DNA of 45,290 bases. Origin: Candidatus Cloacimonadota bacterium. Its GTDB lineage: Bacteria; Cloacimonadota; Cloacimonadia; Cloacimonadales; Cloacimonadaceae. This document shows, piece by piece, positions 1-45,290 of this stretch (its first letter is position 1; the number at the start of each line of letters is the position of its first letter). The notes beneath the pieces were generated by a model, which saw only the letters and a list, made by a program, of their open reading frames with translations, was not told where the DNA came from and did not search any database. Location of the stretch: assembly GCA_020532355.1 (NCBI GenBank), contig JAJBBD010000103.1, positions 1 through 45,290 of the forward strand, given 5' to 3'. The position numbers and the translations under genes are program-made.

Positions 1-473
1 AGCGCAAGGTAACTAACAGCCAACACATAACCGTCATCAGCGGAAACGGAGCTCTCATCCGAAACCAGTACAAAGCCTTCGGTAAGAGAACCTTTGGGAG
101 CATTTAGCTTGATGGTGTACAAAGGAGTGATACCATCATCGGTTGGCAAATAACTACTGCTGCCATTAGGCATTATGAACTCGAAACGATATTCTATATC
201 ATCGGTTTTAACGGCAGTGCGAGGAATAATCCCTCGCCAGTAAAGAGAGTTGGGGTCATCCTGCCGCATAGGTTCATTATACCATTTTGTAGTACCCACG
301 GCACGATATTGAACCTCAACTGTGCTTATTTCTTCATGCCCTTGCACGATTTCCAAAAGAAGCTCAACGTCTGTTCCAGGCACAAAAGTTTGTGGGCTAA
401 CATGCAGTGCGGAAATTGCCAATAAAGAAATACTGCTGAGTATCAGAGCTAGTATTAAAATCAATTGTTTCAT
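1..473 (-). CDS. Exported protein of unknown function, 3' end cut by window
   Basis: Translating the minus strand from ATG at 473 gives 157 codons with no stop before the window edge, so only the N-terminal part is present. It opens with a clear signal peptide (MKQLILILALILSSISLLA, cleavage near residue 20) and continues as a beta-rich, Ig-like stretch with alternating hydrophobic residues, suggesting an exported surface or periplasmic protein. The start has a good ribosome site (AGGAG about 7 bases upstream). It lies 14 bases behind the FecR-domain gene on the same strand, so it is probably the last visible gene of that operon. I do not recognise a family. Confidence 0.75.
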   Translation of the reverse strand, partial: MKQLILILALILSSISLLAISALHVSPQTFVPGTDVELLLEIVQGHEEISTVEVQYRAVGTTKWYNEPMRQDDPNSLYWRGIIPRTAVKTDDIEYRFEFIMPNGSSSYLPTDDGITPLYTIKLNAPKGSLTEGFVLVSDESSVSADDGYVLAVSYLA

Positions 474-487
474 ATTGAACTCCTGCA

Positions 488-1162
488 TTAATATGTAACT
501 TCTATGTGTTTTATATTTCCATTTTTATCTAATACGCGAATGAGGATAGTGTTGGTTTCGCTGGATTGATTAGCTTCCAATTCAGCTTGCTCAATCTCAC
601 TGATATCCTGCGCAGAGCTTTGGCGTAGTTCCACCTCCCCATCTGGATCTATAACTGCTGTATTACCTTTGGAAACGTTTTTTACTTCATCGGTATCCAA
701 AATTCTTAATTCCACCTCGCCATCGGTTACAATAAAGGTGCTAAAACCATCATCATCTACTCTGGTCATAAACTCGGTTCCCTTTACCGAAGCTACGGTA
801 GTAGGCGTTTGTACGGTAAATGCGCCTGTACCCTTTTTTACTTGGGTAAGAACATTGCCTTTATTTACGTTTACCTTTTTTGAAAGCTGAGTTCCGCTTT
901 TGCTAGCATTGATGGTAACTACTGAGTTCGAAAAGAGCTTAATCATAGATGACGCATCTATAAATTTATACGCAGCAAAGCTTTCTGAGCCTGTTCTTAA
1001 TACATCTTTGTTCTGTAACAATTCCCCTTTCTTAAACTTTACTTGCTTACGAGCACGTTCGAGATCTACCTTACCCTTGCTGGCAGAAAGAATAGCAACG
1101 CTATCTGCTAACAGAACACTTGCAACTAAGAGAATGAGGGATAATATTAAAACTCGTTTCAT
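488..1162 (-). CDS. Exported FecR-domain protein
   Basis: This is a 224-residue protein with an N-terminal signal peptide (hydrophobic residues about 4-19, cleavage near A19-D20). Residues about 33-155 form a FecR-type domain: a segment with KKGELLQNKDVLRTG, then a run ending in TPTTVASVKGTEF and VTDGEVEL. FecR domains occur in anti-sigma regulators but also in many secreted proteins of FCB bacteria that have no sigma partner. There is no ECF sigma gene here and no cytoplasmic anti-sigma helix at the N-terminus, so a structural or surface role is more likely than iron signalling. The ribosome site GAGGAG precedes ATG 1162. It follows the 1173-2270 gene by 10 bases and is probably co-transcribed with it. 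Confidence 0.85.
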   Translation of the reverse strand: MKRVLILSLILLVASVLLADSVAILSASKGKVDLERARKQVKFKKGELLQNKDVLRTGSESFAAYKFIDASSMIKLFSNSVVTINASKSGTQLSKKVNVNKGNVLTQVKKGTGAFTVQTPTTVASVKGTEFMTRVDDDGFSTFIVTDGEVELRILDTDEVKNVSKGNTAVIDPDGEVELRQSSAQDISEIEQAELEANQSSETNTILIRVLDKNGNIKHIEVTY

Positions 1163-1172
1163 CTTTGACTCC

Positions 1173-2270
1173 TCAATCTATTACTTTGATTGTTAGTTGT
1201 TTCCCAATAAGGCTGCTGAGAATATCTAGCGCATCCTGTCCCCTGTATAGCCTCCCGTCATAGATAATTTCGCCGGTAGGTGAGTAGCCTAAGCCTTGCA
1301 GATTTAGCAATTCGCTGTTTTGAAGCACATTTAACATGGCTTGAATGTCTTCAGAAGAACTACTCCCATCCGCATTCATTACATAGCGGAAAACAAACCA
1401 AGGGCTTTCTTGTTGTTTGGCAATTTTCCCCGCTCTATCTTGAGCTGGCGCATGATAATGAGTCTCGTCATATAAGGGTATATACACTTGCCAAGCATAA
1501 TAGTAACCGTCATTAAAGGGAATATAGTCACTAAATCCGCTATCTACGCCCTCTTTTTGTAAAACAACCGTTCCCGAGTTGTTTATGTTTGATAGCGATG
1601 GAGGATTGTTAGGGGGAAATTCACGAATAACTATGTGCTGCTCATTGAAACCGGTATTTACTGCATTCCAGATAAAACTAACAGGTAAATCGTTTACCTC
1701 GGGAGCTTTTTGCCCAATTTGCGCTCCAGGAGAAGCAAGGAAAATACCACCGGCATTACGTACTCTGATTGTAAACAATGCTGTTTCTGTCCAATTGTTT
1801 TCCTCCTCTGGCTTAACAGAAACTTCAAGCCGCAAGTTTCCATCGGGAAAATAACCAGAAAGTACCGCTTCTTCCAAAGTGGAAATACTTTCAATAATAT
1901 CCATGAAATCGATATTTACAGATTCTTCTACAAAGTATTGGCTCGATTGCTCGGTTATCAGATCTCGATTAGAAAGAAGCAATACCTCGCCAGATTCAAG
2001 CTCATTTATGCTTATAAATATAGCCTCACCTTCATCAAGAATGGGAGTATTGTTCCATTTTACCACTACTTGCAGTTTGATCTTTTTTGGCACGTTGTCG
2101 TTGGTAATGGTAAGATTGGTCAAGATCGGCTGTGATTCTGGGGCTACGGGGTCAAAACTAAATGTGCTAAGTTGATTAACCTCAATAACTGGTGGGTTGA
2201 AGCGTAAATCTATCGCCCACATATTAAGGCATACAAGAAGCACGGCAATAATAAAAAGTATGCGTTTCAT
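1173..2270 (-). CDS. Exported beta-rich protein, unknown function
   Basis: The protein is 365 residues when started at ATG 2270. That start has a strong GGAGG site and makes an ATGA overlap with the ddl stop; an in-frame ATG at 2300 would add ten residues inside ddl and spoil the signal peptide. From 2270 the protein opens with MKRILFIIAVLLVCLNMWA and a probable cleavage after WA. The mature part is beta-rich. A middle segment (about residues 175-295, with FIWNAV and YYYAWQVYIP) resembles fibronectin-type sandwich repeats. The C-terminal 60 residues contain GEIIYDGRLYRGQDALDIL. I do not know a named family. The tight coupling to ddl and the FecR gene suggests a cell-envelope role, by inference only. 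Confidence 0.75.
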   Translation of the reverse strand: MKRILFIIAVLLVCLNMWAIDLRFNPPVIEVNQLSTFSFDPVAPESQPILTNLTITNDNVPKKIKLQVVVKWNNTPILDEGEAIFISINELESGEVLLLSNRDLITEQSSQYFVEESVNIDFMDIIESISTLEEAVLSGYFPDGNLRLEVSVKPEEENNWTETALFTIRVRNAGGIFLASPGAQIGQKAPEVNDLPVSFIWNAVNTGFNEQHIVIREFPPNNPPSLSNINNSGTVVLQKEGVDSGFSDYIPFNDGYYYAWQVYIPLYDETHYHAPAQDRAGKIAKQQESPWFVFRYVMNADGSSSSEDIQAMLNVLQNSELLNLQGLGYSPTGEIIYDGRLYRGQDALDILSSLIGKQLTIKVID

Positions 2271-3220
2271 ATTACCTCCACGTGATTTCTCACGGAGCAT
2301 TTTATTATGGTTTCTAGCAGGCCATTAAATGACAGTCCTGCTGCCTTTGCTGCCATGGGAGTAAGACTCAAAGGAGTCATTCCGGGCAGTGTGTTTACTT
2401 CCAAAAAGTATAGTTGTTGGTTATTTAAACGAAAATCGACTCTACCATACACCGCACAACCTAGGGCAAAGAATGCACGCTCGGCATAGAGTTGTACTAA
2501 TTCTGCAATTTTGCTTTCTATTGGGGCTGGGGACAGATATTCTGTATTGCCTTTCGTGTATTTGTTTGCATAATCGTACCAGCCAGCTTTGGGCTTGATC
2601 TCCACTACGGGCAAAGCTTTACCATCAAGGATGCTGACGGTAAGCTCACGACCAGGGATAAACTCTTCCAATAATACCGATTTGCAATATTTGAAAGCAT
2701 CCAATACTGCTGGTTTTAGCTCCCCAATATTCTGAACTACGGCAATCCCCACTGAACTTCCAGAGTCATTTGGCTTAACAATTAAGGGTAAACCCAAGTT
2801 TTGTACAAATGCTTGATAGTCAGAAGGATCGTTATAATCATCCAGCAGGTTGGTTCGCAATAAAATGTGCTTTGGTATGGGAACCCCTTCTTCTTTTACG
2901 ATTAGTTTTGCAATATACTTATCCATTGCCAAGGCTGAAGCTTTGCTAAGTGAGCCAGTAAAAGGAATTTTTGCCAATTGGAGTGCGGCTTGCAATTCTC
3001 CATTTTCTCCGCTACCGCCATGTAAACCGTTAAATACAATAAATGCTTGTTCTTTCTCAATATCAGATAGTAATTGAGACAGATTGGGGTAATTATCTGG
3101 ATCCATCTCTCGCACTTCATAGTTAAGATCTCTCAGAACTTTTGCGATCTCAGATCCAGTTACTAAAGATATTTCTTTTTCGGGAGAGCTTCCACCCCTT
3201 AAAACAATGACTTTTTTCAT
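2267..3220 (-). CDS. ddl: D-alanine--D-alanine ligase
   Basis: This ATP-grasp enzyme joins two D-alanines for the peptidoglycan stem peptide in the cytoplasm. At 317 residues it has normal family length. The N-terminal domain shows LRGGSSPEKEISL, the Ddl glycine-rich signature followed by the substrate-binding glutamate. Further on are the ATP-grasp loop NDSGSSVGIAV (about 150-160) and the C-terminal Mg/D-Ala signature EVNTLPGMTPLSLTP (about 274-288). Its stop overlaps the start of the downstream exported-protein gene by 4 bases, and its start lies 9 bases after the upstream transferase gene. It therefore sits mid-operon among envelope genes rather than in a mur/fts cluster. Confidence 0.95.
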   Translation of the reverse strand: MKKVIVLRGGSSPEKEISLVTGSEIAKVLRDLNYEVREMDPDNYPNLSQLLSDIEKEQAFIVFNGLHGGSGENGELQAALQLAKIPFTGSLSKASALAMDKYIAKLIVKEEGVPIPKHILLRTNLLDDYNDPSDYQAFVQNLGLPLIVKPNDSGSSVGIAVVQNIGELKPAVLDAFKYCKSVLLEEFIPGRELTVSILDGKALPVVEIKPKAGWYDYANKYTKGNTEYLSPAPIESKIAELVQLYAERAFFALGCAVYGRVDFRLNNQQLYFLEVNTLPGMTPLSLTPMAAKAAGLSFNGLLETIIKCSVRNHVEVI

Positions 3221-3229
3221 ATACCTCTC

Positions 3230-4144
3230 TTATATTTTAATCTGGTAAAAACTACATAAATCTAAGCCTATTGCTGCCTTAAATCGAGCTACTTCCGGTA
3301 CATTTGCACCACAGTAATCAAACAATTTGGTTCCCAGAGGCAATTCTTCCAACAAATTTATGCTGTGAAAGGTAGCTGCACCTTTTCGTAGTGCTTTTTC
3401 AGCAGTTGCTTTAAATAAAGTATAAGCTACATCTCCACCATCGTAGAGCAAAATATTGGCGCTAACTACTTCATTTTGCCAGATAATGTTGAATTGTTTC
3501 AACAACTGCTCCGAATACAATCTTATAAAAAACTCTTTTAACCGGGAATAAGATATTCCAAGCTCATGCTTTTTACGCAAATCCAAATCCTTTTGTAACC
3601 GCATAAAAGCATCCGGATCGAAGCGTTCTTCCATCCTCATATCGTGTTTTTGAGCAGTTCTATATTTCTTTCGCTCGTCTGCCAGACTGGGCAAAGACTC
3701 GCCCACATGATACCGAAAAGTGTATAGTGGAAAAGCCTTAAACCCATTCCAAGTAAAGCCTCTCACATCATAGTTTTGGGGATTCAGTTTGATATGGATG
3801 CGCTTGTAACGCTTTGTCAAAAATTGAGAAATCTCTGTGCATACGGCAACTGTATCTAAGACTATTCTTGCCTTCCCTGCGTTTTCCTCGAAAGCAAAAC
3901 AGATGCCTTGATAGTATGCCCCAACCGGTGATACCAAAGCCCTAACACCCATCTTGCTGCGTTCATATAATGGTAAAACGGCAAACAGTTCTTCCCCCTT
4001 AAATACTTGAAGCTGGAGAGGAATTAGTTTGTGCATTTCTGCAACAGCTAACATAAAAATAGGATTGTGCCAATAACCGTAAGTAGCGGAAATTTGGACA
4101 GCATCATCGCTTCTAATATCAACAATCCTAATGCTATAGGTCAT
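3230..4144 (-). CDS. FemAB/GNAT-superfamily transferase
   Basis: This is a 304-residue protein without signal peptide or membrane segment. The first half has GYWHNPIFMLAVAE and VSPVGAYYQGICF, and the second half has RKKYRTAQKH followed by a GNAT-like core with IWQNEVVSANILLYDGGDVAYTLFKA. This arrangement is typical of the FemAB-like/BioF2-like acetyltransferase group (Acetyltransf_6), whose members transfer aminoacyl or acyl groups to cell-wall precursors or exopolysaccharide. The adjacent ddl gene makes a peptidoglycan-related substrate plausible, but the substrate cannot be read from sequence. Its start overlaps the stop of the response-regulator gene by 4 bases (ATGA), indicating translational coupling. 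Confidence 0.65.
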   Translation of the reverse strand: MTYSIRIVDIRSDDAVQISATYGYWHNPIFMLAVAEMHKLIPLQLQVFKGEELFAVLPLYERSKMGVRALVSPVGAYYQGICFAFEENAGKARIVLDTVAVCTEISQFLTKRYKRIHIKLNPQNYDVRGFTWNGFKAFPLYTFRYHVGESLPSLADERKKYRTAQKHDMRMEERFDPDAFMRLQKDLDLRKKHELGISYSRLKEFFIRLYSEQLLKQFNIIWQNEVVSANILLYDGGDVAYTLFKATAEKALRKGAATFHSINLLEELPLGTKLFDYCGANVPEVARFKAAIGLDLCSFYQIKI

Positions 4145-4503
4145 GATTCTAAATGTTGCTTAATAGCGGCAACTAATTCATTGAGTTGAAAGGGTTTGAT
4201 AATATAATCTGAAGCGCCCTCCACCATAGCCTTGTAGGCACTGTCGACGGTTGGATACCCCGTCATAATTAGGCAGAAAATATTGGCGTCTTCCTCCATA
4301 ATCTTTTGCATCAATTCCAAACCATTCATGCCAGGCATTACTAAATCTATGAGCGCTAAGTCATACTTATCCGGTTGGAATAGTTTTAAAGCAGCAGTAG
4401 CATCCTCAGCCATGTCAACTTGGTAATCGTTGAGTTTCAAGCATTCACTGATTACCTCTCGAAGGAGGCGGTCGTCATCCACAAGAAGAATACGGGCTTC
4501 CAT
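4141..4503 (-). CDS. Single-domain response regulator
   Basis: This 120-residue protein consists of a receiver domain only. The acidic pocket is DDD near residues 8-10, the phospho-acceptor Asp lies in LALIDLVMPGMNG (about residue 53), the switch Thr is in IMTGY, and the conserved Lys is in IIKPF. No output domain follows, so it works like CheY/Spo0F-type proteins by binding partners. It is the first gene of the minus-strand operon. No histidine kinase is encoded nearby, so its partner is elsewhere. A GAGGT site precedes ATG 4503. Confidence 0.92.
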   Translation of the reverse strand: MEARILLVDDDRLLREVISECLKLNDYQVDMAEDATAALKLFQPDKYDLALIDLVMPGMNGLELMQKIMEEDANIFCLIMTGYPTVDSAYKAMVEGASDYIIKPFQLNELVAAIKQHLES

Positions 4504-4640
4504 TTGGGCTACCTCGCTTTTTTCAAATTTTCACTTTGTGGCATTATCCATACATGCATATAATAGTCAATGAAAAAAACTCAAAACCGAACCGATACGA
4601 ACATGAATACTGGAAAACGCACAGATTTGAAATATTTATA

Positions 4641-4669
4641 TTGACGATAAATACCGCTTTGCAATTATT
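4641..4669 (+). promoter_or_regulatory. Candidate promoter of the cold-shock gene
   Basis: TTGACG at 4641-4646 is followed after 17 bases by ATTATT at 4664-4669, a reasonable sigma-70-like pair. It lies about 30 bases upstream of the cold-shock ATG, in the divergent spacer with the response-regulator operon. Confidence 0.45.
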
Positions 4670-4670
4670 G

Positions 4671-4684
4671 ACATCATATGATGT
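4671..4684. promoter_or_regulatory. 14-bp perfect palindrome in the csp leader
   Basis: ACATCATATGATGT reads identically on both strands. It lies directly downstream of the candidate -10 and 13 bases before the cold-shock start codon. It could be an operator or, as RNA, a short hairpin near the ribosome site. Confidence 0.5.
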
Positions 4685-4697
4685 AAAAGAGGTTCTT

Positions 4698-4910
4698 ATG
4701 AAAGGAAAAGTTAAGTGGTTTAATAAAAATAAAGGTTATGGCTTTATTCTTACAGACGACAACAAAGAATACTTTGTGCATTGGAAATCCATTGTCACAA
4801 ATTCTCCCCGTGAATTGAAGGTACTTGAACAAGACGAAGAAGTAACCTTTGATTTGATCGAAACAGAAAAAGGTATTCAAGCTATTAATATAATCCGGAT
4901 TAATCCCTGA
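4698..4910 (+). CDS. Cold-shock domain protein
   Basis: This 70-residue single-domain CSD protein is an RNA/ssDNA chaperone of the CspA family. RNP1 appears as NKGYGFI (about residues 12-18) and RNP2 as EYFVHWKSI, where the usual FVHFS has become FVHWK. The N-terminus MKGKVKWFN is the family's normal beginning and is preceded by AAGAGG, so the ATG at 4698 is chosen. An in-frame ATG at 4536 would add 54 non-homologous residues through the promoter region. Replacement of the aromatic/serine pair in RNP2 may alter nucleic-acid affinity. A terminator follows at 4930. Confidence 0.93.
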   Translation: MKGKVKWFNKNKGYGFILTDDNKEYFVHWKSIVTNSPRELKVLEQDEEVTFDLIETEKGIQAINIIRINP

Positions 4911-4929
4911 TTTTGACTGCTTGATCTTT

Positions 4930-4950
4930 GGGCGCCAAGTGGCGCCCTTT
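4930..4950 (+). terminator. Rho-independent terminator after csp
   Basis: A perfect 7-bp GC-rich stem GGGCGCC/GGCGCCC (4930-4936 and 4941-4947) with a 4-base AAGT loop is followed by TTT. It lies 19 bases past the cold-shock stop codon. Confidence 0.8.
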
Positions 4951-5016
4951 ATTATGTCTTGAGGTTTTTCCTCTTATCAGTAGATTCTATTCAAATAAAA
5001 CATAGCGGATCATAAC

Positions 5017-6660
5017 TTGCCATTTCTTCCTGTTTCCCAAGCAGATATAAGATCCAGAGGCTGGACCCAATGCGACATCATTCTTATCAATGGAGATGCC
5101 TACATAGATCACCCCTCATTTGGAGTACCAATTATCGCCCGAACTCTCGAAACCGCTGGTTATAAGGTAGGTATTATATCGCAACCAGATTGGCGTAAAG
5201 ACGAAGATTTCTTGGTTTTGGGCAGTCCACGCTTGTTTTTTGGAATAAGCTCTGGAAACATGGATTCGATGGTTAACCACTATACTGCACAACGCCGTTT
5301 ACGCTCGGATGACGCCTACTCTCCAGATGCTAAACCTGGTAGAAGACCGGATAGAGCGGTAATGATCTACACCAATATTGTTAAAAAGCTGTTTAAAGGC
5401 ATTCCGGTAGTGATTGGTGGCGTGGAATCATCCTTACGCCGCATTGCGCATTACGACTACTGGCAAAACAAGGTTCGCAACAGCATCTTGGCAGATAGTA
5501 AAGCTGATCTTCTAATCTATGGCATGGCAGAACACACGATAATTCAAGTAGCTCATGCATTGGAAAAGGGGCATAATGTATCTGAATTAACAGACTTGCC
5601 CTCGACAGTGTGCTTTGTACACGAACCGGGTGAAACAATTTTGCCGGATGCCGGAAAATGCTCTGATAAGGCTACATTTCACAAGCTAAATCACCAGTTT
5701 TATGACCAATATGCCTTAAAGCCATTATACCAACTCAATGGCGGACGCTGGATCAAACACAATCCCCCCTCCCCCGCACTCAGCACTCAAGAATTGGACA
5801 GGATTTATTCGCTACCCTTTATGAACTCTCCGCACCCCATGTACAAGGGTAAACGTATTCCCGCTTGGGATCAGATCAAACAAAGTATAACCAGCCATCG
5901 TGGCTGCTATGGAGGCTGTAACTTCTGTGCCATAGCAGCGCATCAGGGACGCCAGATCCAATCACGCTCAGTGGAATCGATATTAAAAGAAGCTTGCAAG
6001 TTGAAAGGTACAATCAGCGACGTGGGCGGTCCCAGCGCAAACATGTACCAAAGCTATTGCAAGCTTGGCTTTCCAAATAGCTGTTCCCGCCGGAGCTGCA
6101 TCTTTCCGGAAATCTGCCCCAATCTTTTTTTGAATCATGAAGTCCAGTTACAATTGTTGGATAAGATATCCCGGCTTCCAAACATAAATCATGTATTTAT
6201 CGCTAGCGGCATACGGCACGATCTTGTTCTAGGCAATAGGCGCTACATCAAAGCTATTGCCACAAAATACACCGGTGGCAGGCTAAAATTGGCTCCAGAA
6301 CATAGTGCCACACAGGTACTAAAGCTTATGGGTAAGCCACCCATAAAGCATTTTGAGGTTTTTGCTAACGAGTATTTTGAAGAGGTTCGTAAGGCTGGAA
6401 TCAAAAGACAGATTATACCTTATATAATTATCGGTCACCCCGGCACTACAATGGAAGATGCGCTTGCCTTAAAGAACTGGTTGCGTCAACACAAAATACA
6501 TGTGGAACAAGCACAAGAATTTACCCCCACCCCTATGACGATCAGCACTTGCATGTACTACACAGGCTTGGATTTTGAGACTGGAAAACCAATCCACATT
6601 CCATCTCCGGGTGAAATCCGCAAGCAAAAAGAGCTAATTGTGAAATCTTCTCAAGCCTAA
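5017..6660 (+). CDS. ygiQ: YgiQ-family radical SAM protein
   Basis: This 547-residue member of the YgiQ (UPF0313) family has a [4Fe-4S]-SAM motif C297-x3-C301-x2-C304 in SHRGCYGGCNFCA. The N-terminal domain with GDAYIDHPSFG is the usual family opening, and the C-terminal HIPSPGEIRKQK is also typical. The biochemical reaction is not established. The start is TTG at 5017: the frame has a stop (TAA at 4996) shortly upstream and no ATG or GTG in between, and family alignment places the N-terminus here. No strong ribosome site is visible. It is probably transcribed alone; the decayed transposase follows. Confidence 0.9.
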   Translation: MPFLPVSQADIRSRGWTQCDIILINGDAYIDHPSFGVPIIARTLETAGYKVGIISQPDWRKDEDFLVLGSPRLFFGISSGNMDSMVNHYTAQRRLRSDDAYSPDAKPGRRPDRAVMIYTNIVKKLFKGIPVVIGGVESSLRRIAHYDYWQNKVRNSILADSKADLLIYGMAEHTIIQVAHALEKGHNVSELTDLPSTVCFVHEPGETILPDAGKCSDKATFHKLNHQFYDQYALKPLYQLNGGRWIKHNPPSPALSTQELDRIYSLPFMNSPHPMYKGKRIPAWDQIKQSITSHRGCYGGCNFCAIAAHQGRQIQSRSVESILKEACKLKGTISDVGGPSANMYQSYCKLGFPNSCSRRSCIFPEICPNLFLNHEVQLQLLDKISRLPNINHVFIASGIRHDLVLGNRRYIKAIATKYTGGRLKLAPEHSATQVLKLMGKPPIKHFEVFANEYFEEVRKAGIKRQIIPYIIIGHPGTTMEDALALKNWLRQHKIHVEQAQEFTPTPMTISTCMYYTGLDFETGKPIHIPSPGEIRKQKELIVKSSQA

Positions 6661-6806
6661 AAGCTAAGTTCAAGCTTCAGAAGCAATTCAGACAGCAAAA
6701 CAAAAATATGTTAGCAAATGGGGAAAAGACCACGTAATCATATAATAACTAATCTTTCGCAGTTGTATAAGCCATTGTGGAACAGTAAAATAATCAAAAA
6801 TAGTAC

Positions 6807-6834
6807 TTGACAAAAACACCCCGCATGTTATTGT
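6807..6834 (+). promoter_or_regulatory. Candidate promoter of the transposase remnant
   Basis: TTGACA at 6807-6812 with TATTGT 16 bases later (6829-6834) lies upstream of ATG 6876. A GTGGC/GCCAC inverted repeat (6833-6854) follows and could fold in the leader. Only the -35 hexamer is strong. Confidence 0.35.
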
Positions 6835-6875
6835 GGCACTGTAACTAAAGCCACAAAACAAAACGAGGTGTTAAG

Positions 6876-7277
6876 ATGAGTTTCCTGAGAATAGCCCAAA
6901 TGAGTCAAGTTAAAACTTCAAATCTGGTTGAGAACTATGCTCATTATGTGTTCAAGCGCTTCAAGCTGGTGCAAATTCTGCGGCAATGTGGTATAGGCAA
7001 GGAAAAGGGACATTCGATAGAGTACATGTTGTATTTGATGCTGATCATTATTCTACAGGGATCATGTTCTCTGTTTTCTGGGATAGCCAGCCTCCAGGCA
7101 AGCAAGCTAAAGAGTCCGATCAACAGCATGCTGAACAATGAGTTCTATAACTAGAGAAACCTTCTGTATCGCATTTCTTCACGCTTTGCCAAGCCCTGTT
7201 TCCTTCAGGGTTTGGCGCTTTTACTACCCACGAGAACGCTTGCGGGGAGATTCCCAAATCTGGCCTCCGATTATTGA
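6876..7277 (+). pseudogene. IS4-type transposase, 5' remnant with nonsense mutation
   Basis: The first 92 codons resemble the N-terminal domain of IS4-superfamily DDE transposases: FKRFKLVQILRQCGIGKEKG, then YMLYLMLIIILQG, then INSMLNNEFYN. An in-frame TAG at 7152-7154 stands where this family usually has the Trp of YNWR. The frame continues with RNLLYRISSRF, again family-like, before similarity fades at about 7185 and a TGA ends it at 7275. The DDE catalytic region is absent. A good ribosome site (GAGGTG) still precedes ATG 6876. This is a dead 5' fragment. I could not define terminal inverted repeats or a target duplication. Confidence 0.7.
7188..7222 (+). terminator. Terminator-like hairpin at the end of the transposase remnant
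   Basis: An 11-bp stem with one G-U pair (GCCAAGCCCTG at 7188-7198, CAGGGTTTGGC at 7206-7216) has a 7-base loop and is followed by GCTTTT. It coincides with the point where transposase similarity ends, so it may belong to a different ancestral transcript. Confidence 0.6.
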
Positions 7278-7575
7278 AGCACTTGGATAAATCCTATGGT
7301 TTTGCTGAATTTAGTGCTATATACACAATAACAATAAATAGATCTGAAAGTATTTAGCATGTTTAGAACATTCGACTAGTCTGGCTCATCATCTTTGGGA
7401 TTTGGACATTTGAAGTTTGGTGATGTAAGGTATGCTGATGGTCTATAGCAAGATTTAGAGCAAGACAGCATCTTTTACTTGACAATGCCTTATATGTAAT
7501 CACGTTTGTAATTGCCTTCAAGTATATAGTCTGAAAATATATTCCTTTAGGTAAAAACAGAACAGTGGAGTTGAA
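7278..7575. other. Gene-free spacer before the acyl-CoA synthetase
   Basis: Nothing coding is seen in about 300 AT-rich bases. TTGACA at 7479-7484 is a possible -35 for the downstream gene, but no convincing -10 stands at the right distance. The right end of the former insertion sequence may lie here, though no inverted repeat was recognised. Confidence 0.5.
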
Positions 7576-9216
7576 ATGATCGAAGAAAAACTTATTGTAA
7601 AACTTGTGAACTCTATTAAAGAATATTGGGACTATCCCGCATTTACGGATTATCCCGGTCCAGCGCTAAGTTATGGGGATGTGGCAAAACGCATTGTATG
7701 GTTACACCGTCAATTTCAAGCAACTGGCGTGAAGAAAGGCAGCAAGATTGCTCTTGCGGGTAAAAATTGCAGTAATTGGGGAATATTGTGGTTGAGTACA
7801 GTCACATACGGGGCAACCATCGTCCCGATTTTGGCGAATTTTTCTCCTGAAGATACTCAGCATATTATAAATCACTGTGATGCCGAAATGGTTTTTATTA
7901 CCAAAGATAAATACGATCTTATTGATGGAGACCTCCTTAAAAAGGTTAAACAGGTATATGCTCTAGAAGATTTTAACCTCTTAGATAATAGAATGGAAAA
8001 ATATAAACAAGCTATACCCAAGTTTGAAGACTGTGAAGATCTTAAGAACTTAAATTGCGAAAACTTTTCTTTGAAAGACGTATGTGATAACGAAGATATT
8101 GCCGCCATCATCTACACCAGCGGCACAACCGGCTTTTCCAAAGGCGTAATGCTGCCACACCGCAGTCTGTTGGCAAATCTTATTGTAGCTAACGAAAATC
8201 TGCTCTTCAACGTTGGGGCTAAGGTATTTGCATTTTTACCCCTAGCGCATGCCTACGCTAGCAGTTTTGATTTTTTGTATCCATTCACACGCGGAAATCA
8301 CATCAATTTCATGGATAAAATTCCAGCCCCTAAGATATTGCTTGCTGCCATGAAAGATCTTAAACCAGAAGTAGTTTTAACGGTTCCGCTTCTAATTGAA
8401 AAAATCTATAAAAAGCAGCTTCAGCCTACCATAGAAAAGCCCCAGATGCAAATATTTCTAAAGATCCCTGTGCTAAATAAGATCATCCTCAAGAAAATCC
8501 ATGACAAACTGATGCAAGCCTTTGGAGGGAACATCCGCGAACTTATCACTGGAGGCGCACCCATGAATGCAGAAGTTGAGCTTTTTATGAAAAAGATTAA
8601 ATTCCCCTTTACTATTGGCTATGGAATGACTGAGTGCGGACCCCTTATTTCGTATGCAAATTGGCAAGAACATCGCTTTGAATCCAGCGGCAAGAAATTG
8701 AAATTCATGGAGATTAAGGTCAATTCGCGGGATCCTGAAAACACACCTGGAGAAATAGTCTTACGTGGAGAACAAGTGTTTAAAGGCTATTACAAATTTG
8801 ATGAGGCTACTGCAGAAGTTTTAAGAGACGGATGGCTACATACCGGAGATATTGGCACCATAGATAAAGATGGTTTTATCTATATTCGCGGGCGGATTAA
8901 GAACGTGATATTAGGACCCAGCGGAGAGAACATTTACCCTGAATTGGTTGAACAGAAACTAAATAACTTACCTTATGTTGGCGAATCCTTAGTTTTAGAG
9001 CGAGACCGCCAATTGCACGCTATGGTATATCCAGATTTTGAAGCTCTGGACGCAGATCGTATCCCCGAGAACCAAATTCCAAAAATTATGGAAGATAACC
9101 GCAACGAACTCAACAAATCTCTGGCAAGTTTTAGTCGCATAGTTAAAATCCAGATTGCTAACGAGCCTTTTCAAAAGACTCCCACTCAAAAGATTAAGCG
9201 TTACCAATACTCTTAA
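7576..9216 (+). CDS. AMP-forming acyl-CoA synthetase (long-chain type)
   Basis: This 546-residue adenylate-forming enzyme would activate a fatty acid to acyl-AMP and then acyl-CoA in the cytoplasm. The P-loop-like motif YTSGTTGFSKG is at residues 180-190, GYGMTE (about 353-358) is the acyl-adenylate motif, and WLHTGDIG with IRGRIKNVI gives the hinge and C-terminal domain. It lacks the long N-terminal extension of FadD and resembles the shorter bacterial long-chain CoA ligases. It probably feeds phospholipid synthesis or fatty-acid turnover; chain length cannot be read. ATG 7576 follows a GGAGTTG site. The next gene begins 29 bases on, so the two may share a transcript. Confidence 0.88.
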   Translation: MIEEKLIVKLVNSIKEYWDYPAFTDYPGPALSYGDVAKRIVWLHRQFQATGVKKGSKIALAGKNCSNWGILWLSTVTYGATIVPILANFSPEDTQHIINHCDAEMVFITKDKYDLIDGDLLKKVKQVYALEDFNLLDNRMEKYKQAIPKFEDCEDLKNLNCENFSLKDVCDNEDIAAIIYTSGTTGFSKGVMLPHRSLLANLIVANENLLFNVGAKVFAFLPLAHAYASSFDFLYPFTRGNHINFMDKIPAPKILLAAMKDLKPEVVLTVPLLIEKIYKKQLQPTIEKPQMQIFLKIPVLNKIILKKIHDKLMQAFGGNIRELITGGAPMNAEVELFMKKIKFPFTIGYGMTECGPLISYANWQEHRFESSGKKLKFMEIKVNSRDPENTPGEIVLRGEQVFKGYYKFDEATAEVLRDGWLHTGDIGTIDKDGFIYIRGRIKNVILGPSGENIYPELVEQKLNNLPYVGESLVLERDRQLHAMVYPDFEALDADRIPENQIPKIMEDNRNELNKSLASFSRIVKIQIANEPFQKTPTQKIKRYQYS

Positions 9217-9245
9217 TACCTAATCTGCTTGGGGATATTCGACGA

Positions 9246-10376
9246 TTGGAAAACAATAGATACTTTGCCGTAATTGCGGGCAGCTTGGAGAAACATGCCC
9301 AGGCAGAATTAAATAGCTTTGGCGCTGAAGTATTGCAACAAGTTCCAAGAGGTTTGCTTTTTTCGTGTAATAAGCAAACATTGTATCAAATACTGTATGA
9401 AGCAAGGCTGGTGCAGCGAATTTTGATGCCTTTACTGAATTTCGACTGCCACAGTGCCAAATATCTTTATCAACAAGCATATAAGAATATTGATTGGCTA
9501 ACCTTGTTTGCACCAGAGCAATCCTTTGGGATAGATAGTAATGTTAGTAATTCTTTTACCCGCCATTCACTATATGCTGGGCAAGTATTGAAAGACGCCA
9601 TCTGCGATAGATTTAGAGAGCAATATGGAGATAGGCCCAATTTCACCAATAACGACCCCGATATTTTGTTCAATCTGCATATCCATAATAATAAAGTTAG
9701 TGTTTCTTTGGATATTTTGGGGTTCAGCATGCATAAAAGAGGTTATAGAATAGCCAAAGTTGATGCCCCATTACAAGAAACACTAGCGGCAACCATGCTT
9801 CATCTTAGCGGTTGGGATCTTACTTCCAGGTTATGGGATCCAATGTGTGGCAGTGGGACGATTTTAGCGGAAGCACTGATGCTGTATTGTCATATCCCGG
9901 CGGGATATTTGCTACAAAAAACAAATCTTAGCCAGATGCCATATTTCGATTCCGAACTTTGGAATCGGGTTGTACAACAGTCAAACTCTAAGATTAGAGA
10001 ACTTCCGAAGGGTCTTATAATGGGATCAGACATCAATCCCCAAGCTATCTCTGCTGCTAGAGAAAATCTGGAAAGACTTCCTTATGGCGATAGAATTGAT
10101 CTAAAAGTAATGCGCTTTGAGAACTATAGTGCAAATTACACTGGCGTTATCATCACTAACCCCCCTTACGGAATAAGGCTTTCAAATATTGATGATGTTG
10201 GCATGATTTACCAAGCTTTGGGCGATTTCTTGAAGCAGCACTGCAAGGGAAGTACCGCTTATATTTTATGTGGATCAAAAACTTTGGTTTCCAAGTTACG
10301 CTTGCGTGCTCACTGGGCTAAAAGCCTAAAGAATGGAAATTTGGATTCCAAGTTGGCAAAGATAGTAATCCGCTAA
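9246..10376 (+). CDS. THUMP-domain 23S rRNA methyltransferase (RlmL N-terminal type)
   Basis: This 376-residue protein has an N-terminal ferredoxin-like plus THUMP region (about 1-160, including a DPDILFNLHIHNNKVSVSLD stretch) that grips RNA. A Rossmann methyltransferase domain follows, with the SAM loop DPMCGSG at residues 198-204 and the catalytic NPPYG at 305-309. NPPY marks exocyclic-amine N-methylation; relatives (RlmL/YcbY, YpsC) make m2G in 23S rRNA. It corresponds to the RlmL half without the RlmK half. The start is TTG at 9246 (GGGGA about 10 bases upstream), which gives the family's N-terminal MxxRYFAV. Confidence 0.85.
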   Translation: MENNRYFAVIAGSLEKHAQAELNSFGAEVLQQVPRGLLFSCNKQTLYQILYEARLVQRILMPLLNFDCHSAKYLYQQAYKNIDWLTLFAPEQSFGIDSNVSNSFTRHSLYAGQVLKDAICDRFREQYGDRPNFTNNDPDILFNLHIHNNKVSVSLDILGFSMHKRGYRIAKVDAPLQETLAATMLHLSGWDLTSRLWDPMCGSGTILAEALMLYCHIPAGYLLQKTNLSQMPYFDSELWNRVVQQSNSKIRELPKGLIMGSDINPQAISAARENLERLPYGDRIDLKVMRFENYSANYTGVIITNPPYGIRLSNIDDVGMIYQALGDFLKQHCKGSTAYILCGSKTLVSKLRLRAHWAKSLKNGNLDSKLAKIVIR

Positions 10377-10474
10377 TATAGCAAATCTGCTATTGCCACT
10401 AAAAAGAGTTTTTGCTCTACCCAAATTTCATTTGATATTAGGAGAATCTTTTTGTTCAAGAGATAATATATGAG
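10377..10474. other. Short hairpins after the methyltransferase gene
   Basis: TAGCA-AATC-TGCTA at 10378-10391 and AGAG-TTTTTG-CTCT a little further on are small stems just past the stop codon. Together they may act as a weak terminator. No gene is seen. Confidence 0.3.
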
Positions 10475-10617
10475 AGACCGTTGCACATTCATGTATGGCA
10501 GATTTCTATGCACGAAAAATCGGTTTGCTGGGTTTTTTCTGATCGTAGCTTTGCCCACCCACTATCCTTGTAGTATGGGACTTTTCTTTGTGCCCCGGTT
10601 ATTCAACGGACTTTTAC
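10475..10617 (+). repeat. Dispersed non-coding repeat, copy A
   Basis: This 143-base segment matches the reverse complement of 18341-18483. Shared blocks include CCGTTGCACA, TATGCACGA, ATCGGTTT, GATCGTAGCT, GCCCACCCA and ATCCTTGTAGTATGGG. The best 41 bases have 36 identities and the left 50 bases about 39. A one-base indel lies between the blocks, so no reading frame is conserved between copies. The copies sit in the two longest gene-free spacers of the window. It may be a MITE-like or REP-like element or a structured RNA; I do not recognise a named family. Confidence 0.8.
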
Positions 10618-11058
10618 AGATTATTTCCCCAAATGACCCCCAACGGGTTAAGCCACCATTAGCAATGGTTTACTCAGAGATACTCCTGCCTGCATACGAT
10701 GATCATTGCTTGAACTCTGGGTAACAACAGCCTAATGCAATATGGAGATAAAGTGGATTTAATGCGCCTTGACAAGGGTTATAGACACAAAAATAGACCT
10801 TCCCACATACAAATAAACAAAGGAAAATGCGCTCTAACTTGAAGTATGGTGAAGTTTTTTTCTATTGCTTTCTACCCACCACTCTACTGAAAGGGTTTTG
10901 TCCCTTACCCATTATTATTCAATGCTCATTTTGAGCGTTGACGATGTTTATTGCTATAACTAAAGTATCTCTACCCAAAAAAATTATTGACAGAAAGAGC
11001 ACTCCATTTTTGGGTGTTCGAACGTAAATATTGAAACACTTATCTTAAGGATTTATAA
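10618..11058. other. Gene-free spacer upstream of secG
   Basis: No supported gene is present in about 440 bases. Two TTGACA hexamers (10769-10774 and 10987-10992) are possible -35 elements; the second lies 67 bases before secG. A stem with sequence AATGCTC-ATTTT-GAGCGTT (10920-10938) and an 8-bp wobble-containing stem just downstream of the second TTGACA are visible. The plus-strand frame 10470-10724 is open but is not supported as a gene. Confidence 0.45.
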
Positions 11059-11412
11059 ATGGTTTTATACACAATAGCCCTAGTTATTCACGTAATTATC
11101 AGCGTCGCTTTGGTGTTGGTGATTCTTGCGCAGACTTCAAAAGGTGGGCTTGATGCCAACCTTGGCGGAGCTGCCATGAACGTATTTGGCGGAAGTGGCG
11201 CTTCTCAAATGCTCAAGAAATGGACTCAGATTTTAGCGCTTATTTTTGCCGCATCTTGTATCCTGCTTGCTTTTTTGGTTAAAGATATGCGTGGTGGTAC
11301 ACTTAGCGAAGTGCAAGAACGTCAAAGTAAGCTTCCGGATACGGAAACTCCAGCAGAACCAGCGACTGCACCAGCGCCCATACCAGCCGAAACTCCCTCT
11401 CAGGGCGAATAA
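11059..11412 (+). CDS. secG: Preprotein translocase subunit SecG
   Basis: This 117-residue inner-membrane protein is the accessory subunit of the SecYEG channel. Two membrane segments lie at about residues 4-22 and 56-75, joined by the conserved loop with QTSKGGLDANLGGAAMNVFGG. A Pro/Ala/Glu-rich tail (about 95-117) is variable in the family. AAGGAT precedes ATG 11059. The tRNA-Leu gene begins 6 bases after the stop codon. The same secG-leuU order is known in Enterobacteria, so the two are probably one transcript ending at the 11514 terminator. Confidence 0.95.
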   Translation: MVLYTIALVIHVIISVALVLVILAQTSKGGLDANLGGAAMNVFGGSGASQMLKKWTQILALIFAASCILLAFLVKDMRGGTLSEVQERQSKLPDTETPAEPATAPAPIPAETPSQGE

Positions 11413-11418
11413 ATTTCA

Positions 11419-11506
11419 GCAGAAGTGGTGGAATTGGCAGACACGCAAGACTAAGGATCTTGTGCCTGTAACGGGTGTGCGGGTTCGAGTCCCGCCTTCT
11501 GCACCA
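11419..11506 (+). tRNA. tRNA-Leu, anticodon AAG
   Basis: The acceptor stem GCAGAAG/CTTCTGC (11419-11425 and 11496-11502) pairs perfectly, and discriminator A plus encoded CCA end at 11506. The D arm is at 11428-11444. The anticodon stem CAAGA/TCTTG encloses loop CTAAGGA (11451-11457), giving anticodon AAG at 11453-11455. A long class II variable arm (11463-11478) and T arm GCGGG-TTCGAGT-CCCGC follow. AAG reads CUU, and after deamination of A34 to inosine it could also read CUC and CUA. Bacteria usually have GAG in this isoacceptor, as in leuU next to secG in E. coli. Confidence 0.95.
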
Positions 11507-11513
11507 ATCATTG

Positions 11514-11538
11514 CCTCCCCCTTTGGGGAGGTTTTTTT
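11514..11538 (+). terminator. Strong rho-independent terminator after tRNA-Leu
   Basis: A perfect 7-bp stem CCTCCCC/GGGGAGG (11514-11520 and 11525-11531) with loop CTTT is followed by seven T. It ends the secG-tRNA transcript. Confidence 0.92.
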
Positions 11539-11905
11539 ATGCTGTAGCTTAAGACTCATTTTCATCTACGGTGAGTAAGGGTATTTTTATCTAGCGCCAT
11601 AATTTCGCTTTTCAGATACCTGAAGGGCTCTTTAACTTGCATCCAGAGAGGTATTGTTGGATCACTACTTCTATGTACGCCAGAAAGGGATGGCAGATAT
11701 CCAGATAATTCGATAGTGAGCCCTGCTTTAAAACTTTTTCAGTGATTTTTGCGCTATTTCTTTCGGCATCGAAACTAGTCCTGATTTGTGCCTACAAATA
11801 TCGCTACTTTTGAGTGCAGGGACATTAAATGAAGACCTATAGAATCAAAATTCCTCTTGACAAATTGACTGTATCAAAAAAGACATAAGTAAAATGGGAG
11901 CTTTG
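11539..11905. other. Gene-free spacer with TTGACA upstream of the surE operon
   Basis: I see no gene in these 367 bases. TTGACA at 11857-11862, about 44 bases before the next start codon, is the likely -35 of the surE operon. The -10 is not obvious at 16-18 bases. Confidence 0.4.
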
Positions 11906-12259
11906 ATGAGTGCTAAAAGGACTAAGATAATCAAGGAACTAGATCCAAATGAGGTTAAAGGCTTTAGCCAAGCCCGTATTCAGCACTATTTGCAGCTAGG
12001 CTATAAGCCATATTTGGATGAGTATTCCGAAGTAAAATGGCTCACCCAGGCCCAGCGAAGCATGAGAGATGCAAAGATAAAACATGTGTCTTTAATGCAA
12101 CGAGTTACTTCGAAGCGCAAATACAATGCACATCGGCGTAAAATGCATAAAAGTGGATTTTTGTTCTCGATTCTTGTATTTTGGCCAATTCTTGTGATCT
12201 TGATTGTAATTGCTGCTGCCCTATTGGTATTAATCAACTATCCCCATCTGATATTTTAA
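11906..12259 (+). CDS. Small membrane protein of unknown function
   Basis: This 117-residue protein is very basic over residues 1-80 and has one strong C-terminal membrane segment (about 83-110) rich in Ile, Leu and Val. The likely topology is a cytoplasmic basic domain with a tail anchor. ATG 11906 has GGGAG 5 bases upstream and is preferred to the in-frame ATG at 11894, which would add four residues and lacks a site. The surE ribosome site (AAGGAG) overlaps its stop codon, so it is coupled to surE. No family is recognised. Confidence 0.75.
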   Translation: MSAKRTKIIKELDPNEVKGFSQARIQHYLQLGYKPYLDEYSEVKWLTQAQRSMRDAKIKHVSLMQRVTSKRKYNAHRRKMHKSGFLFSILVFWPILVILIVIAAALLVLINYPHLIF

Positions 12260-12268
12260 GGAGACGTT

Positions 12269-13039
12269 TTGAAAATTCTACTTGTTAACGACGACGGCAT
12301 TAACGCACCAGGCATCAGATCCTTGCAAGCCGCATTAAGTGCAGCAGGACACGATGTTATTATTGTAGCCCCAGATACCGAACGCAGTGCCGCTTCTCAT
12401 TCCATTACTCTCAGAAAAGATATACATGCCACAAAGATTGCTCCACAAGAATGGGCAATAAGCGGAACTCCAGTTGATTGTGTGGTAATTGCCTTGCAAA
12501 AGATCTTGACGGAAGAAATCGATTTGGTGATCTCGGGAATCAACGCCGGGCAGAATATGGGTGAAGATGTGCTCTACTCTGGCACAGTTTCTGCCGCCGT
12601 GGAGGCTGCCATGTTTGGAAAAAGGGCGATGGCACTTTCGATCAATGCCTATAAAGAACAACTATTTGAATCTGCTACCAAGTGGTTTATCAAACTTTTA
12701 GAACTTGGTATAGATAGTCTTACTAAACCTTACGAAGTTATCAATATAAATTTCCCTAATATCCCTTTTGAAGAGGTGAAAGGGCTTCGGCTAGCTCGCA
12801 CTGGACACCGTAAATACTATAATTTCATCTCGATAATTCATGAGGAGGAAGATAATTTTAGCTATCGCATAGGCGGAGACCTTCCTCAGTGGGATTTGGA
12901 ACCGGGAACCGATTCTGAGGCTATAAACGAAGGTTATATCTCTATTACCCCGCTTGGTTTTGAGCTTAGCAAAGCCGAAGCATTTCCACCTATTTTAAGT
13001 TGGATTGAATCTCGGAAACTGCTTGAGGTAAAGGCTTAG
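12269..13039 (+). CDS. surE: 5'/3'-nucleotidase SurE
   Basis: This 256-residue metal-dependent nucleoside monophosphatase of the stationary-phase survival family opens with MKILLVNDDG. The metal ligands are D8 and D9, S40 in ERSAASHS and N92 in SGINAGQNMG, matching the family's D-D-S-N set. The protein is cytoplasmic and acts on purine and pyrimidine monophosphates and on short polyphosphate in characterised relatives. The start is TTG at 12269 with AAGGAG 5 bases upstream. Its stop codon abuts the ATG of pcm, the classic surE-pcm pairing. Confidence 0.95.
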   Translation: MKILLVNDDGINAPGIRSLQAALSAAGHDVIIVAPDTERSAASHSITLRKDIHATKIAPQEWAISGTPVDCVVIALQKILTEEIDLVISGINAGQNMGEDVLYSGTVSAAVEAAMFGKRAMALSINAYKEQLFESATKWFIKLLELGIDSLTKPYEVININFPNIPFEEVKGLRLARTGHRKYYNFISIIHEEEDNFSYRIGGDLPQWDLEPGTDSEAINEGYISITPLGFELSKAEAFPPILSWIESRKLLEVKA

Positions 13040-13681
13040 ATGCGCTTTGAAGATCAGAGACAGAAACTGGTAGAAGCGCTTAAACACAACGGTATCACAG
13101 ATAAGCGAATCCTCTCGGCATTCTTAAGTATCCCCAGAGAGGATTATGTTTTGCCGGAATACCGAGAATATGCCTATCGCAACAGTCCTTTGCCCATATT
13201 GGAAGATCAAACTATCTCGCAACCCCAAATGATAGCAATTATGCTCTGTGAACTGAATCTTCACGAAGATGATATTGTGTTGGAAATTGGTACTGGTAGT
13301 GGATATCAAACTGCACTTCTTGCAAAAATCGTAAAAGAAGTGTGTACAGTTGAGCTGCGGGACATCCTCTCATTACGTGCCCAAAAAACTCTTAAACAAG
13401 CTGGGTTTAAAAATATCTATTTTAGAATTGGGGATGGTTGGCAAGGCTGGCAACAAGCCTATCCTCCATATAAGGAATTCAATAAAATAGTTGTTTCTGC
13501 CGCTGCTTCTGAGATACCCCAAAAAATCTGCGATCAACTTGCGGAAGGAGGAGTAATGATAAGTCCCGTTGGTAAGGGGGTTCCGCAAATGCTCTATATC
13601 GTCAAGCGCGAAAAGGGGGAATTGAAATATCGAGAACATCTTCCCTGCGCTTTCGTCCCCTTGGTAAAAAATGCGAGGTAA
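13040..13681 (+). CDS. pcm: Protein-L-isoaspartate O-methyltransferase
   Basis: This 213-residue cytoplasmic repair enzyme methylates isoaspartyl residues with SAM so that damaged proteins can revert. It shows the PCMT substrate-loop signature QTISQPQMIA (57-66) and the SAM loop LEIGTGSGYQT (81-91). Length is normal. ATG 13040 directly follows the surE stop, and the site for the next gene lies in its last codons. Linkage with surE suggests a stationary-phase or stress maintenance operon. Confidence 0.95.
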   Translation: MRFEDQRQKLVEALKHNGITDKRILSAFLSIPREDYVLPEYREYAYRNSPLPILEDQTISQPQMIAIMLCELNLHEDDIVLEIGTGSGYQTALLAKIVKEVCTVELRDILSLRAQKTLKQAGFKNIYFRIGDGWQGWQQAYPPYKEFNKIVVSAAASEIPQKICDQLAEGGVMISPVGKGVPQMLYIVKREKGELKYREHLPCAFVPLVKNAR

Positions 13682-13684
13682 AGC

Positions 13685-14158
13685 ATGCAACGAATACTCA
13701 ATTGGATAGGTGCTTGGTTTAAAGGTCGTCAAACCTATTTACAGCTGAAGGAATATTCCATATTTGAGCAACTTGGATCATTTGATTTGTTCTTACTAGA
13801 TGAATTGATGCATGTAAGAAAGTTTCAACCGGAAGAGGTGATCTTTGAATCTGGATACCCACTGGAAGTAATCTACTTTATCCAATCTGGCGAAATCCTG
13901 TTAAAAGGAAACAAAGGGAATAGTTACGACAAGGTACTAAGAAAAGGACAACATCTGGGGATATTTGACATGTTCCACTCTTTACAACGTTGTAGCACAG
14001 CAATTGCTCAAAGCCAAGTAGTTGTACTAGGAATCTCTCGCACAGATCTTGATGATTATATAAAATCCCGTCCTCTAGCTGGAATGAAGATTTTAAGAGC
14101 TATAATCAAAGAACTAAGTAACATCGTTTTAACTGATAACTCACAAGATAGACAATGA
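13685..14158 (+). CDS. Stand-alone cyclic-nucleotide-binding-fold protein
   Basis: At 157 residues this is a single cNMP-binding beta-roll with FQPEEVIFESGYPLEVIYFI (about 39-58) and a hydrophobic C-terminal helix. The phosphate-binding cassette usually seen as GE(L/I)AL...RxA is degenerate: GQHLGIFDMFHSLQRCSTAIA has no Glu-Arg pair in the usual place. There is no CRP-type helix-turn-helix and no kinase or channel domain. It may therefore be a ligand-free or altered-ligand sensor that works by protein contacts. It is 3 bases after pcm and overlaps the permease gene by 4 bases, so it probably acts with one of them. Confidence 0.75.
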   Translation: MQRILNWIGAWFKGRQTYLQLKEYSIFEQLGSFDLFLLDELMHVRKFQPEEVIFESGYPLEVIYFIQSGEILLKGNKGNSYDKVLRKGQHLGIFDMFHSLQRCSTAIAQSQVVVLGISRTDLDDYIKSRPLAGMKILRAIIKELSNIVLTDNSQDRQ

Positions 14159-15216
14159 ATTGGACAAAGATAGTTTTTAATATCATTTTAGCAATCACTG
14201 TAGTAGCGGCTCTAATATTCTATCGTTGGGTATTTAGCTACCTTGTAGCCGCTGTGTTATTTTCCTATATTTTAGACCCTGCGGTTAGCTGGCTCGAGCA
14301 CAGACATTTCCCGCGCTGGGGAGCAGTTGTAGTGCTTTATTTGAGTGTAATTGGACTAATAGCTTGGTTTACCAGCAGATTCATTCCGGAGCTCACTACT
14401 CAGGCGAATAATTTGCTTTCTATATTAGGGCATGACGATACTATGAGTTCCCAATACCTTATGCAAATCCCTTTCGTAAATGGCATCTATGAATATGCAG
14501 TTGGGCTCGATGCAAAAATACCGAGTTTATCTCTAGCTCAACGATTCACTGAAGTGCTAGATGGAGCTACAGATTTCTTTGCTCGCTTACCGAAGTTTCT
14601 GTTGGATAACTATTCCAGCATAATTGGTGCTATTTCTTTTTTGGGTATGGTTCCACTCATCAGTTTCTTCTTGTTAAAAGATAAGTACAAGATTCGCAAA
14701 AGCATACTGAAGCTAAGCTCAAATCGTTATTTCGAATTAGCAATTATACTATTAGGACGAATTGATAAAACTGTGGGAACATATCTGCGGGCAATGCTTT
14801 TTGAGGTAATTGCGGTAAGCATCATGGCATCAACAGCTCTAAGCATTGTAGGGGTTAGCAATCCTGTGTTACTGGGTATTTCCGCAGGCGTGGCGAATAT
14901 TATACCATATTTTGGTCCTTTTTTCGGAGGGGCATTGGCAGTTTTAACCGTCTTTTTTGAAGGAGGACCATTCATTCATATGGTGTATGCTGCCTTAGCG
15001 ATGTGGATGGTTCAAGTTATCGATAATAATATTGTGTATCCCGTTGTGGTGGGAACAACCATCGAAATGCATCCCTTATTGGTGTTGTTAACCGTTCTAG
15101 CGGGAGGATGGTATGGTGGAATACTGTGGATGTTGGTTTCTGTACCGCTTGTGTACTTGATCTACAGTCTGATTAGCGTGTTGTATATAAACTTGAAAGA
15201 ATATAGAATTATATAA
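14155..15216 (+). CDS. AI-2E family transporter (PerM/YdiK type)
   Basis: This 353-residue polytopic inner-membrane protein has about seven or eight hydrophobic helices: two at the N-terminus (about 8-48), one at about 62-77, and a cluster from about 155 to the C-terminus. The family signature region GVSNPVLLGISAGVANIIPYFGPFFGG is at about 239-265 and VVGTTIEMHPLLVLL lies near 300. Members are exporters of small molecules, AI-2 or ions, but the substrate here is unknown. ATG overlaps the preceding stop codon (ATGA), so it is translationally coupled to the cNMP-fold gene. Confidence 0.88.
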   Translation: MNWTKIVFNIILAITVVAALIFYRWVFSYLVAAVLFSYILDPAVSWLEHRHFPRWGAVVVLYLSVIGLIAWFTSRFIPELTTQANNLLSILGHDDTMSSQYLMQIPFVNGIYEYAVGLDAKIPSLSLAQRFTEVLDGATDFFARLPKFLLDNYSSIIGAISFLGMVPLISFFLLKDKYKIRKSILKLSSNRYFELAIILLGRIDKTVGTYLRAMLFEVIAVSIMASTALSIVGVSNPVLLGISAGVANIIPYFGPFFGGALAVLTVFFEGGPFIHMVYAALAMWMVQVIDNNIVYPVVVGTTIEMHPLLVLLTVLAGGWYGGILWMLVSVPLVYLIYSLISVLYINLKEYRII

Positions 15217-15225
15217 GAGGATGTA

Positions 15226-16404
15226 ATGAGCATACTGGATAAATGTTATAACTACACTGATGCCAAAAAAGCGATGGCAATGGGATACTATCCGTATTTT
15301 AGAGAAATCTCTTCTGAACAAGATACTGAAGTAATCTGCAACGGTAAAAAAATGCTAATGATGGGCTCAAATAGCTATTTGGGCCTAACTAACCACCCAA
15401 AGGTAAAAGAAGCGGGCATATTAGCTATGAATAAATACGGTAGTGGATGTGCCGGATCTCGGTTCTTGAACGGAACTTTGGACATACACCTCGAATTGGA
15501 AGCCGAACTTGCAAAGTTGGTAGGCAAAGAAGCTGCTTTAGCATACCCAACAGGGTATCAAGCCAATGTCGGCTGCATATCAACTATGGTAAACAAAAAC
15601 GAATATATTGTTACTGATAAATACGATCACGCATCCATTATTGACGGATGTAAGCTTTCCGATGGAACTATGGTGCGTTACAATCATAACGATATGAAAT
15701 CTTTAGAGCGTTGCCTGCAGAAGCTGGAAGGAGAATCTGCGCTAATTGTGGTAGATGGCATTTTCTCTATGGAGGGCGATATCGCAGACATTCCCGCAAT
15801 ATCGGTATTAGCAAGCAAATACAACGCTCAGTTGATGGTTGATGAAGCACACTCTTTGGGAGTATTGGGAAACAATGGAGCAGGAGCTGCTGCTCATTTT
15901 GATCTTACTCCAAAGACAGACCTTATTATGGGAACATTTAGCAAGTCTCTTGCCTCTGTTGGTGGATTCATTGCTGCAGATGAGACTATAATCCATTACC
16001 TCAAGCATAAATCGCGAGCTCTTATTTTTAGTGCATCTCTACCTCCTGCTTCTACTGCTAGTGTTTTAGCTGCACTTAAGATTATGAAAGAAGAGCCGGA
16101 ACGCATTGCTAAGCTTTGGGAAAACACTCATTATATGATGGATGAATTTAAAAGAATGGGATATAATACCGGCACCAGCTGTACTCCAGTTATTCCGCTC
16201 CACGTAGGAGACATGATGCGCGCATTTAACATGTGGGCGCGTCTTGGCGAGGAAGGGGTTTTCATCAACCCGGTAATTCCTCCGGCAGTACCACCAAACG
16301 GATGTTTGATCCGGTGTTCATTTATGGCAACTCATACCAAAGACCAGTTAGATATGGCCCTAGATAAGTTTCAAATCATTGGCAAAGAATTAGGAATAAT
16401 CTGA
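15226..16404 (+). CDS. Alpha-oxoamine synthase, serine palmitoyltransferase-like
   Basis: This 392-residue PLP enzyme of the alpha-oxoamine synthase family has a cofactor-stacking His in DHASIIDG (about 135), Asp206 and His209 in VDEAHSLG, and the Schiff-base Lys240 in GTFSKSLASVGG. The N-terminal run GYYPYFREI and the YGSGCAGSRFLNGTLDIH stretch resemble Bacteroidota serine palmitoyltransferases more than KBL or BioF as I remember them. If so, it condenses serine with an acyl-CoA to 3-ketosphinganine, the first step of sphingolipid synthesis. No ceramide synthase or ketosphinganine reductase is seen nearby. AGAGGAT precedes ATG 15226. The alternatives are glycine C-acetyltransferase or BioF. 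Confidence 0.75.
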   Translation: MSILDKCYNYTDAKKAMAMGYYPYFREISSEQDTEVICNGKKMLMMGSNSYLGLTNHPKVKEAGILAMNKYGSGCAGSRFLNGTLDIHLELEAELAKLVGKEAALAYPTGYQANVGCISTMVNKNEYIVTDKYDHASIIDGCKLSDGTMVRYNHNDMKSLERCLQKLEGESALIVVDGIFSMEGDIADIPAISVLASKYNAQLMVDEAHSLGVLGNNGAGAAAHFDLTPKTDLIMGTFSKSLASVGGFIAADETIIHYLKHKSRALIFSASLPPASTASVLAALKIMKEEPERIAKLWENTHYMMDEFKRMGYNTGTSCTPVIPLHVGDMMRAFNMWARLGEEGVFINPVIPPAVPPNGCLIRCSFMATHTKDQLDMALDKFQIIGKELGII

Positions 16405-16451
16405 ACAGAGTTTTAGCATATTTGGTGAATGCTTTTATACAAAAAAACTCT
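16405..16451 (+). terminator. Possible terminator behind the oxoamine synthase gene
   Basis: CAGAGTTTT (16405-16413) can pair with AAAACTCTG near 16443-16451. Inside this, AGCAT/ATGCT forms a small hairpin followed by TTTT. It separates the surE operon from the PEP carboxykinase promoter. Confidence 0.4.
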
Positions 16452-16453
16452 GC

Positions 16454-16482
16454 TTGACAAGAAAGACAATAAGTTTTAATTG
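16454..16482 (+). promoter_or_regulatory. Candidate promoter of PEP carboxykinase
   Basis: TTGACA at 16454-16459 is followed after 17 bases by TAATTG (16477-16482), 50 bases before the chosen ATG. The TTG of this hexamer also opens the reading frame, but it is a promoter element rather than a start codon. Confidence 0.45.
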
Positions 16483-16531
16483 CCAATTACTTGATTTTAA
16501 TACCAAAAAAATAGCCATAGATGGAGGAATA

Positions 16532-18262
16532 ATGGCAAGCAAGAGTAGTGCTGATTATTACAGCGACCTCAAAGCTATGTCTCCCATCCGCGCGATTGCG
16601 GAGACTCTAATGAACAATCATCTTGTAAGAAAGGTTGACATTCGTGAAGCCTATGAAATGGCGAAGAAGCAACCAGGGGTAACCATAACGGACATCCCCA
16701 TGTATCCAGAATTTGTAAAACTACACAATCTCCCGGCAGACGCCAAAGTTTTGAATGATTGCCATGGCAACATCCTTGGCAGAACCGCCAAAGCCAGACG
16801 CTTTTACCATCGTTTGGATAGCAGCAAGAAGAACAAGCTGGAAGGAGATTTTCGCGAAGCTGTATGGCAGATGCAGCACTATCCGCTACTTAAAGCCGAA
16901 GCCGTTCTTGGCATGGATGAAGATCTGATGATAAAAGCTACTTTAATCGCTACCGAAAGCGATGCTGCTAACGTATATAATTGGCTCTTGAACTTTGCCC
17001 CATTCGAATCGGTTGCCCAAAAATACGCCACAAGCCCCAAGCTTCCAATTCAGGATATCATTATTATAGCATTTAATGAATGGACATGTGACGATCCTTT
17101 TTACAACAATGTTGGCGCTCCCCAGTTAGCGCTTGTGGATGAAAAACACAATGTGATTGTAAACTTGGGTATGCGCTACTTTGGTGAACGCAAGAAAGGA
17201 ACTTTGACTTTAGCCTGGACTTCTGGTATCCGAATTGGGATGGCTGCCTGTCATGGTGGCATCAAGGAAATTGATTTCGGTACCTGTAAGAATTCCGCTT
17301 ATCACAAATTCGGCAAACGCTCAATTGCCTTCTACGGACTTTCTGGGACTGGAAAATCCAGTCATACCAACTCGCACGACAATGCCGGAACACTTCCTGA
17401 AGGCTTCTCTAAAGTAGTTTTACATGACGACGCTTTCCAGATAGATTTGGAAAACAAGGTATGCCGCGCTTGGGAGCCCACTCTATTTGATAAGACTGAC
17501 TCTCGCCCCACCGATCATCCAGATTGGAAATATGCTTTAGCATTGATGAATCATGCTGTTTTGAATATTGATGGTAAACGCATACCAGTTGGTCAAGATC
17601 TGCGCAATCAAAACGGAAGAGCGCTTTTGGATCGTAGCCTTTTAGGAAACTATGTTAACCGTTGTGCCTTCCCTAAAGCCTTAGTATGGCTTATGAAAGA
17701 TAGCGTTTTGCCTCCTGTATTGAAGCTGAAAGATAAGCATCTTGCCATTGCTATGGGTGCTGCTCTTATGACTCAGCGTAACCGCGCCGAAAATGTTACC
17801 GAAGAAGATCTCAAAAAACTTGTATTCGAGCCTTTCGCCAATCCTTTTAGGGTATATGAACTATACAGAGATGTAGAAGCCTTCATCCACGTTGCCGAAA
17901 ATGGAGCAGAGTTTTACTGCTTCAATTCACGGGGTTATTGGAAAGAATCTGATAGCGTACTAGAAGCTATTCCTCTAAAAACTTCGCTTACTTTACAAAC
18001 AGCAATTCTAACTGATCAGATTGAGTGGGAAGAATGGTCTGCATTGCCTACAGCAATGATTCCCACCCGAGAATCTATCGAAAAGATCCTGCCCGGATAT
18101 TATGATAGATATGATCCAGCAAAACGCGAAAACCTAAGCGAATATAAATCGCTGCTTAAAGACAGATTCCAGCAACGAATAGACTTCTTGAAAGATAGCG
18201 ACCTTAAAGAAAAGCCCGAAACTCAAGATAAGTTATTGAGTGCACTCAAGTTAAACGTATAA
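16532..18262 (+). CDS. pckA: Phosphoenolpyruvate carboxykinase (ATP), divergent
   Basis: This 576-residue protein would interconvert oxaloacetate plus ATP and PEP plus CO2 plus ADP. The kinase loop GLSGTGKS is at residues 269-276 with Lys275. Upstream lie ERKKGTLT and the metal-binding-type His in MAACHGG; downstream, HDDAFQID replaces the usual metal-binding Asp region and RNQNGRALLDR follows. Compared with E. coli PckA the spacing differs, so it is a divergent branch. ATG 16532 has GGAGG directly upstream; the longer frame from 16454 begins in the promoter. It is bounded by its own promoter and terminator, so it is monocistronic. It would link amino-acid or C4-acid metabolism to gluconeogenesis. 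Confidence 0.85.
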   Translation: MASKSSADYYSDLKAMSPIRAIAETLMNNHLVRKVDIREAYEMAKKQPGVTITDIPMYPEFVKLHNLPADAKVLNDCHGNILGRTAKARRFYHRLDSSKKNKLEGDFREAVWQMQHYPLLKAEAVLGMDEDLMIKATLIATESDAANVYNWLLNFAPFESVAQKYATSPKLPIQDIIIIAFNEWTCDDPFYNNVGAPQLALVDEKHNVIVNLGMRYFGERKKGTLTLAWTSGIRIGMAACHGGIKEIDFGTCKNSAYHKFGKRSIAFYGLSGTGKSSHTNSHDNAGTLPEGFSKVVLHDDAFQIDLENKVCRAWEPTLFDKTDSRPTDHPDWKYALALMNHAVLNIDGKRIPVGQDLRNQNGRALLDRSLLGNYVNRCAFPKALVWLMKDSVLPPVLKLKDKHLAIAMGAALMTQRNRAENVTEEDLKKLVFEPFANPFRVYELYRDVEAFIHVAENGAEFYCFNSRGYWKESDSVLEAIPLKTSLTLQTAILTDQIEWEEWSALPTAMIPTRESIEKILPGYYDRYDPAKRENLSEYKSLLKDRFQQRIDFLKDSDLKEKPETQDKLLSALKLNV

Positions 18263-18280
18263 AATAACACCGATAAAGCC

Positions 18281-18312
18281 CAATAAAGCCTCCATTCCCG
18301 GAGGCTTTATTG
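18281..18312. terminator. Terminator hairpin after PEP carboxykinase
   Basis: A perfect 13-bp stem (18281-18293 and 18300-18312, core AAAGCCTCC/GGAGGCTTT) with a 6-base loop lies 18 bases past the stop. The stem's own AT-rich base supplies the T stretch (TTTATT). Confidence 0.85.
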
Positions 18313-18340
18313 TGCGCAAATATTCCAAGCATTCCGATGA

Positions 18341-18483
18341 GTAAGACACTGGAATAATCGGGACATGAGCCAACGCCCCATACTACAAGGATGATGGGTG
18401 GGCTTAGCTACGATCAAAAAAAGTCCGCCAAAACCGATATCTCGTGCATAAAAAACTGCTATATATGGTTGTGCAACGGACTC
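18341..18483 (-). repeat. Dispersed non-coding repeat, copy B (inverted)
   Basis: The reverse complement of this 143-base segment aligns end to end with 10475-10617. In the aligned core, the block from GATCGTAGCT to AGTATGGG has only four mismatches in about 39 bases. In the frame that is open in copy A, copy B has stops and a one-base shift, so the element is not protein-coding. It lies 28 bases past the PEP carboxykinase terminator. Confidence 0.8.
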
Positions 18484-18886
18484 AGCTTAGTTAGTGGAAA
18501 TAGATCAGACAAGAACAGCTTACCATTCTATATAAGAAAACACTGTTTATTAGATTTCTTTTAGCAACAGTCTCGGAGTGATTTTTGATCATCAAGCATA
18601 TTTTCTGTAAGCAATTTCGACCAACACCATATTCCTGCCCTTTAGATTAACCTATTCTTAGCCATGATTAAAGTAGATATCATCCAGCAAGTATAGCTTA
18701 ATCTCGGGAGAATCCTTTGTTATAGATAGCCTGATGTACTATGAGAGAGAAAAGAGGTAAATTTATAAACGGGCAATATTAAATTTGATACTGGAATAGA
18801 TATTGCTCCAAATAACAGGAAGTGGGTTTATTGCAGATAATGGTGCCCACCACAAAACATAGATATTCAATACTATGAGGACATAA
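18484..18886. other. Gene-free spacer upstream of the poly-gamma-glutamate operon
   Basis: No supported gene is found in about 400 AT-rich bases. The minus-strand frame overlapping it (18763-19167) is antisense to pgsB and is not credible. The operon's promoter must lie here, but I cannot single out a convincing -35/-10 pair. GAGGACATAA precedes the pgsB ATG. Confidence 0.5.
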
Positions 18887-20080
18887 ATGACGATATTGAT
18901 TATTGCGACCTTGATCCTGATTTTATATTGGGTTTTAGAGTATCGCAGACATTGCCGAAATGTTGCGGCAATTCCAATCCGCATACATGTTAACGGCACA
19001 CGAGGAAAATCGAGCGTAACTCGCTTGATAGCCGCCGGCTTACGTGCTGGTGGCAAGCGGACTATAGCCAAAATTACTGGCACTTTACCACGAGTAGTAC
19101 TACCGGATGGCAGAGAAGCGGCAATAATTCGATTGCAAGGCGCAAATATAATCGAGCAAAAGTACATTTATCGATATGCAGCTAAAGAAAAACCGGATGC
19201 CATAGTAATAGAGTGTATGGCGGTGAACCCTGTATTTCAATGGATTACCGAAAGAAGATTTGTAAAGAGTACTATTTCAGTAATAACCAATTGCCGTCCC
19301 GACCATCTTGATCTTATGGGCAACACAGTTCAAAGCGTAAGTATGAGCCTGGCAAATACAATTCCATCGAATGGTCTGTGCTACACATCAGAAACACATC
19401 AATATGGCATACTTAAGAAAGTTGCGGAAAATCGAAAAACGAAGATTCACCAGGTAGTCCCAACAGATATTACTGATGAAGAAATGAGTAGATTTCGTTA
19501 CATAGAACACAAAGACAATGTGCAACTTGCCCTTGCTGTATGTGCCAAAGCAGGTGTTCCTCGCGATGTAGCACTTTCCGGAATGCAAAAAGCTTCTCCG
19601 GATCCAGGGGCACTCAAAAAATATATAGTAGAAGATCGAGGTAAAACAATCCACTTTTACAATGTTTTTGCCGCTAACGATCCAGAATCTACAGTATTCA
19701 TAATCAAGATGGTAACCGGCAATTTGAGTGGAGTGCAAAAAATCATTATTCTAAACTCTCGCTCCGATCGATTGTTCCGTTCGCAGCAGTTGATAGATGC
19801 GCTTAGTAGGGTGGAATACGATTATGTGTTACTAACCGGAGAAATCCCCGAAAAAGTAGAAGATTATGCACTTAGTCACGGCATTCCCAAGAACCGCCTA
19901 TTTGCTATGGGGCAGCCTCTTACAGAAGAGATTTACAAGAAAACATGGGAGCTTACGAATAAAGAAGCTCATGTGTTGGGCATTGGCAATATTGCCGGAG
20001 AGATAAAGTACGGAGCACAAATAGTAGCACACTTTAAACATAAAATACCAAAAGCACATAAAGGAGCTGGTCGTGGTTGA
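18887..20080 (+). CDS. pgsB: Poly-gamma-glutamate synthase PgsB/CapB
   Basis: This 397-residue ATP-dependent amide ligase of the Mur-ligase type polymerises glutamate through gamma-carboxyl bonds at the inner membrane. An N-terminal membrane anchor (residues 2-17) precedes the ATP loop VNGTRGKSS (35-43). The CapB-specific NCRPDHLDLMG begins at 135, and NSRSDR lies near residue 287. Length is normal for PgsB. GAGGA precedes ATG 18887. It overlaps pgsC by 8 bases, whose GTG and ribosome site lie within its last codons. It is the first gene of an operon running through at least 23639. Confidence 0.93.
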   Translation: MTILIIATLILILYWVLEYRRHCRNVAAIPIRIHVNGTRGKSSVTRLIAAGLRAGGKRTIAKITGTLPRVVLPDGREAAIIRLQGANIIEQKYIYRYAAKEKPDAIVIECMAVNPVFQWITERRFVKSTISVITNCRPDHLDLMGNTVQSVSMSLANTIPSNGLCYTSETHQYGILKKVAENRKTKIHQVVPTDITDEEMSRFRYIEHKDNVQLALAVCAKAGVPRDVALSGMQKASPDPGALKKYIVEDRGKTIHFYNVFAANDPESTVFIIKMVTGNLSGVQKIIILNSRSDRLFRSQQLIDALSRVEYDYVLLTGEIPEKVEDYALSHGIPKNRLFAMGQPLTEEIYKKTWELTNKEAHVLGIGNIAGEIKYGAQIVAHFKHKIPKAHKGAGRG

Positions 20081-20528
20081 CACAGTAGTACAAGCCGCAG
20101 TTGGACTCGGCGTAATTATTAGTTTGATCTTTTCTGAACTGTTGGGAGCATCTGCCGGAGGTATAGTTGTTCCAGGCTACATTGCTCTACACCTGGATAA
20201 ACCGATGCAGATTTTAGGAACACTAATTATAAGTCTGCTAACTTGGGGCATCATCCGTTTGGTAAGCAAATTTACTTTACTGTTTGGAAAACGCCGAATG
20301 GTATTAAGCATTTTGGTGGGTTTCATTTTGGGATGGGCATCACGGCTTTTGGTTTTCCACGAGTTTACTATTCATCAACTTCAAATGCAATCTATTGGCT
20401 ATATCATTCCCGGTTTAATAGCCAACTGGTTTGAGCGGCAGGGTTTCTGGAAAACCTTATCTACAATGAGTATTGCAGCAATTTTGGTAAAACTGATACT
20501 TATTGTGATTTTTGGCGGGGAGGTTTAG
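20073..20528 (+). CDS. pgsC: Poly-gamma-glutamate synthase PgsC/CapC
   Basis: This 151-residue polytopic membrane protein has four or five hydrophobic helices (about 4-23, 29-63, 70-92, 105-118, 128-149). The family opening with LIFSELLGASAGGIVVPGYIAL (about 17-38) is clear. PgsC forms the membrane core of the synthase with PgsB. The start is GTG 20073 with AAGGAG at 20061-20066, overlapping the end of pgsB by 8 bases. The site for the next gene (GGGGAGG) lies in its last codons. Confidence 0.92.
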   Translation: MVDTVVQAAVGLGVIISLIFSELLGASAGGIVVPGYIALHLDKPMQILGTLIISLLTWGIIRLVSKFTLLFGKRRMVLSILVGFILGWASRLLVFHEFTIHQLQMQSIGYIIPGLIANWFERQGFWKTLSTMSIAAILVKLILIVIFGGEV

Positions 20529-20529
20529 G

Positions 20530-21657
20530 ATGTATCGCAAAATGTACCGTCCCAGCTTAAAATCCGGTTGGTCGTTAATTCTGCTCTTCGTTCTTTCTGT
20601 AATCCTGTATTTAGTAGCCAGCAATAATTTTGTTGAGATTCGTACCAGTAATTACGAAGCAAAACTTGAGGCAGTAACGCTTATGCAAAAGTATTTGGAT
20701 ACTTTGCAAGAGGAGATTCTGGCTCGCAACATCGAGATAGACCCAATTAATGATCCTTTCCAAACAGGATTGATAGGATTACGATTGTCTTCCATAACCA
20801 CAGATAGAGGATTACTTTCTGAAAAACAGGCAGCAATCAATCCAAATATTGCGGCAATATTTGTCGAAGAACTTTCACGCACCAAAGCAAAAGACAAAAT
20901 AGCCGTTGGTATTACCGGCAGTAATCCAGCAGTAAACTTGGCTTTATATGCGGCAATGACTGTTTTAGATTTAGATCCCCAAATAATCGTATCGCTTTCT
21001 TCTGCTTCTTATGGAGCTAATAGAGAGGAATTGACTTGGCTGGATATGGAAGCAATACTCAAGGAAAGGGGATTGTTGAAGTTTGGGGCAAAATATGCTT
21101 CTATTGGTGGCAGCGAAGATCGTGGCATTGGGCTTTCAGATTTTGGAATGCAATCTTTACGTGAAGCTATGAGCCGCAACTCTGTGCCCTTACTTCTAGG
21201 TGCCAATTTGGAAGAAAATGTTTCCCTGCGCATGAGTGCTTATGATGAACTAATAGATAAGGGGAATCGTTACAAACTATTCGTAAACATCGGTGCTGGT
21301 TTGGCAAATGTGGGCAGTGGGCCCAATGCGCGTTTGATACCTGAAGGTTTAAACAGCAAACTTGCCGAACGTAATTTTGAGAAAGAAGGAGTTATGATGA
21401 AGATGGCAAAACAGAATATCCCGGTTCTTCATGTACGCCGAATTCTACGCTGGGCACAGAAATATGATCTAAATCTTTCTTCGGAAGCCAAGCCGGTTCC
21501 AGGAGAAGGCAGCGTATTTAGCTCCACTATTCATAACGTTACAATAGCCGTGATATGTCTTATAATATTGGTAGCTGCAATTATAGCAGTTATTGTTTTT
21601 GATCGTCATGATCGGCGATTTATGAGCAATATTGTCGATCCCGATGACGAATTATAG
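20530..21657 (+). CDS. pgsW: Poly-gamma-glutamate system protein (PgsW type)
   Basis: This 375-residue protein has an N-terminal membrane segment (about 13-31), a large extracytoplasmic domain (containing GITGSNPAVNLALYAA and VNIGAGLANVGSG) and a C-terminal membrane segment (about 338-357). It matches what I know of the poly-gamma-glutamate system protein family found with pgsB and pgsC in genomes lacking pgsA. Its precise role is unknown; it may replace PgsA in polymer transport or remodelling. ATG 20530 lies one base after the pgsC stop with GGGGAGG 6 bases upstream; a start at 20512 inside pgsC is not supported. Confidence 0.8.
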   Translation: MYRKMYRPSLKSGWSLILLFVLSVILYLVASNNFVEIRTSNYEAKLEAVTLMQKYLDTLQEEILARNIEIDPINDPFQTGLIGLRLSSITTDRGLLSEKQAAINPNIAAIFVEELSRTKAKDKIAVGITGSNPAVNLALYAAMTVLDLDPQIIVSLSSASYGANREELTWLDMEAILKERGLLKFGAKYASIGGSEDRGIGLSDFGMQSLREAMSRNSVPLLLGANLEENVSLRMSAYDELIDKGNRYKLFVNIGAGLANVGSGPNARLIPEGLNSKLAERNFEKEGVMMKMAKQNIPVLHVRRILRWAQKYDLNLSSEAKPVPGEGSVFSSTIHNVTIAVICLIILVAAIIAVIVFDRHDRRFMSNIVDPDDEL

Positions 21658-21672
21658 GAGATTTTAACTTAA

Positions 21673-22494
21673 ATGAAAAAAAGAATAAGCATAATAATAA
21701 TGATTTGCCTTATGGCATCTGCAGTTTTGGCACAAAACTATCGTACCCGAATTATGGATTTTGAAAACCCTGGAAGCCGTAGAATCCGCCGGATGGAAGG
21801 AACAAACCATTGGTATTACCGTAGTCTTCCTGAAAAAACTATGATTTTGAACACCGAAGGAATTAACCGTATTCAAATCCGTAGCTTTAGCATCGAAAAA
21901 CCACGAAACCCGCAGATCTTTATCATTATAGGTAAGAACCGTATTCCGTTTGATCTCACATTTAACAATTTTGCAGATGGTTACTACTTCTTTGAAGATA
22001 TCGAATTTGAGATTCCCGAGGATACAGATAGCATTGAAGTTCTTTGCTATAAACGTCATATATATATGCGGGCATACGAGATGGAAGAGATTATTCCCAA
22101 AGTGAAGCCGATAAAAATACCTAATCGACAAATAAACGCTCATGCAGGAATGATAGATATTTCTCATAATTCCACTACTAGTGAATACTATACCTTTAAT
22201 CCTACTCAAGTACTTCGCTTTACGCACAATAATGCACGAGATGGAATAGTATATGTACGAGCTCGATTGACAGATCGCTCATTGCCCAAATTTAGTTTGT
22301 GGCACAATGGTCAGAAAGTACAAGAATATGAATTTAGTCTTGCGCGCACAACTAAATACAGCGCTCAGGGAGTAAAATATCTTACTATCGGAAAAAAGAT
22401 TGATTTACCCAAAAACCCAAATAGCAGCGAGTATGAATTTCGGGCTGAATCAAATCACATGTTTATGGCACGCCCGGTCTTACTCCAAAAATAG
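21673..22494 (+). CDS. Exported protein in the poly-gamma-glutamate operon
   Basis: This 273-residue protein has a signal peptide (hydrophobic residues 5-19, cleavage near A20-Q21) and then a basic, Tyr/Arg-rich, beta-rich mature part with no membrane segment. Several short segments alternate Arg/Lys with aromatics (SRRIRRMEGTNHWYYR, KRHIYMRAYEME). A strongly basic periplasmic or surface protein is well suited to binding a polyanion such as polyglutamate, but that is inference. No family is recognised. It sits 15 bases after pgsW and 8 bases before the beta-barrel gene. Confidence 0.75.
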   Translation: MKKRISIIIMICLMASAVLAQNYRTRIMDFENPGSRRIRRMEGTNHWYYRSLPEKTMILNTEGINRIQIRSFSIEKPRNPQIFIIIGKNRIPFDLTFNNFADGYYFFEDIEFEIPEDTDSIEVLCYKRHIYMRAYEMEEIIPKVKPIKIPNRQINAHAGMIDISHNSTTSEYYTFNPTQVLRFTHNNARDGIVYVRARLTDRSLPKFSLWHNGQKVQEYEFSLARTTKYSAQGVKYLTIGKKIDLPKNPNSSEYEFRAESNHMFMARPVLLQK

Positions 22495-22502
22495 GATGGA
22501 AC

Positions 22503-23639
22503 ATGTATTGCCCCGAAGAAATAAGCAGCGGAGACAAAGTACAAAGGGAAATCTACCCAGATATTCAAGATGAATTGAAGAATCTGGAGGAAAAGAAAAT
22601 CAGAAATGATAGAAGCTTAACCCGAAAGAAAAACTTCAAGCCCATAATACTTTGCCTCGCCCTGTTCCTGTTTGGTTCTGTTGCCGCGCATGCCCAGTTT
22701 GAAGGAGAAATAAGTTTGGGAGCTACATACTCCGATAACTTGTTCCAACTCTCAGATTACGATATCAGTAGGTGGGATAACAATAGTTCAGCCCTAGATT
22801 GGGCTGACTCAACTGATGATCTGAATATATTCAGTCGCATAGATCTGGCATACCCCATTCCCTACCGTTGGTGGACTTTTACGCCTTCAATTACTGGAAG
22901 ATTGAGCCAAAACATTAGTAACAAAGAAAAATATCGAACCGATACTCTAATAAGATTTAGGGCAGATCGATATTATTGGAGTGCAAGTGTGTTATATGGC
23001 TACTATCCCTACATTTACTATCGTCATTACAACGATGGCGATGGTACCGATCAAGCGGAAAAATATTCCTACAATCGTAACTATTACCGAGCAGATTTGA
23101 TTGTGCGTCCCATCAAAAACCTCACTGCATTCAGCAATATACGTTATGAAGACCTTTATTACAACCAATATTTTACTGAGGCAGACGGTAATCGTGTGAG
23201 TACGGAAACGGGGCTTCGATACAGATTCCCCGCCTTTACAGTACAGGGCTCTTATACTTACAGAAGCTACGATAATACCAACTTTGCCAAACTGAATGAA
23301 GATGATGGCAGTTATGATAGCAACATCTATAGAGGTGTGCTGCGGATGAAATCTATGCCACTGAGCGGTGACAGCATACAAAAACAAAGCTGGCAACCCT
23401 ATCTGGAACTCAGCCTGGAAGACCGCTTTTATCAAGGTAATAGCGAATGGTACGGTGGTAGAGAATACAGATTTTACAATACTATAGCCGGCTTGGATTT
23501 TAAACTTCATCCAGATTGGAAATTATCTCTTGACTACTTGCATATATTCAGAAATGTAGAGTCTCCGAATGAGAGTGTGCTAAGGCTTAAAGAGTTTAGC
23601 GAAAACCGCTTCTCTGCTTCAGTAAGCTATAAATTCTAA
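22503..23639 (+). CDS. Outer-membrane beta-barrel protein in the poly-gamma-glutamate operon
   Basis: This frame encodes 378 residues. A signal sequence (about 47-64, IILCLALFLFGSVAAHA then Q) is followed by alternating aromatic/polar strands such as RYYWSASVLYGYYPYIYYRH, ending in FSASVSYKF. A terminal Phe and regular strands indicate an outer-membrane barrel of about twelve to fourteen strands. The frame starts with about 45 charged residues before the signal sequence. A strong GGAGG at 22586-22590 stands 8 bases before ATC 22599 in frame, which would give a normal signal peptide. Either the leader is unusual or initiation is at that codon. The gene is 8 bases after the preceding exported protein and is probably part of the pgs operon. 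Confidence 0.8.
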   Translation: MYCPEEISSGDKVQREIYPDIQDELKNLEEKKIRNDRSLTRKKNFKPIILCLALFLFGSVAAHAQFEGEISLGATYSDNLFQLSDYDISRWDNNSSALDWADSTDDLNIFSRIDLAYPIPYRWWTFTPSITGRLSQNISNKEKYRTDTLIRFRADRYYWSASVLYGYYPYIYYRHYNDGDGTDQAEKYSYNRNYYRADLIVRPIKNLTAFSNIRYEDLYYNQYFTEADGNRVSTETGLRYRFPAFTVQGSYTYRSYDNTNFAKLNEDDGSYDSNIYRGVLRMKSMPLSGDSIQKQSWQPYLELSLEDRFYQGNSEWYGGREYRFYNTIAGLDFKLHPDWKLSLDYLHIFRNVESPNESVLRLKEFSENRFSASVSYKF

Positions 23640-23655
23640 ATCTTGGAGGTATTAC

Positions 23656-23970
23656 ATGGAGTTTCACCAAGAGAATGATCGCAAAAAAATACGTGAGTTC
23701 CTTAATTTGGTTGAGAATCACAAAGTAGAACTGCGTCACTATAAAAAGCCGGTATTGGTTTGGACAACTTTTGATGGAGTATGCCATTACGCATTTTGGG
23801 AAGATGAAACATTAAGCAAATTCGGTTTTGCCAATGTAGACGGATGGGATTACGAAGAAGACCTTCTTTTTTGCCCGGATTGGATTGCAGGAAACGAAGA
23901 CGATGAAGATTTTGATGATGACGAAGATGGCGAGGAATTTGAGACATTTTGTGAACTAATTAAAAAATGA
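23656..23970 (+). CDS. Small acidic protein, unknown function
   Basis: This 104-residue cytoplasmic protein has a basic N-terminal third, a central aromatic beta-like part (KPVLVWTTFDGVCHYAFWED) and a C-terminal Asp/Glu run (about 82-95, DDEDFDDDEDGEE). GGAGGT precedes ATG 23656, and its stop overlaps the gpsA start by 4 bases, so it is translated with gpsA. I do not recognise a family. The acidic stretch could be a nucleic-acid mimic or a protein-contact tail. Confidence 0.75.
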   Translation: MEFHQENDRKKIREFLNLVENHKVELRHYKKPVLVWTTFDGVCHYAFWEDETLSKFGFANVDGWDYEEDLLFCPDWIAGNEDDEDFDDDEDGEEFETFCELIKK

Positions 23971-24995
23971 AAATATCGGTAATTGGCGGTGGCGGATGGG
24001 GCTTGGCCTTAGCCAAATTGCTTACAGAAAACAAGCATGAAGTATTGGTTTGGGAATATAATGCCAGTTATTTATCCTCACTCAAAGAAACAAATAGCAA
24101 TCCAACCCTGTTGAAGGATATAACCTTACCACTCTCCATTAAATACACAGATTCATTTTCCACTATAGCTAACTTTGAAAGCACGATCATTCTACTGGCT
24201 ACCCCATCACAGTTTATTCGTAAAACGCTTCGATCCATACCCAATGAAGTAGCTCAAAAGATTTGGCAAAATCAAAACTTGATCGCTCTTGTAAATGTTG
24301 CAAAAGGCATTGAAGAACAGAGCCTTAAGACAATTGATCAAATCCTCTATGATGAATTACCTCATGAAATGCACCACAAAATTTGCGCTTTGTCGGGACC
24401 AAGTCATGCAGAAGAAGTTGCTCGAGGTATTCCTACTACAGTAGTTATTGCCGGTCAGAATGAAGAATTATTAATGCAATTGCAAGAAGTGTTTTCAAAT
24501 TCATATTTTCGTGTTTACCGCAGCTTGGATATAATTGGAGTAGAAATTGGTGGCGCGGTAAAAAATATCATCGCTATTGCCGCGGGCATAGTAAGTGGGT
24601 TGGGGTACGGCGACAATACACTTGGAGCTCTGCTAACCCGCGGAATTGTGGAAATAGGCAGATTGGGCAAAGCTATGCATGCCCAAACCGAAACATTCTT
24701 AGGGCTTTCTGGCATTGGTGATCTTATTACTACAGCGATCAGCTTGAACAGTCGCAACCGTTATGTGGGATACGAAATTGGCAAAGGAAAAAGCCTCCAG
24801 GAGATTCAGGATTCGATGGCAATGGTAGCTGAGGGTATTGCTAGCACAAGAGCTGTTTATCTATTGGCTGCTAAGCTGGGAGTAGAAATGCCTATTGTAT
24901 GCCAAGTATATGAAATTTTGTATGAGCACAAAGATCCGTTCACTGCAATGCGAGATTTAATGTCGCGAGATCTCAAAGCGGAGTTTAAGCAATAA
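23967..24995 (+). CDS. gpsA: Glycerol-3-phosphate dehydrogenase [NAD(P)+]
   Basis: This 342-residue cytoplasmic enzyme reduces dihydroxyacetone phosphate to sn-glycerol 3-phosphate for phospholipid synthesis. The Rossmann loop GGGGWGLALA is near residues 7-16. The catalytic Lys lies in GGAVKNIIAIAAG (about 195-207), and LSGPSHAEEVARG (about 137-150) is a family signature. The C-terminal domain with GLSGIGDL is normal. The start overlaps the previous gene by 4 bases. Confidence 0.95.
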   Translation: MKISVIGGGGWGLALAKLLTENKHEVLVWEYNASYLSSLKETNSNPTLLKDITLPLSIKYTDSFSTIANFESTIILLATPSQFIRKTLRSIPNEVAQKIWQNQNLIALVNVAKGIEEQSLKTIDQILYDELPHEMHHKICALSGPSHAEEVARGIPTTVVIAGQNEELLMQLQEVFSNSYFRVYRSLDIIGVEIGGAVKNIIAIAAGIVSGLGYGDNTLGALLTRGIVEIGRLGKAMHAQTETFLGLSGIGDLITTAISLNSRNRYVGYEIGKGKSLQEIQDSMAMVAEGIASTRAVYLLAAKLGVEMPIVCQVYEILYEHKDPFTAMRDLMSRDLKAEFKQ

Positions 24996-25179
24996 GATAC
25001 TTGCTCTTGTATTCCCTCTAACATACTTATATATCAAACGCTTACGAATGATCATCTTTACAATATATAAAGCGCTATCTGTGAAAGCGGTTTTATCGCC
25101 TCTCTAAAAGCATCCAGCGGCCTTGGTAAAGAAGATCATAAGATAAGTTTGGATATGTAAGAATTGACGAAACGAATGC

Positions 25180-25208
25180 TTGACAAATATCAAGGGATGA
25201 AATACAAA
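25180..25208 (+). promoter_or_regulatory. Candidate promoter of the acylphosphatase operon
   Basis: TTGACA at 25180-25185 is followed after 17 bases by TACAAA (25203-25208), about 27 bases before the acylphosphatase ATG. A TTGACG lies 16 bases further upstream. The region 24996-25179 holds no gene. Confidence 0.4.
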
Positions 25209-25234
25209 GAACTGAAATATAAAGGTGAGTAATT

Positions 25235-25504
25235 ATGCCCGTTTACGAGATACAAGTGCTAGGTCGGGTGCAAGGAGTAGGCTTTCGTTATCATGCGAGA
25301 GAATGCGCTTTACAGCTTGGCATTAGTGGCTATGTAAAGAATCTGGCAGACCGCTCGGTTTACATAGTTGCTGAAACACAGGAATCTCTTATAGACGGTT
25401 ATTGTGAGATGCTTCGAAGGGGAAATGGATTCTCTGTGGTGAGGCAAATCAATATAGAAAAAATGGATTCAGAATATAAGTATCATGGTTTTGAAATTAG
25501 ATAG
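25235..25504 (+). CDS. acyP: Acylphosphatase
   Basis: This 89-residue enzyme hydrolyses carboxyl-phosphate bonds such as acetyl phosphate. The catalytic Arg18 is in GRVQGVGFRYHA and Asn36 in SGYVKNL, matching the family's Arg-Asn pair. AAGGTGAG precedes ATG 25235. Its end overlaps the next gene by 20 bases. A phosphate butyryltransferase, which makes such acyl phosphates, lies 2 kb downstream. Confidence 0.93.
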   Translation: MPVYEIQVLGRVQGVGFRYHARECALQLGISGYVKNLADRSVYIVAETQESLIDGYCEMLRRGNGFSVVRQINIEKMDSEYKYHGFEIR

Positions 25505-26684
25505 ATTCATCTGCATTGTGCTTTTCTTATTGTTGTTGCCGGCAATAATGAGTGCTCAAGTGCAGAATCACATAGTTAAGCGCGGAGACACTCTCTACGG
25601 TATTGGTAAAAAATACGGTGTCTCTGTACAGGAAATTATGGACCTCAACAATTTAACAAGTACCAATCTATCTATTGGGCAGGTAATAAAGATAACGGCA
25701 CAACCCTCTGATGACCAATCAAATGCAAATAGCACATCTACTAATCCAAACCTTGAAAATACTGATGATAACAGTTCTCAAACACCCTCATCGCCAGCAA
25801 TTGAACCCCGTCAAATCCAGCGTTCATCGCTTCCAGCGGATTATTTCTACATTATTCAGCGCGGGGACAATCTATTTAGGATTGCAAAGAATCATAATGT
25901 GCCTCTAGCAGACCTATTGAAATGGAACAACTTTGAAAACGCTGATGTTTCGATTTATCCCGGTCAACGTGTAATAATTAAGAATCCCTATCAAGCTCCT
26001 CCACAAGAAAATGCGACTGCACACCCACAAGCTGCCAATTCTAACATTGAACTCCCCACAATCAGCACTGCCCAACCAGATACAGTTGTTATAGAAAAAG
26101 TCTATATTGTTCAGCCCAAAGATACACTATACAGAATAGCCAGAGAAAACAATGTGTCAGTTGAAGAGATTAAACGTATTAATGCTTTAACATCAAATGA
26201 CATTAGAGTAGGTCAGAGAATATACTTAGCCGGAAGCCCGCGTCCATCTGGCAGCCCCACTGTATCTTCAATAATCAACGAAGAAGAACTTATAAAAAGA
26301 GACAAAATACGCGATGACTTGGTCATGCCTGTAGAAGGCAAAATTATATCTGAATATGGTTTACGCAACGGCAGACCACACAAAGGAATAGATTTGGGAG
26401 CAAAAAACGGAACTCCCATTTTTGCAGTTTTGGATGGAACTGTGGTCTACTCTGGGGTGCAGGGAGCCTATGGAAATGTAGTAGTTTTAGAGCATCCAGA
26501 TTTTGTTATGACTGTATATGCACACAACGAGAAGAATCTTGTTGCAGTGGGCGCAAAAGTTAAAAAAGGTGAACAAATAGCTATGGTAGGGGCTACAGGT
26601 AATGCTTCTGGAGCACATCTACACTTTGAGTATCGCATCAAGGGAAAAGCGATAAACCCCCGCAAGGTTTTGCCCATAGATTGA
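25485..26684 (+). CDS. LysM and M23 peptidase protein (NlpD/EnvC-like)
   Basis: This 399-residue exported protein has a signal sequence (about 8-24). Three LysM peptidoglycan-binding repeats lie at about 29-71, 124-168 and 208-252, separated by Ser/Pro/Gln/Asn-rich linkers. A C-terminal M23/lysostaphin-like domain (about 280-399) keeps the metal ligands H299 and D303 (HKGID) and the H378-x-H380 pair (HLHFE). It could therefore be an active endopeptidase rather than a degenerate amidase activator like E. coli NlpD. It is followed 22 bases later by a sigma-70 gene, as nlpD is followed by rpoS in Gammaproteobacteria. The start lies inside acyP and has no clear ribosome site. Confidence 0.88.
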   Translation: MVLKLDRFICIVLFLLLLPAIMSAQVQNHIVKRGDTLYGIGKKYGVSVQEIMDLNNLTSTNLSIGQVIKITAQPSDDQSNANSTSTNPNLENTDDNSSQTPSSPAIEPRQIQRSSLPADYFYIIQRGDNLFRIAKNHNVPLADLLKWNNFENADVSIYPGQRVIIKNPYQAPPQENATAHPQAANSNIELPTISTAQPDTVVIEKVYIVQPKDTLYRIARENNVSVEEIKRINALTSNDIRVGQRIYLAGSPRPSGSPTVSSIINEEELIKRDKIRDDLVMPVEGKIISEYGLRNGRPHKGIDLGAKNGTPIFAVLDGTVVYSGVQGAYGNVVVLEHPDFVMTVYAHNEKNLVAVGAKVKKGEQIAMVGATGNASGAHLHFEYRIKGKAINPRKVLPID

Positions 26685-26706
26685 TGGCAAAAGGTATATT
26701 AGAAAA

Positions 26707-27582
26707 ATGAGAAGAGAAAGTGTATTTGCCGATAAAGCATTACAGAGTTACCTGAATGAGATTTCTAAATTCAAAACCCTTAGTCGTGAAGAAGAGCATG
26801 ACTTGGGAATTAAAGCTAGAAATGGAGATGCGGACGCCATGAATCGTCTTATTCAGGCAAACCTGAAGTTTGTAGTTAAGATAGCCGCAAGATATCAAAA
26901 CAGAGGATTATCGCTTTCTGAGCTGATTAGCGAAGGTAATATCGGACTAATAAAAGCAATAGAGAAATTTGATCCTGATAAGGATATTAAACTGATCTCT
27001 TATGCAATCTGGTGGATCAAACAGCGAATCATGTTAGCTGTATCCGAAAAATCATCGCTAATTCGAGTCCCTTTGGGTAAATCAAGCACAGCACATCGTA
27101 TAAAGGCTACCCAAGAACGTCTTTTTTCCGAAACTGGAGAAACAGCAAGTACGGAAGAAATTGCCGATAGACTGAACATCACAGAGAAATCCGTAGATTT
27201 ATTAAAAGCTCAGATGCCTGAAACATCATCTTATGATGATGTGCTGCAAACAAACGATTTTCAAAGTTATACAACTCGCGATTTACTAGAAGATAAAGAC
27301 AGCTTGGATCCTCAACAGTTATATCAACAAAAACGACTTAATAAGCGTATCCACAAAGCAATAGATAAGCTAGAGCATCGCGAAGCAGAGATCATTCGTA
27401 CTTACTTTGGCTTAAATGATAGACATGAAACCAAAAACTTTGCTCAAATTGCCGAAGTCATGGGTCTCTCCAGAGAGCGCGTGCGTCAAATCCAAAAAGA
27501 AGCACTTAAGAAAATTTTGGTAGAACTCAAACCCGGAGAAGACAGCTTTGTGGATAAGTTCTTAGAGCGCTACGAATACTAA
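26707..27582 (+). CDS. Sigma-70 family RNA polymerase sigma factor (RpoD/RpoS type)
   Basis: This 291-residue factor has regions 1.2 to 4.2 but no region 1.1. Region 1.2 (DKALQSYLNEISKFKTLSRE) begins near residue 10, region 2 includes ANLKFVVKIAARYQNRGLSL and YAIWWIKQRI, and region 4.2 ends with GLSRERVRQIQKEALKK. This short layout is typical of the Bacteroidota primary sigma and of group 2 sigmas such as RpoS. Whether it is the housekeeping or an alternative factor cannot be decided from this window. It is preceded by the NlpD-like gene and followed by phosphate butyryltransferase 17 bases on. Confidence 0.9.
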   Translation: MRRESVFADKALQSYLNEISKFKTLSREEEHDLGIKARNGDADAMNRLIQANLKFVVKIAARYQNRGLSLSELISEGNIGLIKAIEKFDPDKDIKLISYAIWWIKQRIMLAVSEKSSLIRVPLGKSSTAHRIKATQERLFSETGETASTEEIADRLNITEKSVDLLKAQMPETSSYDDVLQTNDFQSYTTRDLLEDKDSLDPQQLYQQKRLNKRIHKAIDKLEHREAEIIRTYFGLNDRHETKNFAQIAEVMGLSRERVRQIQKEALKKILVELKPGEDSFVDKFLERYEY

Positions 27583-27599
27583 ACAAAGGAGCTTTTGCA

Positions 27600-28499
27600 A
27601 TGATAAAAGACTTTAATGAACTACTACAGAAAGTTAAGAATGCAAAACGTGGCACTGTTGTAATAGCCGCAGCTCAAACAGAAAGCGTGCTGGATGCTGC
27701 CATCTTGGCGAAAAACGAATCTCTTGCAGAAAGCATCCTTGTGGGTGATGCTATAGTAATACGAGAATTATTACAAAAAATGGCACCTGAGCATTTACAA
27801 AGCTTTGAGATAATTGATACCGGCAAAGACCTTGTGCTAGCGGCAAAAACGGCTGTGGCTTTGGCTCGCGAGAATAAGGCGGATATTATTCTGAAAGGTA
27901 AAACAGAAACTTCTACTCTCCTGCGAGCAGTATTAGATAAAGAAATGGGATTGCGAATCAGTGAAGTTATCTCGGACGTTTTGGCTTATGAGCACCCAGA
28001 TGGAATCAAACTTATGAGTGACGGTGGCATAAATATCTTGCCGGAAATAAGCGAGAAGGTTGCAATAATTAAAAACGCTGTGCAGGTAGCTCACTACTTG
28101 GAGAACCCCAACCCAAAAGTAGCTATACTATCGGCAGTAGAGGTTGTTAACCCAAAGATGCCAGCCACTATCGATGCAGCCTTGATAGCAAAGATGAATG
28201 AACGCAAGCAAATTCCTGGATGCATTATAGAAGGTCCATTAGCATTTGACAACGCGGTAGATAAAACAGCTGCCCTGCTTAAAGGAATAAGCAGTCCCGT
28301 TGGAGGAAATGCAGATATTATGATTGTGCCGAACATTGAGGCTGGAAACATCTACGGTAAAATGCTAACTTACTATTGCAAATACAGAGTTGCTCACGTA
28401 GTTATGGGAACCAAAGCTCCAATTCTGATTCCTTCACGTGCAGACGATGGAGAAACAAAGATGCTATGCATGGCTTTGGGTTTGGCATCCATGCTCTAA
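27600..28499 (+). CDS. ptb: Phosphate butyryltransferase-type enzyme
   Basis: This 299-residue cytoplasmic enzyme of the phosphate acetyl/butyryltransferase family converts acyl-CoA plus phosphate to acyl phosphate plus CoA. The length and the signatures DIILKGKTETSTLLRAVLD (about 94-112), EGPLAFDNAVD and VPNIEAGNIYGKML fit Ptb better than the longer Pta. A butyrate kinase would complete ATP formation but is not in this window. AAAGGAG precedes ATG 27600. It suggests fermentation of amino acids or fatty-acid-derived CoA esters. Confidence 0.88.
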   Translation: MIKDFNELLQKVKNAKRGTVVIAAAQTESVLDAAILAKNESLAESILVGDAIVIRELLQKMAPEHLQSFEIIDTGKDLVLAAKTAVALARENKADIILKGKTETSTLLRAVLDKEMGLRISEVISDVLAYEHPDGIKLMSDGGINILPEISEKVAIIKNAVQVAHYLENPNPKVAILSAVEVVNPKMPATIDAALIAKMNERKQIPGCIIEGPLAFDNAVDKTAALLKGISSPVGGNADIMIVPNIEAGNIYGKMLTYYCKYRVAHVVMGTKAPILIPSRADDGETKMLCMALGLASML

Positions 28500-28501
28500 A
28501 G

Positions 28502-28969
28502 ATGAATATCAAAATCATACAGCTGGGTAAAGATAAAGACAACTGGCTGAAAGAAGCTATCGCCGAATACACTAAAAGATTGCAACCTTTTTGCAAGCTA
28601 GAAATCTACCAACTGCAAGATGTAAGCATCAAAGATACCGGAAACGTAAATGCAGTAATTGAACAAGAAGCTCAATTGGTGCTTGCCAAAATCAAACCCA
28701 CAGATTTCATGATATTGTTAGATGAAAAAGGAACAGAAAAGACTTCTCTTGAGTTTGCTGAGTTTCTAACTAGTATATCATATATAAAGCATATCGTGTT
28801 TGTTATTGGTGGAGTATATGGCAGCAGTGTTCTGCTCAAGAAATCTGCCAAGCTGTGTCTTAGTTTGTCGCGCCTTACTTTTACTCATCGTATGTCGCGA
28901 CTAATCCTAATTGAGCAGATATATCGAGCCATGATGATTTCACATGGCAGACGATATCACATCGAGTAA
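28502..28969 (+). CDS. rlmH: 23S rRNA (pseudouridine-1915-N3)-methyltransferase RlmH
   Basis: This 155-residue SPOUT-fold methyltransferase modifies pseudouridine in helix 69 of 23S rRNA. It starts with MNIKIIQLGKDK. The SAM-binding knot includes FVIGGVYGSS, and the C-terminus SHGRRYHIE is the typical Tyr-His end. ATG 28502 is chosen because it gives the standard length; a frame from 28376 would add 42 residues antiparallel in character and inside ptb. It follows the ptb stop by 2 bases. Confidence 0.94.
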   Translation: MNIKIIQLGKDKDNWLKEAIAEYTKRLQPFCKLEIYQLQDVSIKDTGNVNAVIEQEAQLVLAKIKPTDFMILLDEKGTEKTSLEFAEFLTSISYIKHIVFVIGGVYGSSVLLKKSAKLCLSLSRLTFTHRMSRLILIEQIYRAMMISHGRRYHIE

Positions 28970-28987
28970 ATAAGAGGAAAGAGAATA

Positions 28988-29140
28988 ATGGTTCAAGTAC
29001 TTATCAGTAGGATAGACACCATTCAATATGCGCTCTGGATGATGGGCCAGGGCATGCTGGGAATATTCATCTTTACGGGAATATTCTACATGCTAATCTA
29101 CGGTTTGGAAAAGATATTTAATACCAAGAGAAACAAATGA
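28988..29140 (+). CDS. 50-residue single-pass membrane protein (OadG-like)
   Basis: ATG 28988 opens 50 codons ending at TGA 29138-29140. AGAGGAAAGAG lies just upstream. The product has one strong membrane segment (about 20-40) with MGQGMLGIFIFTGIFYMLIYG and then a basic tail KIFNTKRNK. The pattern MGxGMLGIF followed by a basic end resembles the gamma subunits of sodium-pump decarboxylases (OadG). Its stop overlaps the start of the C25 protease gene (ATGA), indicating coupling. No decarboxylase subunits are in this window. It is too short for routine gene finders. Confidence 0.7.
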   Translation: MVQVLISRIDTIQYALWMMGQGMLGIFIFTGIFYMLIYGLEKIFNTKRNK

Positions 29141-32100
29141 AGCAAATAATTATAGCCATTAGTCTGCTTCTTTGCATTTTGCCTCTATGCGCCGGCTTTG
29201 ATGTGGTGGAAAGCAACGAAACAGAAATCATCCTGGATTTCCACTTGAATACTTATGATATAGTAGAAGATCAAGATTTCTGCTCTATCAGAATGGAGCA
29301 AGCGGGCTATCCAGAAACTCCAGGAGCTCCATCTTTACCATCCTTTGAGTTTAAAGTCGGCATACCCCCCTCTGGAAATGCAATTGCCACAATTTTGCTA
29401 GATAGACAAGAACAGGTGACTTTAAACAAACGGATAAAACCGGTTCCATTCCCAGAATCTATAGACGGTATGTCTCACTACCGTTATGAGATTGATGAAG
29501 AGCTTTATACCGCACCCAGAGAAAGCATAATGCGGAACGCCGGTGTTCATACTTTTAGAGAGCATCCTCATATTCCATTCATTATCCATCCATTCGTCTA
29601 TGATGGAAACAACTCCTTAAATATACTAACTTACGCCCGAATAAAGATTCAAATACAAGGAAATACAAACAATAAAGCCGCACCACGCAATGACTTGATG
29701 GCAGAATTGTTTCTTGATCAGCTTATCAATAAGGGCGAAGCTAAATACTGGTTAGCTCCTCAAAGGAGTAACGTTAACTACGCAGAATTCTCCAAATCTC
29801 CCTGGTGGGCAAAAATTGAAACAGACAAAATGGGAATGTTTAGGATTACTCCCAGCCAACTTAGCGGGTTTTCTGTTGAAGATATCGACCCTCGCAGTTT
29901 CCGGCTATTTGCTACCAGCGGCAAGCTGATGAATCAAAATTACTTAACTGCTGGCGAAGCTTTTACCGAAATACCAATTCAAGTCGTTGGCGAAGAAGAT
30001 GGAAGTTTTGATGCAAATGATTATATAGTATTTTTTGGTTCAGATCGTACTGGTTACGAAAATAATGATGCTTTACAAGCAACCGATCAAGCTATTTATC
30101 ATAACCCATACTCACACAATGGCATATACTGGTTAACACACGCTGGAACTTTTGATGGCGATCCCTTGCGCATCAGAATGGAAGATTCCGTAGAACATAC
30201 TGAACAAGATTCTGTCAATACACAACTCTATACAATTCATCTAGAAGAAGAGAAACACCGCCGTTCAACAACTGGATATTTGTGGTACATGAGCCGTATG
30301 TTTGGCAGCAGCACCTTAGATTATTCATTTAATGTAAATTTGCCAGACTTAGATACTCAATCATTTCATCATTTAGAATTCCGCATCAAGCCTGAAGATG
30401 CAAGTGCTCTGGCTACTCATAGATTTTCCGTTTTAATAAATGGACAAATTTTCGCTGACAACGGAAGCGTATTTAGTTGGACAGGAAATTCTCACTATGA
30501 TTTCTCTATGCATACAGATCTTTTTGTCCCCGGAAACAACCAAATTACTCTCAGAGTAGTACGCTATAACACGGATAACCTTTTTCTGGATTACATTCGC
30601 ATCAATTATACACGAAAATTGGAAAAAGGTAACTCTCAGTACGTTGTAAACGATCAAACACCCTACTCTGCGTCTAGTATAAAATATAGTTTTCGAGGAT
30701 CGATGACTAACCTGAATGTATACCGTACATCATCCTTTTCTGAGGTTAGCAAAATTGAGATAGAGCCACAAGCTGACGGCTTCTACTTTGTTTCTAGAGG
30801 ATCTGAAAATACCAAATTCTTTGTATGTCAAGCCAATGAACTTTATAATCCGGTCACTGTGAATATTTTTGAACCCACTGATCTTTCTGCTATTGAAGGA
30901 CCTATTGAAAGCGTAATAATTACGCCTCCAGGATTTATGGATAAAGCGCAAGAATTGGCAAATATGTATCTCCAAAACTGGAATATGAAAACCAAAGTAG
31001 TATTGCAAAGCGATATTTTTAACCAGTTTAACGGCGGGTACCCCGACCCTATGGCAATTAAACAATACCTAAGATATCTTTACTATAACTTACCGGAACC
31101 CAAGATTCGATCTCTCACTCTTTTGGGCATGGGAACAATTGATTGGCGAAACTTTTCTGGATCTGCTGCCAGCAAGAACCACATCATGATTTTCCAACAC
31201 TCTTCAAATGACATCACTTCCGATGATTACTTTGGGATGCTTACTAACCTGAACCACCCCGAAATAGCCATAGGTAGATATCCAGTTAGTAATCTTACCG
31301 AATTGAATACAATGATGGATAATTTCCGCCGCTATACTCAAACACCCAAACCTGGATTATGGAAAAATAGCTTGCTGCTCTTAGCCGATGATAATGTTAA
31401 TGGAACGAATACGATGGATTGGCAACATACGCGAGATATGCAAGCTCTTTCCAACATGATCAATCCCGCCGTATTCACGCACAAGATCTTTGCTGCCGAT
31501 TATGACACCGATGAATTTCTTAACAAACCCAGAGTTAGAGATGCCATGTTTGAAGAGATAAATGCAGGAAAAGTAATCTGGTACTATATTGGTCACGGTT
31601 CATTTGACACGCTCAGCATGCAAAACTATTATACCGGCTCAACAGATATGGGCATGTTTAAAAACCCAGAAATGCTGCCTTTATTTGTCGCCGCATCTTG
31701 TGACGTTAGTTCTTTTGACCATTGGGCATACGAAAGTTTAGGCCAGAAATCTGTATTATTGAAGAATGCCGGAGCGATTGCCTCCGTTGCTTCTACCCGT
31801 AAAAGTTTTCCTGATCCCAATCACGGTTTGATGTCGTTCTTCATACCAAATTTAACCAATAGCCATCTTCCGCTTGGAGCTGCGCTTACCAAAGCCAAAA
31901 CTAGCTATACTGCAAGCACCAACAATGATGCCATGTATATTGTGTTGGGAGATCCCAATATCTATACTTGCCCTCCAGAACACTCTAATCTAATCTTACC
32001 CCTAGTAGAAGAAAACATAGATCAAACCTATTTTTCTCGCCAAACAGCAAGATTTAGTGGATCCTTCAAAGAGATGGGACTTGCGGGAGAAGCAGAAGTT

Positions 32101-32994
32101 ATTGCTACGGATTCAGAAAGAACTTACTCCTTGGGAGGCAATACAGTAAGCCAAAATGGCAACCAAATCTTTCGTGGAAAGGTTAGCGTTAAGGATTCTC
32201 AGTTTGATGCCGGAATGCTTATTCCGGACGACATCATGAGTGGTGATACTGGCACGGTTCTATCCTACCTTTGGGATGAGAATCAGAAAGAAGGTTATAT
32301 AAGCTATTACCACCCTCTGAGGCTTTCTGACGAGGTTTTACAGGATACTCCAGAAAATGACGGTCCCCCAAAAATTGAAATATCGCTGGGTTCATACGAT
32401 TTTCGCCCCGGTGACAAAGTGGGAACCTCTCCGGTGTTATATGCCCGTATTTCTGACGATAATGGAATCAATGTAACTGGGAGTGCCGGGCATAACATTC
32501 TCTTGGTTTTAGATAATTCATTACAACCAACATCAGTTACGTCATATTTTAGTTACGATACAGATTCTTTTACCAAAGGTACTTTAGTATATCAATTACC
32601 CAAGCTTAGTGAGGGTAATCATACAATTCAGCTAATTGCCTTCGATAATTACAACTTACCTGAAGTGGCAAGCACTCACTTTATTGCTAAAGAAAGTGGT
32701 TCAATATCTCTGGAGAACTTTCTCATTTATCCAAATCCCATGAATAAAGAAGGCTATATTACCTTCATAATCTCGCAATCTGCAGATGTTACCTTAGATG
32801 TTTTTAGCATCAGTGGCAGACGATTACGTCGTATAGAAACTATTGCGACTCAGGGCTTCAACAAGATATTCTTCGATGGTAAGGACGAATTTGGAGATAA
32901 CTTAGCAAACAACACATACTTTATTAGGATAAAAGCTAAAACTTTAGATGGAAATAGCATTGAAAAACGCGAACGTCTGGTAATCTATAAATAA
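29137..32994 (+). CDS. porU: PorU-like C25 family cysteine peptidase (type IX secretion sortase)
   Basis: This 1285-residue exported protein has a signal peptide (about 1-19, ending CAG). The N-terminal half is beta-rich. The gingipain-type C25 domain (about 585-955) has catalytic His820 in YYIGHGS and Cys855 in VAASCD. A long Ig-like part follows, and the last 85 residues form a sorting-type domain with IYPNPMN, VFSISGRRLRRIE and a GKDEFGDNLANNTYFIRIKA segment. In Porphyromonas the C25 protease PorU removes the C-terminal signal of type IX cargo and attaches A-LPS. Size and layout fit PorU, but a secreted gingipain-like protease is the alternative. It is coupled to the preceding small membrane gene and lies 9 bases before cysS. 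Confidence 0.82.
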   Translation: MKQIIIAISLLLCILPLCAGFDVVESNETEIILDFHLNTYDIVEDQDFCSIRMEQAGYPETPGAPSLPSFEFKVGIPPSGNAIATILLDRQEQVTLNKRIKPVPFPESIDGMSHYRYEIDEELYTAPRESIMRNAGVHTFREHPHIPFIIHPFVYDGNNSLNILTYARIKIQIQGNTNNKAAPRNDLMAELFLDQLINKGEAKYWLAPQRSNVNYAEFSKSPWWAKIETDKMGMFRITPSQLSGFSVEDIDPRSFRLFATSGKLMNQNYLTAGEAFTEIPIQVVGEEDGSFDANDYIVFFGSDRTGYENNDALQATDQAIYHNPYSHNGIYWLTHAGTFDGDPLRIRMEDSVEHTEQDSVNTQLYTIHLEEEKHRRSTTGYLWYMSRMFGSSTLDYSFNVNLPDLDTQSFHHLEFRIKPEDASALATHRFSVLINGQIFADNGSVFSWTGNSHYDFSMHTDLFVPGNNQITLRVVRYNTDNLFLDYIRINYTRKLEKGNSQYVVNDQTPYSASSIKYSFRGSMTNLNVYRTSSFSEVSKIEIEPQADGFYFVSRGSENTKFFVCQANELYNPVTVNIFEPTDLSAIEGPIESVIITPPGFMDKAQELANMYLQNWNMKTKVVLQSDIFNQFNGGYPDPMAIKQYLRYLYYNLPEPKIRSLTLLGMGTIDWRNFSGSAASKNHIMIFQHSSNDITSDDYFGMLTNLNHPEIAIGRYPVSNLTELNTMMDNFRRYTQTPKPGLWKNSLLLLADDNVNGTNTMDWQHTRDMQALSNMINPAVFTHKIFAADYDTDEFLNKPRVRDAMFEEINAGKVIWYYIGHGSFDTLSMQNYYTGSTDMGMFKNPEMLPLFVAASCDVSSFDHWAYESLGQKSVLLKNAGAIASVASTRKSFPDPNHGLMSFFIPNLTNSHLPLGAALTKAKTSYTASTNNDAMYIVLGDPNIYTCPPEHSNLILPLVEENIDQTYFSRQTARFSGSFKEMGLAGEAEVIATDSERTYSLGGNTVSQNGNQIFRGKVSVKDSQFDAGMLIPDDIMSGDTGTVLSYLWDENQKEGYISYYHPLRLSDEVLQDTPENDGPPKIEISLGSYDFRPGDKVGTSPVLYARISDDNGINVTGSAGHNILLVLDNSLQPTSVTSYFSYDTDSFTKGTLVYQLPKLSEGNHTIQLIAFDNYNLPEVASTHFIAKESGSISLENFLIYPNPMNKEGYITFIISQSADVTLDVFSISGRRLRRIETIATQGFNKIFFDGKDEFGDNLANNTYFIRIKAKTLDGNSIEKRERLVIYK

Positions 32995-33003
32995 TGGTGT
33001 CTT

Positions 33004-34389
33004 ATGAAACTATACAACACAAAATCTCGGAGTAAAGAAGAATTTATCCCCCTCCAAGAAGGTAAGCTCAAACTATATGCCTGTGGGCCTACTGTTTATA
33101 ACTATTTTCATATTGGAAATGCACGGGCATTCATCTTTTTTGATGTAGTGCGCCGTTACTTTGAGTATCTTGGTTACTCTGTAACATATGTACAAAATAT
33201 CACCGATATTGATGATAAGATAATTGACCAAGCCATCGCTGAAAACAAAGATTTTAGCAAGATTGCCGATAAATATACTACAGCTTTTTTAAAAGATTGC
33301 CGCTCATTAGGAATTAAAAGCCCTACTCATCAACCACGTGCTACCGAAACTATGCCCCAGATTATTGAGCTTATTCAAACTCTGGAAACCAAAGGCAATG
33401 CGTACGAAGTAGATGGAGACGTATATTTCGATACCGCCTCACTACCAGAATACGGATACCTTTCGGGTAAACAGATTGACGATCAAATGGTTGGAGCAAG
33501 AGTAGCAGAGAATACTGCAAAGCGTCATCCGGCAGATTTTACTTTGTGGAAGAAAAGCAAACCAGGAGAGCCTTTTTGGCAAAGTCCCTGGGGTAATGGA
33601 CGTCCAGGATGGCATACTGAATGTGTAGTAATGAGTCAACACTATTTGGGTGAGACTTTCGATATCCACGGCGGTGGCATTGATCTCGTTTTTCCTCATC
33701 ATGAAAACGAAAATGCCCAAGCAATGGCCTTAACTGGAAAGCCTCTGGCGCGATATTGGATGCACAATGGCTTTTTAAATGTGGATGGCGAAAAGATGAG
33801 TAAAAGCTTAAAAAACTTCTTTACTACTCGTGATATATTAAAAGAATATGATGCTGAAGCAATACGCCATTTCTTTCTTTCCAAGCATTACCGGTCACCC
33901 ATAGATTTTACCCGTGAATTGATAGAAGAATCGCATAAAGCAATTCAGAATTTCTATAAGGCACTAAAAGACCATAAGGTACAATCCCTGCACGAAGTAA
34001 ACCTTATAGATACTGAACTTATAAGCATTGAGGAAAGTTTTAAGGATGCAATGAATGATGATTTTAACACTGCCAAGGCTATGGCTATCCTCTTCGACCT
34101 AAGTCATAAAGCCAGAAATCAATCACTTAACGAAGACTTTCGCAAACAAGCAGCTCATTTAATGCTCAAATTGGGAGCAGTATTGGGATTTTTTCAAATT
34201 GATTCTAAAGAACAAGAAAGTAAAATGCCAGATATAACTATAGCCCTAATAGATTTGATCCTCAGCTATCGAACCCAAGCCCGCACAGATAAGAACTGGC
34301 AGCTTTCAGACAAAATACGAAATGACTTACATCAGTTGGGCATCGTGATAGAAGACGGTCCTGATGGTAGTAGTTGGAGCCTGAGGTAA
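33004..34389 (+). CDS. cysS: Cysteinyl-tRNA synthetase
   Basis: This 461-residue class I aminoacyl-tRNA synthetase has Cys27 in YACGPTVYN as the first zinc ligand, HIGN at 36-39 as the HIGH motif and KMSKS at 264-268. Further zinc ligands lie in WHTECV and FPHHENE. The C-terminal helical anticodon domain is complete and ends with the normal DGPDGSSWSL. The protein is cytoplasmic and its length is standard. Confidence 0.96.
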   Translation: MKLYNTKSRSKEEFIPLQEGKLKLYACGPTVYNYFHIGNARAFIFFDVVRRYFEYLGYSVTYVQNITDIDDKIIDQAIAENKDFSKIADKYTTAFLKDCRSLGIKSPTHQPRATETMPQIIELIQTLETKGNAYEVDGDVYFDTASLPEYGYLSGKQIDDQMVGARVAENTAKRHPADFTLWKKSKPGEPFWQSPWGNGRPGWHTECVVMSQHYLGETFDIHGGGIDLVFPHHENENAQAMALTGKPLARYWMHNGFLNVDGEKMSKSLKNFFTTRDILKEYDAEAIRHFFLSKHYRSPIDFTRELIEESHKAIQNFYKALKDHKVQSLHEVNLIDTELISIEESFKDAMNDDFNTAKAMAILFDLSHKARNQSLNEDFRKQAAHLMLKLGAVLGFFQIDSKEQESKMPDITIALIDLILSYRTQARTDKNWQLSDKIRNDLHQLGIVIEDGPDGSSWSLR

Positions 34390-34395
34390 GAAAAC

Positions 34396-35211
34396 ATGAA
34401 AACAAAACAAATCATTCTGATTATCATTATACTTGCTGCCGTTATTACACTTTTCCTTGTGTTTCGCAATTTCGGGAAAGTAAAGCTCGATAAGCCAGAA
34501 AGTATAGTTTACGATCCGGTGTCAGAGAAATTTCTCATTTCGAATGTTGGTAATGGTAACATTGTGGCAATGGACGAACAAGGATCGCTTTCCGAATTCA
34601 TTTCCGGCGAATTTGATGCACCTAAGGGAATGATTATCCAAGCTGATAAGTTATACATCACCGATCCAAATCAAATTCACGTAGTAAAATTAAGCGAAGC
34701 CAAGATTGTAGAAAGCTTTTATATAGAGGGGGCTAAGGGACTCAACGACATAGCCATAGATGAATATGGCAAACTTTATATTACCGATACCATCGATAAC
34801 TGTGTTTTTGTTTACGATCCCACTTCCAAAACTCAAGAACGCCTTTCTAGCCCTTTATTGCAAGCTCCAAACGGTATAATATACGATAAACCTCGCTGGC
34901 AGATGTTTATTGTTAATCTTAGCCAGCATTCCCCCATTATTAGTCTCAATACCAGAGATAAGAGTTTTAGTATCTTTAAGGATACTATGTATTCAGATCT
35001 TGATGGCATTGCAATAGATGATCTTGGTAGAATTTTCTTTAGCTCATGGAAAGAAAACATGATCATTGAGATTCCACAAGAACAAAACCGATTTGTTACA
35101 AATTTCAAAGGATATGACGGCGCCGCAGACATATATTATCATCTGCCCGGAAACGAGCTTTTGGTGCCTATGTTCAAACACAATAAAATCGAGAGAATCC
35201 CGCTTGATTGA
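34396..35211 (+). CDS. Membrane-anchored beta-propeller (SMP-30/NHL-like) protein
   Basis: This 271-residue protein has an N-terminal hydrophobic anchor (about 6-24). Repeated blades follow the pattern xxYITDxxxxxxVxVxD, for example LYITDPNQIHVV and LYITDTIDNCVFVYDP, and include GLNDIAIDEYG and LDGIAIDDLGRIFFS. This is typical of SMP-30/gluconolactonase-like or NHL propellers in the periplasm. Substrate binding cannot be assigned. It begins 6 bases after cysS and overlaps the next gene by one base (TGATG). Confidence 0.75.
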   Translation: MKTKQIILIIIILAAVITLFLVFRNFGKVKLDKPESIVYDPVSEKFLISNVGNGNIVAMDEQGSLSEFISGEFDAPKGMIIQADKLYITDPNQIHVVKLSEAKIVESFYIEGAKGLNDIAIDEYGKLYITDTIDNCVFVYDPTSKTQERLSSPLLQAPNGIIYDKPRWQMFIVNLSQHSPIISLNTRDKSFSIFKDTMYSDLDGIAIDDLGRIFFSSWKENMIIEIPQEQNRFVTNFKGYDGAADIYYHLPGNELLVPMFKHNKIERIPLD

Positions 35212-35831
35212 TGTCAGTTGATATAAATTTAATCATCTATCCCAGTGTTGTTACCAAAACATTTAGCAATAAGGATTTATACAAAAACGAATTGTTCGTT
35301 TATAAATTGAATATTCCTCACGTTCCAAAATTGTTGAGCTATGGTCAAACGGAAGCAATGAACAGCAATTTATGGTACATCACAACCAAACGCGTCAAAG
35401 GAAAGCCATATCTGGATGAAAGCTTTTTTAACGCCTCTCAGATGGGACTGGCTGTGGCTGAATTCCATAAAGCAAGTTTAACTTCAAACAAGTGTTTGTG
35501 TCATTTTGATAATCAACCCAAAAATATCCTCTTGACTGGATCTGTTTATTATTTTGTTGATTTTACTGATAGTAAGATAGACTATCCAGAAACCGACATT
35601 ACTCACCTCTTACTTTTTTGGGCAGATGAGTTCGATTATAAAGAGTTTATCAACCTTGTCACCAGTTTTTTAAATGCTTATCAACGAATTATCTCTTTAG
35701 ACCCTAATCGATGGGCTACTTGCTTAAATAACAGCATATCTCGCTTTGATAAAAGACGACAGTTATTCCATAAAACCACCCATTCTAAGCATCGTGAGAT
35801 AAATCGTTGTTGGTTGAGCGAAATTATCTGA
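35211..35831 (+). CDS. APH/choline-kinase-fold protein
   Basis: This 206-residue protein carries the kinase-like catalytic signature HFDNQPKNIL (H98, D100, N105) and a DFG-equivalent Asp117 in YFVDFTDS. Candidate N-lobe Lys16 and Glu27 lie in TKTF and KNEL. It looks like a small aminoglycoside-phosphotransferase-fold kinase with a reduced N-lobe. The insertion of bulky residues in the loop (NQ in place of the usual LHPGN) is unusual. The substrate is unknown; a small metabolite or lipid head group is possible. ATG 35211 is used; TTG 35208 is a poorer alternative. It overlaps the propeller gene. Confidence 0.65.
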   Translation: MSVDINLIIYPSVVTKTFSNKDLYKNELFVYKLNIPHVPKLLSYGQTEAMNSNLWYITTKRVKGKPYLDESFFNASQMGLAVAEFHKASLTSNKCLCHFDNQPKNILLTGSVYYFVDFTDSKIDYPETDITHLLLFWADEFDYKEFINLVTSFLNAYQRIISLDPNRWATCLNNSISRFDKRRQLFHKTTHSKHREINRCWLSEII

Positions 35832-36098
35832 ACCACACTTTGAAAAGCCCTTCCCTTCATAGAATTTTAATCTCTTTTAGTCCTCGCCTTGTTATGTGCG
35901 ATTGGCAATCTTGATACACCACTGTAATTTAAACTATGATTCAAGCTGCCATTCTCCCTTACCAACAGGAGAATCCCAATATAAAGCCTTGTTAATAACA
36001 GCCCGATTCGACAAGATAGAAACAATCAATCCGATAAAATGAATGATACTTCATCAATTTGAGTCTTTGGCGAAACCCACACAACGATACGAATTTTC
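35832..36098. other. Convergent intergenic spacer
   Basis: No gene is seen between the convergent kinase-fold and ffh genes. On the minus strand a weak ATGAA/TTCAT hairpin followed by TTT (about 36037-36056) may end the ffh operon. Confidence 0.35.
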
Positions 36099-37430
36099 CT
36101 ATTGTTTTCCTTTCATCATGGATTCGAGTTGTTTCATTCCCTTAGGGCTGCTCATCTTCTTCATCATTTTCTTCATGTCTTCGAATTGACGCATCAGGCG
36201 GTTTACTTCCATTACTGGTCTTCCACAACCCTTAGAAATCCTTAATCGGCGGCTCCCGTTCAACAAGTCTGGTTTCTCCCTTTCATTATAGGTCATAGAT
36301 TGAATAATGGCTTCAACGTGTTTTAAGGCATTATCGTCAATTTTAAGATCAGCAGGCATCTTGGGCCCTATACCAGGGATCATTTTGATAATGGAATCCA
36401 AAGGTCCCATTTTTTTAATACTCTGAAGTTGCTTTAGAAAGTCGTTCAAAGTAAACTGGTTCTTCAACATCTTGCGTGCCAGTTTCTCTTCTTCTGCGGC
36501 ATTCAAAGTTTCTTCGGCTTTTTCAATTAGGCTTAATACATCGCCCATTCCCAAAATTCTGGAAGCCATCCTGTCGGAATAAAAAACTTCCAAATCCGGA
36601 ATCTTCTCCCCCGTACCCACATAAGCGAGGGGTCTTCCAGTTACAGCCTTAATCGATAGCGCTGCACCCCCTCTGGCATCACCATCAAGCTTGGTGAGGA
36701 TAACAGCATCAAAATCTAGTTTCTTGTGAAATTCATCAGCAACAGTTACAGCATCCTGTCCAGTCATAGCATCAGCAACAAAGAATATGTAATCTGGCTT
36801 GATGAACGCTTTTAATTTAGCTACTTCATCCATCATGTCAGTATCGATGTGAAGACGGCCTGCTGTATCAAATATTAGCAGGTTGCTAAAGGCTGAATAT
36901 GCTTGCTTTAGTGCGGAATCTGCAATTGTAATTACATCTTTGCTTTCTTCTGCAACTACGGGAATATCAATCTGCCGCCCCAGTGTTTTAAGTTGTTCGA
37001 TAGCTGCAGGACGATATACATCACATGCAACCATCATCGGCTTGATCCCTTTCTTTCGATACATCGCCGCAAGTTTGGCGCATGCCGTAGTTTTACCCGA
37101 GCCCTGCAAACCTACCATCATTACTTTTGTAAGTTTATTGTTATATACCTTCATCTCAAAGCCCTCGGTATCCATAAGGGCGATAAGTTGTTCGTGTACT
37201 ATTTTTACAATCTGCTGACCGGGAGTAAGAGATTTCATTACTTCCGCACCAACAGCTCGTTTTTCCACCTCTGCGATGAAGTTCTTCACTATCTTGAAGT
37301 TAACATCTGCCTCAAGCAAAGCAAGACGAATCTCCCTCATGCTATCTTTTATATTCTGTTCTGTAAGATATCCGCTCCCTTTGAGGTTACGAAAAATTGT
37401 ATCCAGCCGTTCAGACAAGCTGCTAAACAT
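36099..37430 (-). CDS. ffh: Signal recognition particle GTPase Ffh
   Basis: This 443-residue protein is SRP54 homologue Ffh, which binds 4.5S RNA and signal sequences and docks to FtsY. An N-terminal helical domain is followed by the GTPase domain with GLQGSGKTTACAKLA (about 107-121), DVYRPAA, DTAGR and TKLDGDARGG. The methionine-rich M domain contains SRRLRISKGCGRP, the RNA-binding signature, and the tail MKKMMKKM. It follows the rpe stop codon with one base between. It is the last gene of the minus-strand housekeeping run. Confidence 0.96.
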   Translation of the reverse strand: MFSSLSERLDTIFRNLKGSGYLTEQNIKDSMREIRLALLEADVNFKIVKNFIAEVEKRAVGAEVMKSLTPGQQIVKIVHEQLIALMDTEGFEMKVYNNKLTKVMMVGLQGSGKTTACAKLAAMYRKKGIKPMMVACDVYRPAAIEQLKTLGRQIDIPVVAEESKDVITIADSALKQAYSAFSNLLIFDTAGRLHIDTDMMDEVAKLKAFIKPDYIFFVADAMTGQDAVTVADEFHKKLDFDAVILTKLDGDARGGAALSIKAVTGRPLAYVGTGEKIPDLEVFYSDRMASRILGMGDVLSLIEKAEETLNAAEEEKLARKMLKNQFTLNDFLKQLQSIKKMGPLDSIIKMIPGIGPKMPADLKIDDNALKHVEAIIQSMTYNEREKPDLLNGSRRLRISKGCGRPVMEVNRLMRQFEDMKKMMKKMSSPKGMKQLESMMKGKQ

Positions 37431-38072
37431 CTATTTTCCCCTTAATTTGTATATTGCTTGAGAATAGTCTTGCGCATCAAATATGTATGAAGCCGATACC
37501 AAAATATTAGCTCCAGCTTCAATGAGTTGAGTGCAATTATCTGCATTCACTCCCCCATCTACTTCAATCTGTAATTGAGGATATTGCTTTTTATAAGCTG
37601 ATAATTGCCTTACTTTATCTATTACTGAAGGGATAAATCTCTGAGACGAATAACCCGGATTAACGCTCATCAATAAAACATAATCCAAGTCTTCTAAAAT
37701 TGCGTCCAATGAATTGATTGGAGTAGCAGGATTAAGCGCTATTCCCGCCTTAATACCCAAAGATTTTATCTTTTGAATCATACGGTGACTGTGATACACC
37801 GTTTCCTGATGGAATGAAATCCACTCTATGCCAATATCTGCCAATGGCTCTATATAAGATTGAGGATTTGTTACCATTAGATGCGCATCCAAAGGCTTGA
37901 TGCTTAGTTTGCGGATGGCAGAAACCAGTGGGTATCCAAAACTGAGGTTTGGTACATAATGACCGTCCATTAAGTCCAAATGAATCATATCGGCTGCTTC
38001 CAAAAGTTTTATCTCGTCTGCCAAGTGGGAAAAATCTGCTGAAAGAACCGACGCTGCAATTTTTATACTCAT
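37431..38072 (-). CDS. rpe: Ribulose-phosphate 3-epimerase
   Basis: This 213-residue TIM-barrel metalloenzyme interconverts ribulose 5-phosphate and xylulose 5-phosphate. Signatures are ASVLSADFSHLADE (7-20), HLDLMDGHYVPNLSFG (31-46), LMSVNPGYSSQRF (134-146) and EVDGGVN (the catalytic second Asp). Length is normal. Its ATG overlaps the stop of the DUF721 gene by 4 bases, so it is coupled to it. Confidence 0.95.
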   Translation of the reverse strand: MSIKIAASVLSADFSHLADEIKLLEAADMIHLDLMDGHYVPNLSFGYPLVSAIRKLSIKPLDAHLMVTNPQSYIEPLADIGIEWISFHQETVYHSHRMIQKIKSLGIKAGIALNPATPINSLDAILEDLDYVLLMSVNPGYSSQRFIPSVIDKVRQLSAYKKQYPQLQIEVDGGVNADNCTQLIEAGANILVSASYIFDAQDYSQAIYKLRGK

Positions 38073-38371
38073 TTCTTTCTTCTCTTTGGGCTGTTAATTA
38101 AGTAGATTATATCGTTTATATTCTCTCCATACGCCGCATATTTACTAATGATATCTGCCTTTCGTAGAACCAATTCCTGCATCCACGTGCTGTTTTGTAC
38201 CCCTACATAAAGGATATCATTGTCTAGTTTTATCGGGTGAGAGCGCTCTGCCAAAAGGTCACCAACAATCCTTTGCCAACAAAAATATGCTTGGATAAAA
38301 TGGCTATATCTTTCCCCACCCAATGCCAAGATGAGTTTATGAAAGTTGCTGTCTGCACGAATAAAAGACAT
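38069..38371 (-). CDS. DUF721/DciA-like protein
   Basis: This 100-residue protein matches the DUF721/DciA pattern: an N-terminal helix, CWQRIVGDLLAERSHPIKLDNDILYVGVQNSTW and a basic tail KRRKK. DciA proteins load the replicative helicase in bacteria without DnaC or DnaI, and this DUF721 domain is the core. The start at ATG 38371 has no visible ribosome site. Instead, a 9-bp stem (38384-38392 with 38409-38417) sits just upstream, so its translation may be coupled to or regulated by structure. Confidence 0.75.
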   Translation of the reverse strand: MSFIRADSNFHKLILALGGERYSHFIQAYFCWQRIVGDLLAERSHPIKLDNDILYVGVQNSTWMQELVLRKADIISKYAAYGENINDIIYLINSPKRRKK

Positions 38372-38383
38372 ATAATAGATTTA

Positions 38384-38417
38384 GGGAGTATTACCCCCAA
38401 AAGTGACCAATACTCCC
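38384..38417 (-). promoter_or_regulatory. Stem-loop between the membrane gene and dciA
   Basis: A perfect 9-bp stem (GGGAGTATT/AATACTCCC) encloses a 16-base loop, 13 bases past one stop and 12 bases before the next start on the minus strand. No T-run follows, so it may be a processing or regulatory hairpin rather than a terminator. Confidence 0.5.
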
Positions 38418-38430
38418 GTATAATTTGGTT

Positions 38431-39006
38431 TTATTCTTCGCTAAAATAAAGACCCATGGCGTTGTACGCCAGGATCAATACTGCCATAGACACATAATAT
38501 ACCGAACCGATACCCATAGTAGTGCTATCAACTCTCGACATCAAAATGCCAGGGATGATTGAAGCAATTACAAAGACAATGTAGCCTATGGCACGGTTTG
38601 CCAGAGTAGTACCCTTGCGGTTGATTAATACCACTGTGGTTAAAACCAGTGCGATAAACAAAATGCTAAGACCAAGCATCAGTGGAATAACAACACCTAC
38701 GCTCATGCTTTCCGGCAGGTTTATTACACTGGTACGTAAAGTGATAAATAAAGGTGATGCGACGGCCAAGAGCATTAAAATGCCTGCTAACACTTTTCTA
38801 AACGTTTTGTTCGATCGTTGGCTTACTTCAAAATGGCGTTGGTTGTTTTTAAGAGTAAGATATACTACAAAACTTAGTGCCAGAAAGAAGGCAGCATATA
38901 CAAGCATCATCACAGGGCGCCCGGTTATCATGCCCATCGTAGAAAGGACTGCGATGAAGAAAACCAAGCCTGCTATCTGCTTAAATTTAAATAATTTATC
39001 ATGCAT
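38431..39006 (-). CDS. Integral membrane protein, unknown function
   Basis: This 191-residue protein has about six hydrophobic helices (about 10-26, 31-50, 69-87, 103-126, 138-158, 166-186) and short polar loops. There is no recognisable transporter or enzyme motif. GGGAGGTTCCC precedes ATG 39006. It is 18 bases after rplI, so it is probably transcribed with the ribosomal-protein run. Confidence 0.7.
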   Translation of the reverse strand: MHDKLFKFKQIAGLVFFIAVLSTMGMITGRPVMMLVYAAFFLALSFVVYLTLKNNQRHFEVSQRSNKTFRKVLAGILMLLAVASPLFITLRTSVINLPESMSVGVVIPLMLGLSILFIALVLTTVVLINRKGTTLANRAIGYIVFVIASIIPGILMSRVDSTTMGIGSVYYVSMAVLILAYNAMGLYFSEE

Positions 39007-39024
39007 GGGAACCTCCCGGAAATA

Positions 39025-39474
39025 TTATTCGGCTTCTGCTTCAACTACAAAGTTAAGATCGGCAACCACATCTTTATGTAGTCTAACTTGAATGCTGTGT
39101 TCGCCCAATTCCTTGGTATGGTGCTCCATTTGCACCGCAGAACGATGGATTTCCAAGCCTTCTTGCTGAAGAGCATGAACAATATCGTTTTCTGAAACTG
39201 AGCCAAACAAGCTTCCCTGTTCATCTACTTTGCGGACGAAAGACAGTTTAATAGAAGCGATTTTTTCGGCAAGTTTTTTTAATTCTGTAATCTTTTTTTC
39301 TTCGGTAGCCTGAATCTCTTCTTGTATGCTACCGAGACGTTTCATATTATATGGGGTGGCGTAAAGTGCATAATTGCGGGAAACAAGATAGTTTCTGGCG
39401 TATCCGCGTTTTACGTTTACTACTTCGCCTTGTTTGCCCAACTTTTCTATATTTTCGAGCAAGATAACTTTCAT
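39025..39474 (-). CDS. rplI: Ribosomal protein bL9
   Basis: This 149-residue large-subunit protein has an N-terminal domain MKVILLENIEKLGKQGEVVNVKRGYARNYL (shown in part: KLGKQGEVVNVKRGYARN), a long central helix, and a C-terminal domain with VDEQGSLFGSV. ATG 39474 follows GGAGG and gives the standard L9 N-terminus; a start 13 codons upstream at 39513 lies within the preceding gene and is rejected. It overlaps the DUF2232 stop by 4 bases. Confidence 0.96.
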   Translation of the reverse strand: MKVILLENIEKLGKQGEVVNVKRGYARNYLVSRNYALYATPYNMKRLGSIQEEIQATEEKKITELKKLAEKIASIKLSFVRKVDEQGSLFGSVSENDIVHALQQEGLEIHRSAVQMEHHTKELGEHSIQVRLHKDVVADLNFVVEAEAE

Positions 39475-40307
39475 GCGGTATTTCCTCCACGTGTTTTGTT
39501 TCCGCTTATCCAACTATCGGCAAAACCGATTAAAACAAGCGGGATAAAAGCATAGATCAATGCTAGTATCATAACTATGCTTTTAATAATATTGTTTGTA
39601 ATTACTCTGGAAATAAAATTCCACACCAGAAAAAAACCCTGGATAAGCGGAACTGTACATAATAGAATTAGAGTGTTTAAGAATACTACCTTAGTAGCTT
39701 CATAGAAATATAAGGGCAGTGATGCCATAATTAGAACGTTGTATAATACGCTAAACTTCATGGCTCCAGTATCCAAGGGAATATGAATGGTTTTATGAAA
39801 GATCAAATATCCAATCATTAGAGCAAATATCTGCCCCACTCCCCAAAATGCCGGCATCACTTTCTGCCATAAGTTTGCGCTAATTTGCATATACTCTTGA
39901 TCCATAAAAGCCGGCATCTGCTCTTGCACCATCTTCATTCCTTCCGTATAGGCTGCATTTAGTATCCCATCAAAAATAAACATCCTCGCCAGAGAATAGG
40001 TTATAATCATCATAATCCCCGCTAGCAGGGCTTCACTCAATAGCTGATTGCGCCTGAGAATAAGCAAGAATATATAGACAACCAATCCAACTCCAAATAT
40101 TGCATCGCAAGCAAGTAAAGGGGTATCGCCTCTACGACCGTCAATCAGCAACACAAGGATTGGCATCACAAAAAAGAGGATAATCGCTCTCTGCGGAGAT
40201 ACTAAAGCAGGACCCAATACCTTTGCACTGAAATACATTACCATTATCATCCCCAAAAAGGGGCTGATAAGAGATAATGTGCCACTCAGGAAAGGCAAAA
40301 TGAACAT
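39471..40307 (-). CDS. DUF2232/YybS-like membrane protein
   Basis: This 278-residue polytopic protein has about eight membrane helices spread from residue 2 to 266. DUF2232 (YybS) genes typically lie between rpsR and rplI, exactly as here. Function is unknown. It begins 4 bases after rpsR and overlaps rplI by 4 bases. Confidence 0.75.
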   Translation of the reverse strand: MFILPFLSGTLSLISPFLGMIMVMYFSAKVLGPALVSPQRAIILFFVMPILVLLIDGRRGDTPLLACDAIFGVGLVVYIFLLILRRNQLLSEALLAGIMMIITYSLARMFIFDGILNAAYTEGMKMVQEQMPAFMDQEYMQISANLWQKVMPAFWGVGQIFALMIGYLIFHKTIHIPLDTGAMKFSVLYNVLIMASLPLYFYEATKVVFLNTLILLCTVPLIQGFFLVWNFISRVITNNIIKSIVMILALIYAFIPLVLIGFADSWISGNKTRGGNTA

Positions 40308-40311
40308 CGGC

Positions 40312-40548
40312 TTATTCTACTACGTAGGGAATAAGCGCCATCTGCCTAGCACGTTTGATTTCTGTAGCCAACTTGCGCTGATGCTTGGCACATGTCCCGG
40401 TTAGACGAGCTGCTTCGATCTTACCAACATCCGACGTATATTGACGCATTAAATCAATGTTTTTGTAATCTATTACAATATCTGCATTGGCGCAGAACTT
40501 ACAGTATTTCCTGCGGCTAAATTTCTTTTTTCTATCGCTATAATTCAT
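40312..40548 (-). CDS. rpsR: Ribosomal protein bS18
   Basis: This 78-residue small-subunit protein has the family signature from IDYKNIDLMRQY to GKIEAARLTGTCAKHQRKL. It retains a zinc-ribbon set C16, C19, C53 and H56, the C+ form that is often lost in S18 paralogues. It lies in the normal rpsF-ssb-rpsR order, 8 bases after ssb. Confidence 0.96.
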   Translation of the reverse strand: MNYSDRKKKFSRRKYCKFCANADIVIDYKNIDLMRQYTSDVGKIEAARLTGTCAKHQRKLATEIKRARQMALIPYVVE

Positions 40549-40556
40549 TGTTTCTC

Positions 40557-41003
40557 CTAAAATGGAACATCATCGTTAGTTGCATTTTTTGTCTGTGTAG
40601 ATTCTTCCGAAGGCATTGGCGTATCTGTTTCATACTGAGGTGCTTCACCATCACGAGGCTTCCACTCCAACAAATGAATACTATCCGCAGTCACTTCCGT
40701 TGATTTACGGTTTTGGTTGTTTTGGTCAGTCCAATTTCTGGTATCAACTCGCCCCTCTACAATAACTGCACTGCCTTTATGGGCGTTCTTATCCAGATAT
40801 TCGGCTGTTTTACTCCAGGCAACACAATCTATCCAGCTTGTAACTGTTTGCCATTGGTCCGATTCATCCTTGTAGTTTCTGTCTACAGCAAGAGTGAAGC
40901 GCATTACCGCTGTTCCTTTGGGTGTAAATTTTAGCTCCAAATCGTTAGCTATTCTTCCTGCTGCAATAAACTTATTGAGTCTGGGTAATCTTAGGTCTGC
41001 CAT
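40557..41003 (-). CDS. ssb: Single-stranded DNA-binding protein
   Basis: This 148-residue protein has an OB fold (about 7-110) with FIAAGRIANDLELKFTPKG and FVIDC-like WIDCVAWSKTAEYL, followed by a polar linker and the acidic tip DDVPF that recruits partner proteins. It lies between rpsF and rpsR, the widespread arrangement. AGGAGGTATT precedes ATG 41003. Confidence 0.95.
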   Translation of the reverse strand: MADLRLPRLNKFIAAGRIANDLELKFTPKGTAVMRFTLAVDRNYKDESDQWQTVTSWIDCVAWSKTAEYLDKNAHKGSAVIVEGRVDTRNWTDQNNQNRKSTEVTADSIHLLEWKPRDGEAPQYETDTPMPSEESTQTKNATNDDVPF

Positions 41004-41012
41004 AATACCTCC

Positions 41013-41306
41013 TTATTTCTCGTCACGAGCAACGAACATATGTCGGATTATGTTTTCGTTGATGTTGAACTGCTGTTTGATGGCTTTAATTGAAAGGCTA
41101 TCCATCTTCATGTAGTTCACGTAATAATACGCTTCCTGATGCTTATCGATAGGGTATGCAAGCATGCGTTTCCCCCAAGCATCTGTCTTGATGATTTCAG
41201 CACCGGCTTCTTGCAGCGTTTTTAATGCTGCTTCATTAGCCGCATCTGCATTCTCTGCACTAAGCTTCGGGGTAAACATCACCATAAGTTCGTAATCCTT
41301 AATCAT
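41013..41306 (-). CDS. rpsF: Ribosomal protein bS6
   Basis: This 97-residue small-subunit protein starts MIKDYELMVMF. It shows the S6 pattern with WGKRMLAYPIDKHQEAYYYV and IKQQFNINENIIRHMFV. ATG 41306 follows AAAGGAGG; a start at 41381 would lie inside pth and give 25 non-S6 residues. It overlaps pth by 8 bases. Confidence 0.96.
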   Translation of the reverse strand: MIKDYELMVMFTPKLSAENADAANEAALKTLQEAGAEIIKTDAWGKRMLAYPIDKHQEAYYYVNYMKMDSLSIKAIKQQFNINENIIRHMFVARDEK

Positions 41307-41901
41307 CCTTTTCCTCCTTTGGACATTTGATTCCGACAGTTTTACCATCGGAATAGGATTTCTTCCATTTACTATATTCATTCAACATGCTGTTGAAATC
41401 GCTTTTTATAAATGTATCTAAAAAGCGGACTACCTGTTTTAAGCTTTCGTTAAACCTTGTCAGTTCAACTTCCTCAAAATCTTCAAGGACATACCTTTCA
41501 GCAGGAATAAGATCGGATCTTCCAATTCCTATCCTTATACGTTTCAGTTCTGTTGGGGGCATGATTTGAAACAGTGATTTCAATCCATTATGCCCACCAT
41601 CACCCCCGCCATTCCTTAGTCGTAAGGAAGCAGAAGGAAGCTCTATATCATCGTGGATTACTAGTATTTCAGATATCTTCCAGCGCAAGAGAGCTGCCTT
41701 AAGTGCTTTCTCTACCAAGTTCATGTATGTTTTTGGTTTGATGGCAACCGCTTGTTTATACACAATATAATCGAAAAGATCATTCTGTCTAAACGTCAAT
41801 TGATGTGATTTTGCCCATTTATCAAGCGCTATAAAGCCAATATTATGCCTTGTACGATGATAGCGCTGAGGATGGTTTCCTAAAGCCACAATCAACTTCA
41901 T
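41299..41901 (-). CDS. pth: Peptidyl-tRNA hydrolase
   Basis: This 200-residue enzyme rescues peptidyl-tRNA by hydrolysing its ester bond. The family N-terminal motif appears as ALGNHPQRYHRTRHNIGF; the usual GLGNPGxxY is changed to LGNHPQRY, while the catalytic His (in TRHN) is kept. HDDIELP, GGDGGHNGLKS and IRIGIGR are standard. The C-terminus after residue 180 is a charged extension. It precedes rpsF, which begins within its last codons. Confidence 0.93.
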   Translation of the reverse strand: MKLIVALGNHPQRYHRTRHNIGFIALDKWAKSHQLTFRQNDLFDYIVYKQAVAIKPKTYMNLVEKALKAALLRWKISEILVIHDDIELPSASLRLRNGGGDGGHNGLKSLFQIMPPTELKRIRIGIGRSDLIPAERYVLEDFEEVELTRFNESLKQVVRFLDTFIKSDFNSMLNEYSKWKKSYSDGKTVGIKCPKEEKDD

Positions 41902-41909
41902 AAACAGGG

Positions 41910-42518
41910 TCAGTCTTCTTCTATTGTTTCTGGCTCTTCGGCTTCTTCGGCAGTGGGTTCAACCGCAGCTGTGGCCTTGGCATGGATAACCACAAGCGTT
42001 ACATCGTCGGCGTCTCTATATGTCCAAGAACCATGTGGAAGATCGCGTATATGTTTGGAATCGCCAACTTTCATGTCGCTAACATCTAGCTCAAGCCCTT
42101 CTGGTACCTCTGAGGCTTTACAGTTTACCTTTACTGTGCGTTGAATTACATCCATAAATCCGCCTTCCTTGATGCCTATTGCCTCTCCCATATAATGAAG
42201 CGGAATATCTACATCTATGGCGCTGTCTGCTCCAACAACCATGAAATCTAGGTGCAGGAAGTTTCTGTTAACTGGATGGATTTGCTTATCTTTAATAATA
42301 GTGTGGTACTTAGTGCCATCTACATTTAGTTCGTAGAAAGCTAATTCTGAAAAGCTCTTTTTGTAGCATTTCTGAAACTCATTACTATTTATGGAAAGCT
42401 TTATGGATTCCATGTCTCCACCGTATACAATTACAGGGATCAAGCCCTGAGCTCGCAGCTGGGTAAGATCGCTTTTCTTTTTGGTGTTTCTTGTTTCTGC
42501 GTTTAGAGTAAATATCAT
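41910..42518 (-). CDS. rplY: Ribosomal protein bL25 (CTC type)
   Basis: This 202-residue protein has the 5S-rRNA-binding N-terminal L25 domain followed by the CTC beta domain with IQRTVKVNCKASEVPEGLELDVSDMKVGD. It ends with an acidic tail (EEAEEPETIEED). The longer CTC form is typical outside Enterobacteria. It lies between prs and pth, a common arrangement. Confidence 0.94.
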   Translation of the reverse strand: MIFTLNAETRNTKKKSDLTQLRAQGLIPVIVYGGDMESIKLSINSNEFQKCYKKSFSELAFYELNVDGTKYHTIIKDKQIHPVNRNFLHLDFMVVGADSAIDVDIPLHYMGEAIGIKEGGFMDVIQRTVKVNCKASEVPEGLELDVSDMKVGDSKHIRDLPHGSWTYRDADDVTLVVIHAKATAAVEPTAEEAEEPETIEED

Positions 42519-42537
42519 TTATTCCTCCATTTATTTA

Positions 42538-43485
42538 CTATCTGAATAACAGACTAATTGATTCTCCAATGTGGATCTTTTTGATGGCTATCGCCAGCAT
42601 TTCCGCAATGGAGAGTTGTACTATCTTTTTACAATTTCTTTTTTGCTCATTTAACATAATAGTATTGGTTACGAATAGTTTTTCTATTGGTGAAGCCTCC
42701 AAAGAGCTTATTGCTTTGCCAGATAAAACGCCATGAGTACAAGCAGCATATATCTTTTTGGTGCCCTGTTCTTGAAGAGCATTCGCTACTTTTATCAAAC
42801 TCCCACCGGTATCGATAATGTCGTCGTATAAAATTGCTGTCTTACCGCAAACATCACCGATTATATTCAACAACTCAGTTTGGTCATTATTCCCGCTACG
42901 GCGTTTATCGCCAATTGCCAAGCCACAGTTCAGACGTTTAGCTAATGCTCGCGCACGATTTGCCCCTCCAGAATCTGGAGATACCACCACTATATCTTCC
43001 ATTTGCATGATACTTTTAAAGTAACGAGCAAATGATGGAATTGCATAAAGATGGTCAACCGGAATATTAAAAAAACCTTGTATCTGATCGGCATGAAGAT
43101 CTACAGTGACCACCCGGTCTGCTCCGGCTACAGTTATAATATCTGCCACCAGTTTTGCCGTGATCGGAACTCGAGGTTGATCTTTTTTATCGCTTCGGGC
43201 ATAAGCATAGTATGGAATTACACAGTTGATGCGTTGAGCACTTGCCCGTTTTAATGCATCTATGATGATTAACAGATCCATCAGATTGTCATTAACAGGA
43301 TAACTGGTTGGTTGGATGACAAAAACATCTGCTCCCCGCACATTATCATTTATTTTCACAAACGATTCATCGTTGGAAAACTTAAACAAATCTATATCGC
43401 CCAAAGGTATGCCTGCATATCTTGCCACTTCCTCTGCCAGAGGACGATTGGCATTGCCTGTTATTAGCTTTAGTTTGGAAAACAT
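42538..43485 (-). CDS. prs: Ribose-phosphate pyrophosphokinase
   Basis: This 315-residue enzyme makes PRPP from ribose 5-phosphate and ATP. Motifs include RGADVFVIQPTSYPVND, RSDKKDQPRVPITAKL, VVSPDSGGANRARALAKRL and the PRPP-binding loop YDDIIDTGGSL. The usual DVGG is DSGG here. It overlaps the ispE end by 16 bases and precedes bL25, matching the ispE-prs-rplY-pth order seen in many bacteria. Confidence 0.95.
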   Translation of the reverse strand: MFSKLKLITGNANRPLAEEVARYAGIPLGDIDLFKFSNDESFVKINDNVRGADVFVIQPTSYPVNDNLMDLLIIIDALKRASAQRINCVIPYYAYARSDKKDQPRVPITAKLVADIITVAGADRVVTVDLHADQIQGFFNIPVDHLYAIPSFARYFKSIMQMEDIVVVSPDSGGANRARALAKRLNCGLAIGDKRRSGNNDQTELLNIIGDVCGKTAILYDDIIDTGGSLIKVANALQEQGTKKIYAACTHGVLSGKAISSLEASPIEKLFVTNTIMLNEQKRNCKKIVQLSIAEMLAIAIKKIHIGESISLLFR

Positions 43486-44315
43486 CCTTTGTACTCTCTT
43501 TGTGATATCGTTTTTGTGTGATGGGTAAAATAACCCAGCTTTGCAAAGTAATCCGCACAGAGCTTGGCTTTCTTTGCGTCCTTAAATATTCCAAAACAAC
43601 TTGACCCACTGCCGCTCAGCATGCTTTTAACTGCACCGTGTAAACTAATTTGATCTAGCAATCGATCCACAACAGGGTACAACTTACGTACTGCCGGCTC
43701 AAGTCTGTTAAACATTGTAGAAATTGGATGATTAGGATCAAACAGCTTTACCTCACTTGGAAGCGGGACTTCCACAGCGCCATAAGCAGCACCGGCAGAT
43801 ATTAATATGCCGGGATTCACTAAAACTATGTTATCAATTATGATATCGCTCATTTCAGTGATCCTTTCACCCCGGTTTTCACCGTTTGCAGTTCCACCAT
43901 GTAGAAAGAAGTTTATATCGCTCCCGAAGCTGGCGGCAATATGTTCCTTTTCCATTTGGCTTAGCTGCAATTGCCAAAGCTTATTCAGTACCTCAATAGC
44001 ACTGGCGGCATTTGAACTTCCCCCACCTAATCCCGCAGCAATTGGAATCCGCTTTTTCAAGTAGATTTCTACTCCGGCGCACACCTTGTAAGTATCTTGT
44101 AAATACTTGGCTATCTTATAGATAAGGTTGTTTTCACCACTTAGCTCAGCAACCGAAGACCAAACTATTATGGACTCTCTTTTTGTCAAAACATATTTGA
44201 TCTCGTCAAAAAGGTCAATACTGCATAAAACAGTATTGACCTTATGGTAATTTTCCGGAAGGCGATCTAATACCTCAAGAAATAGATTTATTTTTGCGTA
44301 AGAAGCGGCTAACAT
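43470..44315 (-). CDS. ispE: 4-diphosphocytidyl-2-C-methyl-D-erythritol kinase
   Basis: This is a GHMP kinase of the MEP isoprenoid pathway. It starts SYAKINLFLEVL and carries the ATP loop IPIAAGLGGGSSNAASAI (about 87-104) and a C-terminal SGSGSSCFG motif. The family N-terminus suggests ATG 44315, giving 281 residues. In-frame ATGs at 44342 and 44348 have no better ribosome site, and longer starts enter the kinase's tyrosine-repeat region in another frame. It overlaps the end of the BY-kinase gene by 41 bases. Confidence 0.92.
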   Translation of the reverse strand: MLAASYAKINLFLEVLDRLPENYHKVNTVLCSIDLFDEIKYVLTKRESIIVWSSVAELSGENNLIYKIAKYLQDTYKVCAGVEIYLKKRIPIAAGLGGGSSNAASAIEVLNKLWQLQLSQMEKEHIAASFGSDINFFLHGGTANGENRGERITEMSDIIIDNIVLVNPGILISAGAAYGAVEVPLPSEVKLFDPNHPISTMFNRLEPAVRKLYPVVDRLLDQISLHGAVKSMLSGSGSSCFGIFKDAKKAKLCADYFAKLGYFTHHTKTISQREYKGCFPN

Positions 44316-45290
44316 TCTTTTTCTGCTTCTTGGGCACCTCATCCCCATAGTAATAATAGTAATAGTAATAATAGTAATAGTTTTGCTTATTATAGTACTT
44401 CTGTACATAGATGCCATTTACAATAATGCCATCAATTCTGGCATCAATGTTCTCCATAAGCTCTTTTGTCCGCTTAATAATACCTTTCTCGGTTTGACCA
44501 CACCTTACCACTACAAAGGTCATGTCAACTTTCTTGGTCAAAATCAGAGCATCTGTAACCGCAATTACTGGAGGTGTATCGAAAAGGATATAATCGAATT
44601 CGTTACGCAAATCGGAAATCATCTGATCCATTCGGGAAGAAGCTATCAATTCGGATGGATTGGGAGGCACAAATCCACTAGTAATAACGCTCAAGTTCAT
44701 AATTCCTGTTTCTTTGATTATTTGATGAATCTTTACATCTGGATCAATCAGATAATCGCTGGAACCGTTTTCTTTGTCGATGTTAAATTTTGAGTGAATA
44801 GTGGGACGTCTCATATCCATATCCACCAATACTACTTTACTGTTCATTTGCGCCAAGGTAATAGCCATATTTGCTACAGAAGTTGATTTACCTTCTTTGG
44901 GGCCCGATGAAGTAACAAGCATAGTGGCACTACCGTCAGCCGTGCGGGAGAGGATATTTGTTCTCAGGGTACGATAAGATTCTGCAATAGGAGATTTTGG
45001 AGCATAATGAGATACCAATTGCTGCAATACGAAATGCATTGATTGTACAAGTTGGTGGCGGGTTTCGCCGTCGCTTTTCTCGATCATTTCACTAAACTCT
45101 GCTAATTTCCCTTCTGGCTCACTGATAACCGGAATCGTTCCCACTATCGGTAAGCGGACAAAGCCTTCCATATCTTCCAGAGTCCGCAGCTTTGTATCCA
45201 TAGAGTGCACAATAAAGGCAACCCCCACTCCTAGGCCAAGCCCCAGAATTATTCCCACCAGAATATTCATTGATACTCTTGGCTTAATCG
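44275..45290 (-). CDS. Bacterial tyrosine kinase (Wzc/CpsD type), 5' end cut by window
   Basis: The frame is open to the window edge, so this is the C-terminal part of a longer protein. It includes a membrane helix (NILVGIILGLGLGVGVAF) and the preceding Pro-containing segment KPRVS typical of Wzc. The kinase domain has Walker A SGPKEGKSTSVANMA, Walker A' VLVDMDMRRP and Walker B YILFDTPPV. It ends in an acidic/basic tail with eleven consecutive tyrosines (codons at 44347-44379). BY-kinases phosphorylate this tyrosine tail and control chain length of exported polysaccharide. The ATG at 45270 lies inside the membrane segment and is not the true start. Confidence 0.9.
   Translation of the reverse strand, partial: IKPRVSMNILVGIILGLGLGVGVAFIVHSMDTKLRTLEDMEGFVRLPIVGTIPVISEPEGKLAEFSEMIEKSDGETRHQLVQSMHFVLQQLVSHYAPKSPIAESYRTLRTNILSRTADGSATMLVTSSGPKEGKSTSVANMAITLAQMNSKVVLVDMDMRRPTIHSKFNIDKENGSSDYLIDPDVKIHQIIKETGIMNLSVITSGFVPPNPSELIASSRMDQMISDLRNEFDYILFDTPPVIAVTDALILTKKVDMTFVVVRCGQTEKGIIKRTKELMENIDARIDGIIVNGIYVQKYYNKQNYYYYYYYYYYYGDEVPKKQKKNVSRFLRKNKSIS
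44347..44379 (-). repeat. Eleven-codon TAT/TAC tract in the BY-kinase tail
   Basis: Eleven tyrosine codons in a row (TAT or TAC) form a tract with partial 9-base periodicity (TATTACTAT). It codes for the phospho-tyrosine cluster and may be prone to length change by slippage in steps of whole codons. Confidence 0.9.

What the first reader, a model, noticed from the sequence alone, without database searches (positions are those of the whole stretch)
18887..23639. Poly-gamma-glutamate operon that appears to include its own outer-membrane exporter
The sequence shows pgsB, pgsC and a pgsW-type gene followed with short gaps (15 and 8 bases) by a basic secreted protein and a 378-residue frame with barrel features and terminal Phe. 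pgsA/capA is absent. Known pgs/cap systems are best described in monoderms, where no outer membrane must be crossed. In a diderm, polymer made at the inner membrane needs a periplasmic and outer-membrane route. I infer that the secreted basic protein is a polymer-binding periplasmic factor and the barrel is the export pore. This could be a new type of polyglutamate secretion.
Basis: partly seen in the sequence, partly recalled or inferred. Interest (0 to 1): 0.85.

Follow-up and report, generated by a model that had tools for sequence, protein, structure and literature searches.

The report
Polyglutamate operon with outer-membrane exit genes
Next to the genes that make the polyglutamate slime polymer, these two-membraned bacteria, and many other bacterial phyla, keep two more genes that look like the polymer's route through the outer membrane, a step we found no description of for this polymer.

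Summary
The window is from a Cloacimonadota genome and carries pgsB-pgsC-pgsW, then, 15 and 8 bases apart, a basic secreted 273-aa protein ("X") and a 378-aa beta-barrel ("OMB"). capA/PF09587 is absent from the whole 99.6%-complete genome.

(1) OMB follows pgsW in 83 of 84 phylum loci with enough contig, and X in 80; X and OMB are one ORF in three genomes. The same order recurs in Bacteroidales, Ignavibacteria, KSB1, Krumholzibacteriota, Zixibacteria, WOR-3 and others. In 346 Bacteroidota genomes all six OMB hits fall among the 14 pgsW carriers (P = 1e-9). Clostridial pgsBCW carriers have neither gene (0 of 22). (2) OMB belongs to no known porin family. AlphaFold gives a 14-strand barrel (OmpG/CymA-like) with a charged lumen; similarity to EpsL/BBP2 export barrels is sub-threshold. 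X is two CBM-like beta-sandwiches.

Best explanation: synthase at the inner membrane, X as periplasmic polymer guide, OMB as outer-membrane exit pore. No transport was measured. PGA genes in Cloacimonadota are published; this outer-membrane arm was not found in the papers searched. New variant of a known kind.

The parts
18887..20080 (+). pgsB, poly-gamma-glutamate synthase (Mur-ligase-like amide ligase)
   Evidence: TIGR04012 407 bits, cut-off 223; matched in 114/125 phylum genomes, over the cut-off in 104
20073..20528 (+). pgsC, membrane partner of the synthase
   Evidence: TIGR04011 133 bits; PF14102 131.8 bits; overlaps pgsB by 8 bases
20530..21657 (+). pgsW, 'poly-gamma-glutamate system protein', hydrophobic segment at each end (longest ORF starts at TTG 20512)
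   Evidence: TIGR04332 308 bits; Shine-Dalgarno-like GGGGAGG before ATG 20530; relatives begin M[YF]xPS
21673..22494 (+). X: secreted basic protein, two beta-sandwich domains; proposed periplasmic polymer-binding guide
   Evidence: no family; one blast-linked family across the phylum; AF2 pLDDT 94.8; CBM-like foldseek hits; median pI 9.57
22503..23639 (+). OMB: outer-membrane beta-barrel, 14 strands (residues 67-377), about 42-residue N-terminal extension before the signal peptide; proposed exit pore
   Evidence: AF2 model mc6cda89841eb; foldseek OmpG 3e-10, CymA 1e-8; adjacent to pgsW in 83/84 loci
23656..23970 (+). small acidic protein with no predicted signal; travels with OMB in the nearer families; role unknown
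   Evidence: directly follows OMB in most family f1-f9 loci, also where OMB has moved away from pgsBCW (L155, L156)
23967..24995 (+). gpsA, glycerol-3-phosphate dehydrogenase; downstream neighbour, probably not part of the system
   Evidence: NF000942 395 bits; next to the operon only in the near families

Best explanation
This is a poly-gamma-glutamate synthesis operon that carries its own route out of a two-membraned cell. PgsB/PgsC polymerise glutamate at the inner membrane with ATP (known from homologues). PgsW, a two-ended membrane protein with a periplasmic domain, stands in the place that PgsA/CapA has elsewhere (inferred). X, a basic tandem beta-sandwich protein, binds the emerging polyanion in the periplasm and hands it on (inferred). 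OMB, a 14-strand barrel with a charged lumen and a conserved extracellular rim, lets the chain exit (inferred from structure and genetics). Shown here: gene identity, near-invariant linkage, natural X-OMB fusion, co-occurrence across phyla, absence of both families in the Clostridia sampled, and the predicted folds. Not shown: polymer binding, transport, or that this cell makes the polymer.
For: Family hits for PgsB/C/W. OMB adjacent to pgsW in 83/84 loci and X in 80/84, while flanking genes are not conserved. OMB is found in 106/125 genomes, 67/71 of the best, almost always single-copy. The seven genomes with OMB but without a PgsB match over the cut-off end at a contig edge or an N gap there. 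X-OMB fusion in three genomes plus L193, and PgsW-X fusion in L200. Outside the phylum, X/OMB follow pgsW in many diderm phyla. Bacteroidota sample: 6 OMB, all among 14 PgsW carriers of 346, P = 1.3e-9, and all near pgsW; a seventh was found with a broader profile. 0/22 Bacillota PgsW genomes have OMB or X. PgsW tree: one clade (SH-aLRT 98) holds every X/OMB carrier; fewest changes of OMB state is 6. 14-strand barrel near OmpG/CymA, with AlgE and BcsC lower. Inward positions 19% K/R and 15% D/E; loops 2.41 bits against strands 2.05 and turns 1.71. Weak similarity to EpsL and BBP2_2. Published DAPI staining of extracellular PGA around Cloacimonadota (PMC13082233).
Against: No transport or binding was measured. 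X is missing beside OMB in families f4 and f8 and in L079, so X is not indispensable or is replaced. In L036/L155 OMB sits elsewhere in the genome. OMB as a whole is acidic (median pI 5.6), and I had no coordinates with which to draw the pore. Known synthase-dependent exporters have 16-18 strands and a TPR protein; here there are 14 strands and no TPR protein. Diderms such as Cetobacterium, Myxococcales and Burkholderiales carry pgsBCW without X or OMB, so an outer membrane does not require this module. The Bacillota zero result has no positive control within that genome set.
Confidence: 0.72

Rival explanations
1. X and OMB hold or organise the polymer at the surface (a Wzi-like anchor or lectin barrel) while export uses another, unlinked pore.
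For: X has CBM-like beta-sandwiches. The conserved OMB residues lie at the extracellular rim. Wzi is a capsule-linked barrel needed for anchoring and not export (PMC9601211).
Against: In the X-OMB fusions X precedes the barrel, whose N-terminus is periplasmic by standard outer-membrane topology, so X cannot hold polymer outside. No other outer-membrane gene is linked to pgsBCW across the phylum. Foldseek's nearest structures are open monomeric pores.
Confidence: 0.15
2. OMB is an ordinary small-molecule porin that happens to be co-transcribed.
For: The 14-strand OmpG/CymA fold serves oligosaccharide uptake in enterobacteria (function from general knowledge).
Against: Linkage in 83/84 loci, the X-OMB fusion, cross-phylum recurrence, co-occurrence P = 1e-9 and mostly single-copy status.
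Confidence: 0.05
3. The clade's PgsBC makes a different gamma-linked product or a shorter chain, for example one used to decorate or anchor proteins exported by the type IX system; X and OMB serve that product.
For: In other families and phyla a C25 peptidase, often with a type IX sorting tail, and an LVIVD lipoprotein flank the cassette. The product was never purified from these organisms.
Against: PgsB and PgsC score far above the equivalog cut-offs. Cloacimonadota flocs stain as PGA with DAPI. The window's own family lacks the peptidase beside the operon.
Confidence: 0.08

Closest known systems
PgsBCA(E)/CapBCA(E) polyglutamate synthases of Bacillus, Staphylococcus and Fusobacterium
   Same: PgsB ligase and PgsC membrane partner, same gene order, families TIGR04012 and TIGR04011.
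   Different: PgsW replaces PgsA/CapA; no ggt/CapD in the window genome; two extra envelope genes with no counterpart there.
PgsBCW systems of Clostridia, Fusobacteriota (Cetobacterium) and some Bacteroidota (with ggt, TRAP transporter or desuccinylase genes in some)
   Same: PgsB-PgsC-PgsW core.
   Different: X and OMB were not found; these PgsW fall outside the X/OMB clade.
Synthase-dependent exopolysaccharide export: AlgK-AlgE, PgaA, BcsC, PelB
   Same: Inner-membrane synthase plus periplasmic binding protein plus outer-membrane barrel, sometimes fused (PMC9734138, PMC9601211).
   Different: The polymer is a polyamide; the barrel has 14 and not 16-18 strands; the periplasmic part is two beta-sandwiches and no TPR.
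EpsL / BBP2_2 and EpsX/WzpX barrels of polysaccharide clusters
   Same: Outer-membrane barrels encoded in polymer export loci; weak sequence similarity to EpsL and PF10082.
   Different: All matches lie far below family cut-offs; no OPX protein is present in this operon; EpsX has 18 strands.
OmpG and CymA
   Same: Closest solved folds, 14-strand monomeric barrels.
   Different: 12-16% identity, no sequence-family match; those import oligosaccharides.

Membership tests
Poly-gamma-glutamate (Pgs/Cap) synthesis systems | PgsB equivalog score above cut-off | tested here: met
   TIGR04012 407 against 223 bits
Poly-gamma-glutamate (Pgs/Cap) synthesis systems | PgsC equivalog adjacent to pgsB | tested here: met
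   TIGR04011 133 against 96 bits, overlapping by 8 bases
Poly-gamma-glutamate (Pgs/Cap) synthesis systems | PgsA/CapA in the operon | tested here: not met
   no PF09587 match in the genome; PgsW (TIGR04332) occupies the place, as in other PgsBCW systems
Poly-gamma-glutamate (Pgs/Cap) synthesis systems | organism makes the polymer | not testable with these tools
   only DAPI staining of related Cloacimonadota is published
Synthase-dependent envelope exporters (AlgE/PgaA/BcsC type) | outer-membrane beta-barrel in the synthase operon | tested here: met
Synthase-dependent envelope exporters (AlgE/PgaA/BcsC type) | 16-18 strands | tested here: not met
   14 strands in the model
Synthase-dependent envelope exporters (AlgE/PgaA/BcsC type) | periplasmic TPR protein or domain | tested here: not met
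   X is all-beta, two sandwiches; no TPR match
EpsL family (TIGR03014) | score above curated cut-off | tested here: not met
   best member E 9e-5, 21.7 against 275 bits; 4 of 66 phylum members match weakly
OmpG/CymA-type porins | sequence homology | tested here: not met
   fold similarity only, 12-16% identity; no meaningful PDB sequence hit

The most novel reading that the evidence does not exclude
A dedicated envelope-spanning secretion machine for an amino-acid homopolymer, shared by many diderm phyla and going back to an early gene set. In many of these lineages it is coupled to a type IX-secreted C25 peptidase and an LVIVD surface lipoprotein that would release or anchor the polymer outside, in the role that CapD or PgsS play in Bacillus.
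Probability: 0.15. Interest if true: 0.9.

Novelty: new variant of a known kind. Interest (0 to 1): 0.74.

Why it matters
How a polyglutamate capsule crosses an outer membrane appears to be an open question since Fusobacterium was shown to make the polymer; none of the papers found here names a component. This locus names two concrete, conserved candidates, present in Cloacimonadota (where polyglutamate matrix is proposed to support syntrophic methane-producing consortia) and in Bacteroidota and related phyla. It also separates two kinds of PgsBCW system by a simple genomic marker, so the question becomes directly testable by deletion or heterologous expression.

Tried and rejected
(1) My first X profile absorbed OMB because X-OMB fused ORFs entered it; I rebuilt it from separate ORFs. 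(2) Long 'fusions' in the high-GC loci L186, L188, L198 and L235 are open frames overlapping pgsW in another frame, and I rejected them as fusions. (3) OMB without PgsB in seven genomes looked like a counter-example, but all seven end at contig edges or N gaps. (4) Foldseek hits of X to Cry and Vip proteins and glycoside hydrolases have TM-scores of 0.2-0.28; I read them as generic CBM-like sandwich domains and not kinship. (5) PDB sequence searches with X and OMB profiles gave nothing meaningful. (6) The weak SecB hit of X (E 0.036, far below cut-off) was discarded. (7) The literature search for 'pgsW' returned only unrelated uses. (8) The plasmid collection gave a single PgsW hit, in Cetobacterium.

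Full report
What is there. PgsB, PgsC and PgsW match their NCBI families far above cut-off. The next two genes, here called X and OMB, match no family above cut-off. The window genome is a near-complete draft (2.69 Mb, 99.6% complete). A same-genus genome holds a contig of 78,235 bases (G039:C55) that equals in length a record titled Candidatus Cloacimonadota, so the phylum is Cloacimonadota. CapA (PF09587) has no match in this genome, although 96 of 125 phylum genomes have such a domain somewhere. Gamma-glutamyltranspeptidase is absent too.

Linkage inside the phylum. PgsB is matched in 114 of 125 genomes, 69 of 71 of the best assemblies. I fetched 105 neighbourhoods and tabulated gene order. 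Where at least 1.6 kb of contig follows pgsW, OMB is present in 83 of 84 loci and X in 80. The median gap between X and OMB is half a base, and 81 of 82 pairs lie within 50 bases. The flanking genes change from family to family, so the block itself is what selection keeps. OMB is almost always single-copy in the genome. The seven genomes with OMB but no full PgsB end at a contig edge or an N gap. In L155 OMB sits elsewhere in its genome, together with the small acidic protein.

Fusions. In three genomes (L035, L067, L129) X and OMB are one reading frame of 639-642 residues, with X in about the first 290 residues and the barrel in the rest. Another fusion, with more X-type domains, occurs in L193. 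Because the N-terminus of an outer-membrane barrel is periplasmic, X must be on the periplasmic side there. In L200 PgsW and X share one frame, with a second hydrophobic stretch between them that would return X to the periplasm; this is a single case from a metagenome-assembled genome and should be read with caution.

Outside the phylum. A scan of 84,980 species genomes with a PgsW alignment led by the Cetobacterium protein gave 80 loci. In Bacteroidales, Ignavibacteria, KSB1, Krumholzibacteriota, Zixibacteria, Fermentibacteria, WOR-3, Latescibacterota and others the order is again pgsB-C-W-X-OMB. In a sample of 346 Bacteroidota, PgsW occurs in 14; OMB occurs in six, all among the 14 and all near pgsW, Fisher P = 1.3e-9. 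A broader profile adds a seventh (L257). Most of the remaining Bacteroidota carriers belong to a separate PgsW clade; several have a gamma-glutamyltranspeptidase-like gene upstream (checked by Pfam in one). Of 22 Bacillota genomes with PgsW none has OMB or X. Two Flavobacteriia keep X but follow it with a different barrel-like protein (L201, L226). Myxococcales, Burkholderiales, a deltaproteobacterium and Cetobacterium carry pgsW without either gene at the locus. On a PgsW tree every X/OMB carrier falls in one clade of 81 rows (SH-aLRT 98), and six changes of state suffice.

Structure. OMB is predicted with mean pLDDT 86.6 as 14 strands. The nearest solved folds are OmpG and CymA, with BcsC and AlgE further down. 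Positions that face inwards, assigned from alternation of hydrophobicity, hold 19% Lys/Arg and 15% Asp/Glu. Extracellular loops are more conserved (2.41 bits) than strands (2.05) or periplasmic turns (1.71), which is unusual for surface loops and suggests a conserved gate or rim. Invariant residues are N79, D105, N140, Y190, R320 and R350. X is predicted at pLDDT 94.8 as two beta-sandwich domains of uncertain relative orientation (pTM 0.64), most like carbohydrate-binding modules, and is basic in 88% of members. Sub-threshold sequence similarity links some OMB to EpsL and BBP2_2.

Mechanism. Shown: gene identity, linkage, fusion, distribution and predicted folds. Inferred: PgsBC polymerises, PgsW takes the PgsA position, X guides the polyanion through the periplasm, OMB is the exit. 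This works like the synthase-dependent systems for alginate, PNAG and cellulose, in which a periplasmic binding protein and an outer-membrane barrel complete the path (PMC9734138, PMC9601211). It is not a member of that group: the strand number and the TPR criterion are not met.

What was known. Two papers already report polyglutamate genes in Cloacimonadota (PMC8542988; PMC13082233). The second describes cells embedded in DAPI-stained polymer and a CapB-CapC-CapA operon in one species; a text search of it found no mention of an outer membrane or export. In the window genome the third gene is PgsW, not CapA. Reviews list Fusobacterium nucleatum as the Gram-negative producer (PMC3815933). No paper found here describes an outer-membrane step, but most subscription journals are not in the library.

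Limits. No binding, transport or product was measured. Bacillota negatives rest on profiles built from Cloacimonadota, without a positive control in that set. The 80 loci are the best matches to one query and not an even sample of bacteria.

Noticed in passing
L165:2412-6239, L038:3-2990, L041:9138-12101, L079:5139-9200, L214:8116-12243, L236:12007-15636: A C25 (gingipain/PorU-like) peptidase, in several cases with a type IX sorting tail, sits directly upstream or a few genes downstream of the cassette in other families and phyla. It could release or anchor the polymer, or be anchored by it.
   Followed up: partly
L165:11413-12426, L079:4109-5125, L214:7110-8132, L236:11019-12002: A lipoprotein-like gene follows OMB in several lineages; LVIVD beta-propeller repeats were confirmed in L165 and L079. 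Likely a surface or periplasmic partner.
   Followed up: partly
window 22503-22630: OMB in the window's family has about 42 low-confidence residues before its signal peptide; other families lack them. A long signal-peptide extension of unknown purpose.
   Followed up: no
window 23656-23970: A small acidic protein without a signal peptide stays next to OMB even where OMB has left the pgs operon (L155, L156).
   Followed up: partly
L137, L195, L255-L261: A second PgsBCW subtype lacks X and OMB and in several loci carries gamma-glutamyltranspeptidase; Cetobacterium and the deltaproteobacterial locus also have TRAP-transporter and succinylglutamate-desuccinylase genes.
   Followed up: partly
L201:10736-11635, L226:9998-10816: Flavobacteriia keep X after pgsW but follow it with a shorter barrel-like protein that the OMB profile does not match, which suggests that the barrel can be swapped.
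   Followed up: partly
G001, G004 and most phylum genomes: A large (about 1000-residue) open frame with a CapA/PGA_cap domain occurs in many Cloacimonadota but not in the window genome; near the operon in genus g2, elsewhere in others.
   Followed up: no
window 16454-18262: A divergent ATP-type PEP carboxykinase homologue (PF01293 44.6 bits) lies upstream, next to a serine-palmitoyltransferase-like gene, only in close relatives.
   Followed up: no
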